From contig JAFXUJ010000002.1 in assembly GCA_017525025.1 (NCBI GenBank), positions 1-42,392 on the forward strand: a DNA stretch of 42,392 nt, written 5' to 3'. The stretch is from Elusimicrobiaceae bacterium (GTDB lineage Bacteria > Elusimicrobiota > Elusimicrobia > Elusimicrobiales > Elusimicrobiaceae). The notes beneath the pieces are model-generated. The model was given only the letters and a program-made list of their open reading frames with translations. It was not told the origin of the DNA and searched no databases. Positions 1 through 42,392 of this stretch are shown here, in pieces. The translations under genes and the position numbers were made by a program. The number at the start of each line of letters is the position of its first letter. The first letter of the stretch is position 1.

Positions 1-1
1 C

Positions 2-2095
2 GTTACGCGCTCTACGTCGGGATGGACTACGACCGTTCAGAGCGTTACGGCAACAAAGAAATACCTTTGGAACTATGAGACCGTAACCTATACAGACGGT
101 AGTACGGCAAACACAGACCCCGTTATTATAGGTGTTTATGGAGATACAGGGCCAGAAGGCCCACAGGGGCCTAATGGTAACGACGGCGTAACCTACGAAA
201 TTGCTTGTTCTGTAGGCAACGTAACTATAGCGTCCGACGCTGATAGTGCCACGCTTAATTGTTCAGCGGGCTTTTATCGTAAAGAGGGAACGGCGGCACG
301 TCAGGCCCACACTTGCCGTTTTGCCGTCTATTCCCGCACGGGTACTACTTACGCGCTCTTAACGATGTATAATAGTACCTACATAAATAACGGCTACGAT
401 GATGGCGTAAACATAAAGGCCAACGTCTATACAGGCTACGACGCGGTAGTAATTTTCATGTTTAGCAGCGCGTACACCGGCACAAGCCCCGCAGGACAGG
501 CGTACTTAGCCAAATGTGAGATTATCGTTAAGAAGCAGGGCAACACAGGCCCCCAAGGCCCGCAGGGGCCAACAGGCGGCACGGGTAGCCAAGGCCCGCG
601 AGGTTATAGAGGCCCCGGACTACGCGGCCCGCAGGATTGGACGCAAGCCGAGTTGGATTTTCAATTTTACAAAGGCGCAGACGGTGAGCCTTACGAAGAT
701 TTTGTAGTATATAACGGCAGTTACTACAAATGTATTAAGACACATACAAAAACCGCCTCAAACTATCCGGGCAGCACCTACGACACCAATAACGGCCTTT
801 GGCAGTTATCTACGAAAATGGGATTAGTAGCCGCTAATATCCTGTTTGCTCAACACGGCTATTTTGGTAGTGCGAAAATTAGCGGCGATTGGATGATAAG
901 CACAAACGGAACTATAGACGGTACGGCCTACGATAACGGCGCAACCTATCAGGGTATTACCGCCTATTCCCTGTTTAATCCAAACAACCCGTTAGGCAAA
1001 TACTTAGCAAAGTACGCTTATGGTAGCGACTACTCATTTACAAGCAGTAACACTACTAAGTCATGGACTACGCTAACTTTGGAGGCCGGAAAAGTTTACT
1101 ACTTATCGGCCAAAGGCTACGGCAGTAGTTCAACAGGCTATTATATAAGAGTACGCAACTCGTCTACCGGCACTACCTATTCGCCTATATTGATTAACAG
1201 CACGTCAGCGGTAACACGCGCAGGGTACATTAAGCCGACGGAAAGCGGTACGTATTATTTGGAGATATACAACCCTAACGGACTATCAGGTACGGTTAAC
1301 ACCGTTACTTTAGAAGAAAAGAATTTTGCCCCGTACTACGCGCTTGATTTGCTTACCGGCAAAACATATCAGGGCGACGTTTATGTAAGAGGCGGTGTGC
1401 GTAGCCCATTCACGTACTTAGGACGTGGCGGTACGTTTGGCAATGACTTTTCGGATAACATAGCCGTTTACAGCGCGTCGGCATCCGATTACGCTTTGCC
1501 GTGGACTACCGACCAGTCAGGCCGTAAGGTAGTTATCACTAACTACTATTGGAACGGTAGTTATTCGACGGCATCCGGGTACGCTCAACTAACAGCCCCG
1601 ACGGGTAAATATTTCTATGAAGATGGCATACAGAAATCTACTATCAAGTTAAGCCGCGAGGCCGTAGAGTTGTTAGGTTACGGTGATAATAATAGTTTCT
1701 ACGGTTGGATTGTGCTAAAGCGAATAGACTTAGGCACAGAATCCCGCTACGGCCACCACATGAAGATGTTAGCCGTTGGCCGCGTTACAGGTTCAAGTAG
1801 CGGGGCAAGCGTATCTTATCATACTTTCGATGGTAGCACAATGTCGGTTACAAGAGACGGCACGGGTATCTATACCTTATCGTGGAGTAATAATAATTGG
1901 TATGCAGATGCAGGACACGTTTTTGTAATGGTATGCGGCTACGGCGTAATTGACAGCGGTAGTAATCCGCTATATGCGTCTGTAAAATCGCAAACGAAAA
2001 CGTCTATAACCGTTCAGACGGCAGACGATGATAGCCGAAACGACGGCGCGTTTAATTTCTTCTTAATGAACTTTAACGATTGGATTTACCTATAA
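2..2095 (+). CDS. Phage tail fibre / receptor-binding protein with collagen-like repeats (5' partial)
   Basis: The frame is open from base 2, so the real start lies outside the window; about 697 residues are visible. Two Gly-X-Y collagen-like stretches occur, near bases 146-182 (GDTGPEGPQGPNG) and 539-635 (many GPQGP/GPRG units). The rest is rich in Tyr, Gly, Ser and Thr, as in beta-rich fibre and tip domains. Collagen-like segments usually trimerise phage fibres. Position just before the DGR target VP1 and the lysis genes supports a distal tail or adhesion role. An internal ATG at 365 exists, but the collagen repeat upstream of it is in the same frame, so it is not the start. The exact receptor role is inferred. 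Confidence 0.8.
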   Translation, partial: VTRSTSGWTTTVQSVTATKKYLWNYETVTYTDGSTANTDPVIIGVYGDTGPEGPQGPNGNDGVTYEIACSVGNVTIASDADSATLNCSAGFYRKEGTAARQAHTCRFAVYSRTGTTYALLTMYNSTYINNGYDDGVNIKANVYTGYDAVVIFMFSSAYTGTSPAGQAYLAKCEIIVKKQGNTGPQGPQGPTGGTGSQGPRGYRGPGLRGPQDWTQAELDFQFYKGADGEPYEDFVVYNGSYYKCIKTHTKTASNYPGSTYDTNNGLWQLSTKMGLVAANILFAQHGYFGSAKISGDWMISTNGTIDGTAYDNGATYQGITAYSLFNPNNPLGKYLAKYAYGSDYSFTSSNTTKSWTTLTLEAGKVYYLSAKGYGSSSTGYYIRVRNSSTGTTYSPILINSTSAVTRAGYIKPTESGTYYLEIYNPNGLSGTVNTVTLEEKNFAPYYALDLLTGKTYQGDVYVRGGVRSPFTYLGRGGTFGNDFSDNIAVYSASASDYALPWTTDQSGRKVVITNYYWNGSYSTASGYAQLTAPTGKYFYEDGIQKSTIKLSREAVELLGYGDNNSFYGWIVLKRIDLGTESRYGHHMKMLAVGRVTGSSSGASVSYHTFDGSTMSVTRDGTGIYTLSWSNNNWYADAGHVFVMVCGYGVIDSGSNPLYASVKSQTKTSITVQTADDDSRNDGAFNFFLMNFNDWIYL

Positions 2096-2106
2096 ACCAA
2101 CAGCGT

Positions 2107-2511
2107 ATGAAAACAAAAGTAATCTTTAACGACACCATCCCGTTTAAGGGATTTATCGCTATGTGTTTGTGGCCGTTTATATTCGTCAGGAATAACGCGG
2201 CAAGCCACTATAACACGGTGGCAAACAACCACGAACACATACACGCGGAGCAACAAAAGGAAATGCTTTTAGTTGGCATCGTATTAGCCGCTATCGGCTA
2301 CGTCTTTGTCGGACTTTGGGCGTTGCTCTTTGTGCCTTTGTTCTTTTGGTGGTACGGTATCGAATACCTGTACCGGCTTTGTCAGTACCGCGACACCAAA
2401 AAGGCATACCGTAACATTTCGACAGAGCGGGAAGCCTACGCCAACGAAAAGGATTTAACCTACCTTACCAACCGTAGGCGTTTCGCATGGATTAAGTATT
2501 TACACATTTAA
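2107..2511 (+). CDS. Small membrane protein with HEXXH metalloprotease-like motif
   Basis: A 134-residue protein. ATG at 2107 follows the fibre stop (2095) by 11 bases; an in-frame TTG at 2080 would overlap the fibre gene and is less likely. It contains HEHIH, a match to the zinc-binding HEXXH motif, then a strongly hydrophobic region (about 45 residues, one or two membrane spans), then EREAYANE, which could supply a third acidic ligand as in gluzincins. What is seen: motif and hydrophobic segments. Inferred: zinc binding and a membrane location. Substrate unknown. Its place between fibre and DGR genes suggests late expression. Confidence 0.6.
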   Translation: MKTKVIFNDTIPFKGFIAMCLWPFIFVRNNAASHYNTVANNHEHIHAEQQKEMLLVGIVLAAIGYVFVGLWALLFVPLFFWWYGIEYLYRLCQYRDTKKAYRNISTEREAYANEKDLTYLTNRRRFAWIKYLHI

Positions 2512-2535
2512 TAACCCCATTAAATTTTAAGTATT

Positions 2536-3303
2536 ATGGCAGTTAAGCAAACAAAAAAATTGAATGACAGCAGCGTAACAGACGTTACGACCGTCAACAG
2601 CACCGACCGAATCCTTATGCGGGATAGCAGCGGTAAGTTAATCCCCATTTCGCTTGCAAACCTGAAAGCGGCTATGATGGGAGGTGTAGACCAAAACGTA
2701 CAGATGGACGGCGTTTTCATTATGTACCATGACAACAGCAACGACGCGCCCCGAATGGTTAAGCCACACAAGTGGCCAAGCCTACAGAGTGCCGGGCAAA
2801 TTGCCGACGGCGTAGTAGTCGTAGAGGGCGGCAAAATCTTAGTCGTAGCACCTACCGAATCGTCTATGACATGGAGTAGCGCAGCCGTTAGCGGTGGCGG
2901 CGTAACCACGTCAGACCGCGTTACGGCTTTGAACGATTGGGCCGGTAAGCAGAACACGGCGGCGCAAATTACGCACGCCGAATGTAGTAGCAACGCCTAC
3001 GCCCCCGGATATTGCGCAAACTACAGCCGCGTAAACGCCAACTCTAAGGGCTTGACAGCCGGTAAGTGGTGGCTACCATCTTTGGGCGAAATAATGATGA
3101 TTTACGCCAACATGACAAAGATTAACTACGCGCTTTCGCTGATTAGTGGTGCAACGCAGTTAAGCGAAAATTGGTATTGGACTTCGACCGAGGGCAGCGC
3201 GCCGAACGCCTGGATTCTGGGCCTCGACAGCGGCATCGCCGGCAACCTCACTAAGGCATCGTACCCGACCAGAGTTCGGCCCGTCTCAGCATTTATTGCT
3301 TAA
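2536..3303 (+). CDS. DGR variable protein VP1 (C-type-lectin/FGE-like), tail-associated
   Basis: 255 residues. The N-terminus (DSSVTDVTTVNSTDRILMRD, then a GKLIPISLANL segment) looks like an attachment module common in phage tail proteins. The C-terminal half has the pattern of the formylglycine-generating-enzyme/C-type lectin fold used by DGR targets (WWLPSLGE, WYWTSTEG, RVRPVSAF). Residues 217-252 are encoded by variable repeat VR1, which matches the TR at 3847-3953 except at template adenines. The gene lies directly upstream of avd, TR and RT, the classic DGR order. The likely role is a diversified ligand-binding tip protein. The receptor is unknown. Confidence 0.9.
   Translation: MAVKQTKKLNDSSVTDVTTVNSTDRILMRDSSGKLIPISLANLKAAMMGGVDQNVQMDGVFIMYHDNSNDAPRMVKPHKWPSLQSAGQIADGVVVVEGGKILVVAPTESSMTWSSAAVSGGGVTTSDRVTALNDWAGKQNTAAQITHAECSSNAYAPGYCANYSRVNANSKGLTAGKWWLPSLGEIMMIYANMTKINYALSLISGATQLSENWYWTSTEGSAPNAWILGLDSGIAGNLTKASYPTRVRPVSAFIA
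3185..3291 (+). repeat. DGR variable repeat VR1
   Basis: 107 bases, the same length as the TR at 3847-3953. All 16 differences fall at positions that are A in the TR (changes to G, T or C); all template C, G and T positions are conserved. The mutated positions cluster in AAY codons. The 3' end (agagttcggcccgtctcagca) is invariant in TR, VR1 and VR2 and would serve as the initiation-of-homing region. Confidence 0.95.
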
Positions 3304-3323
3304 TTCTTACTCTTTAACCTTTA

Positions 3324-3345
3324 GTTCCCGGCGAAAGCCGGGAAC
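3324..3345 (+). other. Hairpin with GAAA loop downstream of VR1
   Basis: Perfect 9-bp stem (gttcccggc / gccgggaac) closed by GAAA, 32 bases after VR1. The 16-base core cccggcgaaagccggg is repeated exactly after VR2 (19267-19282) and is absent after the TR. In the Bordetella phage DGR, a short hairpin with a GRNA tetraloop downstream of VR helps target recognition. No T tract follows, so a rho-independent terminator is less likely. Confidence 0.7.
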
Positions 3346-3366
3346 ATTACAACGTAATTTTCAGAA

Positions 3367-3756
3367 ATGGCAGACAAACCGATTAAGTTAGTATCTACTA
3401 CGCAACTATACTTAGATTGCAGGGCGTTACTCAATGAGATATTAGACGTTACGCCCAACTTTCCGCGTGACTATAAGTTTACTATCGGCGCAGAAATGCA
3501 AAGACTATCTGTTAGTCTGATAGAGTTAGACGCAGCGGCCTACATGGATAAGACGGGCAGGGTACAAAACTTAATGAGTTTCAAGGCCAAGTTTGAGACG
3601 CTTAAAACCCTAATCAGGGTAGCGGGCGAAAGACGTTGGATTAAGGGAATAGGGCGGCACGCACATATCATTGAACTGATGGACGCAATAGGAAAGCAAA
3701 GTACAGCGTGGAAAAACTCACTTACAAAAGCGAGTAAGCCGGAATCGGAAAGTTAA
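3367..3756 (+). CDS. avd: DGR accessory variability determinant (Avd)
   Basis: 129 residues, the usual Avd size, predicted mostly alpha-helical and rich in Arg/Lys, as expected for the four-helix-bundle, nucleic-acid-binding Avd family. Segments such as LYLDCRALLNEIL, RDYKFTIGAEMQRLS and FETLKTLIRVA resemble this bundle. It sits between the VP1 gene and TR/RT, the standard avd position. Avd forms a pentamer that binds the DGR reverse transcriptase and is needed for mutagenic cDNA synthesis. Identification rests on pattern, length and context. Confidence 0.85.
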   Translation: MADKPIKLVSTTQLYLDCRALLNEILDVTPNFPRDYKFTIGAEMQRLSVSLIELDAAAYMDKTGRVQNLMSFKAKFETLKTLIRVAGERRWIKGIGRHAHIIELMDAIGKQSTAWKNSLTKASKPESES

Positions 3757-3996
3757 GACTAACCGAGAGTGCAAGTTTCCGTAATAAATGGGGCTTATAC
3801 CGTCATTTACGGTTAAGAGCAAGTTAATAGGCCACAGATTGCGAGCCGACCGAGAACAGCGCGACGAACGCCTGGAATCTGAACCTCAACAACGGCAACG
3901 CCAACAACAACACTAAGGCATCGAACACGAACAGAGTTCGGCCCGTCTCAGCACTTCTTACGGAAGCAGAAACGTAGTATATAAACATTGTCAGAT
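3757..3996 (+). ncRNA. DGR template RNA region (avd-RT intergenic)
   Basis: The 240-base gap between avd and RT holds the TR and has no convincing coding frame. In characterised DGRs the TR is transcribed as a structured RNA including flanks on both sides. Here only 43 bases separate the TR end (3953) from the RT start (3997), so the downstream spacer of the functional RNA probably extends into the RT gene. An imperfect inverted repeat upstream (ccgtaa near 3779 with ttacgg near 3808) may be part of the fold. RNA ends are not visible. Confidence 0.45.
3847..3953 (+). repeat. DGR template repeat (TR)
   Basis: 107 bases. In the VP frame it would encode 12 AAY (Asn) codons plus two ACG codons. 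AAC and AAT cannot become stop codons by mutation of their A bases alone, a hallmark of DGR templates. It contains a run of three AAC codons (3902-3910) where VR2 has gained a codon. The A bases in ACT, AAG and AGA near the 3' end are unchanged in both VRs. Confidence 0.95.
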
Positions 3997-5178
3997 ATGG
4001 TAACGACTGATGGACTTTTAGAAGCGTATTACGATTGCCGACGGAGCAAACGCCACACGGCAAGCGCGATAGTCTATGAAATGGACTACGAAACTAAACT
4101 TATCGCCTTACGCGATAGGATTAACAACCGCGTCTATCAGCCCGGAAAGTCTATTTGCTTTGTCGTAACGCGGCCCCGGTATCGTGAAGTGTTTGCCGCC
4201 TCCTTTGAAGATAGAATAGTACACCACTATATAGCCCTACGGTTAGAGCCGCTTTTTGAGTTGGTATTTAGTCCGCGTACTTTTAATTGCCGTAAGGAGA
4301 AAGGGCAGCTTTACGGTATCAATATTCTAAAGCAGGATATTAGGGATTGCAGCGAGAACTACACCCGGACTTGCTGGATTATGAAATTAGACCTACAGGG
4401 CTTTTTTATGAGTATCGACAAAGCCCTGTTAGCCGACCTGATAGACCGCTTTATTACCCAATACTATACCGGCAGCGACATAGACGATTTGCGCTACCTT
4501 TGCCGGATAGTCGTTTTGCATTGCCCCGAAAAGAATTGCGAGAAACACAGCCCGGCGCATTATTGGGATTACCTACCCGCCAATAAATCGCTATTCACTA
4601 ACGGCGAGGGCAAAGGCGTTGCTATCGGAAACCTGTTTGCGCAACTATTCGCCAATTTCCTGTTAAATGAATTTGATTGGTTTTTAGAGAAAATAGGTAT
4701 TAAGTATCATGGCCGATACGTAGATGATTTCTATTGCATACACCAAGATAAGGCCGTACTACTTAACGCCGTGCCATTGATACGGGATAAGTTGGCCGAA
4801 TTTGGCCTAACCCTGAATCCTAAGAAATTCTACTTTCAGCATTACACCAAGGGCGTAGAGTTTACCGGGGCAGTCGTAAAGCCCAAAACGTCGTATTGTT
4901 GCAACCGCACAATAACCAACTTTATTGCGGCCGTCAGGCGGTTAAACAACGCCAAGACATTACGGCAGGTTGAGCACGCCGTTTGCTCTATAAACAGTTA
5001 TTTGGGCTTGCTACGACACCACAACGAATACGGTACGCGTAAGAAAGTCTTAGGTATGATAGAGCGACACGCCTACGAATACATCTACATAAAAGGCCGC
5101 TATGAGATAGTGGCGTTAAAGAACAAATATAAGAAGAGAATACAGACATATAAAAGAATACGTGATGGCGATTATTGA
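3997..5178 (+). CDS. DGR reverse transcriptase
   Basis: 393 residues. ATG at 3997 is preferred over TTG at 3988. RT motifs: catalytic Asp in KLDLQGFFMSID (D132), IGNLFAQ (residues 210-216, the DGR form of RT motif 4, with AQ where many DGR RTs have SQ), YVDDFY (241-246; catalytic Asp pair), then the thumb-side LNPKKFYFQ and GVEFTG. No maturase, RNase H or integrase domain is seen. The enzyme copies the TR RNA into cDNA with errors at adenines, with Avd. The last bases overlap the next small gene (ATG at 5165). Confidence 0.95.
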   Translation: MVTTDGLLEAYYDCRRSKRHTASAIVYEMDYETKLIALRDRINNRVYQPGKSICFVVTRPRYREVFAASFEDRIVHHYIALRLEPLFELVFSPRTFNCRKEKGQLYGINILKQDIRDCSENYTRTCWIMKLDLQGFFMSIDKALLADLIDRFITQYYTGSDIDDLRYLCRIVVLHCPEKNCEKHSPAHYWDYLPANKSLFTNGEGKGVAIGNLFAQLFANFLLNEFDWFLEKIGIKYHGRYVDDFYCIHQDKAVLLNAVPLIRDKLAEFGLTLNPKKFYFQHYTKGVEFTGAVVKPKTSYCCNRTITNFIAAVRRLNNAKTLRQVEHAVCSINSYLGLLRHHNEYGTRKKVLGMIERHAYEYIYIKGRYEIVALKNKYKKRIQTYKRIRDGDY

Positions 5179-5314
5179 AGTACAGCCCAAAGACCCGGTT
5201 ACATTGCGCGTTGATGTAATAGACATGGGCCTTTTGCACCTGTTAGAAACCCGGTACGTGGTTTTGATTGAGCAACGCGATAACGACATAGTAATAGAAC
5301 TATATAAAAAGTAA
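5165..5314 (+). CDS. Small hypothetical protein (49 aa) coupled to RT
   Basis: ATG overlaps the last 14 bases of the RT gene in another frame, and the stop (5312-5314) lies 4 bases before the next gene. The product (MAIIEVQPKDPVTLRVDV..., ending LYKK) is short, beta-prone and without a recognised motif. Tight packing on both sides supports real coding and translational coupling. Function unknown. Confidence 0.55.
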   Translation: MAIIEVQPKDPVTLRVDVIDMGLLHLLETRYVVLIEQRDNDIVIELYKK

Positions 5315-5318
5315 GGTT

Positions 5319-5681
5319 ATGGAGTACACAGATATTTTTAGCATTGTCGCATCGGCAGGCGCAGCCGTTGGCGGTTGGGAATTTATTAAGTATATGCTTA
5401 ATATCCGCACCAACAAGCGCAAAGAACACTACGAGGCAGACAAAGCCAAGGCAGAGGCAAAGAGCGCAGATTTTGACGTGCTACGCGAAACTACAGAGTT
5501 TTTGCAGCAGCAACTAAAGGAAAAGGAAGAACGGTTTGCAAACCAAACCGAGCGTTTGCGCAAGGTGCAAGATGATTATTTTACCCTGTTGCAAGAAAAG
5601 GCTAAAGTTGATTTGGAATTGCAGCGTTTTCGATGTGTGCGCCCGAAGTGCGCACAAAGAGAACCACAAAACGGATATTAA
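5319..5681 (+). CDS. Membrane-anchored coiled-coil protein, possible lysis-cassette component
   Basis: 120 residues. Residues about 6-28 (IFSIVASAGAAVGGWEFIKY) form one short hydrophobic segment. Residues about 30-105 are highly charged with heptad character (long Lys/Glu/Gln runs), a probable coiled coil. The tail has two Cys (CVRPKCAQ). It lies just before the endolysin, so a holin-like or lysis-accessory role is possible, but one hydrophobic segment plus a coiled coil is not diagnostic. It could equally be a structural accessory. Confidence 0.6.
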   Translation: MEYTDIFSIVASAGAAVGGWEFIKYMLNIRTNKRKEHYEADKAKAEAKSADFDVLRETTEFLQQQLKEKEERFANQTERLRKVQDDYFTLLQEKAKVDLELQRFRCVRPKCAQREPQNGY

Positions 5682-5704
5682 CTAACCCCTAAACATAAAG
5701 AATC

Positions 5705-6283
5705 ATGGCAAAAGTAGAAAGCATTGTGCCTTTTATCCTGAAATGGGAAACCGGCACTACAGGCCCCGGCCTGACAAATGAGCAACTTTTCGAGAAAGCG
5801 AAGAAACGCGGATTTGCAAACGACCCCGACGATTTGGGCGGGGCCACGATGTGCGGCGTTACGTTAGCCACCTTTACGGAATATTGCCGCAGGAAAGGCT
5901 ACCCGCGCCCAACCGTCACCCGGCTAAAGGCCATTACCTACAGGGAATGGTTAGAGGTGCTTAAAACGCTGTTTTGGGATAGATGGAAAGCCGACCAGAT
6001 TATTAACGCCTCTATTGCTCTGATGCTCGTAGATTTCGTTTGGGCGAGCGGTAGTTACGGGATAACCGTACCGCAAAAGGCTATAGGCGTGACAGCCGAC
6101 GGCGTAGTAGGCCCCAAGACGTTAGCGGCCATTAACGCCCGCGACCCCCGCCAACTTTTCGACCTGTTGAAGAAAGAGCGTTTGGCCTACATTGAGCGCA
6201 TTTGCAAAGCCCGGCCAAAGAACTATAAGTATCGTACCGGGTGGCTTAACCGTCTTAACGACATCAAATTTTCGGGCGTATGA
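5705..6283 (+). CDS. Endolysin, GH108 family N-acetylmuramidase with C-terminal peptidoglycan-binding region
   Basis: 192 residues, the usual size for the GH108/ZliS-type lysozymes of phages. The N-terminus has FILKWETG (catalytic Glu about residue 15) followed by DPDDLGGATMCGVT, the conserved substrate-site pattern. The C-terminal half holds a peptidoglycan-binding-like stretch (GVTADGVVGPKTLAAIN). No signal peptide is visible, so export would depend on a holin. Its stop overlaps the start of the spanin-like gene (ATGA), consistent with a lysis operon. Confidence 0.9.
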   Translation: MAKVESIVPFILKWETGTTGPGLTNEQLFEKAKKRGFANDPDDLGGATMCGVTLATFTEYCRRKGYPRPTVTRLKAITYREWLEVLKTLFWDRWKADQIINASIALMLVDFVWASGSYGITVPQKAIGVTADGVVGPKTLAAINARDPRQLFDLLKKERLAYIERICKARPKNYKYRTGWLNRLNDIKFSGV

Positions 6284-6864
6284 GAAACGAGTATAGCAGG
6301 TATTGGTATCACCAATTCAGGCAAAACAATAGTAACGGTTGCAGTACGTATTTGTTCCTGATGGCCTTTGCCCTGTTGTGCCTGGTAGTAGCCGGGTGCA
6401 GAACGCACAAGGCCGTTACAGACGAAAGCAGCACGGTATCTATTATAGATACTACCCAAGTGGAAACGGACAGCCTGACAGCCACGCAGACGTTTACCGA
6501 TACGACGCAGACCACTACGACCACAGAGCAGAACACGACAATAAACTTTGTGGACGGTGGCGGCACGGTAAGCATTGACAGCGCAGGTAACATTACGCTA
6601 ACCGGGGTGCAGAGCATTACGGGAAACCTGACAACGAACACCAACCAACAAAACGGAATCAGTCAGACCAACGAAGTAACGCAGACGCATACCGATACGC
6701 AAAACGGAATAACCAATAACGAGAGCCACGCGAGCCACACAGAAAAAGAGACAAAGACAGAAAAGCCCGTTTGGTATCAGACTATCTTAGCAAAGATTGG
6801 CGGGCTATGCTGCATTGCGGCTTTGCTTTGGCTTTTGTTCCTGTACCTGAAAAGAAAGTTTTAA
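6280..6864 (+). CDS. Probable unimolecular spanin (outer-membrane lipoprotein with C-terminal membrane span)
   Basis: 194 residues. A basic N-region and hydrophobic stretch end in LVVAGC (lipobox, Cys40), indicating a lipoprotein. The central 120 residues are almost all Thr, Ser, Gln, Asn and Asp, with TTTTTE and QTNEVTQTHTDTQ runs. A strong transmembrane segment (about residues 168-190, GLCCIAALLWLLFLYL) and a basic tail KRKF end the protein. Lipobox plus C-terminal span in one chain is the design of u-spanins (T1 gp11 type), which join outer and inner membranes in the last step of lysis. It directly follows the endolysin. The assignment is by architecture only. Confidence 0.7.
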   Translation: MRNEYSRYWYHQFRQNNSNGCSTYLFLMAFALLCLVVAGCRTHKAVTDESSTVSIIDTTQVETDSLTATQTFTDTTQTTTTTEQNTTINFVDGGGTVSIDSAGNITLTGVQSITGNLTTNTNQQNGISQTNEVTQTHTDTQNGITNNESHASHTEKETKTEKPVWYQTILAKIGGLCCIAALLWLLFLYLKRKF

Positions 6865-6893
6865 TGATTAGTGTTTTCTGTAATATAGTGCTT

Positions 6894-6930
6894 TGCCCGC
6901 GCAGTCCGAGAGGATAGAGCGGGCATTTTT
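6894..6930 (+). terminator. Rho-independent terminator after the lysis genes
   Basis: Stem tgcccgc (6894-6900) pairs with gcgggca (6919-6925), followed by a T run to 6930. It lies 30 bases after the spanin stop and marks the end of the late transcript before the lysogeny region. Confidence 0.75.
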
Positions 6931-6980
6931 CAAACCTAAGACGGTAGAAATGGCCGTAGAGCGCGTTAAAGGCCGTTGGG

Positions 6981-7046
6981 GTTATAACTATACACCCGGC
7001 GCGAGAAACGCGCTTAAAAACGATTTTCGGCGAAATTTTAACACTT
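6981..7046. repeat. Dispersed imperfect repeat, copy 1
   Basis: About 66 bases similar to 17835-17901; the best-conserved part is cgcgagaaacgcgctta. A small hairpin is possible (gcgcg, loop agaaa, cgcgc). A 32-codon frame (6950-7048, ATG to TAG) crosses this copy, encoding NYTPGARNAL; the second copy would encode NYTPDARNAL but has no ATG in frame. It could be a relic coding segment or a shared structured element. Function unknown. Confidence 0.55.
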
Positions 7047-7115
7047 AGTAACGCCTAAATCGGCGACAAACGCCCGTTTTTGCCGCCGACGGCCAAATAT
7101 AACAAGAAAAACGCG

Positions 7116-7173
7116 ATTTCTTAACACGTTATCAGGACATGGTAAGTTATTTGCCATTTCCTAACACGTAGTC
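7116..7173. repeat. Direct repeats beside the integrase 3' end (candidate att arm sites)
   Basis: atttcttaacacgttatc (7116-7133) and atttcctaacacgtagtc (7156-7173) match at 15 of 18 positions and start 40 bp apart. The second overlaps the integrase C-terminal codons. Repeats of this kind next to an integrase gene are often arm-type integrase sites or part of attP. The crossover core cannot be identified here. Confidence 0.4.
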
Positions 7174-8358
7174 TATGACTTTGCGGTTTGCCGCGTCTAC
7201 CTTATCCCGGTTGTACTTAATGTAGATACCCGTTACCTTTGCACCGTGAGAGTGGCCTAACGCTTCGCTGATAGTGTCCTTTGGTATATCTAATTCAGCG
7301 GCATAGGTAGCCCACGAATAACGCGCCCAATACCAACTTAGTTTCTTGTCTATCGGCTTTAGTTTCGGTTGGCCGTTCTTATGCTTTTCGTCTATCGGTG
7401 GCCCGATACGTGCCAGCGCATTGTCTAACGTACCCTGATAGGCTTTGGCGTTGGTGCAGCGGTCAAACATACTTAGCAGGTATTTTTCGCCTTTGTACTT
7501 ATCCAAAATGGCTTGCGCCTCCGGCTCTATCTTAATGCTATAGAGTTTGCCCGTCTTTGCCCGCCGGTATTCTATACGCCCGTTTACGATGCTTTCCGGG
7601 GTTAGTTTCGACAAATCGGCCAAGTTGATACCGATAAGATAGAAAGACAGCATGAACAAATCGCGGTACTCTGTATAATGGTAGCGCGTTTCGAGGTTTA
7701 CGAGTTGGCGCATTTTCTCTACAGGTAGTACGCGCATCCGCGTTTCTTCTGTTTTGACTTTGTAGTGCCTAAATGGGTTATTAGTCGTAATATCATGGTC
7801 GAGGGCATAGTTAAACGCCCGGCGTAGAACTTTGATATAGGCGGCACGGGTATTAACGGCCAAGTCAGAGAGCGACGTATAATAATCGTCTATCCACACC
7901 GGGGTTATTTGTTCGCAATATAGTTTCGTGGAATCCCCACAGAATTTGTTAAGCCTGATAATAGCGGTTTTGGCTATGTACTTTGTACCGCTTGCCCGGC
8001 CATCTAAGGTTTTCTGTATAAGGTCATAGATAGACGGTACGCCAATAGTGGGCTTATCTAAGTCCAAGTTGGTAAGCATTTCCTTAATTTGCGGGCGCGT
8101 GAGTTTACGCCATTGCCCGTTTTCCATCAAATCAAAAATACGGCTACCAACAGATGTTAGCAGAGTAGTAAGCACGTCGTTAAGTTTCTTTGCGCCTTTG
8201 CCGGTGCAGCGTTTCGTAACGCTATCCCATTCGTCAGGGGCTACGTATATCCCGGTGCTAAGATAGATGTTTGTACCGTAGCCGACAACGATTTGCACCG
8301 GGTAAGTACCATCTTTCAAAGGGCGGCGGGTATCAAGTCGTAAGGTAGATTTTGCCAT
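7147..8358 (-). CDS. int: Tyrosine-recombinase integrase (Bacteroidales phage type)
   Basis: 403 residues: N-terminal arm-binding region, SAM-like core-binding domain (about 110-200), catalytic domain (about 215-400). In the catalytic domain, Lys in RRAKTGKLYS, Arg II in YWARYSWATY, His in EALGHSHG and the nucleophile Tyr in GIYIKY are visible. The usual Arg I position (after SFYL) reads IGINLADL, without an obvious Arg. Homologues with R at that site are common, so this is an atypical active site or belongs to a subgroup using another Arg. It is the only integrase in the window and should catalyse integration and excision. Confidence 0.9.
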   Translation of the reverse strand: MAKSTLRLDTRRPLKDGTYPVQIVVGYGTNIYLSTGIYVAPDEWDSVTKRCTGKGAKKLNDVLTTLLTSVGSRIFDLMENGQWRKLTRPQIKEMLTNLDLDKPTIGVPSIYDLIQKTLDGRASGTKYIAKTAIIRLNKFCGDSTKLYCEQITPVWIDDYYTSLSDLAVNTRAAYIKVLRRAFNYALDHDITTNNPFRHYKVKTEETRMRVLPVEKMRQLVNLETRYHYTEYRDLFMLSFYLIGINLADLSKLTPESIVNGRIEYRRAKTGKLYSIKIEPEAQAILDKYKGEKYLLSMFDRCTNAKAYQGTLDNALARIGPPIDEKHKNGQPKLKPIDKKLSWYWARYSWATYAAELDIPKDTISEALGHSHGAKVTGIYIKYNRDKVDAANRKVIDYVLGNGK

Positions 8359-8586
8359 AAGATTTGCTGAAAATTTGCTGAATTATGTACCATATAACGC
8401 CATTTCGCGCCCTATTTTGCCCGCTTTTTGAGGGTTTGGGAAACGTCAGGAATAGCGCAAACCGCCTGAATATGCGGGGTTTTAGCGGTTAGGCCGCTAT
8501 TTCCTTCTAATAATTTTGTTGTGTTCATACTCTATTGATTTTCATTTAGTTATATATTCGTGAATTTGATTTGCTGAAAATTTGCA
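8359..8586. other. Intergenic region with an 18-bp direct repeat, upstream of the integrase
   Basis: gatttgctgaaaatttgc occurs at 8361-8378 and 8568-8585, exactly. The first lies immediately upstream of the integrase ATG (minus strand), the second just after the stop of the secreted-protein gene. On the minus strand the first copy contains two TTCAGCAAAT units. A 38-codon minus frame (8412-8528) lies between, with no motif recognised; coding is doubtful. The repeats might be integrase or excisionase sites. Confidence 0.4.
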
Positions 8587-9120
8587 TTATTGTACTACCT
8601 TGCGGCCATCCCGTATTACTATCCCGGTGGCAGCGTCAGGCGTTGGCAGTTCCGTACCGTTGAGGCCGTAGGCTTTGCCCTTTGGGGCATCCATCCGGGC
8701 GGCATTAACGCCCGCCGACGTATCTTTGGCGAGCATGATAGTACCGTTACCGTCATACGTGGTTAGCGTCATTGAGCCGTCGGCAAATTCCTTAATCCTG
8801 AAATTGACTATACTTTCGTTTCCATTCCAAGGCAACAGGTGGAGAAAGTATTTATCTGTTTTGGCTACCGTTACCCAATAGCCTTTGAAAAACACGTCTA
8901 CCGTTTCCGTACCGTCGAGATAGGTAAACTTAGTATAATTGCCGTCGGCAAATTGTACGCTTTGCATTGCGCCCCGGCTTTGGCCGTTGAACGTACCAAA
9001 CGAGCCGGTAACATTCCAAGTGCCTAACAACCCCAATTCGTCTAAACCGAAAATGTAGTTTTGGGCGTTGGCCGTCAGGCATACCAAGGCCAACGTAAGG
9101 GCTAAATATAGTTTCTTCAT
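8587..9120 (-). CDS. Secreted cargo protein (lysogenic-conversion candidate)
   Basis: 177 residues with a clear Sec signal peptide (MKKLYLALTLALVCLTANA, cleavage before QN). The body (LLGTWNVTGSFG..., then YTKFTYLDGTE and FRIKEFADGSMTLTTYDG) has beta-strand periodicity like small lipocalin-type domains. The C-terminus GIVIRDGRKVVQ resembles the short C-terminal tails of secreted Bacteroidales proteins. It lies between integrase and repressor on the lysogeny strand, so expression from the prophage is plausible. Role in the host envelope is inferred; the molecular function is unknown. Confidence 0.65.
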   Translation of the reverse strand: MKKLYLALTLALVCLTANAQNYIFGLDELGLLGTWNVTGSFGTFNGQSRGAMQSVQFADGNYTKFTYLDGTETVDVFFKGYWVTVAKTDKYFLHLLPWNGNESIVNFRIKEFADGSMTLTTYDGNGTIMLAKDTSAGVNAARMDAPKGKAYGLNGTELPTPDAATGIVIRDGRKVVQ

Positions 9121-9139
9121 ATACGCGGGTACATTTTTA

Positions 9140-9469
9140 TTATCCTACATTTCTTTTTTGTTCAGGCGTAGGTACATTGAATCCAAACGCCTTTGCCATT
9201 TCTACCATGCCATCTACTTTAGCGCGTAGGTACTTATTTTCGTCTATTAGTTCTTTAACGTCTAATGGCACAGATACTACGGTGTCGCCGTAAAGTTGGC
9301 CCATAGTCCAATTAAGAGCCTTACAAACTCTTTCAAGAAAACCACTCTTAACGTCATCGACGTTTAATTGTTGGTTCAGGTGCTGGGGCGTTATGCCTAA
9401 TTTTTCGGCTATTGTGGCTTTTGAAATGCCGGTAGCCTCCAATTTGTCTTTTAACTCTTTGCCACTCAT
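9140..9469 (-). CDS. CI-like HTH transcriptional repressor
   Basis: 109 residues. Helix-turn-helix of the XRE/lambda type at residues about 14-60 (ISKATIAEKLGITPQHLNQQL), followed by a predicted coiled coil (LIDENKYLRAKVDGMVEMA). No peptidase domain for self-cleavage is present, so induction probably does not follow the LexA/CI route. It is divergent from the early operon, with the promoter and a conserved 15-bp element between them: the standard lysogeny switch layout. Confidence 0.8.
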   Translation of the reverse strand: MSGKELKDKLEATGISKATIAEKLGITPQHLNQQLNVDDVKSGFLERVCKALNWTMGQLYGDTVVSVPLDVKELIDENKYLRAKVDGMVEMAKAFGFNVPTPEQKRNVG

Positions 9470-9485
9470 AAACAGTAGTGTTTAT

Positions 9486-9500
9486 TAAATAATGTTAATA
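9486..9500. promoter_or_regulatory. Shared 15-bp upstream element, early copy
   Basis: TAAATAATGTTAATA, identical to 32051-32065. In both places it begins 38 bp and ends 24 bp before the first base of a -33 TTTG box, and both sit between a minus-strand HTH regulator gene and a plus-strand promoter. It is probably a regulator-binding or UP-like site. Confidence 0.55.
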
Positions 9501-9523
9501 TCAGAAAGAAATATCCACTTTTG

Positions 9524-9555
9524 TTTGGAAGTATAAACTATTCTGTTTACCTTTG
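9524..9555 (+). promoter_or_regulatory. Early promoter (Bacteroidetes consensus)
   Basis: TTTG (9524-9527), 20 bases, TAccTTTG (9548-9555). This matches the Bacteroidetes -33/-7 consensus. Transcription should start near 9561 and run through the leader terminator into the early operon. Confidence 0.8.
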
Positions 9556-9635
9556 CACCCGATATAAGTAAGTAACTAAGTAGCGGATACAAGAAAGGCT
9601 GTCGGACATCTAAGCCCAACTATCGTAAATAACTC

Positions 9636-9663
9636 AACTGCAAAGATACGGCAGTTTTTCTTT
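9636..9663 (+). terminator. Leader terminator / attenuator before the early operon
   Basis: aactgc (9636-9641), 9-base loop, gcagtt (9651-9656), then TTTCTTTT. It lies about 75 bases after the predicted start and 55 bases before the first early gene. A terminator between a promoter and its operon suggests attenuation, antitermination, or a short leader RNA of roughly 100 bases. No second consensus promoter is seen after it. Confidence 0.6.
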
Positions 9664-9717
9664 TCCGCCAAAGGTATAAGTAAGTAAATAAGTAATTTTA
9701 ACTAAAATTTGTCGATT

Positions 9718-9981
9718 ATGGCACAAAAGAGCATCAAAAACGGAAAATATGCAGTCAAGGAGTTACCCGCCTTACGTGCAAAGATTAACCGGGAGTTCCT
9801 GATTAGACTACAGCCCAAAGAGGGTAAAAGTCAGTTGGTAGGCTTTACGCGCCTTTGCCTCATAATCGGCGACCTACACGCCGAACACTACGCCAAGAAA
9901 GCGTTAAGCAGCAAAGAGACCGCACCACGTTTCAGCATGGGCGCAGGTAAGGGTATGCAGGTAGTTTTCTTTCCACGTTGA
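9718..9981 (+). CDS. First early protein, hypothetical (87 aa)
   Basis: ATG at 9718 is chosen over an in-frame TTG at 9709. Small basic protein (MAQKSIKNGKYAVKELPALR..., ending MQVVFFPR). No family recognised. Being the first gene after the early promoter and attenuator, it may act in the early switch, but nothing in the sequence proves this. Confidence 0.6.
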   Translation: MAQKSIKNGKYAVKELPALRAKINREFLIRLQPKEGKSQLVGFTRLCLIIGDLHAEHYAKKALSSKETAPRFSMGAGKGMQVVFFPR

Positions 9982-10011
9982 TTATTCACCCAAAAATAAC
10001 AAGTAGCACAA

Positions 10012-10212
10012 ATGAAAACAGAAAAGGTAACACGCGAGGAATTGCGCAGTATGGAAATGGGAGAGAGCCGGACGTTTGAACTACCAAACGCCCAGGCTTG
10101 CGACAACGGCAAGGCCGTTGCCTACCAAATGCAGAATCTTTTGGGGTGCAAGTTTAGTGTAACGACTGACTACACCGCAAACAAACTCACTATCACTAAG
10201 AACGCTTTATGA
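10012..10212 (+). CDS. Hypothetical early protein (66 aa)
   Basis: MKTEKVTREELRSMEMGESRT start, mixed helix and strand, no recognised domain. Its stop overlaps the next start (ATGATAA), so it is translationally coupled to the HTH gene that follows. Confidence 0.6.
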   Translation: MKTEKVTREELRSMEMGESRTFELPNAQACDNGKAVAYQMQNLLGCKFSVTTDYTANKLTITKNAL

Positions 10213-10415
10213 TAATAGACAAACCGATAGTAAACCCTGATGGCCTGTATAACCAAAAACAGACCGCCGCCGCTCTACACATAGACCGGCACACCGTAGC
10301 CCGTTACGAGGCCGACGGAATTATTAAGTTTCGCATCCGTAAGGCAGGTAAGGCAAAGGTTACTACCGGGGCCGATATTATCAAGTGTTGGCAAGGAATG
10401 TACACAATTAAATAA
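10209..10415 (+). CDS. Small HTH DNA-binding protein (excisionase- or Cro-like)
   Basis: 68 residues. LYNQKQTAAALHIDRHTVARYEADG is a helix-turn-helix of the MerR/excisionase type, followed by a wing (KFRIRKAGKAKVTTG). Small proteins of this kind in early phage operons usually act as excisionase or as a second regulator. The integrase is the only recombinase present, so an Xis role is plausible but not shown. Confidence 0.65.
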   Translation: MIIDKPIVNPDGLYNQKQTAAALHIDRHTVARYEADGIIKFRIRKAGKAKVTTGADIIKCWQGMYTIK

Positions 10416-10423
10416 CTAAGATT

Positions 10424-10540
10424 ATGGCACAGATTGTAATTACCGTTGCGCTATCCGCGCTTTGCATCGTTTCGCTTATCATAGTGGCAAAAGACATTAA
10501 GGCGATTGCCGAAGAAATGGGGGGGGGGGGAGTAAAGTAA
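10424..10540 (+). CDS. Small single-span membrane peptide with poly-G tract (38 aa)
   Basis: MAQIVITVALSALCIVSLII forms one membrane span, then a short charged tail. The C-terminus is encoded by a run of 12 G (10519-10530) giving GGGG-VK. The frame is intact here; gain or loss of one G would change the tail (one frame stops at once, the other adds about 14 residues). Function unknown. Confidence 0.55.
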   Translation: MAQIVITVALSALCIVSLIIVAKDIKAIAEEMGGGGVK

Positions 10541-10541
10541 T

Positions 10542-10757
10542 ATGGCAAGGTACGACCCCAATACGGAAAGGTTAGGTAGTCAGGCAATGGCGTTGCAGCG
10601 CATGGCCAAGATTTACCCCGATACCTACAAAAAGGTATGCGAGAAAAGGCAGATACACGCCCGTTTGTACAAACTACCCGTAGAGAAATTCGATGAAATA
10701 TGCGTTGAGGCTTTACGCGGTTTGATAAAAGAGGGAATTTGCAAACGTATTAGATAA
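10542..10757 (+). CDS. Hypothetical early protein (71 aa)
   Basis: Basic, alpha-helical (ALQRMAKIYPDTYKKVCEKRQ, then VEALRGLIKEGICKRIR). It starts 1 base after the previous stop. No family recognised; basic charge would suit nucleic-acid binding, which is speculation. Confidence 0.6.
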   Translation: MARYDPNTERLGSQAMALQRMAKIYPDTYKKVCEKRQIHARLYKLPVEKFDEICVEALRGLIKEGICKRIR

Positions 10758-10763
10758 ACAATT

Positions 10764-11408
10764 ATGGCTTTAGGAATACACCAAGAAATAAGGCATTTAC
10801 GCAATAACATATATTGCGTAGTAGCAAACGGCGAATCTATATTAAGAGGCGTTGGCGCAGTTGCTTTTAACGTCGCTGAAAAAGACTATACCGATTTTAC
10901 CGCAAAACCTTATATGGAATTGAACGCCTTAAACTTTTTGGGAATACCTGAATTAACAGACATAAAGTTATACAATATATGGCAATTTAACGCTAACGGT
11001 CAATATATGGAGTTGGCAGACCCGCTTAAATTAGACCGCCCAAACCCGATTGCACTATTATTAAAAGCCCTTGAAACGGCCAAAAGTAAGTTACCCGGAA
11101 ATTACGAATTAGGAGCGTATAATAAGAGAAATGACCTAATTAAAATAATCGCGGGCGAAACAGATTTTAGATTTAAGGTATATGAGTGCTACGGTTACGA
11201 AATTTATCTTACCGTTTCTTTTCAGTCACTTATCGAAAATCATTGGGAAGATACAGCATTAAAAAGAAGAATCGCGCTAAACGATGCTGATTGGTACGCC
11301 GGGCAATTCTCTAAATTGAAAATATTTTTAGGCGCAAAAGACCCATTAAACGCCGCTGAATATGCTTTTGCAGAACTTATTAAATACAGAAAACATAACC
11401 CAAATTAA
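10764..11408 (+). CDS. Hypothetical protein (214 aa), AT-rich gene
   Basis: No domain recognised. Soluble, mixed alpha/beta. The gene has more A/T-ending codons (AAA, GAA, ATA, TTA runs) than its neighbours, a hint of separate origin (morons often look like this). It starts 6 bases after the previous stop, so it is part of the early operon. It could be a host-takeover or defence-related gene, but the sequence does not say. Confidence 0.6.
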   Translation: MALGIHQEIRHLRNNIYCVVANGESILRGVGAVAFNVAEKDYTDFTAKPYMELNALNFLGIPELTDIKLYNIWQFNANGQYMELADPLKLDRPNPIALLLKALETAKSKLPGNYELGAYNKRNDLIKIIAGETDFRFKVYECYGYEIYLTVSFQSLIENHWEDTALKRRIALNDADWYAGQFSKLKIFLGAKDPLNAAEYAFAELIKYRKHNPN

Positions 11409-11420
11409 ACAATTAAAAGT

Positions 11421-11690
11421 ATGTGTACAGAAGTAAAAACGGGTACACCCGTAAACACAAAATCGTTATTGGCTTTCATCTTTAATCAGATGGAAAGACT
11501 TAACGTCGGAGAGATTGACGCTAACACCGCTTGCGCACAGGCCAAGTTAGCAAGTCAGGCAAGCAACGTACTTAACTATGAGTTAAAACGTAGCATCGTT
11601 CAAATGCGTTTGCAGCAAATAGGCAAAGGCGTTGAACCCACTTTGCGAGAAATCGAGAGTAAGAGATTTGACGATACAATTAACGACTAA
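11421..11690 (+). CDS. Conserved-type hypothetical early protein (89 aa)
   Basis: Helical protein with LLAFIFNQMERLNVGEIDANTA, then KLASQASNVLNYELKRSIVQ. This pattern recalls a small family in Bacteroides-type phage early operons of unknown function. Spacing to the next gene is 13 bases. Confidence 0.65.
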   Translation: MCTEVKTGTPVNTKSLLAFIFNQMERLNVGEIDANTACAQAKLASQASNVLNYELKRSIVQMRLQQIGKGVEPTLREIESKRFDDTIND

Positions 11691-11703
11691 AGCACTATTA
11701 GTT

Positions 11704-12276
11704 ATGAAAACAGATTTTTGTATTAGCGTACAGGTCAATATCGGAGTAACGCCCGAAGTCGTGCAGCTTGTTACGGCTATCCTGACCAAGCAACCGACGG
11801 CGGTAGTAATACCGGCCCCGTCAAGTGAACAACCACAGCCCGAAGCCGAGGCCCCAACGCCCGCACCGGCGAAGAAAGGACGCGGTAAGGCTAAGACCGC
11901 CGACGCGCCCGAAGCACCCGCCGAGGAATCAGCACAGGCACAGGAGACCGCGCCCGCCGCCGATGCAGCCCCGGAAACCGAAGAGCCACAGCCCGAAGCA
12001 CAGGCAGAGGGCAAGGAACTTACCGAAGAGGACGTAAGGGCCGCAATGGATAAGACGCGCCGACGCATCGAGGGCGAGGACTACAAGAACAACACCGACG
12101 GCGAGGGCTATAAGAAGTATCACAAGCAACTTACGGCCACGTTTAAGAATATCGCCGCCCTGTTAGGTAGCGATAAGCCCAGCACCCTACCCGCCGACAA
12201 ACGCGCCTCATTCATTCAGCAATGCGACGAACTGATAGTAGAGAACGGAGAAATAACCACTAAAGTACCGTACTGA
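11704..12276 (+). CDS. Hypothetical protein with long Pro/Ala/Glu linker (190 aa)
   Basis: ATG at 11704; an earlier in-frame TTG at 11632 would overlap the previous gene. N-terminal strand region (about 1-35), then a disordered, repetitive Ala/Pro/Glu linker (about 36-105, PAPAKKGRGKAKTADAPEAP etc.), then a helical C-terminal domain (TEEDVRAAMDKTRRRIEG..., YHKQLTATFKNIAALLG). The architecture suits a scaffold joining two partners in the replication module. Function unknown. Confidence 0.65.
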   Translation: MKTDFCISVQVNIGVTPEVVQLVTAILTKQPTAVVIPAPSSEQPQPEAEAPTPAPAKKGRGKAKTADAPEAPAEESAQAQETAPAADAAPETEEPQPEAQAEGKELTEEDVRAAMDKTRRRIEGEDYKNNTDGEGYKKYHKQLTATFKNIAALLGSDKPSTLPADKRASFIQQCDELIVENGEITTKVPY

Positions 12277-12277
12277 T

Positions 12278-13435
12278 ATGCCCGGAGTACACGCTATATT
12301 AAGCCCAAGTGCAGCCCACAGGTGGATGAATTGCACCGCCGCGCCCCGGTTGGAAGAAAAGGCCGAGGATAAGGGCAGCACCTACGCCGAAGAGGGTACG
12401 TTAGCGCACGCCTATTGCGCCCTGAAACTGAAAGAGTTTTTGGGCCGCGATACGTCAGGCGAACACGCCGAGATAGACGAACTTAACGAGAAGTACCACA
12501 CCGGCGAAATGGACGAGTACACAGATACGTACTTTACTATCGTCATGGAAAAGTACAACGCCGCCCGCCAAAAGACCCGCGACGCGCAGTTATTGGTAGA
12601 GGTACGTTTGGACTTTTCTAAGTATATCCCCGATGGCTTTGGCACAGGCGACGCTATGATTATTGCCGATGGCTGTTTGGAAATTATAGATTTCAAATAC
12701 GGCAAAGGCGTTAAGGTTAGCGCAGTCGAAAACCCGCAAATGAAGATTTACGCTTTGGGAGCATACGAGGCGTACAACTTTGAATATAACATAGACCGGG
12801 TTAAAATGACTATCGTACAGCCGCGTATAGATAATCTTTCAGAGTTTGAACTATCCGTAGCAGATTTGGAGGCATGGGCTACCAACGAACTTGCACCCAA
12901 GGCGAAAGAAGCCTTTGGCCCCGACGGTAAGCAGTTACCCGGCGAATGGTGTCAATTCTGCAAGGTTAAGGCACAATGCAAGGCGTTGGCCGCTACCTGT
13001 ATCAAGACAGCCACCGAACACCCCGACCCTAAGTTAGTCAGCATCGAGGAAATGGCTACTATCATTTTGCCACAGATAGCCACTATTAAGACATGGCTAA
13101 CAGGTATCGAGGAATACGCACTACAGCAAGCCTTAGACGGTACGAACTATCCGGGCTATAAGATTGTGGCCGGGCGCAGTATTCGTAAGATTACCGACCC
13201 CGAAGCCGTGATGAAACTTTTAGAGGATAACGGTTTTGCCTGCGATACCTTTGTAAAGCCAACGGAACTACGTACCATTACCGACCTTGAAAAGTTGATT
13301 GGTAAGAAACGCTTTGGCGAGTTGTGTAACGACTACATAGAGAAGCCACAGGGCAAACCGACGTTAGCCCCGGAGAGCGACAAACGCCCGGCTTTCAATG
13401 CAGCGGCAGACGATTTTAGCGGTATTGATGTATGA
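12278..13435 (+). CDS. DUF2800 PD-(D/E)XK nuclease (RecB/Cas4-like)
   Basis: 385 residues, typical of the DUF2800 phage family. N-terminus AILSPSAAHRWMNCTAAPRLEE is the family signature. The nuclease core shows GTGDAMIIADGCLEIIDFKYG (Asp, then Asp-X-Lys). The C-terminal WCQFCKVKAQCKALAATC gives the Cys set of an Fe-S cluster as in RecB/AddB/Cas4-type nucleases. It is followed by DUF2815, the usual pair in phage replication or recombination modules. Its stop overlaps the next start (ATGA). Confidence 0.85.
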   Translation: MPGVHAILSPSAAHRWMNCTAAPRLEEKAEDKGSTYAEEGTLAHAYCALKLKEFLGRDTSGEHAEIDELNEKYHTGEMDEYTDTYFTIVMEKYNAARQKTRDAQLLVEVRLDFSKYIPDGFGTGDAMIIADGCLEIIDFKYGKGVKVSAVENPQMKIYALGAYEAYNFEYNIDRVKMTIVQPRIDNLSEFELSVADLEAWATNELAPKAKEAFGPDGKQLPGEWCQFCKVKAQCKALAATCIKTATEHPDPKLVSIEEMATIILPQIATIKTWLTGIEEYALQQALDGTNYPGYKIVAGRSIRKITDPEAVMKLLEDNGFACDTFVKPTELRTITDLEKLIGKKRFGELCNDYIEKPQGKPTLAPESDKRPAFNAAADDFSGIDV

Positions 13436-13581
13436 TTGTCAGGCTACGAGTTAGTAAGGTAGAGCAGGTAGTTTGCAATAACTACACGCTACAGGTTGAG
13501 CCGGAGGCGTTGGCCCAAATGCTTTCAGACATACCGACCAACGACTTACGCCAGATACTAAGAAAAGTAAAACCCTTATAA
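13432..13581 (+). CDS. Hypothetical protein (49 aa)
   Basis: Starts within the stop of the DUF2800 gene (ATGA overlap), indicating coupling. Sequence MIVRLRVSKVEQVV... with C-terminal helix LRQILRKVKPL. No motif recognised. Confidence 0.55.
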   Translation: MIVRLRVSKVEQVVCNNYTLQVEPEALAQMLSDIPTNDLRQILRKVKPL

Positions 13582-13590
13582 ACAAGTAAT

Positions 13591-14070
13591 ATGAGAAGTA
13601 AGACAGCAAATTGGTTTATCGTCAAAATCCGTTACGAGAAAACGGGAGAGGACGGGCTACAGAAGAAAGTAACGGAAATCTACGTAGTGGATGCTGTTAG
13701 TTTCGGAGAGGCCGAAACCCGGATAACGGAATACATGGCCGCGTACATTAACGGCGAATTTGAGGTGCAGGATATTAGCCGCGCCGCCTTTAAGGAAATT
13801 TTCTTTAGCGACGAAGAGACCGCAGACAGATGGTATAACGCTAAGTTGGAGTTTATCACCATTGACGAAAAGACCGAAAAGGAAAAGCGCAGCGCAGTAA
13901 CGTACTTAGTTCAGGCCGGTACTTTCGACAACGCCCTGAAAAGCGTAAACGAGGTTATGGGCGGTACGATGATAGACTACGTTACGGCTAAGATTGAAGA
14001 AACTAAGATTATGGACGTTTACGAGTACGTCAGCAAAGACGAATCGGAAACAAACGACGAAGATTTATAG
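13591..14070 (+). CDS. DUF4494 family protein
   Basis: 159 residues. NWFIVKIRYEKTGEDGLQKKVTE, a conserved Glu-rich middle and a KIMDVYEYV-like end match the DUF4494 family seen in Bacteroidetes phages and elements. It lies between DUF2800 and DUF2815, so a role in phage DNA metabolism is likely, but no activity is known to me. Confidence 0.7.
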   Translation: MRSKTANWFIVKIRYEKTGEDGLQKKVTEIYVVDAVSFGEAETRITEYMAAYINGEFEVQDISRAAFKEIFFSDEETADRWYNAKLEFITIDEKTEKEKRSAVTYLVQAGTFDNALKSVNEVMGGTMIDYVTAKIEETKIMDVYEYVSKDESETNDEDL

Positions 14071-14087
14071 CCCCTAAGATTTTAATT

Positions 14088-14246
14088 ATGCAAAAACCAA
14101 GTCAGGAAGAAATCGACAACGTGCTTAATGAATGTTCAGAGCGCGAAGAGTTAGGAGAATCAAAGTACCCCGGTATGACCTACGAGCAGGGCGTAAAGAA
14201 CGCTATCGAATGGCTACAGGGCTACGGAGAAAACCCAATGGAATAA
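14088..14246 (+). CDS. Hypothetical acidic protein (52 aa)
   Basis: MQKPSQEEIDNVLNECSERE start, ends YGENPME; acidic and helical. It has an AT-rich leader and lies in the operon between DUF4494 and DUF2815 genes. No motif recognised. Confidence 0.55.
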   Translation: MQKPSQEEIDNVLNECSEREELGESKYPGMTYEQGVKNAIEWLQGYGENPME

Positions 14247-14290
14247 GAGAGTATTAACAATAGTTATTCACATTCAAAAACAAAGTAATT

Positions 14291-14851
14291 ATGATTACAC
14301 CACAAGTTAAAGAGAGTAAGGTTATTTTCGGCCCGTGCCGTCTTTCCTACACTCACGTTTTCAACAGGTATAACCCTGATGGCCCGCAGGAAGAGGGCAA
14401 GTTTATGACAAACGTCTTAATCCCCAAGGATGAAAAGGAAACTATCGAGGCCATTAAAAAGGCTATCGAAGAGGCCAAGAAAGCCGCTATCGTTTCCAAG
14501 TGGGGAGGCAAAGAGCCAAAGAAACTTGATATGCCTTTGCGCGATGGCGACGAAAAAGACGATGAAAACTACGACGGTATGCTTTTCGTCAATGCGAAGA
14601 GCAACACGCGCCCCGGCATCGTTGACCGTAAGAAAGTGCCTATCGTAGACGAAGAAGAAGTTTACAGCGGCGTTTGGGCTATCGTTTCCGTTACGTTCTT
14701 TGGCTATGATAAGAACGGTAACAAGGGCGTTGCTTGCGGCCTTAACAACATTATGAAGTTTAAGGACGATGAACACTTTGGCGGCAGAGTTTCAGCCGAA
14801 AGCGACTTTGGCGACGTAGAGTTAGACAACGAGGACGACGAAGATTTGTAA
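14291..14851 (+). CDS. DUF2815 single-stranded-DNA-binding-like protein
   Basis: 186 residues with the DUF2815 pattern: KVIFGPCRLSYTHVF, KFMTNVLIPK, LFVNAKSNTRPGIVD, YSGVWAIVSVTFFGYD. The C-terminus is strongly acidic (VELDNEDDEDL), like T7 gp2.5 and other SSB proteins whose acid tail recruits partners. It probably coats ssDNA during replication and recombination, beside DUF2800 and the polymerase. Confidence 0.85.
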   Translation: MITPQVKESKVIFGPCRLSYTHVFNRYNPDGPQEEGKFMTNVLIPKDEKETIEAIKKAIEEAKKAAIVSKWGGKEPKKLDMPLRDGDEKDDENYDGMLFVNAKSNTRPGIVDRKKVPIVDEEEVYSGVWAIVSVTFFGYDKNGNKGVACGLNNIMKFKDDEHFGGRVSAESDFGDVELDNEDDEDL

Positions 14852-14894
14852 GTCTTTTTAGTTGTTTGCCATAAGGTTTAGATTTTAGGACGCG

Positions 14895-14926
14895 CCCCGG
14901 CTACCGGGAAGATGTGGTAGCCGGGG
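14895..14926 (+). other. Intercistronic GC hairpin
   Basis: 11-bp stem ccccggctacc / ggtagccgggg with a 10-base loop, then tagtaaaaaagc and the next ATG. No T tract, so not a standard terminator. Similar GC hairpins before A-rich leaders occur at 19266, 32528 and 32964. It may protect mRNA or set processing. Confidence 0.45.
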
Positions 14927-14945
14927 TAGTAAAAAAGCAAAGCGT

Positions 14946-15278
14946 ATGACTATCGTACTATTAAGTATCATTATCCTGTTATCGGTTGCACTTGTTACCG
15001 TAGTAATGCAAAAGCAGCAGCCCGTAAAGGAAACGAAGCCCAAGGGCGACGAACTGACAAGCCGGTATATTATTACCAGGCTTACGCAGCAGAACTTTAT
15101 CAAGGCGGTTAATATCGTCATGGACTTAGTACAGACAGAGGGCGCAGACATTGAAGTTATCTACGATAATCAGGTAATCTTTAACGGTTACATTGATATA
15201 GACGAAAACGGCAATAATAGGCCCCATTTCTACTACAATAAGAAAGTATTGGACGCTAACGGCATCATTTACAAATAA
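14946..15278 (+). CDS. Membrane-anchored hypothetical protein (110 aa)
   Basis: N-terminal membrane span (TIVLLSIIILLSVALVTVV), then a soluble acidic domain with strand-rich end (IEVIYDNQVIFNGYIDID). No family recognised. First gene after a GC hairpin, upstream of the polymerase. Confidence 0.6.
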   Translation: MTIVLLSIIILLSVALVTVVMQKQQPVKETKPKGDELTSRYIITRLTQQNFIKAVNIVMDLVQTEGADIEVIYDNQVIFNGYIDIDENGNNRPHFYYNKKVLDANGIIYK

Positions 15279-15284
15279 GGCACT

Positions 15285-15686
15285 ATGACACAGAAAACAG
15301 ACAATAACGAGCCGTTGACTATAGACGTTGCGACCGAAGCCGTAGAAGCGGAAATAGGCGTTACCGTCGAGTTATGGAAAAAGGAGCGTAAGGCGGCATC
15401 CGACAAACTGGAGAAAGGCCGTAGACTAAAGCGCACACCATTTGAGGCTATCGAGGAAAAGGGCTACTTAGACCCTAAGACGATGTACGACGAATATCAA
15501 AGAATCCAAAACCGGGAATCGCGTTTGTCGGCATCCGAGAGAGAGGTTATTTGCAGCATCGTAGAAACGGCTATGCGTACCGTCTTTGCCCGTAAGATTG
15601 ACGAAGCGAGAAAGGCCGGAGAGGTTAAGCCCGGAATCCAAAAGAAAAAGAGAACCAAGAAAGCAACCCCTAAAGCAAAGAAGTAA
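15285..15686 (+). CDS. Hypothetical protein with basic tail (133 aa)
   Basis: Charged helical protein (VELWKKERKAASDKLEKGRRL...), ending in a Lys-rich tail (KKKRTKKATPKAKK). Its last base is the first base of the polymerase start codon (TAATG). It may bind nucleic acid and work with the polymerase; unproven. Confidence 0.6.
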   Translation: MTQKTDNNEPLTIDVATEAVEAEIGVTVELWKKERKAASDKLEKGRRLKRTPFEAIEEKGYLDPKTMYDEYQRIQNRESRLSASEREVICSIVETAMRTVFARKIDEARKAGEVKPGIQKKKRTKKATPKAKK

Positions 15687-17641
15687 TGCGAGAATTAGGA
15701 ATAGACATAGAAACGTACAGCAGTAACGATTTGGTTAATTGCGGCGTTTACAAGTACGTTGAGGCCCCGGACTTTGCTATATTGCTTTTCGCGTATAGTG
15801 TTGATGGCGGGCCGGTGCTTTGCGTTGACTTAGCACAGGGCGAGAAATTGCCCGACGATGTATTTGCAGCCCTGACAGACCCGGACGTTATCAAGACCGC
15901 GTTTAACGCCGCCTTTGAAAGAATCTGTATTAGCGTCTATTTCTTTGGGGGTAAACTCTTAGACCCGGCGCAATGGCGTTGTACGATGGTATTAGCCGCC
16001 CGGATGGGCTTACCGCTTTCGTTGGGACAATGCGGCGAGGTGCTACGTTTGGCAGAGGGCAAAATGACAGAGGGTAAGGCCCTGATTAGATACTTTAGCG
16101 TACCCGCGCCAAAGACAGGCAAACGGCATCTACCAAGCGACGCGCCCGACAAATGGCAGGTATTCAAAGAGTACAATATTAGAGACGTTGAGGTAGAACA
16201 AGCCATTAAGAAAAAGGTACAGCGTCTAAAGCCCGCCGCCTTTGACGAAGATTTGTACGTAGCCGACCAAGAAATTAACGACCGGGGCGTGATGATAGAC
16301 CGCGTTTTGGTAGATGCAGCCGCCCGGTTTGACGAAGAGTATAAGGCCGAACTACTGAAACAGGCGCAGCAGCTTACCGGCATGGATAACCCAAACAGCC
16401 CGGCACAGATTAAGGATTGGCTACACAAGGTAACGGGCTTTACCGTTGCAAGTCTCAACAAAGCCAACTTAGACGATTTGGATAAGAAACTTATCTATTG
16501 GCCCAAGGCGCAGCAGGTTTTGGCTATACGCCGGGAAATGGGTAAGACCTCTAACAAGAAATACGAGGCTATGCAGAAATGCGTCTGTAACGATGGCCGA
16601 ATACATGGACTTTTGCAGTTTTGCGGCGCAGCACGTACAGGCCGATGGGCCGGTAGGTTGGTGCAGGTGCAGAACCTACCGCAAAACCATTTGGAGAGTT
16701 TGGACTACGCCCGCAGTTTGGTACGTCAGGGCGACTTAGAAGAGTTTGAACTAAACTACGGTAACGTCACTTTCGTACTTAGCGAGTTGATACGCACGGC
16801 GTTTATTGCCGCGCCCGGCCACACTTTCCACGTTTGCGACTTTTCGGCTATCGAGTGCAGGGTTATTGCATGGTTGGCCGGTGAAGAATGGGTATTGGAC
16901 GTATTCAGGACTAACGGCGACATCTATTGCGCCAACGCCTCTAAGATGTTCAAAGTACCTGTAGAGAAGCACGGACAAAACGCGGAACTACGCCAAAAGG
17001 GAAAGATTGCTACTTTGGCGTTGGGCTACGGTGGCGGCGTTTCGGCTTTGGAGGCAATGGGCGGTAGCCGGTTAGGACTTACCGAAGCCGAAGAAAAACA
17101 GATTGTAGCCCTTTGGCGTGACAGCAACCCGCGTATAGTCAAGATGTGGAGCGTTATAGAAAGGGCGGCTTTGACGGCCATTAAGACCGGCGAGAGCGTA
17201 ACGGTATATCGTAATATCGTTATCGGCAAGCGTTGGGGTATGCTTACTATTACACTACCGTCAGGGCGCACTATCTGTTACCCACGCGCCGAAATAGGCA
17301 CAGAGTATAACGACGGATGGAGAGGCGACCACGAAATAATAGAGTACGAGGGCCTTAACCAGACTACGAAGAAATGGGGCAAGGTACGTACCTACGGCGG
17401 TAAACTTACCGAGAACATAGTACAGGCCGTAGCCCGTGACATCTTAGGCATCGTAATACTACGCGCAAAGGCCGCAGGGCTTAACGTCGTTTTCCATATT
17501 CACGATGAAATAATAGTAGAGGCCACGCCCGACCAAACTTTGGCCGACGTTGAGGCCCTGTTTAGCAAACCGATTGAATGGTGCAGAGACCTACCCCTGA
17601 AAGGTGCAGGGTACACTACGCCGTACTATCTCAAAGACTAA
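15686..17641 (+). CDS. Phage family A DNA polymerase with 3'-5' exonuclease
   Basis: 651 residues, typical of phage PolA. The exonuclease domain starts with GIDIETYSS (Asp, Glu). Polymerase motif A is VCDFSAIECRVIAWLAG, motif B is RQKGKIATLALGYGGGVSAL, motif C is VFHIHDEIIVEA. All key acidic residues are present. It replicates the phage genome, with the clamp, VapE-like protein and helicases encoded downstream. Confidence 0.95.
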   Translation: MRELGIDIETYSSNDLVNCGVYKYVEAPDFAILLFAYSVDGGPVLCVDLAQGEKLPDDVFAALTDPDVIKTAFNAAFERICISVYFFGGKLLDPAQWRCTMVLAARMGLPLSLGQCGEVLRLAEGKMTEGKALIRYFSVPAPKTGKRHLPSDAPDKWQVFKEYNIRDVEVEQAIKKKVQRLKPAAFDEDLYVADQEINDRGVMIDRVLVDAAARFDEEYKAELLKQAQQLTGMDNPNSPAQIKDWLHKVTGFTVASLNKANLDDLDKKLIYWPKAQQVLAIRREMGKTSNKKYEAMQKCVCNDGRIHGLLQFCGAARTGRWAGRLVQVQNLPQNHLESLDYARSLVRQGDLEEFELNYGNVTFVLSELIRTAFIAAPGHTFHVCDFSAIECRVIAWLAGEEWVLDVFRTNGDIYCANASKMFKVPVEKHGQNAELRQKGKIATLALGYGGGVSALEAMGGSRLGLTEAEEKQIVALWRDSNPRIVKMWSVIERAALTAIKTGESVTVYRNIVIGKRWGMLTITLPSGRTICYPRAEIGTEYNDGWRGDHEIIEYEGLNQTTKKWGKVRTYGGKLTENIVQAVARDILGIVILRAKAAGLNVVFHIHDEIIVEATPDQTLADVEALFSKPIEWCRDLPLKGAGYTTPYYLKD

Positions 17642-17660
17642 CAATTAAAACTTAGGAAAT

Positions 17661-17789
17661 ATGAAAGAAGATGCAAAAGATTTGGCCGGTTGTAGTTTAG
17701 GCTGTTTCGGCGTTATTATCGCTACCCTGATAGTCGTAGACTTAATCGTTTTGGGTATCAAGTCCGCTATATGGCTTTGGAATTTGTAG
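17661..17789 (+). CDS. Small membrane protein (42 aa)
   Basis: MKEDAKDLAGCSLGCFGVII start, then one membrane span rich in Ile, Leu and Val, ending AIWLWNL. 19 bases after the polymerase stop. Function unknown. Confidence 0.55.
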   Translation: MKEDAKDLAGCSLGCFGVIIATLIVVDLIVLGIKSAIWLWNL

Positions 17790-17834
17790 ACGTAAAACGG
17801 TATAAACGACGTAGGACGCGAGAAAAGCCGCGAG

Positions 17835-17901
17835 GTGATAAACTACACACCCGACGCGAGAAACGCGCTTAGAGCGAGAATTTAACGAAATATTAACAAT
17901 T
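17835..17901. repeat. Dispersed imperfect repeat, copy 2
   Basis: Similar to 6981-7046 with the exact shared core cgcgagaaacgcgctta. It occupies the 127-base gap between the small membrane gene and the gene at 17917. No ATG-led frame is found here. Confidence 0.55.
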
Positions 17902-17916
17902 AAACACCCTGAAAGA

Positions 17917-18210
17917 ATGGAATCAAAGGAAATTGAGGCTCAAATTGAGCAGACAAACGCGCAGATTAACGATTTGCGAGGCAAAAAAGCAGACCTGTTG
18001 CGCCAACTCAAAGAGGCCAAGCAGGTAGAGTTTGAGGCACAGCACGGCGTTAAGTCAGGCGACAGAATCCAAACCAAGAAAGGCGAAGCGTACTACTATG
18101 ATAGTTTCGGTATTGACGCTATCGGATTTGTGGTTATCTTTTGCCACCCGGTTAAGAACGATGGCACGCCAAGCAAGGCCGTAAGGCATCTATCGGAAAG
18201 CGATTTTTGA
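17917..18210 (+). CDS. Coiled-coil hypothetical protein (97 aa)
   Basis: N-terminal coiled coil (EIEAQIEQTNAQINDLRGKK...), then a small beta domain (VKSGDRIQTKKGEAYYYDSFG). No family named. It lies in the early operon ahead of VP2. Confidence 0.6.
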   Translation: MESKEIEAQIEQTNAQINDLRGKKADLLRQLKEAKQVEFEAQHGVKSGDRIQTKKGEAYYYDSFGIDAIGFVVIFCHPVKNDGTPSKAVRHLSESDF

Positions 18211-18231
18211 AACCCTCTAAATTTAGAAGAT

Positions 18232-18501
18232 ATGGAAGAAAAAGTAAAAGTTTGCGTAGAAGTTGATAAGCAGTTTATCCGCGAAGTCATGGTAGCGGTA
18301 GGCATTACAGCCGCCGACCCCAAGGCCGCTAACAAGTTGCTCGAAAAGATGGGTAACGAAATTGTCTTAGACGAAGAAATGATAGACGATGAAGATAAGA
18401 GCAAGGAAATGCGCTTTACCTTTGCGGCTATCGCTATCGGTGCAGCGGCTAAAATGGTAGACGCGGAAGAGACAGCAGAGAAACAAAACCATAAAGAATA
18501 A
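18232..18501 (+). CDS. Hypothetical acidic protein (89 aa) upstream of VP2
   Basis: MEEKVKVCVEVDKQFIREVM start, acidic middle (LDEEMIDDEDKSKE) and an alanine-rich helix (FAAIAIGAAAKMV). It ends 6 bases before the VP2 start and so may be co-translated with it. No domain recognised. It might be a VP2 partner. Confidence 0.6.
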   Translation: MEEKVKVCVEVDKQFIREVMVAVGITAADPKAANKLLEKMGNEIVLDEEMIDDEDKSKEMRFTFAAIAIGAAAKMVDAEETAEKQNHKE

Positions 18502-18507
18502 AGCATT

Positions 18508-19239
18508 ATGACAGAGAACCAAGAATTAAAGTTGCAACTTTTGGATAAGTTCGCAAACATCGAAAAGCCGGAAACGGTAGACTTTTGTAAGGCCGCTTTC
18601 GATTGGATAACCGAAGAGCCGATAGCAAAGCCAAAGGCCCCGGTAAGGGATGGAATAGCCAACGGCCCTTGCGGTATCATGGAAGAGTTACCCGATGGCA
18701 TCTACTACGTTTTGGCCGACGGCAGCGTAGTACCGTTCATTCCCGATATGGGCGTAGATGGCAGCTTAGACGGTAGCCAAGTAAGATACGTAGGTATCAA
18801 GTGGGGTAGCCGTAGCCTCAAAGTGGCTTTGCACGACGCAGCGGATGGCGAAGAGATTACGCTAACGTCAGGTAAGGACACAACCAAATACGACGGTTAC
18901 AAAGACAACTATTTGGACGCGGTAGCCGATTGGAACGGCAAGGCCAACACCGAACACCTAAAAGCCATTGGACTTAACAAGGAAATCGTTTTGGCCGACG
19001 GCGAGTATATCCCAAGTTTGGGCGAAATGTACCTTATCTATCTTAATCGTAAGGCACTTAATCAGGCTTTGGAACTGATAGGCAGCGACCCGATTAAAGA
19101 CGATTGGTATTGGACTTCGACCGAGGGCAGCGCGTCGCGCGCCTGGCGTCTGTACCTCCCCAGCGGCTACGCCTACTACTACGGCACTAAGGCATCGAGC
19201 CCGAACAGAGTTCGGCCCGTCTCAGCATTTATTAGTTAG
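18508..19239 (+). CDS. Second DGR variable protein VP2, encoded in the replication module
   Basis: 243 residues. The C-terminal part matches VP1 (PSLGEMYLIY, DDWYWTSTEG, RVRPVSAFIS) and has the C-type-lectin/FGE-like DGR target pattern. Residues about 204-240 come from VR2. The N-terminus is unlike VP1: an acidic helical start (TENQELKLQLLDKFANIEKP), then GIYYVLADGSVVPF and VRYVGIKWGSRSL. It has no tail-attachment domain, signal peptide or membrane span. It lies between polymerase and clamp genes, so expression is probably early and the product cytoplasmic or released. Target and function unknown. Confidence 0.9.
   Translation: MTENQELKLQLLDKFANIEKPETVDFCKAAFDWITEEPIAKPKAPVRDGIANGPCGIMEELPDGIYYVLADGSVVPFIPDMGVDGSLDGSQVRYVGIKWGSRSLKVALHDAADGEEITLTSGKDTTKYDGYKDNYLDAVADWNGKANTEHLKAIGLNKEIVLADGEYIPSLGEMYLIYLNRKALNQALELIGSDPIKDDWYWTSTEGSASRAWRLYLPSGYAYYYGTKASSPNRVRPVSAFIS
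19118..19227 (+). repeat. DGR variable repeat VR2 (distal target)
   Basis: 110 bases, about 15 kb from the TR. 17 differences from the TR, all at template A positions, plus one extra codon: after GCC the TR has AAC AAC AAC ACT while VR2 has TAC TAC TAC GGC ACT. Upstream and downstream fixed parts are shared with VR1. Confidence 0.95.
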
Positions 19240-19265
19240 TTCTTAATTGTTACACTTTAATCTTA

Positions 19266-19283
19266 GCCCGGCGAAAGCCGGGC
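19266..19283 (+). other. Hairpin with GAAA loop downstream of VR2
   Basis: 7-bp stem gcccggc / gccgggc closed by GAAA, 38 bases after VR2. Its 16-base core is identical to the one after VR1 (3325-3344 region) and absent after the TR. It is a probable DGR target-recognition structure, though similar GC hairpins also occur at non-DGR gene junctions here. Confidence 0.65.
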
Positions 19284-19302
19284 CACTAAAAAGCAAAATC
19301 GT

Positions 19303-19581
19303 ATGAACATAATAGACCAATTCAGAAGAAAAGCCCGTATCGTAGAGGAAGTTTGCGACACCCGGTATTTACAGGCAGCACAGGAAGCCGAATACCACGT
19401 ACCGCAGACAGATACGGACTACCCGGTTTACTTAACCGTGAAAGTTCAGGTAAAGGTAGCGTTTGTTTGGGTTACGGTATGGGCTGAAAGTTGCGACATA
19501 ACCGACGGCGACACGCGGCCACACATTGTTAAACGTGCAAACCGATTGCACAGAATTTTGGAGGGCAAAGAACATGGATAA
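19303..19581 (+). CDS. Hypothetical protein (92 aa)
   Basis: Mixed charged N-terminal helix (IDQFRRKARIVEEV) then strand-rich VYLTVKVQVKVAFVWVTVWA. Its end overlaps the next small gene (ATGGATAA). No family recognised. Confidence 0.6.
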   Translation: MNIIDQFRRKARIVEEVCDTRYLQAAQEAEYHVPQTDTDYPVYLTVKVQVKVAFVWVTVWAESCDITDGDTRPHIVKRANRLHRILEGKEHG

Positions 19582-19663
19582 GCAGAAGAAACGCCCGGAG
19601 TGGGTGCAATTAGAATTATTCCCCGAAATGAAAGCCTCACAGGGGGGGGGGAGCAGTCAGTAA
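19574..19663 (+). CDS. Very small protein ending in a poly-G tract (29 aa)
   Basis: ATG overlaps the preceding stop. MDKQKKRPEWVQLELFPEMK, then a run of 10 G (19641-19650) encoding GGG, then SSQ and stop. With one more G the frame would run to 19692 and overlap the next start (ATGGATAA), the arrangement seen elsewhere in this operon. The tract may be slippery or phase-variable. Function unknown. Confidence 0.45.
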   Translation: MDKQKKRPEWVQLELFPEMKASQGGGSSQ

Positions 19664-19684
19664 CCAACAAAAGTAAAACAGCCA

Positions 19685-19864
19685 ATGGATAATGAACTTT
19701 GCGGCACTTGTATATCTTACGAGCCGGATAAGGCAAGAACCGGCGTAGGAGAGTGCATAATATCAGGTTGTCAGGTATGCGAGTGCCAACAAAGTTGCAT
19801 AGATTGGCGTAACGGAGGGCCTGACTATGAACGAGAACAAAAAGTATTGCGTAACGGCAATTAA
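19685..19864 (+). CDS. Cys-rich, probable zinc-binding small protein (59 aa)
   Basis: Seven cysteines (CGTC, GEC, SGCQVCEC, SC) give a pattern typical of small zinc-finger proteins. It overlaps the next gene (start 19827) by 38 bases. Function unknown; a nucleic-acid or protein-binding role is an inference from the Cys pattern. Confidence 0.6.
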   Translation: MDNELCGTCISYEPDKARTGVGECIISGCQVCECQQSCIDWRNGGPDYEREQKVLRNGN

Positions 19865-20036
19865 CAGACTAACCGGCCAACGTGAAATCATATCCGGGGC
19901 CTGTAGCAAGGAAAACGCCGATGCTATCCGCGCCCGCATGATGGCCACTAAGCCGGGAAAGAGACCCTACACCTACCCGCTAACGGTAGAGTACCCGAAA
20001 CAACTTAATTTATTTACAAAGCAGTTAGATTTATGA
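19827..20036 (+). CDS. Hypothetical protein (69 aa) upstream of the clamp
   Basis: MNENKKYCVTAINRLTGQRE start, ends FTKQLDL; stop overlaps the clamp start (ATGA). The tail LNLFTKQLDL resembles a clamp-binding QL-type peptide (consensus QL[S/D]LF), and the neighbour is the clamp gene, but this is only suggestive. Confidence 0.6.
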   Translation: MNENKKYCVTAINRLTGQREIISGACSKENADAIRARMMATKPGKRPYTYPLTVEYPKQLNLFTKQLDL

Positions 20037-21229
20037 ATTTTCAGATAGACAGGAATACACTATTACGAGCGTTGGAACGGACACGTAACGCCGTAATCAC
20101 ATACCGCGAAACCTATAAGCAAGGCGGTTGGTTTGATGTGTTTAAGTGCTATATATTTACGGCTGATTGCGACCAACTCACTATAGAAACGAGCAACAGC
20201 GAAATTTATATGCGCGAGACGGTAAGCATAGGAAACCCGACAGCGGATAAAAAGACGTTTGCCGTTAATGCCAAACAACTTATATCGGCCATTAAGTCGT
20301 TAGACGGCCAGAGTTTAGAGTTTGACGTATTGGAATATCAGGTTATCGTCAGGCACTCAATAGGTAGTTTTGCCTTGCCTATATTTGAGGGCATCGAGGA
20401 CTACAGCGCACGAAGAAAACCGGCCATTAACTACGATACGGCGCAGCATATCGAAATAGAAGCACCGGGGTTACGCTCTATCCTGAATCGCCTTGCGTTT
20501 GCAATGGCCGACGATGATTTACGCCCGGTAATGAATGGCGTAGTTATTAGCATGAAAAAGGAGCATACCGATTTCGTAGCATCCGACGGCCACGTATTAG
20601 CGAAAATCCGTAAGCAGTCTATTACGACAGAGAAACCGGCAGACGTTGTTTTGCCGCGCCGTATTATCGGTATTTTGCAAAAGGTACTACCGACTACCGG
20701 CTTTGTCGAAATGGACTTTAACGCTTTCGATGTGAATTGGCCAACCGACAGCAAAGAGCCACAGCCCGCCCCGGTATATCAGATAATCGTAGACGGTTTA
20801 ACCATTGTAGGCCGACCAATAGAAGGCCGCTACCCTAACTACGACAGCGTGATACCTACGCGATTTAGCAAAGGTTTTACTACCGACCGCGTAGCCTTGA
20901 TAAAGTCGTTAGAGCGACTTAGCCAATTCACAAACAATTCAGGGCTAATAACTATACACCTGAATAATGGCAGCGTAAAGATGGATGCAGCCGACTACGA
21001 TTTTTCGCTTTCGGCTACCGAGGTTTTGCCCTGTAGTTACTACGGCGACCCGTTCAAATTCGGTTTGCAGGATTTCCGTTTAATCAAGATGCTAAAAAGC
21101 ATAGTTGCGGCTACAGAGGCTACGTTTAGAATCGTAGACCAAAGCCGGGCGTTTATCATTGAGCCGGGAGTGCAGCCAGATAGCGAAGAAATAACCATGC
21201 TAATAATGCCGATGTTAATTAACGACTAA
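20033..21229 (+). CDS. dnaN: DnaN-like DNA polymerase sliding clamp
   Basis: 398 residues, normal for a beta clamp. Three-domain pattern: FAVNAKQLISAIKSL (domain 1), VASDGHVLAKIRK (domain 2 end), EGRYPNYDSVIP (conserved clamp motif, start of domain 3), then FKFGLQDFRLIKMLK and the C-terminal MLIMPML corresponding to the MPMR motif. A ring that holds the polymerase on DNA. Phage-encoded clamps of this type are uncommon. Confidence 0.85.
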   Translation: MNFQIDRNTLLRALERTRNAVITYRETYKQGGWFDVFKCYIFTADCDQLTIETSNSEIYMRETVSIGNPTADKKTFAVNAKQLISAIKSLDGQSLEFDVLEYQVIVRHSIGSFALPIFEGIEDYSARRKPAINYDTAQHIEIEAPGLRSILNRLAFAMADDDLRPVMNGVVISMKKEHTDFVASDGHVLAKIRKQSITTEKPADVVLPRRIIGILQKVLPTTGFVEMDFNAFDVNWPTDSKEPQPAPVYQIIVDGLTIVGRPIEGRYPNYDSVIPTRFSKGFTTDRVALIKSLERLSQFTNNSGLITIHLNNGSVKMDAADYDFSLSATEVLPCSYYGDPFKFGLQDFRLIKMLKSIVAATEATFRIVDQSRAFIIEPGVQPDSEEITMLIMPMLIND

Positions 21230-21240
21230 TCCCGGAGCGT

Positions 21241-22158
21241 ATGAAAGTAAAGACCAAGCCCGCCAACTTTGACGATAAGTTACAACACAGCATCGAACTA
21301 CTACAGAAGTCCGAGGCGTTGGCTTTGCGCTACTACGACAAAGGGTTTTACCTTGCGTTTAGCGGTGGCAAAGACAGTCAGGCACTTTATTACGTAGCAA
21401 AGTTGGCGGGCGTTAAGTTTGAAACTCACTACAGCCTAACCACGTTAGACCCGCCGGAGTTAGTACACTTTATCCGTAGGGAATACCCGGACGTAATCGT
21501 AGACCGGCCAAAGGTGACGTTTGCGAAATTATGCCTACAGAAAAAAGCCCTACCTACCCAGCTTATGCGCTTTTGTTGTCAGGAACTCAAAGAGACCAAA
21601 GGGGCTAACACGGTAACGCTTACCGGGGTACGCCGTCAGGAATCAGTACAGCGTAGCCACAGGAACGAAGCCGAAATAGTGACCCGCCGCAAAGACGATA
21701 TGTTTAGCGGCTCTTATGAGCAATTCGACCAATTTACACGAAGCAAAGAAGTTGAGGGCGTGCAATGTATTAGGGGAAACGATAAGATAGTTATTAACCC
21801 TATTATAGAATGGACTGAAAACGACGTTTGGTATTTCCTGAATGAAGTAGTACACGCTAAACATTGTGTATTATACGATAGAGGTTGGAAACGCATAGGC
21901 TGTTTGTTTTGCCCGATGGCATCCCAAAAAGAGATAGTTAAGCAGGGGGGGGATTACCCGAAATACAAAGCCCTGATAGTACGTACAATTCACAGACTAC
22001 GCGAAATAGGTTATATGAATCTTTACAAAGACCTTACCGACGAAGATATTTTCGAGTGGTGGATTAGTAAAGAGAATCTGAAAAAATGGTATTGTAGCCA
22101 TAAGTTACAGGGAAACTTATTTAGCGACGATGAATTAAACGAAATGAAGATAATATGA
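21241..22158 (+). CDS. PAPS reductase / DndC-like PP-loop ATP pyrophosphatase family protein
   Basis: 305 residues. P-loop SGGKDSQALYYVAKL near residue 41, GVRRQES in the centre and a C-terminal Cys pair (GCLFCPM) are the family hallmarks. Phage members are often of unknown role; some homologues take part in DNA sulphur modification (DndC), but no other Dnd genes are seen. A run of 8 G (21945-21952) encodes GG in KQGGDYP; a slip would truncate the protein. Stop overlaps the next start (ATGA). Confidence 0.8.
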   Translation: MKVKTKPANFDDKLQHSIELLQKSEALALRYYDKGFYLAFSGGKDSQALYYVAKLAGVKFETHYSLTTLDPPELVHFIRREYPDVIVDRPKVTFAKLCLQKKALPTQLMRFCCQELKETKGANTVTLTGVRRQESVQRSHRNEAEIVTRRKDDMFSGSYEQFDQFTRSKEVEGVQCIRGNDKIVINPIIEWTENDVWYFLNEVVHAKHCVLYDRGWKRIGCLFCPMASQKEIVKQGGDYPKYKALIVRTIHRLREIGYMNLYKDLTDEDIFEWWISKENLKKWYCSHKLQGNLFSDDELNEMKII

Positions 22159-22358
22159 AAGAAGTAGCGTACAACCACAAAATAAGTGAATCAATGAATA
22201 GCGGTTTTGTTAAGATACTGCAAGATAAGTTGATGAACGAAGAAAGGCCGTTTGAAATGCGTATGCGCAGAATAGTAAGCGGTATTTGGGAAGTGGAAAT
22301 ATACACCGACGGCGAGAACTACCAACATTTCAGGAACTTGTTAAAGGAGTTAGTGTAA
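22155..22358 (+). CDS. Hypothetical protein (67 aa)
   Basis: Overlaps the PAPS-reductase stop and the VapE-like start (TAATG), so it is coupled on both sides. Basic helical region plus strands (GIWEVEIYTDGENYQHF). No family recognised. Confidence 0.55.
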   Translation: MKEVAYNHKISESMNSGFVKILQDKLMNEERPFEMRMRRIVSGIWEVEIYTDGENYQHFRNLLKELV

Positions 22359-24799
22359 TGGGTACGATTGAACTTAGCCACGATTTCGCTTTGGATATAG
22401 CGACAGCGCACAGCCGACTATCTAAGAAGTGGAAAAACAAAAAGTGGCAATGGAGCGAGTTAGTACGCCGGTGCAGCCAGACGAAGCGCACCGACGAAAG
22501 CGTAGGTGAATACCTGAAAATGACAAAACAGGAGCAAGCCGACATTAAAGACGTGGGCGGCTTTGTTGGCGGCTATCTTTCAGGCGGCACACGCAAAACG
22601 GCTAACGTGATGTGGCGTAGTGTGGCCACGCTTGATATAGACTACGGCACGGCCAGCGTTTGGGATGATTTCACAATGCAGTTTGGCTTTGCCGCTATGC
22701 TATACAGCACCCACAAGCACACCCCGGAAAAGCCGCGTCTAAGGTTGGTGTTTCCTCTATCCCGGAATGTAAAGCCAAACGAATACGAGCCGCTTTGCAG
22801 AAAGATAGCCGACACGTTGGGTATAGACCTATTCGACATTACGACGTATCAGTTACCGCGCCTGTTCTATTGGCCGAGTACGAGCCGAGACGGTGAGTTT
22901 ATATTTGAGTATCAGGACGGCCCCGCTTGCGACGTGGACGCGATACTAAAGACCTACGTAAACCCGTTTGATGTATCAGAATGGCCGATGGGTAGCCGTG
23001 AGACCGAAGCCGTAGCCCACGAACTACGCAAGGCGGGCGACCCGTTGGAAAAGCCCGGACTTATCGGGGCGTTTTGCAGGGCCTACACCATAGAAGATGC
23101 TATAGATACGTTTCTGCAAGATGCTTACGTTAAGACGGGTACAGATGGCCGCTATACGTATAAGTTGGGTAGCGTTGCCGCCGGTTTGGTTTGCTACGAG
23201 GGAAAGTTTGCCTACAGCCACCACGAGACAGACCCGGCGAGTATGCAGCTTTGCAACGCTTTCGACCTTTGCCGTATTCACCTTTTCGGCGTACACGACG
23301 AGGGTAGCCGGGTAACTGACATAACCCGTTTGCCGTCGTACCTGAAAATGCAGGATTTCGCGGCCAAAGATAAGACCGTGCGCGTATTGCTTACCAAGGA
23401 ACGCCGCGCCGATGCTGAAAGCGATTTTGCCGACGTGGATTTAGACGAAGCGGAAAACCCGGAAGAGGCTAACACGGATTGGATGGCAGATTTGGAATAC
23501 GACCGTAAGGGCGCGATTAAGTCTACGGCCAAAAACATTATCTGCATTATCGAGAATGACCCACGCCTGAAAGGGCATCTTTGGCACGACCTGTTTAGCG
23601 GCTTTGATTTGGTTAAGGGCGGTTTGCCGTGGGATAAGAAAGCGACCCAATGGGGAAACCGCGACGATGCTAACTTACGCATCTACTTAGAAGAGAACTA
23701 CGGCGTAACCGGCAAAGATAAGATTAAGGACGCAAAGGACGCGGTATTTACCCGCCGCCGGGTGCATCCGATACGCGACTACCTGAATAGTCTAACGTGG
23801 GATGGCACGCCGCGCCTTGATACGCTTATAGTAGACTACTTAGGCGTTGAAGATACCGCGCTTAACAGGGCTATGACCCGAAAGCACTTTACCGCCGCCG
23901 TAGCCCGCGTTATGAATCCCGGTTGTAAGTACGACTATTGCCTGATTGTGACCGGGGCCGAGGGCATAGGCAAATCTACCCTGTTTAGCGTGATGGGTGG
24001 TGAGTGGTTTAACGACAGCCTGGTAACGATGGAGGGTAAAAGCGGTATGGAGCAAGCGCGAGGCGGTTGGGTAATAGAGTTGCCCGAATTGGGTAGTATC
24101 AAACGAAGCGACGTAGAGCAGGTGAAAGCCTATATAAGCCGTCAGGATGATACCTACCGACCCGCCTACGGTACGGTAACGGAAAAGCACCCGCGCCAAT
24201 GTATATTTTGCGGTACGACCAACGAAACGTATTTCCTGAAAGGCGACACGGGAAACCGCCGCTTTTGGGTTATGGCCGCTGATGCTGACAGGCGTAAGCA
24301 CAACGACGTTAAAGCCGACCTGATGGCAGAGCGTGACCAAGTTTGGGCAGAGGCCGTAGAGCGTTGGAAAGAGGGCGAAAAACTCTACCTACCCGCCGAC
24401 ATGGAAACGGAGGCAAGGCACAGGCAAGCCGAGTATAACGACGATGCAGACGACCCGGTTAAAGATATGCTTTTGGCCTACCTTGATATGAAGTTACCGG
24501 GAGAGTGGCAGACGTGGGATTTGAAACGCCGACGCGCCTACATTACAGACCCCGACCCGTTAGACCAAACCGGCACGGAAGAGCGTACCAGAGTTTGCGC
24601 CGCAGAGTTCATTTGCGAGAGGTTAGGTCGCGATATGGGCGATAAGGAATACAAATACTTAGCCCGTAGGGTTTGCCGCCTCATAGACGATTTACCCGGA
24701 TGGGAGCGTATGGGCGTATCGAAACACGCCGCCGCGATTTATGGAGTACAGAAGTCATTTAGAAAGTTATTTGATTATGAAGAAAACGACGATATTTAA
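22358..24799 (+). CDS. Replicative primase-helicase, VapE/VirE-like
   Basis: 813 residues. ATG at 22358 is chosen; an in-frame TTG at 22286 overlaps the previous gene. The N-terminal region (about 1-260) looks like a BT4734/primase-type domain (VATLDIDYGT, HTPEKPRLRLVFPLSR). The C-terminal part is the virulence-associated E ATPase: Walker A GAEGIGKST near residue 533, Walker B WVIELPELG, then RQCIFCGTTN and GNRRFWVM. It is the likely replication initiator/helicase, directly upstream of the iteron-like repeats at 24810. Confidence 0.9.
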   Translation: MGTIELSHDFALDIATAHSRLSKKWKNKKWQWSELVRRCSQTKRTDESVGEYLKMTKQEQADIKDVGGFVGGYLSGGTRKTANVMWRSVATLDIDYGTASVWDDFTMQFGFAAMLYSTHKHTPEKPRLRLVFPLSRNVKPNEYEPLCRKIADTLGIDLFDITTYQLPRLFYWPSTSRDGEFIFEYQDGPACDVDAILKTYVNPFDVSEWPMGSRETEAVAHELRKAGDPLEKPGLIGAFCRAYTIEDAIDTFLQDAYVKTGTDGRYTYKLGSVAAGLVCYEGKFAYSHHETDPASMQLCNAFDLCRIHLFGVHDEGSRVTDITRLPSYLKMQDFAAKDKTVRVLLTKERRADAESDFADVDLDEAENPEEANTDWMADLEYDRKGAIKSTAKNIICIIENDPRLKGHLWHDLFSGFDLVKGGLPWDKKATQWGNRDDANLRIYLEENYGVTGKDKIKDAKDAVFTRRRVHPIRDYLNSLTWDGTPRLDTLIVDYLGVEDTALNRAMTRKHFTAAVARVMNPGCKYDYCLIVTGAEGIGKSTLFSVMGGEWFNDSLVTMEGKSGMEQARGGWVIELPELGSIKRSDVEQVKAYISRQDDTYRPAYGTVTEKHPRQCIFCGTTNETYFLKGDTGNRRFWVMAADADRRKHNDVKADLMAERDQVWAEAVERWKEGEKLYLPADMETEARHRQAEYNDDADDPVKDMLLAYLDMKLPGEWQTWDLKRRRAYITDPDPLDQTGTEERTRVCAAEFICERLGRDMGDKEYKYLARRVCRLIDDLPGWERMGVSKHAAAIYGVQKSFRKLFDYEENDDI

Positions 24800-25049
24800 C
24801 CCCGGAATCGGTAAACCGAACTTTGGTTTACCTTTGAGTTTCGGTTTACCAAAAAATGTTAATGCCGGTAAACCAAAAAATTTCGGTTTACCTTTGGTTT
24901 ACCGTTTAGTTTACCGCGAAACACCTTTGTATAAAGGCAGTTTGGTAAAAGTAAACCAAGTAAACCAAGAGTTTATAAAAGAGTTTGTGATTATAGTATT
25001 AAACGGGAATAAGAGCATTAACGCGAGCGCGTGCGCGAGACCAAACTAA
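24777..25049 (+). CDS. Short repetitive ORF over the GGTAAACC repeat array (doubtful coding)
   Basis: 90 codons from ATG 24777 (an earlier ATG at 24741 lies inside the VapE-like gene). The product has repeated NFGLPL/GKPNF units that simply follow the DNA repeats, and the C-terminus lacks a domain. Repeats in both orientations suggest DNA sites rather than a protein. Kept because it has a start and stop in the operon. Confidence 0.3.
   Translation: MKKTTIFNPGIGKPNFGLPLSFGLPKNVNAGKPKNFGLPLVYRLVYRETPLYKGSLVKVNQVNQEFIKEFVIIVLNGNKSINASACARPN
24810..24966. repeat. Iteron-like array of GGTAAACC/GGTTTACC sites (candidate replication origin)
   Basis: Six exact octamers: GGTAAACC at 24810 and 24867, GGTTTACC at 24825, 24843, 24885 and 24896. 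Three one-mismatch copies: 24908 (AGTTTACC), 24950 and 24959 (AGTAAACC). All nine lie in 157 bp, in both orientations; 24810-24832 forms a perfect inverted repeat. An AT-rich stretch with tataatgttata-like sequence follows (24967-25090). Position next to the primase-helicase gene fits an origin. An operator array is the alternative. Confidence 0.6.
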
Positions 25050-25092
25050 TATTACGTATAATGTTATAGAGTTTAAGTTTACGGTTTATAGT

Positions 25093-25473
25093 ATGAAAAA
25101 AGGTATTGAAAACATAGTCAGACATTCCGAGGTATCGGAAAAGGAAATAGAGAAATATTTGTGCAAGCGAATGAAAGAAATTGGTTTGCTATGCCTCAAA
25201 TATTCAAACCCGAATGAAACCGGCTACCCGGACAGGGTGATAGTGTTACCGGCCTCACAATGTATATGGGTAGAGTTGAAGAGCAAAGGGCGCAAGCCGT
25301 CTAAAGTTCAGGAACTACGTATAGCAGAGTTGCAGAAACTAAAGCACGTTGTTTGGGTGATTGATAATAAGCCCTTAGTCGATGAATTGACAGAGGAACT
25401 AAAGAAGTGGTTAGCCGACAACGAGGCCGAGTTTGAAAAGTACGAGACAAAAAAAATACAAACCCAAAATTAG
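25093..25473 (+). CDS. VRR-NUC family nuclease
   Basis: 126 residues, matching the small phage VRR-NUC type. GYPDRVIVL (Asp), WVELKSKGRKPS (Glu-X-Lys, catalytic) and VQELRIAEL with WVIDN are visible. Small VRR-NUC proteins in phages often accompany a SNF2-type helicase; here the helicase starts 4 bases after this gene ends. It probably processes branched DNA during replication or recombination. Confidence 0.9.
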   Translation: MKKGIENIVRHSEVSEKEIEKYLCKRMKEIGLLCLKYSNPNETGYPDRVIVLPASQCIWVELKSKGRKPSKVQELRIAELQKLKHVVWVIDNKPLVDELTEELKKWLADNEAEFEKYETKKIQTQN

Positions 25474-25477
25474 AGTT

Positions 25478-26863
25478 ATGATTTTCAGACCTTACGAATA
25501 TCAGCAAACGGCGATAAAGTGGATTTTGAAGAATCCGCGTTGCGGCCTATTCCTTGATATGGGTTTGGGTAAGACGGTTAGCACCCTAACCGCTATTCAG
25601 GAACTTATAGACGATTGCGAGATTAGCCGTACCTTAGTCGTAGCACCGAAGAAAGTAGCCGAAACCACATGGACTACAGAGGCCGAGAAATGGGAACACC
25701 TGAAAGGCTTAACGGTTGCAAAGGTGATGGGTACAGAGAAACAACGTAAGATGGCGTTGGCATCCAAGGCAGACGTTTACGTAATTGGCCGTGATAGTTT
25801 CGTTTGGTTGGTTGGCCTCTACGGTGGTAATCTACCCTTTGACGTTTTGGTTATAGACGAACTTACGAGTTTCAAAAGCAGTAAGTCGAATCGCTTTAAG
25901 GCTATGCGCATGGCCACGCCTACCGTTAGCCGCGTTATCGGACTGACAGGTACGCCAGCACCTAACGGCCTGATAGACCTTTGGGCGCAGATGTATTGTT
26001 TGGATATGGGCGAGCGTTTGGGTAAGTCAGTAACTAAGTACCGGGAAACCTACTTTGATACCTATAACCGCAACGGCATTACCCTACGTTGCGACATTAA
26101 GAAAGGTTGCGACGATATTATACGGCGTAAGATTGCCGATATATGTTTGTCGATGCAGGCCAAAGACTATCTGCAATTACCCGACCTGTTAGTGCATACT
26201 ATCCGGGTGCAGCTTTCGCCGTCTGTTATGACAGCGTACACGAAGTTTGAACGGGAAAAGGTTTTGGAGTTTCAAGACGAACACGCCGGGGAATCCGCAA
26301 ACATCTTAGCCAACAGCGCAGCGGGCTTAATGAATAAGTTAAGTCAGTTTGCCAACGGTGCAATATACGACGATGATAGAAACGTGCATGAGGTACACGA
26401 CGAAAAGTTAGACAGGTTGGCCGAGATTATAGAGGCTGCAAACGGTAACAGCGTTTTGGTATTCTACCAATTCAAACACGACATATCGCGTATCGCCTGG
26501 AAACTGAGAGGCTATAAGGTTAGGGTATATTCAGACGAAAAAGACCTGAAAGATTGGAACGCCGGAAAGATAGACGTACTATTGGCGCACCCGGCATCTA
26601 CGGCGTTTGGCCTGAATATGCAAGCCGGTGGCCACTATATAGTTTGGTACGGTACAGGTTGGAACTTAGAATTATTCCAACAGGCCAACGCCCGCCTACA
26701 CCGTCAGGGCCAGCAGTACCCGGTACAAGTCTACAAGTTGGTTTGTGCCAATACCGTAGACGAAAGAGCCGTAGCCGCTTTGGAGACTAAGAAAGGCGTA
26801 CAACAAAGTTTGTTGGATAGTCTTAATTACCTGATAAGAAAGCATAGTGCAGCAGTTAAGTAA
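25478..26863 (+). CDS. SNF2/DEAD-type helicase
   Basis: 461 residues from ATG 25478; an in-frame TTG at 25433 overlaps the nuclease gene. Motif I LFLDMGLGKTVSTLTA, motif II LVIDELTSF, motif III GLTGTPAPNG, motif V/VI near GLNMQAGGHYIVWYG and QANARLHRQGQ. These are SNF2-family motifs. Paired with VRR-NUC, it is probably a recombination or fork-remodelling helicase. Confidence 0.9.
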   Translation: MIFRPYEYQQTAIKWILKNPRCGLFLDMGLGKTVSTLTAIQELIDDCEISRTLVVAPKKVAETTWTTEAEKWEHLKGLTVAKVMGTEKQRKMALASKADVYVIGRDSFVWLVGLYGGNLPFDVLVIDELTSFKSSKSNRFKAMRMATPTVSRVIGLTGTPAPNGLIDLWAQMYCLDMGERLGKSVTKYRETYFDTYNRNGITLRCDIKKGCDDIIRRKIADICLSMQAKDYLQLPDLLVHTIRVQLSPSVMTAYTKFEREKVLEFQDEHAGESANILANSAAGLMNKLSQFANGAIYDDDRNVHEVHDEKLDRLAEIIEAANGNSVLVFYQFKHDISRIAWKLRGYKVRVYSDEKDLKDWNAGKIDVLLAHPASTAFGLNMQAGGHYIVWYGTGWNLELFQQANARLHRQGQQYPVQVYKLVCANTVDERAVAALETKKGVQQSLLDSLNYLIRKHSAAVK

Positions 26864-26883
26864 CAACTAAACAATATACGACG

Positions 26884-27258
26884 ATGGCAAAAGATAAAGA
26901 CTACGTTAGCATGATACACAAAAACAGGTGGCTACGATTGCGTAAGGCCAAACTTACGAGTGACCCGCTTTGCGAGAGGTGTAAGGAAAACGGCATAACC
27001 AAAGAGGCTACCGAAGTACACCACGTAACGCCCGTAGAAGATGGATTGACACAGCGAGAGAAAGAAACGCTTATGTACGATATTCACAATTTGCGGAGTT
27101 TGTGCCACGATTGCCACGTACTTACTCATACTGAAATGGGCCGTAGCGGTAAGGCACACGCGAAACGCCGGGCATCCGAGCAGATGGCGCGTTTTTGTAA
27201 AAAATTTCTCATTTGTTTAATATTGTTAAAAATGTTAAAGGGGGTGGTCATTTTTTAA
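26884..27258 (+). CDS. HNH endonuclease
   Basis: 124 residues. CERC, then EVHHVTPVEDG (the His-His of HNH), HNLRSLCHDCHVLTH (second Cys pair and His). An HNH protein before the terminase genes is typical of HK97-like cos phages, where it helps cos cleavage with terminase. The last about 25 residues (CKKFLICLILLKMLKG...) come from an AT-rich stretch and look unusual; the natural end may be shorter. Confidence 0.9.
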   Translation: MAKDKDYVSMIHKNRWLRLRKAKLTSDPLCERCKENGITKEATEVHHVTPVEDGLTQREKETLMYDIHNLRSLCHDCHVLTHTEMGRSGKAHAKRRASEQMARFCKKFLICLILLKMLKGVVIF

Positions 27259-27361
27259 CACTCCCTACCCCGGTTGAACCTCGCCCATCCCTTTCTCCAT
27301 GCGTGAGTGGTTTTTTGGGGCTGTGGGGGTAAGCCGGTTTTAGTTAGTACGATTTTGAATT
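27259..27361. other. Intergenic region between HNH and PLD-like genes (possible cos region)
   Basis: About 100 bases with complementary blocks ggggt (about 27241) and acccc (about 27267) and G runs (ggggctgtgggggt). cos sites of HNH/HK97-like phages usually lie beside the HNH and terminase genes. No cohesive end can be defined from sequence alone. Confidence 0.25.
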
Positions 27362-28150
27362 ATGGAAAAAAGACGTAGAAAAAGCAAGGCCGACGTTTCG
27401 GTTATGGCCGTTGAAGAAATACAACTGCAAAGCCTGGACTTTGGCGACGTTGGGTTAGAGTTGAAAGACCTTAACCTAAATTTCTTTGACGTGAACGGGA
27501 AACAAAAGTATTCAGAGGAAACCCGCTACCTGAAACCGAAAGTGTACGTTAAGCCCAAAGGGTTTTACGCCTACGAAAACGCGGTTAAACTTGCCCGTGA
27601 ATTGCGGTTAGACTTTGGAGAGCGTGCCGACGTAGTGGTTAATGGCAGTTTCATATTTGGCGACTTTATAGAAGCCTATTTGATTGCACAGAAAGCCGTC
27701 TGCAAACGCATGATAGTATCTACGCTTTCGCTATCAGAAAACAACGTCGATAGTTTTCATAACCTGATGGCTAAAGGTTGGATAGAGCGGTTAGACTTAG
27801 TGATTAGCCACTATTTCTATAGCCACGAAAGATATAAGTTAATACCCTACGTCTACAAGCGTTTGGATATAGACGATAAATTTCAAATGGCCGTCGCTTT
27901 CGTTCATACCAAGGTGATAGCCTTTGAGACACGCGGAGGCCGTAAGATAGTGATACACGGCAGCGCGAATTTGCGCAGTAGCGGTAACGTAGAGGCTTTC
28001 ACCATCGAAGAAAACCCGGAGTTATACGATTTCTACGTAGGCATCTACGACGGTATAATAGAGCGGTATGCCACCGTTAATAAAGTTTCTAATCGCCGGG
28101 AACTTTGGCAGGAGATAGGAGGCGAAAAGTCTAACAAAAAAAATCCGTAA
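27362..28150 (+). CDS. PLD-like superfamily protein in the terminase region
   Basis: 262 residues. The C-terminal half has HTKVIAFETRGGRKIVIHGSANLRSSGNVEAF, the HxK-type motif of the phospholipase D/nuclease superfamily, and ENPELYDFY near the end. Only one clear HxK motif is visible, so it may act as a dimer. Phage homologues occur near terminase genes. Substrate unknown; DNA is the most likely. Confidence 0.65.
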   Translation: MEKRRRKSKADVSVMAVEEIQLQSLDFGDVGLELKDLNLNFFDVNGKQKYSEETRYLKPKVYVKPKGFYAYENAVKLARELRLDFGERADVVVNGSFIFGDFIEAYLIAQKAVCKRMIVSTLSLSENNVDSFHNLMAKGWIERLDLVISHYFYSHERYKLIPYVYKRLDIDDKFQMAVAFVHTKVIAFETRGGRKIVIHGSANLRSSGNVEAFTIEENPELYDFYVGIYDGIIERYATVNKVSNRRELWQEIGGEKSNKKNP

Positions 28151-28155
28151 ACGCT

Positions 28156-28278
28156 ATGAGCAACCAAGCAGGAAACGGACACACCGGCAGCGGTGGGAGT
28201 GGCGGCAGCGCAGCGTCAAATCGTTACGACGATATGCCGTTTGCCGCGCCGTCAGGAGGCGGCGACGTGCCGTTTTAA
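28156..28278 (+). CDS. Short disordered protein ending in two SSB-tip-like motifs (40 aa)
   Basis: 40 residues: Gly/Ser-rich linker (GSGGSGGSAAS) then YDDMPFAAPSGGGDVPF. DDMPF and terminal DVPF closely resemble the C-terminal tip of bacterial SSB (DDDIPF type), which docks many repair and replication proteins. There is no OB-fold in this protein. It starts 5 bases after the previous stop. It may be a detached SSB tail that recruits or competes for SSB partners; function inferred. Confidence 0.6.
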   Translation: MSNQAGNGHTGSGGSGGSAASNRYDDMPFAAPSGGGDVPF

Positions 28279-28343
28279 TCCGGGGAGCGGGCCTAATACG
28301 CCCGCACCCTTAATAGTTGAATAAGTAGCAAAATATAATTGAT

Positions 28344-29135
28344 ATGGCGAAACGTAAGATGAACCCTAATAGTTTGGCAAATTTGGAGAAGCGTAAGCCT
28401 TTTCAGAAAGGCCAGATTACCAACCCGAAAGGCAGACCCCGAAACCGCGTACCCGAATACCGGGAAAAACTTATGGGGCCTGATAAGGCCAAGGCGTTTC
28501 AGGGTATTAGCCGCGATGAATATTTTTCGTGGTACGAAACCCTGTTAGCCCTGAATATTGACGAACTGAAAGACTTAGAGAGCAACGCCGAAGTACCGAT
28601 GTTTGTAAAGACCTACGCCCGCGCAATGGTAGCCGATATGAACGCCGGGCGCACTACGACGGTAGATAAGATGGTAGACCGCATAAATAACCGTTCAGAG
28701 CAAAACAGAGCCAAGGAAAGCGGCAGCGTAGATTTGGCCTACGACAGCGGAACGGCAGAGGCTACGGCGGCTATACAGAAGCGTATCGGGTACAAAAAGC
28801 AGTATATTGTTAAGTTGCTCAAAAAGCAAGGCAAATACACGTCTGAAATGGCTTTGCAAGCCACCATTACGGCGCAACTCATGGTAAGGACTGAAATACT
28901 TGCAGAGGAAATTTTTAGTTGTGGCCACAAAGCCGTAAACGTAGAGATTTCCCGCGAGGGTAACAACCGCGAGAGTATCAGCCCCAAGGAAAAACTATAC
29001 TTAGACCTGACAACGCAGACACAAAAGGCGTTGAGGGCTTTAGGTATGAATACCGATAGCAAAGACCGTAAGACCCCGGAGAGCGACGGCCTTACTAAAC
29101 TCATGGAAGAATTTTCTAACGATAACGACGATTAA
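28344..29135 (+). CDS. terS: Terminase small subunit (P27-like, with N-terminal basic region)
   Basis: 263 residues. The N-terminus (NPKGRPRNRVPEYREK) has the GRPR-type basic motif seen in DUF5681-like proteins. The C-terminal part (TAQLMVRTEILAEEIF, ISPKEKLYLDLTTQTQKALRALGM) matches the P27-type small terminase pattern. It is upstream of terL with one gene between. It recognises the packaging site. Confidence rests on the C-terminal pattern and position. Confidence 0.75.
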   Translation: MAKRKMNPNSLANLEKRKPFQKGQITNPKGRPRNRVPEYREKLMGPDKAKAFQGISRDEYFSWYETLLALNIDELKDLESNAEVPMFVKTYARAMVADMNAGRTTTVDKMVDRINNRSEQNRAKESGSVDLAYDSGTAEATAAIQKRIGYKKQYIVKLLKKQGKYTSEMALQATITAQLMVRTEILAEEIFSCGHKAVNVEISREGNNRESISPKEKLYLDLTTQTQKALRALGMNTDSKDRKTPESDGLTKLMEEFSNDNDD

Positions 29136-29137
29136 AT

Positions 29138-29548
29138 ATGAAGAAAATATATATCAGCGGCCCGATTAGCGGATTAGAACGCAGCGAGTATTTGGCACGG
29201 TTTGCCAAGGCCGAAAGCCTGTTGGCCGATAACGGCTACCGGGTAGTGAATCCCTGTAAGTTTTTGATTTGCCGTTGGCAATGGCTTTACAGGTTGGTAG
29301 GTTACAACGTCGCATTATGCTACGACCTTTGGCAGCTTTCCCGTTGCGATTACATCTACCTTTTGCCCGGTTGGAAAGACAGCAAGGGCGCAACTATCGA
29401 AAGTTTCTTTGCATGGCATATTGGCGTTTACCGCCTGACTGAAAAGGAGCGTAAGCCGGTAGACCTGAAAATGGCCAAGTGGATAGCCCGGCGCGAAAAG
29501 GGCGAAGTACCCGCGCCTACCCACGTACTGACACCTGAAAGAAAATAA
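29138..29548 (+). CDS. DUF4406 nucleoside-deoxyribosyltransferase-like protein
   Basis: 136 residues. KKIYISGPISG at the start, then LLPGWKDSKGATIE: the glycine/serine nucleotide-binding pattern of DUF4406. The family is related to nucleoside 2-deoxyribosyltransferases. Its role inside the terminase cluster is unclear; nucleotide metabolism or signalling is possible. Confidence 0.8.
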   Translation: MKKIYISGPISGLERSEYLARFAKAESLLADNGYRVVNPCKFLICRWQWLYRLVGYNVALCYDLWQLSRCDYIYLLPGWKDSKGATIESFFAWHIGVYRLTEKERKPVDLKMAKWIARREKGEVPAPTHVLTPERK

Positions 29549-29552
29549 GATT

Positions 29553-31298
29553 ATGACACAGGAAGAGAAAGCCAAGAAAAGGCAATTAAAAGACGAAGTA
29601 GCCGCCGAGTTACAGGCTAACCGCGACAATTACCTTGCCCGCTATAGTTATGCGCTTACAGAGACCGACAAGCGTATGACAGACTACGTTTTGAGCGTTA
29701 TAGATAATCCCGACGGCCATAACCTCTACGAGTTATTGAAGATACGCCGGTTTTTCCAAATGCTCGATAAGTGGGTTTGGAAACCCAAGCGCGTAAAGAA
29801 GAAAATCAGGCTTTACGAGAAATTGAAGTTTAGCGGAACGTCCGGGCGTAGGCGTTACAAACTAACGCCGGTGCAAGTCTTTCAGATGGCTAATATTTTC
29901 GGCTTTGCCCGTCCTGATGGCCGTAGGCTTATCCGTATCGTCTACATATTCGTACCGCGAAAGTTCAGTAAAACGACCTTTGCGGCGTTTTTGGCCGTTG
30001 ACGATATGCTGTTTGGTGACTATAACGCGGAAGCCTACGTAGGGGCCAACTCTTACGACCAGGCGAAAAAATGCTTTAACGAAGTCAGGCATATAATGTT
30101 TGATTTAGACCCGCGTCAAAGGCATTTCAGAATTAACCGTGAAACGGTGACGTTTAGAGACCGGGGCCGGGAGAGTTTAGCACAGTGCCTTACGTCCAAC
30201 GCGCAGACCAAAGACGGCCTGTTTGCATCGTTGGCCATTATAGATGAATATTCACAGGCGAGAGACACGGCCAACAAGTCAGGCGCAGACTTAAAGAATA
30301 CGCTTACGTCCTCTATGGGGCCACGCCGTAACCCGCTAACGGTTATTATTACGACGGCAAGCGACGTAATAGAGGGGCCGTGCTACAATGAATTGGAGGG
30401 CGTTAAGAAGATATTGGAAGGCGAGGGCGAAAACGACTATATGTTTGCCGACTTGTTTATGCCTGATGTAGACGATGAAGAGGGCGACCCGGCCACATGG
30501 TCAAAGGTGCAGCCGCATTTGGGTATTACGGTGCAAGATGATTACTACGAAATAGAATGGAAGAACGCCCAACTATCAGCCGAAAATATGTTGGTTTTCC
30601 GTACTAAGTTGCTTAACATATTTACCATTAACGAGGTTAAAACGTGGTTTGGCTTTGAAGATGCTAACGACCTGTTGGGCGACTTTGATATAGACCACGT
30701 AACCGGGCATCCTGATTGCGCCGTAGCCTTTGACCTATCCGTGCATGATGATTTCAGCGCAGTATCTTATACCGTCTATTCCAAGGAAACAAAGCGTTTC
30801 TATTGCCACACAGACTACTATTTTCCCATTGGCGCGTTAAAGGGGCATCCCAACGAACAACTATACCGTATTTGGCACGAAGCGGGCCACCTGATATTTA
30901 CCAAGGGAAAGCGCATAGACGTTAGACGTATTGCCGACGATATTATACGGCGCACTAAGTTGGTTAAGATTATCCGCATAGGCTACGACGGATATAAGGC
31001 AAAGGACTTAGTTAATATCCTATCTACCGCCGGAGCGTCCGGGGTGCTGATACCTTACGGCCAGACCTACGGCAATTTCAACCTACCCGTAGAATCGTTT
31101 GAAATGTTAGCCTACGCAGAACCGGCGCAGATAGTCTTTAACAACAATCCTATTAACGTCTATTGCCTGACTAATTGCGTTATAGACGAAGATAGGTTGG
31201 AAAACAAAAAACCTTTGAAGATTTCGCAGTACCGCAAAATAGACGGTACAATAACTATGCTAATGACTTTAGGGCAACTTTATTCTTACGAGCGATAA
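29553..31298 (+). CDS. terL: Terminase large subunit (HK97 type)
   Basis: 581 residues. ATPase: Walker A-like VPRKFSKTTFAAF near residue 135, Walker B LAIIDEYSQ near residue 227, coupling TTASD (about 270). Nuclease domain: VAFDLSVHDDFSAVSY near residue 392 and later acidic residues. The enzyme packages DNA through the portal and cuts it. Ends 5 bases before the bidirectional hairpin at 31304. Confidence 0.95.
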   Translation: MTQEEKAKKRQLKDEVAAELQANRDNYLARYSYALTETDKRMTDYVLSVIDNPDGHNLYELLKIRRFFQMLDKWVWKPKRVKKKIRLYEKLKFSGTSGRRRYKLTPVQVFQMANIFGFARPDGRRLIRIVYIFVPRKFSKTTFAAFLAVDDMLFGDYNAEAYVGANSYDQAKKCFNEVRHIMFDLDPRQRHFRINRETVTFRDRGRESLAQCLTSNAQTKDGLFASLAIIDEYSQARDTANKSGADLKNTLTSSMGPRRNPLTVIITTASDVIEGPCYNELEGVKKILEGEGENDYMFADLFMPDVDDEEGDPATWSKVQPHLGITVQDDYYEIEWKNAQLSAENMLVFRTKLLNIFTINEVKTWFGFEDANDLLGDFDIDHVTGHPDCAVAFDLSVHDDFSAVSYTVYSKETKRFYCHTDYYFPIGALKGHPNEQLYRIWHEAGHLIFTKGKRIDVRRIADDIIRRTKLVKIIRIGYDGYKAKDLVNILSTAGASGVLIPYGQTYGNFNLPVESFEMLAYAEPAQIVFNNNPINVYCLTNCVIDEDRLENKKPLKISQYRKIDGTITMLMTLGQLYSYER

Positions 31299-31303
31299 CA
31301 GGA

Positions 31304-31326
31304 ACGGCGGGCATCTAACCCGCCGT
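31304..31326. terminator. Hairpin between convergent genes
   Basis: Perfect 8-bp stem acggcggg / cccgccgt, loop catctaa, between terL (+) and the minus-strand gene at 31329. Short T-rich stretch gtctct on the plus side. Probably stops both transcripts. Confidence 0.55.
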
Positions 31327-31328
31327 CT

Positions 31329-31574
31329 CTAATCGTCTATTTCGTAGCCCCGTTGGTTTAGTACCTTTTTGGCTTTGCCCTTGATGGCCTTATAAACGCC
31401 GTCTTTGCGTTTAACGATAAGTCCGAGGCTTTCCAACTTTAGTAGTATTTGGTCAATATACCAAGTTGGCAAGTTCTTACAAAAATCTCTTTGCGCTAAT
31501 TCTTGCAGGGTGCAGGGAATCCAATACAGGGAGGCCAGCACGTCGTAACGATATTGCAGTAACTCACTACTCAT
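31329..31574 (-). CDS. Small winged-helix-like protein (81 aa)
   Basis: MSSELLQYRYDVLASLYWIP start; LPTWYIDQILLKLESLGLIVKRKDGVYKA looks like a winged helix. Third gene of a minus-strand group with 31581-31727 and the XRE regulator. Possible regulator; no family named. Confidence 0.6.
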   Translation of the reverse strand: MSSELLQYRYDVLASLYWIPCTLQELAQRDFCKNLPTWYIDQILLKLESLGLIVKRKDGVYKAIKGKAKKVLNQRGYEIDD

Positions 31575-31580
31575 ACGCGC

Positions 31581-31727
31581 TTATTGTTGGCAGTCGCTAA
31601 GATTTGCTTTGCGCTGATATTCCGAAGCCCGGTAGTCTAATTCGTCGGCGATTTCCTCTAAAGGTACATCGCTAAATTCGTCTAACACGGCATCTAATCT
31701 TTGCCTTAATTCGTCTATCCTTTTCAT
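31581..31727 (-). CDS. Hypothetical small acidic protein (48 aa)
   Basis: MKRIDELRQRLDAVLDEFSD start, helical and acidic, ends LSDCQQ. Start overlaps the XRE regulator stop (ATGA on the minus strand), so the two are co-translated. It may be a partner of that regulator; no motif. Confidence 0.6.
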   Translation of the reverse strand: MKRIDELRQRLDAVLDEFSDVPLEEIADELDYRASEYQRKANLSDCQQ

Positions 31728-31981
31728 ACGCCTGTAATTTTAAGTGGTTTGCCACAATGCGGGCAGCTTATAGTAACGCCCGTAGCCGGTATAACGTCGG
31801 CAGGGCTAACGAGTAATTGCCAAACGGGTACGTCCAAGGCTACCGCCATTTTTTCGAGTGTTACGGTAGTCAGGGAATCGGCTTTAAGCATTTGTTTGAC
31901 CGCTGACAGGCTTACGCCCATTTTGTCGGCCAAATCCTGTTGTTTCAGGTGCTTTTCTTTCAATACGGCTTTTATCCTCAT
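31724..31981 (-). CDS. XRE-type regulator with C-terminal zinc ribbon
   Basis: 85 residues from ATG 31981; an in-frame TTG at 32011 is less likely. HTH LKQQDLADKMGVSLSAVKQML, then a C-terminal CPHCGKPL zinc ribbon. It is divergent from the promoter at 32089, with an inverted repeat and a shared 15-bp element between. It probably controls that promoter. A second phage switch beside the CI-like one is unusual. Confidence 0.75.
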   Translation of the reverse strand: MRIKAVLKEKHLKQQDLADKMGVSLSAVKQMLKADSLTTVTLEKMAVALDVPVWQLLVSPADVIPATGVTISCPHCGKPLKITGV

Positions 31982-32008
31982 AAATCTACGAATTTTTGAA
32001 TTTTGGTG

Positions 32009-32016
32009 CAAAAATA
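32009..32016 (-). promoter_or_regulatory. Possible -7 box for the XRE operon (minus strand)
   Basis: Minus strand TATTTTTG fits TAnnTTTG. It lies 27 bases before the XRE start. No well-spaced -33 TTTG is seen, so this is tentative. Confidence 0.35.
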
Positions 32017-32031
32017 CGGCTTTTTTCTCAA

Positions 32032-32051
32032 AGTATAGTGTTTTCTATACT
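32032..32051. promoter_or_regulatory. Inverted-repeat operator in the second control region
   Basis: AGTATAG, 6 bases, CTATACT: perfect 7-bp inverted repeat between the XRE gene and the plus promoter. A degenerate second copy (agtattttcttact) is at 32069-32082. Likely binding site of the XRE-type regulator. Confidence 0.55.
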
Positions 32052-32065
32052 AAATAATGTTAATA
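32051..32065. promoter_or_regulatory. Shared 15-bp upstream element, second copy
   Basis: TAAATAATGTTAATA, identical to 9486-9500 and at the same distance (24 bp) from the -33 box at 32089. Confidence 0.55.
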
Positions 32066-32088
32066 GATAGTATTTTCTTACTTAAAAG

Positions 32089-32120
32089 TTTGGCAGAGTA
32101 CAGAAAAAACTATACCTTTG
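32089..32120 (+). promoter_or_regulatory. Promoter of the second control region
   Basis: TTTG (32089-32092), 20 bases, TAccTTTG (32113-32120). Same geometry as the early promoter at 9524. It should drive the four genes 32171-33691. Confidence 0.8.
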
Positions 32121-32170
32121 CAGCAGATTAAACAATTAAGCCCTACGGCAACACGGTTAAGCCGGTAGAT

Positions 32171-32521
32171 ATGACAGAGAAAAGAACCTCAATCGTTGAG
32201 CAGTTAGAGAGCGCAAAGGCCGCTATCGGCGAGAAGTTAGGCAGCAAAGGTTACGTAGTAGCCGGTTACGGCGGCGATACCTACTACGCTTTTGTCGGTG
32301 AGGGTAAGGGTTTTCAGGGTGCAGCCCTGACACCTGTAAGCGGCAACCCTGTAATATTCGACACCGAGAAAGCCGCGAAGTACGAAGCCAATAACGGTAC
32401 GTACAGGAATGGCCGGGGCGACGTTGTGATACTTAAAGTAGTAGAGGCATCCGCGTACTTTGCCAAGATATACGCAGACCTTGAAAAGAATATAGAGTTA
32501 GTTAAGGAGTTATCCAAGTAG
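32171..32521 (+). CDS. Hypothetical protein (116 aa)
   Basis: Helical N-terminus (SIVEQLESAKAAIGEKLG), a beta middle (YVVAGYGGDTYYAFVGEG), C-terminal helix (AYFAKIYADLEKNIELVKEL). First gene after the second promoter. No family recognised; it could be a late regulator, but no DNA-binding motif is visible. Confidence 0.6.
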   Translation: MTEKRTSIVEQLESAKAAIGEKLGSKGYVVAGYGGDTYYAFVGEGKGFQGAALTPVSGNPVIFDTEKAAKYEANNGTYRNGRGDVVILKVVEASAYFAKIYADLEKNIELVKELSK

Positions 32522-32527
32522 TAACCG

Positions 32528-32549
32528 GGCCGGGGCCTGTACCCCGGCC
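32528..32549 (+). other. Intercistronic GC hairpin
   Basis: ggccgggg / ccccggcc with a 6-base loop, then cacaaaa and the next ATG. Same arrangement at 32964 and 19266. Not followed by a T run. Confidence 0.45.
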
Positions 32550-32566
32550 ACAAAACCTAAAGAGAT

Positions 32567-32953
32567 ATGAAGTTTGAAGAATTACCCGCAGAGGTACAGC
32601 AGCAGTTAGCCCAACAGAGGGCAGAGTTAGCAGGTAAGCGCATTAACACCGCCTACCGGGTAGAGTTATACAACGCAGACGGTACGCGCTACATTGAGGC
32701 CGCGAGGTGCTGCAAGTCATGGAACGACGATAAAGGCAACTATATGCCATTTGGCGGCGGTACGTATTGGACTATCCGTTACGGTGCAGTTCAATGGGCG
32801 GTAAGAAAAGACCCATTGGGCGGCAAGGCTTACGAACTTTGCAACGGTAAGCAGTACGGTAAGAGCCGTAACGGTGTAGAGATACCTAACCGCCTCAACA
32901 CTAAGAAAGAGGTTATAGCCCTGATTAAGAGTATTGGCATTTTCAAGATTTGA
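32567..32953 (+). CDS. Hypothetical protein (128 aa)
   Basis: MKFEELPAEVQQQLAQQRAE start, then a beta-rich middle with Gly/Tyr (YMPFGGGTYWTIRYGAVQW). No family recognised. Flanked by GC hairpins on both sides. Confidence 0.6.
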   Translation: MKFEELPAEVQQQLAQQRAELAGKRINTAYRVELYNADGTRYIEAARCCKSWNDDKGNYMPFGGGTYWTIRYGAVQWAVRKDPLGGKAYELCNGKQYGKSRNGVEIPNRLNTKKEVIALIKSIGIFKI

Positions 32954-32963
32954 GTATTAACCC

Positions 32964-32983
32964 GGCGGGGTGCAAGCCCCGCC
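32964..32983 (+). other. Intercistronic GC hairpin
   Basis: ggcgggg / ccccgcc with a 6-base loop, then acaaaaacg and the ATG at 33000. Confidence 0.45.
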
Positions 32984-32999
32984 ACAAAAACGTAACATT

Positions 33000-33314
33000 A
33001 TGGCGGCAAAGTTAATTGTGTATAGAAAAGAGTTGCATAAAGAACGAGACTACGCGATTTGGGTTAGCAAACTTTTGGGCGTTGATGATTATCGGGTAAG
33101 CCTGTATGAAGATGAAAGGTTAGTGGAATGTTTCGACGTGAAGTTAAGACGGCCAGCAGAGCGCAGGGAACTTGAAACCTACGTAGCAAACAAAAAGCGT
33201 CAGTTGAAAGTACGTGACGTTTGGTTTGGTAGTATGTGCCAAAATCACTATACGCTTAGTCGCTATCAGGAGTTAAACAGAGAAATAGACTACATACAAG
33301 ATATAAGGCTATGA
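33000..33314 (+). CDS. Hypothetical protein (104 aa)
   Basis: ATG at 33000 follows the GC hairpin; an in-frame GTG at 32970 lies inside the hairpin and is unlikely. Basic/acidic mixed, ends IDYIQDIRL. Stop overlaps the next start (ATGA). Confidence 0.6.
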   Translation: MAAKLIVYRKELHKERDYAIWVSKLLGVDDYRVSLYEDERLVECFDVKLRRPAERRELETYVANKKRQLKVRDVWFGSMCQNHYTLSRYQELNREIDYIQDIRL

Positions 33315-33691
33315 GCGAGAACGAGATTAAGCGGGTAATCAGCGACCAGGCGAAAGCCGCCTACCTGAATAAGACCGTAGACTTTGGTACGGAAAAGTTC
33401 AAAGTCCGGGGCCTGAAAGTCAGGGCTACGAGCCGGGCAATACCTAAGAGCGACTACGACGATTACGGCGTAGACGAAGATACGGTAAAGTTCTTTATTG
33501 TGGAGTTCTACGACAACGCCGACGATTTTTGGGCCACGAATTGCGTTTGCTCTATCCTGACACTAAACGACAAAGGACAGATAGGTAGTGCCGACGTGCC
33601 TTACGATTTCGACTACGACGGTACGAGCGCAGATTTTACGATAGCATTTGCAGAGAAAATTAACGAAATTGTGACCGCCGGAAAAAATTAA
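33311..33691 (+). CDS. Hypothetical protein (126 aa)
   Basis: MSENEIKRVISDQAKAAYLN start, beta-rich middle and acidic patches (YDDYGVDEDTVKFFIVEFYD). Last gene before the late promoter. No family recognised. Confidence 0.6.
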   Translation: MSENEIKRVISDQAKAAYLNKTVDFGTEKFKVRGLKVRATSRAIPKSDYDDYGVDEDTVKFFIVEFYDNADDFWATNCVCSILTLNDKGQIGSADVPYDFDYDGTSADFTIAFAEKINEIVTAGKN

Positions 33692-33713
33692 ATTCTTAAC
33701 AAACTCAAAATTT

Positions 33714-33749
33714 TACCACGTTGCGCCAAGGTGTACCACGATGCACCTT
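33714..33749. promoter_or_regulatory. Tandem direct repeats upstream of the late promoter
   Basis: TACCACGTTGCGCC (33714-33727) and TACCACGATGCACC (33734-33747): 12 of 14 identical, 20 bp apart (two helical turns), ending about 9 bp before the -33 TTTG. The second copy overlaps an inverted repeat AAGGTG-N10-CACCTT (33728-33749). This is the geometry of activator sites. Confidence 0.55.
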
Positions 33750-33756
33750 AGCCGAT

Positions 33757-33787
33757 TTTGAACGCCCATAAAATAGGTGTATCTTTG
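33757..33787 (+). promoter_or_regulatory. Late promoter of the structural operon
   Basis: TTTG (33757-33760), 19 bases, TAtcTTTG (33780-33787), a Bacteroidetes consensus promoter 23 bases before the portal ATG. Confidence 0.8.
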
Positions 33788-33809
33788 CCGAAAAGATATA
33801 TCTATTTTT

Positions 33810-35099
33810 ATGGCTAAATGGTGGGATATTTCCCGTATTTGGAAACAACGCGATGAAGTGGTAGAGCAACAGGCCGCACCCGCGCCGCAAGCCAAAACCA
33901 CGCAACGTACAACCCCGCGCACAGGTGCAGGGCTGCAATTTTTCTACGCCTCTACTGACACCGCGACAGCCGTAGCCACCGTTTACCGTTGTGTGCAGTT
34001 GCTTAGTGATAGCGTAGCCGGTTTGCATTTGCAGTACATGAAGTTAAAGGGCGACCGCTACCAAGAGGACAAAAACAACGACCTACATTATTTACTTACC
34101 GTACAGCCTCAACCCGAAATGTCAATTTTCGACTTTTGGAGTATGGCCGTTAAGATGATGCTTTTAGACGGTAACGCCTACATCTACCCGCGCAAAGTCA
34201 GGGGAGAGATTACCGACTTAGTGCTTTGCGGGCGCAATACGGTAGGCCACGACGCTTTGAATGGCACGTACACCATTTGCGACGCATATAACGGCGTTTA
34301 CGGTACGTTTAAGGAATCCGAAGTTATACACCTGTACTTACATTCGTCAGATGGGCGTACAGGCGAGAGCGTACTAAGCCACGCCCGCAATACTCTTACT
34401 ATTGCACAGGCGGGCGACGTTGAGACGGCAAACCGCTTTATCAATGGCGGTAACGTCCGGGGTATTGTCAGCAACGACAAATCGGTAGTAGGCTTTGGCG
34501 AGTATGCAGATGAAGAGTTGGAAAAGACAGCCGCCAACTTAGACGAAAGGTTTATGAACGGTGAGCATATCGTAAGTTTGCCCGGTCAGTCCGACTTTAA
34601 GCAAATTTCGCTTTCCTCTACCGATATGCAGTTTTTGGAAACCCGTAAGTTTACCGTCCGGGAACTTTGCCGTTTCTTTGGCGTACACCCGTCGTTTGTG
34701 TTTGACGATACGAGCAATAACTACAAATCGGCTGAAATGGCCAATATAACGTATTTGTCGTTTTCGTTAGACCCTATCCTGAAACGTATCGAGGCCGAGT
34801 TTACACGCAAACTTATACCGCAGTCGCTTTGTTGCAAACGTATTTTCAAGTTTGACCGTAAAGGCATCTACAGCCTTGATTTGCTTTCGTTGGCGAAGTA
34901 CCAGACAATGACCATTGCAAGCGGCATCTACACCGTAAACGATTGGCGACACATCGAGAACCAGCCCGCAGTCGAGGGCGGCGATATTACGTTAGTATCT
35001 GCAAATCTTATACCGTTGAACGGCGACAAGTTCAAGCCCGGAGGCGGCACAACGAATATAGAAGAAACAAAACCAAGCGAAGAAGATGACGAAGATTAA
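33810..35099 (+). CDS. Portal protein (HK97 family)
   Basis: 429 residues from ATG 33810; the earlier frame start at 33777 lies inside the promoter. Typical HK97 portal features: VYRCVQLLSDSVAGLHLQ early in the chain, MMLLDGNAYIYPR, FTVRELCRFFGVHPSFV and ANITYLSFSLDPILKRIEAEFTRKLI. It forms the head vertex ring. Overlaps the protease gene by 14 bases. First gene of the late operon. Confidence 0.9.
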   Translation: MAKWWDISRIWKQRDEVVEQQAAPAPQAKTTQRTTPRTGAGLQFFYASTDTATAVATVYRCVQLLSDSVAGLHLQYMKLKGDRYQEDKNNDLHYLLTVQPQPEMSIFDFWSMAVKMMLLDGNAYIYPRKVRGEITDLVLCGRNTVGHDALNGTYTICDAYNGVYGTFKESEVIHLYLHSSDGRTGESVLSHARNTLTIAQAGDVETANRFINGGNVRGIVSNDKSVVGFGEYADEELEKTAANLDERFMNGEHIVSLPGQSDFKQISLSSTDMQFLETRKFTVRELCRFFGVHPSFVFDDTSNNYKSAEMANITYLSFSLDPILKRIEAEFTRKLIPQSLCCKRIFKFDRKGIYSLDLLSLAKYQTMTIASGIYTVNDWRHIENQPAVEGGDITLVSANLIPLNGDKFKPGGGTTNIEETKPSEEDDED

Positions 35100-35778
35100 C
35101 AAAAGGAGTATCGGATTTGACGTTAGGCTACAAATCCGGGAAGCCGCCGAGGGCGGCGAGAGCCGTATAATTGAGGGCTACGCGCTTAAATTCGGTGTGC
35201 GCAGCCGTCTTTTGTGCGATTGGTGGGAAAACTACTACGAGGTATTAGAACCCGGTTGTATTACCCGTGAGACGTTGGACGCTTGCGACATCATGCTTAC
35301 GATGTTCCACGACCGCCAACTTATCTTAGGCCGTAGTAAGATGGGCGTTGGCACGTTGCACTACGAAATCGACGAAATAGGTGTTAAGTTTTGGTGTGAA
35401 GTACCCAAGACAGCCGACGGCGATAAGGCGTTGGAATTGATTTCACGCGGCGACATTTCGGGATGCTCGTTTATCTACTCTACCGATGAACGGGATAGCG
35501 AGAACGCCGTTAGTTACGAGTTGTCAGGCGAAAAGACAGAGGACGGCGACGATATTCTGTTGCGCCACGTTAAGCGTATTGATAAGGTGTACGACTTTAC
35601 GATTACACCAAAGCCCGCTTACGAGCAGACAACGGTAAGTAAGCGCGAAGTCGAGGAAGCCGGTGTAGTATTCGACAAACCGAAAACTACGACGGTTGAG
35701 CAGCCCAAGACAATAGACCTTGCAAAGAAACGCGAGGCTATCCGGGTATTGAAAGAGAGAATAAACCGCACCGTTTAG
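35086..35778 (+). CDS. Prohead maturation protease (HK97 type)
   Basis: 230 residues. IEGYALKFGV, YEVLEPGCI, MLTMFHDRQ (catalytic His region) and GDISGCSFIY (catalytic Ser) are the U35-family motifs. It cleaves the scaffold and capsid during head maturation. Followed by the capsid gene after 39 bases. Confidence 0.85.
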   Translation: MTKINKRSIGFDVRLQIREAAEGGESRIIEGYALKFGVRSRLLCDWWENYYEVLEPGCITRETLDACDIMLTMFHDRQLILGRSKMGVGTLHYEIDEIGVKFWCEVPKTADGDKALELISRGDISGCSFIYSTDERDSENAVSYELSGEKTEDGDDILLRHVKRIDKVYDFTITPKPAYEQTTVSKREVEEAGVVFDKPKTTTVEQPKTIDLAKKREAIRVLKERINRTV

Positions 35779-35817
35779 GCGGCGCATATTGTTTAATTTA
35801 ACCAAGGCAAAAAAGTT

Positions 35818-37218
35818 ATGAGTAAGCCAAAGTTCAATTTCCGCGAAGCCTACGAGCGGATTAGTCAAATCAAAGGCCGCCTTAACGAGATGGCGGAGAA
35901 TCTCGAAAGTGATAAGGAGCGCGAGGCATACACCGAGGCCGAGCAGGGCGAAATTAAGCAGCTTTCCCGCGAGTTGGATATTCTCGAAATGAAGATTAAG
36001 GCCAACACCCCGACTATCGAGGTAATGCGCGAGGAAGATATACCCTACGCAAACGCCAAGGTACGCGAGTGCTTAGACAAGGGCCAGCGTTTCGAGTTGA
36101 AGATTAGCCGTGCCGTAGCACAGTCTTTCGGCGGCAACACCTCTACTTACGCCAGCGGCCTTGCAGGTACGAACCCCGCCGGGCTGACTACGCACGACAT
36201 CGTAGAGCCACTTTATAACAAGACTATTCTTTCGGCCATTGGCGCACCGTTGCTTACCGGCCTGAAAGGTAATCACCAGTGGCCTATCGTTGAGGCTTTC
36301 CACGCCACAATTAACGATGAGGGCGCAGAGTTGGGCGACACCAAGATACCTATTAACAAACTCATTGCGAAGCCGGAGCGTTTGGGTATCGCCGTGCCTA
36401 TCACCCGTGAGGCCCTGAATGAGACCGACAACCTTGTGCAGTTGGTGGCCACGCAGTATATGCCGGTAGCCATTGCCGAACTGATGAACAAGATTACGTT
36501 CAGTCAGACCAAGGTAAACGGCTCTACCGACCTTGTAGGCCCATTCATTCCCGCCAACATGGTGGCCAAGAACAAAAAGACCTACACCGGCGCAACTCCT
36601 ACCCTTTCCGAACTTGTTGGCGTTAAGACCGCTATTCTTTCGCACAACATCAAGGGCGAGGGCCTTTGCTACGTTATGAGCGAGGTAACTAAGGGCAATT
36701 TGGAGGCTACCCCGAAGTGGTCAGGTGCTAACACCGCTATCGTTGACGAAAACGGTAAGATTAACGGTGTACCCGTATTCACCACCAACGAAGTACCCGA
36801 CGGCCAGATTTACGTCGGCGCGTTTAAGTACGCACCGCAGGGCCTGTTTGGCGACATGGTGTTTATCGTAGACCCCTACAGCCAGGCACGAAAGAACGCT
36901 ATCGACTTTGTGCTTAACGTGGACTACGCTATTAGCGTATTGCGTCAGGAGGCTTTCGCCGTTCTTTCGCAGATTGGCGTTTTCCTTGATAAGTCCGAGT
37001 TGACTTTGACCGTTGGCGACACCTACGACCTGACGGCTACCGTATTCCCCGTAGGCACAGCCGTTACGTGGGCAAGTAGCGCAACCGCAAAGGCCACCGT
37101 CGCAAATGGTAAGGTAACAGCCGTTGCAGCCGGTACGTCTAACGTAACCGCATCGTTCACGTTTGGCGGTCAGACCTACACCGCAACTTGCGCCGTGACC
37201 GTTCAGGCCGCAGGCTAA
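35818..37218 (+). CDS. Major capsid protein (HK97 fold) with C-terminal Ig-like domain
   Basis: 466 residues. N-terminal coiled-coil delta/scaffold region (about 1-100), then the HK97 core (ASGLAGTNPAGLTTHDIVEPL..., HQWPIVEAFHATINDEGAELGDTK, LGIAVPITREALNET). The last about 72 residues (LTLTVGDTYDLTATVFPVGT onward, VTWASSATAKATV) are a BIG2-type Ig-like domain. Phage capsids use such domains to decorate the head and bind mucus or glycans. The delta region is probably removed by the upstream protease. Confidence 0.9.
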   Translation: MSKPKFNFREAYERISQIKGRLNEMAENLESDKEREAYTEAEQGEIKQLSRELDILEMKIKANTPTIEVMREEDIPYANAKVRECLDKGQRFELKISRAVAQSFGGNTSTYASGLAGTNPAGLTTHDIVEPLYNKTILSAIGAPLLTGLKGNHQWPIVEAFHATINDEGAELGDTKIPINKLIAKPERLGIAVPITREALNETDNLVQLVATQYMPVAIAELMNKITFSQTKVNGSTDLVGPFIPANMVAKNKKTYTGATPTLSELVGVKTAILSHNIKGEGLCYVMSEVTKGNLEATPKWSGANTAIVDENGKINGVPVFTTNEVPDGQIYVGAFKYAPQGLFGDMVFIVDPYSQARKNAIDFVLNVDYAISVLRQEAFAVLSQIGVFLDKSELTLTVGDTYDLTATVFPVGTAVTWASSATAKATVANGKVTAVAAGTSNVTASFTFGGQTYTATCAVTVQAAG

Positions 37219-37252
37219 ACGATTGTGTAACTAATCAGGAGTGCTTTAAGTT

Positions 37253-37564
37253 ATGGCTAATGTAGTGAGTTTGGAACTCTTTAAGAAGCAGTGCAACGCC
37301 GACGAGTTTACGGCAGACGATACGCTTTTGCAGCAGTATTTGGACGCAGCAGAAAAGCACGTTATCCGCTATACCCGTCGTACCCGTGAGGAATTGGCCG
37401 AAATGGACGAATCCGGGAATTTCCCCGACGAACTGAAACAGGCCGTCTTACTCATTGGCGCACATTGGTATAACCAACGTGAGAGCGACGCACAAGTGCA
37501 GTACCATAGTGTTCCAAACGCACTATTAGCCTTAATGAAACCCTTTAGAAAGTTGGCAAGATGA
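37253..37564 (+). CDS. Head-tail connector (gp6-like adaptor)
   Basis: 103 residues, alpha-helical: SLELFKKQCNADEFTADDTLLQQYLDAAEKHVIRY, then LKQAVLLIGAHWYNQRE, the usual gp6-type connector pattern. It sits between capsid and head-closure genes and overlaps the next by 4 bases. Confidence 0.8.
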   Translation: MANVVSLELFKKQCNADEFTADDTLLQQYLDAAEKHVIRYTRRTREELAEMDESGNFPDELKQAVLLIGAHWYNQRESDAQVQYHSVPNALLALMKPFRKLAR

Positions 37565-37881
37565 TAGCCGGACGGATGAAATACAAACTTACGCTGTTAG
37601 AGCCTACGCAGACCACTAACGACTTTGGCGAAGAGGTTACGACCTATACCGACACCGTAACCGTACACGCCGAGCGCGTAAAGCATACGGGCAACCGTAG
37701 CGAAGAGGTAGGCGAGCATTTCCCGGATTATCGCGTTTCGTGGAATATCCGCGACGCACACACGGTAGCCGAGAATTGGCGCGTACAGCAGTTGGGCGGG
37801 TATCTCTATACCGTTGTAGCCATTGAGCCGAATATTGATAGAGGCTATAAAACCCTGATTTGTGAGAGAGTAAACGAGTAA
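37561..37881 (+). CDS. Head-closure protein (SPP1 gp16-like)
   Basis: 106 residues: MIAGRMKYKLTLLEPTQTTN DFGEEVTTYTDT, then VSWNIRDAHTVAENWRVQQL, the strand pattern of phage head-closure/stopper proteins. Overlaps the upstream connector gene (ATGA-like). Seals the head and joins the tail. Confidence 0.8.
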   Translation: MIAGRMKYKLTLLEPTQTTNDFGEEVTTYTDTVTVHAERVKHTGNRSEEVGEHFPDYRVSWNIRDAHTVAENWRVQQLGGYLYTVVAIEPNIDRGYKTLICERVNE

Positions 37882-37903
37882 CAACCCCAAAAACAAAAAA
37901 GGT

Positions 37904-38359
37904 ATGAAATCCAAAATTATTTTATCAGCGTTGGCACTAATCTTTAGTGTATCGCTTTGCGCGTTTGCCGGTGGAACGGTAGAGCAGCCGCCTACCTACG
38001 GCGACGTAGTAGTAACCGAAAAGGCCCAGCAGCCTATTTTCGACGTACCCGGTGAGTACATGATTACCACCTACGACGTAGTACAGGGCGTAGATTTCGT
38101 TATGCCTGTTAATCAGGTAACACTACGCACCGACTTTGTAGCCGATACGTACAACCTTACGTTATCAGGCTTTGCCGATGCTTGCAAAGATGTAATGACT
38201 TTCGCACAGGCGCACCAACGATTTAGGCAGACTAACACCTACTTATTTCCCGACAATCGAAGATGCTACCTACGACTATCCGACCAAGCCAAAAGTACCG
38301 ATAATCAGATGTACGCGCCCGGCAAGTGGAAACGATGGGTTATGGCACAGCGAAAGTAA
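37904..38359 (+). CDS. Secreted protein with signal peptide inside the head-tail module
   Basis: 151 residues with a clear Sec signal (MKSKIILSALALIFSVSLCAF, cleavage near AFA-GG). The body contains TTYDVVQGVDFVMPVNQVTLRTD. The C-terminal 50 residues (HQRFRQTNTYLFPDNRRCYLRLSD) are unusually basic; another frame over the same bases (about 38215-38369) reads with a more ordinary composition (YFPTIEDATYDYPTKPK), so a frameshift is possible. No family recognised. It might act at the host envelope (for example against superinfection); this is inference from the signal peptide. Confidence 0.6.
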   Translation: MKSKIILSALALIFSVSLCAFAGGTVEQPPTYGDVVVTEKAQQPIFDVPGEYMITTYDVVQGVDFVMPVNQVTLRTDFVADTYNLTLSGFADACKDVMTFAQAHQRFRQTNTYLFPDNRRCYLRLSDQAKSTDNQMYAPGKWKRWVMAQRK

Positions 38360-38381
38360 CAACGAATAAACCGCACAGCGT

Positions 38382-38966
38382 ATGCAACCCAGCGAATACA
38401 CAGGCAGCGAGTGGAAAGAGTTAGCCAAGGAACTAACACCACGCCAACTACGTAACGCCCTGAAACGCTCATACCGCGCCGAGGCAAAAAAGGCGTTAGG
38501 CATAGCCCGGAAATACTTAGGTACAAGCGGGCTGCAAGTTCAGGGAAACAAAAGCGATTGGGATAAGGGCATACGTAGCCACATCTACAGCCGAGGCGGT
38601 GGCTTTATGATTACCGTTAAGGCCCACCGGGCTAACCTGAAAGGGCAGGGCGAAAAGTCAATGCACGAAAACCGTAAGGGCTTTAAGAAACCTGTACTTA
38701 TGTGGGCTGAAGAGGGTACAAAGGAACGTCAGCGAGGCGGCAAGAAAATACGTATAAAGCACGGTATTTATGGCACACACCGAAGCGGCAAAACGCAATA
38801 TTGGACGGAAACCATACGTAAGGATGGAATACCGACGGGCCAAATGGGTGCTTACGGATTTCTTGAAAGGGCGACACCCGAAATGTTCCAAACCGTAGAA
38901 CACGACTTAGGTACGGAAGTAGGGGTAGCCGTAGAGAAAGTGGCTAAGAAATGCGGATTTGTTTAA
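38382..38966 (+). CDS. HK97 gp10-like neck/tail-completion protein
   Basis: 194 residues. ALKRSYRAEAKKALGIARKYL, then MWAEEGTKERQ and the C-terminal GAYGFLERATPEMFQTVEHDL follow the gp10-like pattern. Position between closure and terminator genes fits. It connects head and tail. Confidence 0.75.
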   Translation: MQPSEYTGSEWKELAKELTPRQLRNALKRSYRAEAKKALGIARKYLGTSGLQVQGNKSDWDKGIRSHIYSRGGGFMITVKAHRANLKGQGEKSMHENRKGFKKPVLMWAEEGTKERQRGGKKIRIKHGIYGTHRSGKTQYWTETIRKDGIPTGQMGAYGFLERATPEMFQTVEHDLGTEVGVAVEKVAKKCGFV

Positions 38967-38984
38967 CGCTAAGAATATTAAGTT

Positions 38985-39374
38985 ATGGCAGTAAATAAGA
39001 CATCGTTAAGCGTTGGCGAAATTATCTACGACGTTCTGACAAACGACGCGGAGGTTATGGCACGGGCAAACAAGGTTTTTCCCGTTGTCACAGACAAAGC
39101 CACGTTACCGTATGTAGCGTATCGCCGTTCACGCCTGGAGCATAACCCGGTCAAGGGTACGCAGGGAGCGGACACCGTGCAAATAGATGTACTTTGCTTT
39201 GCCGCCAAATACGGCGACGGGGTGCAGTTGGCCGAAGCCGTCAGACAGGCTTTAGACGGTAAGCAAGCCACAAAAGATACCCTGATTATGCGGAGTTGTA
39301 CGATTGCCGGAGGCGAAGAATACTACGAAAACGATGCTTATATACAAGAGTTAAATTTCACCATTAAAGTATAA
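38985..39374 (+). CDS. Tail terminator (DUF3168-like)
   Basis: 129 residues. VGEIIYDVLTNDAEVMAR, LPYVAYRRSR, DTVQIDVLCFAAKYGDGVQLAEAVRQAL and YIQELNFTIKV match the DUF3168 tail-terminator pattern. It caps the tail tube, before the tail tube gene. Confidence 0.85.
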   Translation: MAVNKTSLSVGEIIYDVLTNDAEVMARANKVFPVVTDKATLPYVAYRRSRLEHNPVKGTQGADTVQIDVLCFAAKYGDGVQLAEAVRQALDGKQATKDTLIMRSCTIAGGEEYYENDAYIQELNFTIKV

Positions 39375-39380
39375 GAGATT

Positions 39381-39839
39381 ATGGCAGTACCAAGTTCAGG
39401 CTACATTAACGGTAGCGACATTCTGTTGAGCGTTGGCGGCAAGGCTATTGGCCATTGCACTACCCACACGATTACTTTCAACAGCGAGACTAAGGACAGA
39501 GCCGTAAAGCCCGCTGCAAACCAAGGCTATTCAGCCGGTTTGTGGAAAGGCAAGGGCGTTACCGGCCTTAGTATCTCAATTAGTGCTGAGGGCTTGCGTT
39601 ATTACGGTGAGGCAGAAAACGGCTATGCCGAGTTGTCCGCTTTGTGGGGCGCAGGTGCTTCTATTCAGGTTAAGGCTTTCCAACGTGAGGGCGACGCTAA
39701 CCCCTACGTGCAGGGTAACTTTGTTATTACCTCTTTGGAGGAAGCAAGCCCCGCGCAGGACGATGCAACTTTCTCTATCAGTCTGGAGAGCGACGGCGAG
39801 CCTACTACCTATCCCGGTAAGGCAAGCGGTAACGAATAA
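39381..39839 (+). CDS. Major tail tube protein
   Basis: 152 residues. GSDILLSVGGKAIGHCTTHTITFNSETKD, then WKGKGVTGLSISISAEG and the beta-rich C-terminus (GNFVITSLEEASPAQDDATFSISLES) are typical of siphovirus tail tube proteins. It precedes the chaperone and tape measure, as expected. Confidence 0.85.
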   Translation: MAVPSSGYINGSDILLSVGGKAIGHCTTHTITFNSETKDRAVKPAANQGYSAGLWKGKGVTGLSISISAEGLRYYGEAENGYAELSALWGAGASIQVKAFQREGDANPYVQGNFVITSLEEASPAQDDATFSISLESDGEPTTYPGKASGNE

Positions 39840-39850
39840 TTCCTACAATC

Positions 39851-40171
39851 ATGGCGAAAGTAGAAGTTACTATCAATGGCGTAGCGTACCCCTGTAGGCA
39901 GACTATGGGGGCTATGCTACGTTTCAAGCAGGAAACCGGCAAGGAGGTTACAGAGATAGACCCCGGTAGTTTCAGCGACCTTTGTACGTACCTTTGGTGT
40001 TGTGTAAAATCAGCGTCCAAGGCCGACGGCTTAGATTTCAATTTGTCGCTTATGGACTTTGCCGACAATGTTACACCCGAAGAGGCTACGGAGTGGGCCG
40101 AGGCCAACAAAGAGCAGTCAGACGGTGAGAATACAGAAAACAGCGAGACACCCGAAGAAAAAAAAACTTAG
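39851..40171 (+). CDS. Tail assembly chaperone, G form
   Basis: 106 residues: MAKVEVTINGVAYPCRQTMG, helical middle, acidic C-terminus (EATEWAEANKEQSDGENTENSE). Ends at 40171 just after an A run. Its frame and the downstream T frame are linked by the -1 slippage at 40159. G and GT forms bind the tape measure and guide tail assembly. Confidence 0.8.
   Translation: MAKVEVTINGVAYPCRQTMGAMLRFKQETGKEVTEIDPGSFSDLCTYLWCCVKSASKADGLDFNLSLMDFADNVTPEEATEWAEANKEQSDGENTENSETPEEKKT
40159..40165 (+). promoter_or_regulatory. -1 ribosomal frameshift site (AAAAAAA)
   Basis: The heptamer A AAA AAA in the zero frame (codons ending gaA AAA AAA), inside a run of nine A (40158-40166), just before the G stop at 40169-40171. 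Slippage of -1 gives AAC TTA GGG and joins the open T frame. This is the standard location for phage G/GT frameshifts. Confidence 0.75.
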
Positions 40172-40518
40172 GGATTAACGACTACTTAGGCTTTGCGTTG
40201 GGCTGCATACACCTATCGTTTGACGATTTTTGCAGGTGTACCCCAAAGGAATTTGAGAGCATTTGCGAGGCGTACCACGACCAACGCGAAGCCGATTACA
40301 AAGACGGGTGGGAACGCGCAAGGGCGATAATAGTTGCTACCCTACGGCCACACCTGAAAGGACGGCCAACAGCGCGAAAAGTCTACCCGTTACCGTGGGA
40401 CAAACCAAAGGCCCCACAAAAGAAAGCCCCGAAGCCGCTAACGGCAGAGGAAAGCAAAGCGAGGTTTGAAAAGTTGGTAGCAAGGGTTATGAACGCTGAC
40501 AATGGCGAAGATAAGTAG
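40165..40518 (+). CDS. Tail chaperone T extension (GT fusion by -1 frameshift)
   Basis: Frame -1 relative to G. Read from the slip it gives NLGINDYLGFALGC, then LSFDDFCRCTPKEFESIC, like the LGLSPxEFWxLTPxE pattern of gpT. The fusion G+T would be about 222 residues. No ATG starts T; a TTG at 40198 exists but is unnecessary if frameshifting occurs. Confidence 0.75.
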   Translation, partial: NLGINDYLGFALGCIHLSFDDFCRCTPKEFESICEAYHDQREADYKDGWERARAIIVATLRPHLKGRPTARKVYPLPWDKPKAPQKKAPKPLTAEESKARFEKLVARVMNADNGEDK

Positions 40519-40690
40519 CATTATCAGGATTGCCCGAAGCGATATAGAAAATAAAAGCCACAACAGCGGTAAGCCCTGACAACGCTAAGTTAGCGTAGAA
40601 TCCGGCTAAGATGCTGATTACGAAAACAGCAAAGGACACTACGAAAGTCAGAAGCGACCCGGTGGCTATTATGCTTTTTATACCTTTCAT
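40487..40690 (-). CDS. Antisense small membrane protein (67 aa) in the tail operon
   Basis: ATG at 40690 on the minus strand (a longer frame exists, but this start is the natural one). Two hydrophobic segments (IIATGSLLTFVVSFAVFVIS and ALSGLTAVVAFIFYIAS) and a short tail. It fills the gap between the T gene (end 40518) and the tape measure (40743), where no plus-strand gene is found. A -7-like TATCTTTG lies directly upstream of the start on the minus strand. It may be lysogen-expressed; function unknown. Confidence 0.6.
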   Translation of the reverse strand: MKGIKSIIATGSLLTFVVSFAVFVISILAGFYANLALSGLTAVVAFIFYIASGNPDNATYLRHCQRS

Positions 40691-40742
40691 GCTGCAAAGA
40701 TAAGAATAAAAACCGATATAAGTAAGTAACGAAGCGTTAAAA

Positions 40743-42392
40743 ATGTCAAAAGACGTAAAATTTAACATACGACTAACGATTGACGGTAAGGAGCAAATCG
40801 TTACCGCGTCTACCAACGTAAAGCAATTTGCGCAAGAGTTGGAGATTGCCCGTACCGAATCGACGAAACTTAGGGATGATTTGTTAAAGATTACCCAAGT
40901 AGGCGCGTCTTTTCAAAACGCTTTGACAGGTGTGCAGCAGCTTACCGGGCTTATGCGCACGTTTACCGCCGCTAACGCTATGCAGGTTGAGGCCGAAGCG
41001 AAGTTGGCTAACAATATGCGTAACACGATGGGCGCGAGGGAAGAGGAAATACAGAGTATCAAAGACCTTTGTACAGCGCAGCAGCAGTTAGGCGTTATCG
41101 GTGACGAAGTGCAGTTAGCGGGCGCACAGGAATTAGCCACCTACCTTGAAAAGAAAACAAGTTTGGAAACGCTCATACCTGTTATGAACGATATGTTAGC
41201 GCAGCAGTACGGTTTGAACGCTACGAGCGAAGCAGCCGCGCAAATCGCTACCATGTTGGGTAAGGTGATGGACGGACAGGTAGGCGCACTTTCCCGCTAC
41301 GGTTACAAATTCGACGAAGCCCAGGAGCAAATACTAAAGTTTGGCACAGAATCAGAACGCGCCGCCGTTTTAGCAGAGGTAGTAAGTAGTGCCGTAGGCG
41401 GCATGAATGAAGAGTTAGCCAAGACAGACGCGGGTAAGGCCAAACAAGCCGCCAACGCTATAGGCGATATAAAAGAACAGGTAGGCGCGTTGTTTAAGAG
41501 CGTAGAGCCTACTATTGTCGCTATCGGTGAAATGGGTATGGCTTTGATGGCCATTGGTACTACGGTGCAGGGTATCAAAGGTATCTACGTAGCCGTCGTA
41601 GCGGCTACAGGTGCTATTAAGAGTATGACCGTAGTAACGGTGGCGCAGTCCGCAGCCGGTAAGGTAGCCGCCGCCGTGCAAGCCCTTTGGGCCAAACAAT
41701 TATATTACGGCAAAGTCGCTATGTACGCATGGACGTTTGGCGCGAAGTTGGCCACCGTTCAGGCTATAGCAATGCGAGCCGCTATTTTGGGCCTGATGGC
41801 TGTTACAGGTGTTGGCCTTGCTATTGCAGCAGTAGCCGGTATTATTTCCCTGTTTGCAAGCAATACAGACGATGCAACCGATAGCATGAAAGCCGCTAAT
41901 CGGGAGGCACGTTTGGCCGAGGAAGAGGCGGGCCGGTTAAGCGAGTTGGAAAACGCAACCGCAGACGCTTATACTAACGCCGCATCTACCCTTAATATCT
42001 ATCAGAAGAAATTAAAAGACCTGATAGACAAAAAGGCTACAGGGGCCGATATTACCAAAGAAGAAAAGAAACTTGTCGGCGAACTTAACGACACCTACGG
42101 CGATACGATGGGCTACTTTGCCAGCGTTTCGTCATGGTACGAAGCCCTGATAGCCAATAGTGAGGACTATTGTAAGCAGATGGTTTTGGAGGCCAAGACC
42201 CGTACACTTGCAAATCAGATTGCAGCAAAGGAGGCTGAAACCCATAACCTGATTTACGACGAAAGCGGTAAGAAGAAATTATATAGCACGGAACGCGAAA
42301 TAGGTCAACGCCAAATTAAGCGTACCGGCAACGGTAACGCTATGAACGCTTTGCAGAATAGCGGTGTTAATAGCATAGAATATTTCGAGATA
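40743..42392 (+). CDS. Tail tape measure protein (3' partial)
   Basis: Starts ATG 40743 and is open to the window end (550 codons visible). Coiled-coil N-terminus (SKDVKFNIRLTIDGKEQIVT, ELEIARTESTKLRDDLLK), a hydrophobic central region (VAIGEMGMALMAIGTTVQGI, LMAVTGVGLAIAAVAGIISLF) and helical, Ala-rich segments are typical of tape measure proteins. The rest lies beyond 42392. It sets tail length and helps DNA ejection. Confidence 0.85.
   Translation, partial: MSKDVKFNIRLTIDGKEQIVTASTNVKQFAQELEIARTESTKLRDDLLKITQVGASFQNALTGVQQLTGLMRTFTAANAMQVEAEAKLANNMRNTMGAREEEIQSIKDLCTAQQQLGVIGDEVQLAGAQELATYLEKKTSLETLIPVMNDMLAQQYGLNATSEAAAQIATMLGKVMDGQVGALSRYGYKFDEAQEQILKFGTESERAAVLAEVVSSAVGGMNEELAKTDAGKAKQAANAIGDIKEQVGALFKSVEPTIVAIGEMGMALMAIGTTVQGIKGIYVAVVAATGAIKSMTVVTVAQSAAGKVAAAVQALWAKQLYYGKVAMYAWTFGAKLATVQAIAMRAAILGLMAVTGVGLAIAAVAGIISLFASNTDDATDSMKAANREARLAEEEAGRLSELENATADAYTNAASTLNIYQKKLKDLIDKKATGADITKEEKKLVGELNDTYGDTMGYFASVSSWYEALIANSEDYCKQMVLEAKTRTLANQIAAKEAETHNLIYDESGKKKLYSTEREIGQRQIKRTGNGNAMNALQNSGVNSIEYFEI

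Follow-up and report, generated by a model that had tools for sequence, protein, structure and literature searches.

VP2, a predicted remote DGR target encoded among phage replication genes and conserved in unrelated phage lineages

The window, by which we mean the whole stretch of DNA analysed (1-42392, 42,392 nucleotides), is an incomplete phage contig: tail-region ORFs are truncated at both ends, a terminal repeat is absent, and close relatives of the phage lie on contigs of 52-55 kb. Its major capsid protein (35818-37218) carries a C-terminal Ig-like (Big_2) domain. Near copies of the window phage (L037, L038) were found in bins labelled Saccharibacteria, whereas the phage genes are of the Bacteroidales type, so that the window contig may be misbinned.

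The phage encodes both a DGR reverse transcriptase (RT) and an Avd accessory protein, together with a template repeat (TR) and an RT-proximal target, VP1 (Table 1). This RT is the single RVT_1 match in the assembly. It reads GNLFAQ where the canonical motif is GxxxSQ, and motif-based DGR finders may overlook it. A first-pass annotation of the DNA had proposed a second target, VP2, at a distance of about 15 kb from the RT and between the polymerase and clamp genes. Our analysis bears this out: the ORF has the extent then given, it lies between the genes for DNA polymerase A (PolA) and the sliding clamp, the RT ends 13.3 kb away from it, and the spacing from TR to VR2, the variable repeat of VP2, amounts to 15.3 kb. 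VP2 is thus located not in the RT-adjacent tail module but in the replication operon, on the strand that also carries the tail genes. Defence genes adjoining VP2 are not evident in the window; there is only a PAPS-reductase-like ORF within the replication operon (21241-22158), whose BrxP-like match in PADLOC (E 6e-13) is weak evidence of a defence gene.

Table 1. Positions in the window of the DGR components, of VP2 with its parts, and of neighbouring landmarks
Feature	Position	Strand	Remarks
VP1, RT-proximal DGR target, beside collagen-like tail fibre gene	2536..3303	+	VR1 3185-3291
GC hairpin with GAAA loop, 3' of VR1	3324..3345	+	
Avd accessory protein (bAvd)	3367..3756	+	PF22296 E 1e-24
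TR, template repeat	3847..3953	+	37 A of 107 nt; without trailing hairpin
DGR reverse transcriptase	3988..5178	+	RVT_1 E 6e-17, phrog_1423 E 4e-76
Candidate early rightward promoter, exact Bacteroides -33/-7 type match, next to repressor	9524..9555	+	
DNA polymerase A (PolA), upstream landmark of VP2	15686..17641	+	DNA_pol_A E 1e-26
Small ORF	18232..18501	+	ends 6 nt upstream of VP2 start
VP2, predicted remote DGR target protein, 243 aa, ATG start, acidic (pI 4.7)	18508..19239	+	Lcl_C E 5e-4, phrog_4245 E 1e-10
N-terminal two-helix module of VP2, residues 3-35	18514..18612	+	AF2 helices 3-16 and 24-35
Flexible/disordered linker, residues 38-58	18619..18681	+	pLDDT <50
C-type-lectin-like domain, residues 62-243	18691..19236	+	Foldseek on AF2 model
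VR2, variable repeat of VP2	19118..19227	+	all 17 differences from TR at adenines
IMH-like 3' end of VR2, GTTCGGCCCGTCTCAGCA + TTTATT	19210..19233	+	
GC hairpin 3' of VR2, GCCCGGC-GAAA-GCCGGGC, target-recognition type	19266..19283	+	
Sliding clamp, downstream landmark of VP2	20033..21229	+	DNA_pol3_beta E 1e-13

When one extra in-frame codon is allowed in the alignment, VR2 differs from TR at 17 positions, all of which are adenines in TR (hypergeometric p = 7e-10, calculated on a TR with 37 A and 70 non-A). The same holds for the 16 differences between VR1 and TR (p = 3e-9). An ungapped repeat search had made VR2 appear only 60% similar to TR, because VR2 carries one extra codon; this artefact was removed by the in-frame codon gap. 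At positions 19166-19186, VR2 contains one AAC-derived codon more than the present TR, whereas VR2 of most other phages has the same length as the TR of its own phage. This suggests slippage, which may have occurred in the (AAC)n run of TR or of the cDNA product. At the 3' end, VR1 and VR2 have TTTATT in common where the aligned TR reads CTTCTT. Furthermore, a perfect, GAAA-looped GC hairpin trails VR1 as well as VR2 and is absent after TR. In BPP-1, a 7-10 bp GC stem with a GRNA loop located 4-34 bp after VR is important for target recognition (Guo 2011, PMC3240598). With adenine-only changes, an IMH-like end and the hairpin, VP2 thus carries the sequence hallmarks of a functional target.

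The same features recur among the homologues of VP2. A GC hairpin of at least 7 bp (7-10 bp) is found behind the stop codon of 35 out of 45 VP2 genes, where shuffled sequences lead one to expect 1.0. For the 25 phages or isolates of which TR, VR1 and VR2 were all in hand, about 38% of the template adenines are changed in VR2 relative to the phage's own TR, and the non-adenine differences amount to 28 in total, mostly in the IMH. Where the TRs of different phages vary at non-A bases, VR2 tracks the TR of its own phage. Judged from its sequence, VP2 is a genuine second target of the window phage's DGR.

VP2 homologues were gathered from viral contigs, bacterial genome contigs and phage records, several of the loci being metagenome fragments. 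In all 34 loci that have both genes, VP2 directly follows PolA on the same strand at a distance of 21-1334 nt; the independent count is somewhat lower, as the 34 include the near-identical loci of the Bacteroides uniformis phages Bacuni F1, F2 and F4. Phages of about 100-111 kb, namely BS-TP1 (PQ571274), G021-G023 and prophages in G025-G030, also encode VP2-type proteins that carry the N-terminal module of VP2; in them the gene occupies an accessory region outside the tail module. The DGR of BS-TP1 lies in the tail region and comprises the RT gp25, the Avd-like gp26 and a VP1 of 2187 aa, gp27; its VP2 is gp76, about 50 kb from TR, at a great distance from the tail genes and on the strand opposite to them. 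The same layout exists in G021-G023, G025, G028 and G030. In the stretch compared, the mismatches between template and VR2 are all at adenines, with 9 in BS-TP1, 9 in G021, 14 in G022 and 10 in G023. The view that VP2 stands outside the tail region, as proposed in the first-pass annotation, is strengthened by its homologues in these unrelated phages of about 100 kb.

No TR was found up to 10 kb from the VP2 genes of the large phages, the true TR and DGR being about 50 kb off, and an RT-like ORF beside these genes was discarded as the DGR RT since it is a UG27 RT. Two loci with VP2 and seemingly no DGR (L041, L045) are apparent cases only, for the contigs end before the expected place of the cassette. 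As a separate observation, a UG27-type RT (PADLOC RT_UG27, E 1e-231) is encoded downstream of the VP2-type gene in the large phage L011 (11614-14294), followed by a non-coding stretch of about 1.3 kb rich in inverted repeats, for which Rfam gave no confident match. In the large phages L015, L046, L049, L053, L054, L056, L057, L076 and L077, too, a UG27-type RT follows the VP2-type gene at a distance of 1-7 kb.

Taken together, the comparison identifies VP2-type genes as predicted remote, non-tail DGR targets in no fewer than two phage lineages that are not related to each other. VP2 is an old conserved family whose place in the replication operon has been kept in the lineage of the window phage. 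The conserved position directly behind PolA in the 34 loci could be taken to mean that VP2 takes part in replication or regulation and has to match either the phage's own polymerase or host proteins of replication or transcription, which vary. We consider this quite improbable: the large-phage VP2 genes are far from the replication genes and coexist with a different polymerase set, so that adjacency to PolA is not general, and the diversification of VR is better suited to a partner that changes fast than to a conserved one.

An AlphaFold2 model of VP2 based on 43 sequences (mean pLDDT 84) consists of an N-terminal two-helix module, a linker and a C-type-lectin-like domain on which VR2 sits. 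The best PDB matches in Foldseek are 4eps, a B. ovatus fimbrial tip (E 2e-4), and 8q4e, the C-terminal domain of Legionella Lcl (E 1e-3). What had been said earlier about the relation of the two targets is confirmed: their lectin-like C-termini are common to both, with 38% identity over 144 residues, while the N-termini are unrelated in sequence, and the poor structure model of VP1 (pLDDT 47) permits little comparison of folds. Likewise, the absence of a signal peptide or membrane span noted for VP2 was upheld, as neither is suggested by the hydropathy profile (best 19-residue Kyte-Doolittle mean 1.14, first 30 residues -0.06). VP2 proteins are acidic, with a median pI of 4.75, and VP1 proteins are basic (8.57).

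The N-module sets the family apart. Over all collected loci its HMM matches VP2s exclusively, among 393 Bacteroidales genomes it occurs in only 2, both of which have VP2 loci, and a search of phage records yielded no matches beyond VP2s. Known relatives were sought without a convincing result, the viral structure library giving two short helix matches. Relative to the window VP2, the proteins at L006:5097-5792 and L007:2332-3030 have a diverged N-module and a nearly identical core. Between near-identical phages, dS of VP2 is 0.84-0.89 in the N-terminal part versus 0.23 in the core, suggesting that the N-module, as the putative docking part, is exchanged in a modular fashion. In a tree of the lectin region preceding VR, 33 VP1s form a single clade with full support, and the 50 VP2s are all on the other side. 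However, one group of large phages has 5 VP1s that fall near the VP2s on a long branch, and a single clean split between VP1 and VP2 is consequently seen in only 38% of bootstrap trees. The agreement of VR1 and VR2 within a phage is 0.523 versus 0.511 by chance (367 of 2000 permutations as high, in a test of low power). As VR1 resembles the VR2 of its own phage no more than that of other phages, nothing points to a ligand common to both.

Exact matches to the Bacteroides-type promoter number 5 in the window, compared with 1.5 expected. One is next to the repressor (Table 1), and a second exact -33/-7 match is found at 9641-9672 on the opposite strand, both being located where the rightward early genes begin; between 9555 and VP2 there is no exact match of this type. 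Scans for sigma-70 promoters and terminators returned matches no commoner than in shuffled sequence. From gene layout and promoter position, early expression of VP2 is likely. The repressor is also adjoined by a gene on the minus strand (8587-9120) whose small product seems to have a signal peptide. A copy with 49% identity ends a Prevotella prophage, beside host genes (L162:7420-7953), making it a candidate lysogenic-conversion gene.

VP2 might alternatively serve competition between phages, as an intracellular or lysogen-made superinfection exclusion factor that would bind variable proteins made by competing phages or prophages. An integrase is indeed present in the window phage and many relatives, and the UG27-type RT found 1-7 kb away in large phages is a PADLOC-listed defence candidate. 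Nevertheless, such a role is rather unlikely, given that the assembly has no second RT and that the window VP2 belongs to the lytic replication operon, beyond the repressor, where production in a quiet lysogen is unlikely.

Natural variants indicate how the gene changes. Compared with its close relative L003, the window has 10 differences in VP2 over 610 positions before VR and 24 over 107 within VR, and the 72 nt downstream are identical. For the isolated B. uniformis phages Bacuni F1 and F2, the comparison gives 16 VP2 SNPs, all of them in VR, and one SNP in VP1; for F1 and F4 it gives 0 SNPs in VP2 and 18 in VP1. All three phages have an identical TR. Rewriting of VR2 thus appears, from these variants, to be active in nature. 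Values of dN/dS are 0.06-0.25 in the lectin core of VP2 and exceed 1 in most VR comparisons, the pattern of a protein under purifying selection outside VR, with VR being rewritten. That VP2 is a by-product, a stray VP1 paralogue without function to which the cassette still homes, is highly improbable for this reason: although one TR serves both genes and duplication can give rise to two-target DGRs, the constrained core and the retention of N-module, synteny and hairpin over deep divergence speak against it.

A virion role is the main rival to our preferred reading, according to which VP2 would act in the cytoplasm. VP2 would then be a second adhesin, virion-borne or ejected, and diversified for a wider receptor range despite its location among replication genes. 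Its nearest solved folds, 4eps and 8q4e, are surface adhesins, which weighs against a non-tail function, and a virion protein needs no signal peptide; tail fibres likewise do without one. Both Bacuni targets were read as fimbrial-tip-like adhesins by Hedzet 2021 (PMC8143477), and phage DGRs serving a pair of receptor-binding-like targets have a precedent in the tentaclins (PMC10743442). On the other hand, the gene is outside the tail module in two unrelated lineages, and on the other strand in the large phages; the N-module is absent from all other proteins of these phages, and the acidic VP2s contrast with the basic VP1s. Moreover, F1 and F2 have a common host and F4 another (Hedzet 2021, PMC8143477), so that the same host goes along with different VP2 VRs and the same VP2 with different hosts. 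In these three phages, therefore, the change of host accompanies the VR of VP1 and not that of VP2. We regard the adhesin explanation as unlikely, though it carries appreciable weight.

Our proposal that VP2 acts in the cytoplasm starts from one cassette of TR, RT and Avd, which would rewrite two lectin-fold proteins, the tail-side VP1 and the remote VP2, by adenine-specific mutagenic retrohoming, with the N-module, linker and C-lec scaffold conserved and rewriting confined to VR. As far as sequence comparison can tell, this two-target rewriting within an old family under purifying selection is close to certain. VP2 would be made early and remain in the cytoplasm, the two-helix module could serve for docking or oligomerisation, and the VR face would bind a host factor that varies from strain to strain. 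Since VP2 would then come into play once the DNA has entered, progeny whose genome has a better VR2 would gain from it only in the next cell. This is what would be expected if an intracellular barrier has to be overcome, the likeliest being an anti-phage defence protein or its sensor. The sharing of the second target by many related and some unrelated phages also points to a role that is probably other than gripping the host surface.

These parts of the proposal differ in how firmly they can be held. Action outside the virion, in the cytoplasm, is moderately probable. If this applies, a defence-related partner is rather probable in turn, being favoured by the action after entry, by the UG27 RT, RtcB and Lar-like neighbours in large phages (a Lar-like antirestriction gene and RtcB are near VP2 of BS-TP1) and by the precedent of Quimbyvirus. 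A soluble, non-tail VP2 working on a strain-variable host factor is the best explanation as a whole, which we nevertheless advance tentatively, its probability being somewhat short of even. The wider proposition of a shared, dedicated cytoplasmic hypervariable receptor, with a two-helix dock and a DGR-rewritten lectin face, in at least two unrelated kinds of Bacteroidales phage is possible but doubtful. If true, this receptor would be an adaptive counter-immune protein, by which phages evolve binding to strain-variable defence proteins on the fly. A conserved non-tail target would in any case mean that phage hypermutation reaches beyond tail adhesins, and the cultured members of the family (Bacuni F1, F2 and F4, and BS-TP1) make intracellular diversification directly testable.

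The idea of a second DGR target of this kind is not new (Hedzet 2021, PMC8143477; Benler 2021, PMC8008677). Two-target Bacuni DGRs and the non-structural target of Quimbyvirus are already published, and the window VP2 joins them. In a literature search that covered few subscription papers, we found no description of the Bacuni and large-phage remote targets as one family with its own N-module, position and hairpin, nor any literature on UG27 RTs, virion proteomics of DUF1566 or BS-TP1 itself. A large survey of DGRs states itself that remote targets are undetectable to it (Roux 2021, PMC8144416). The class is therefore under-counted, and this blindness may be the cause of the missing family description.

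Among the known systems, the closest is the remote target of Bacuni F1, F2 and F4 (PMC8143477). It is homologous to VP2, with 42% identity over its length, and like VP2 it follows PolA, is one of two targets on one TR, and has a VR that is rewritten between isolates. The window phage differs from Bacuni in the extra VR2 codon and in the sliding clamp behind VP2. Hedzet 2021 (PMC8143477) read both Bacuni targets as adhesins and ascribed host range to the RT-proximal VR. In Quimbyvirus, a non-structural second DGR target occurs among defence-related genes (Benler 2021, PMC8008677); by its description it resembles VP2 as a C-lec protein outside the structural module with adenine-specific variation. 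BS-TP1 shares with Quimbyvirus the opposite-strand layout and a tRNA ligase nearby, whereas the window VP2 is on the tail-gene strand and among replication genes. Mtd of BPP-1 (PMC3240598) has a C-terminal VR, an IMH and a GC hairpin with a GRNA loop after VR, just as VP2 does; it is, however, a tail-fibre adhesin beside the RT, and VP2 is remote and without a recognisable tail module. Finally, the lectin-like fold of the VP2 C-terminal domain is that of B. ovatus BACOVA_04982 (4eps) and of the C-terminal domain of Legionella Lcl (8q4e), but these are surface proteins, whereas VP2 has no signal peptide and carries the two-helix N-module.
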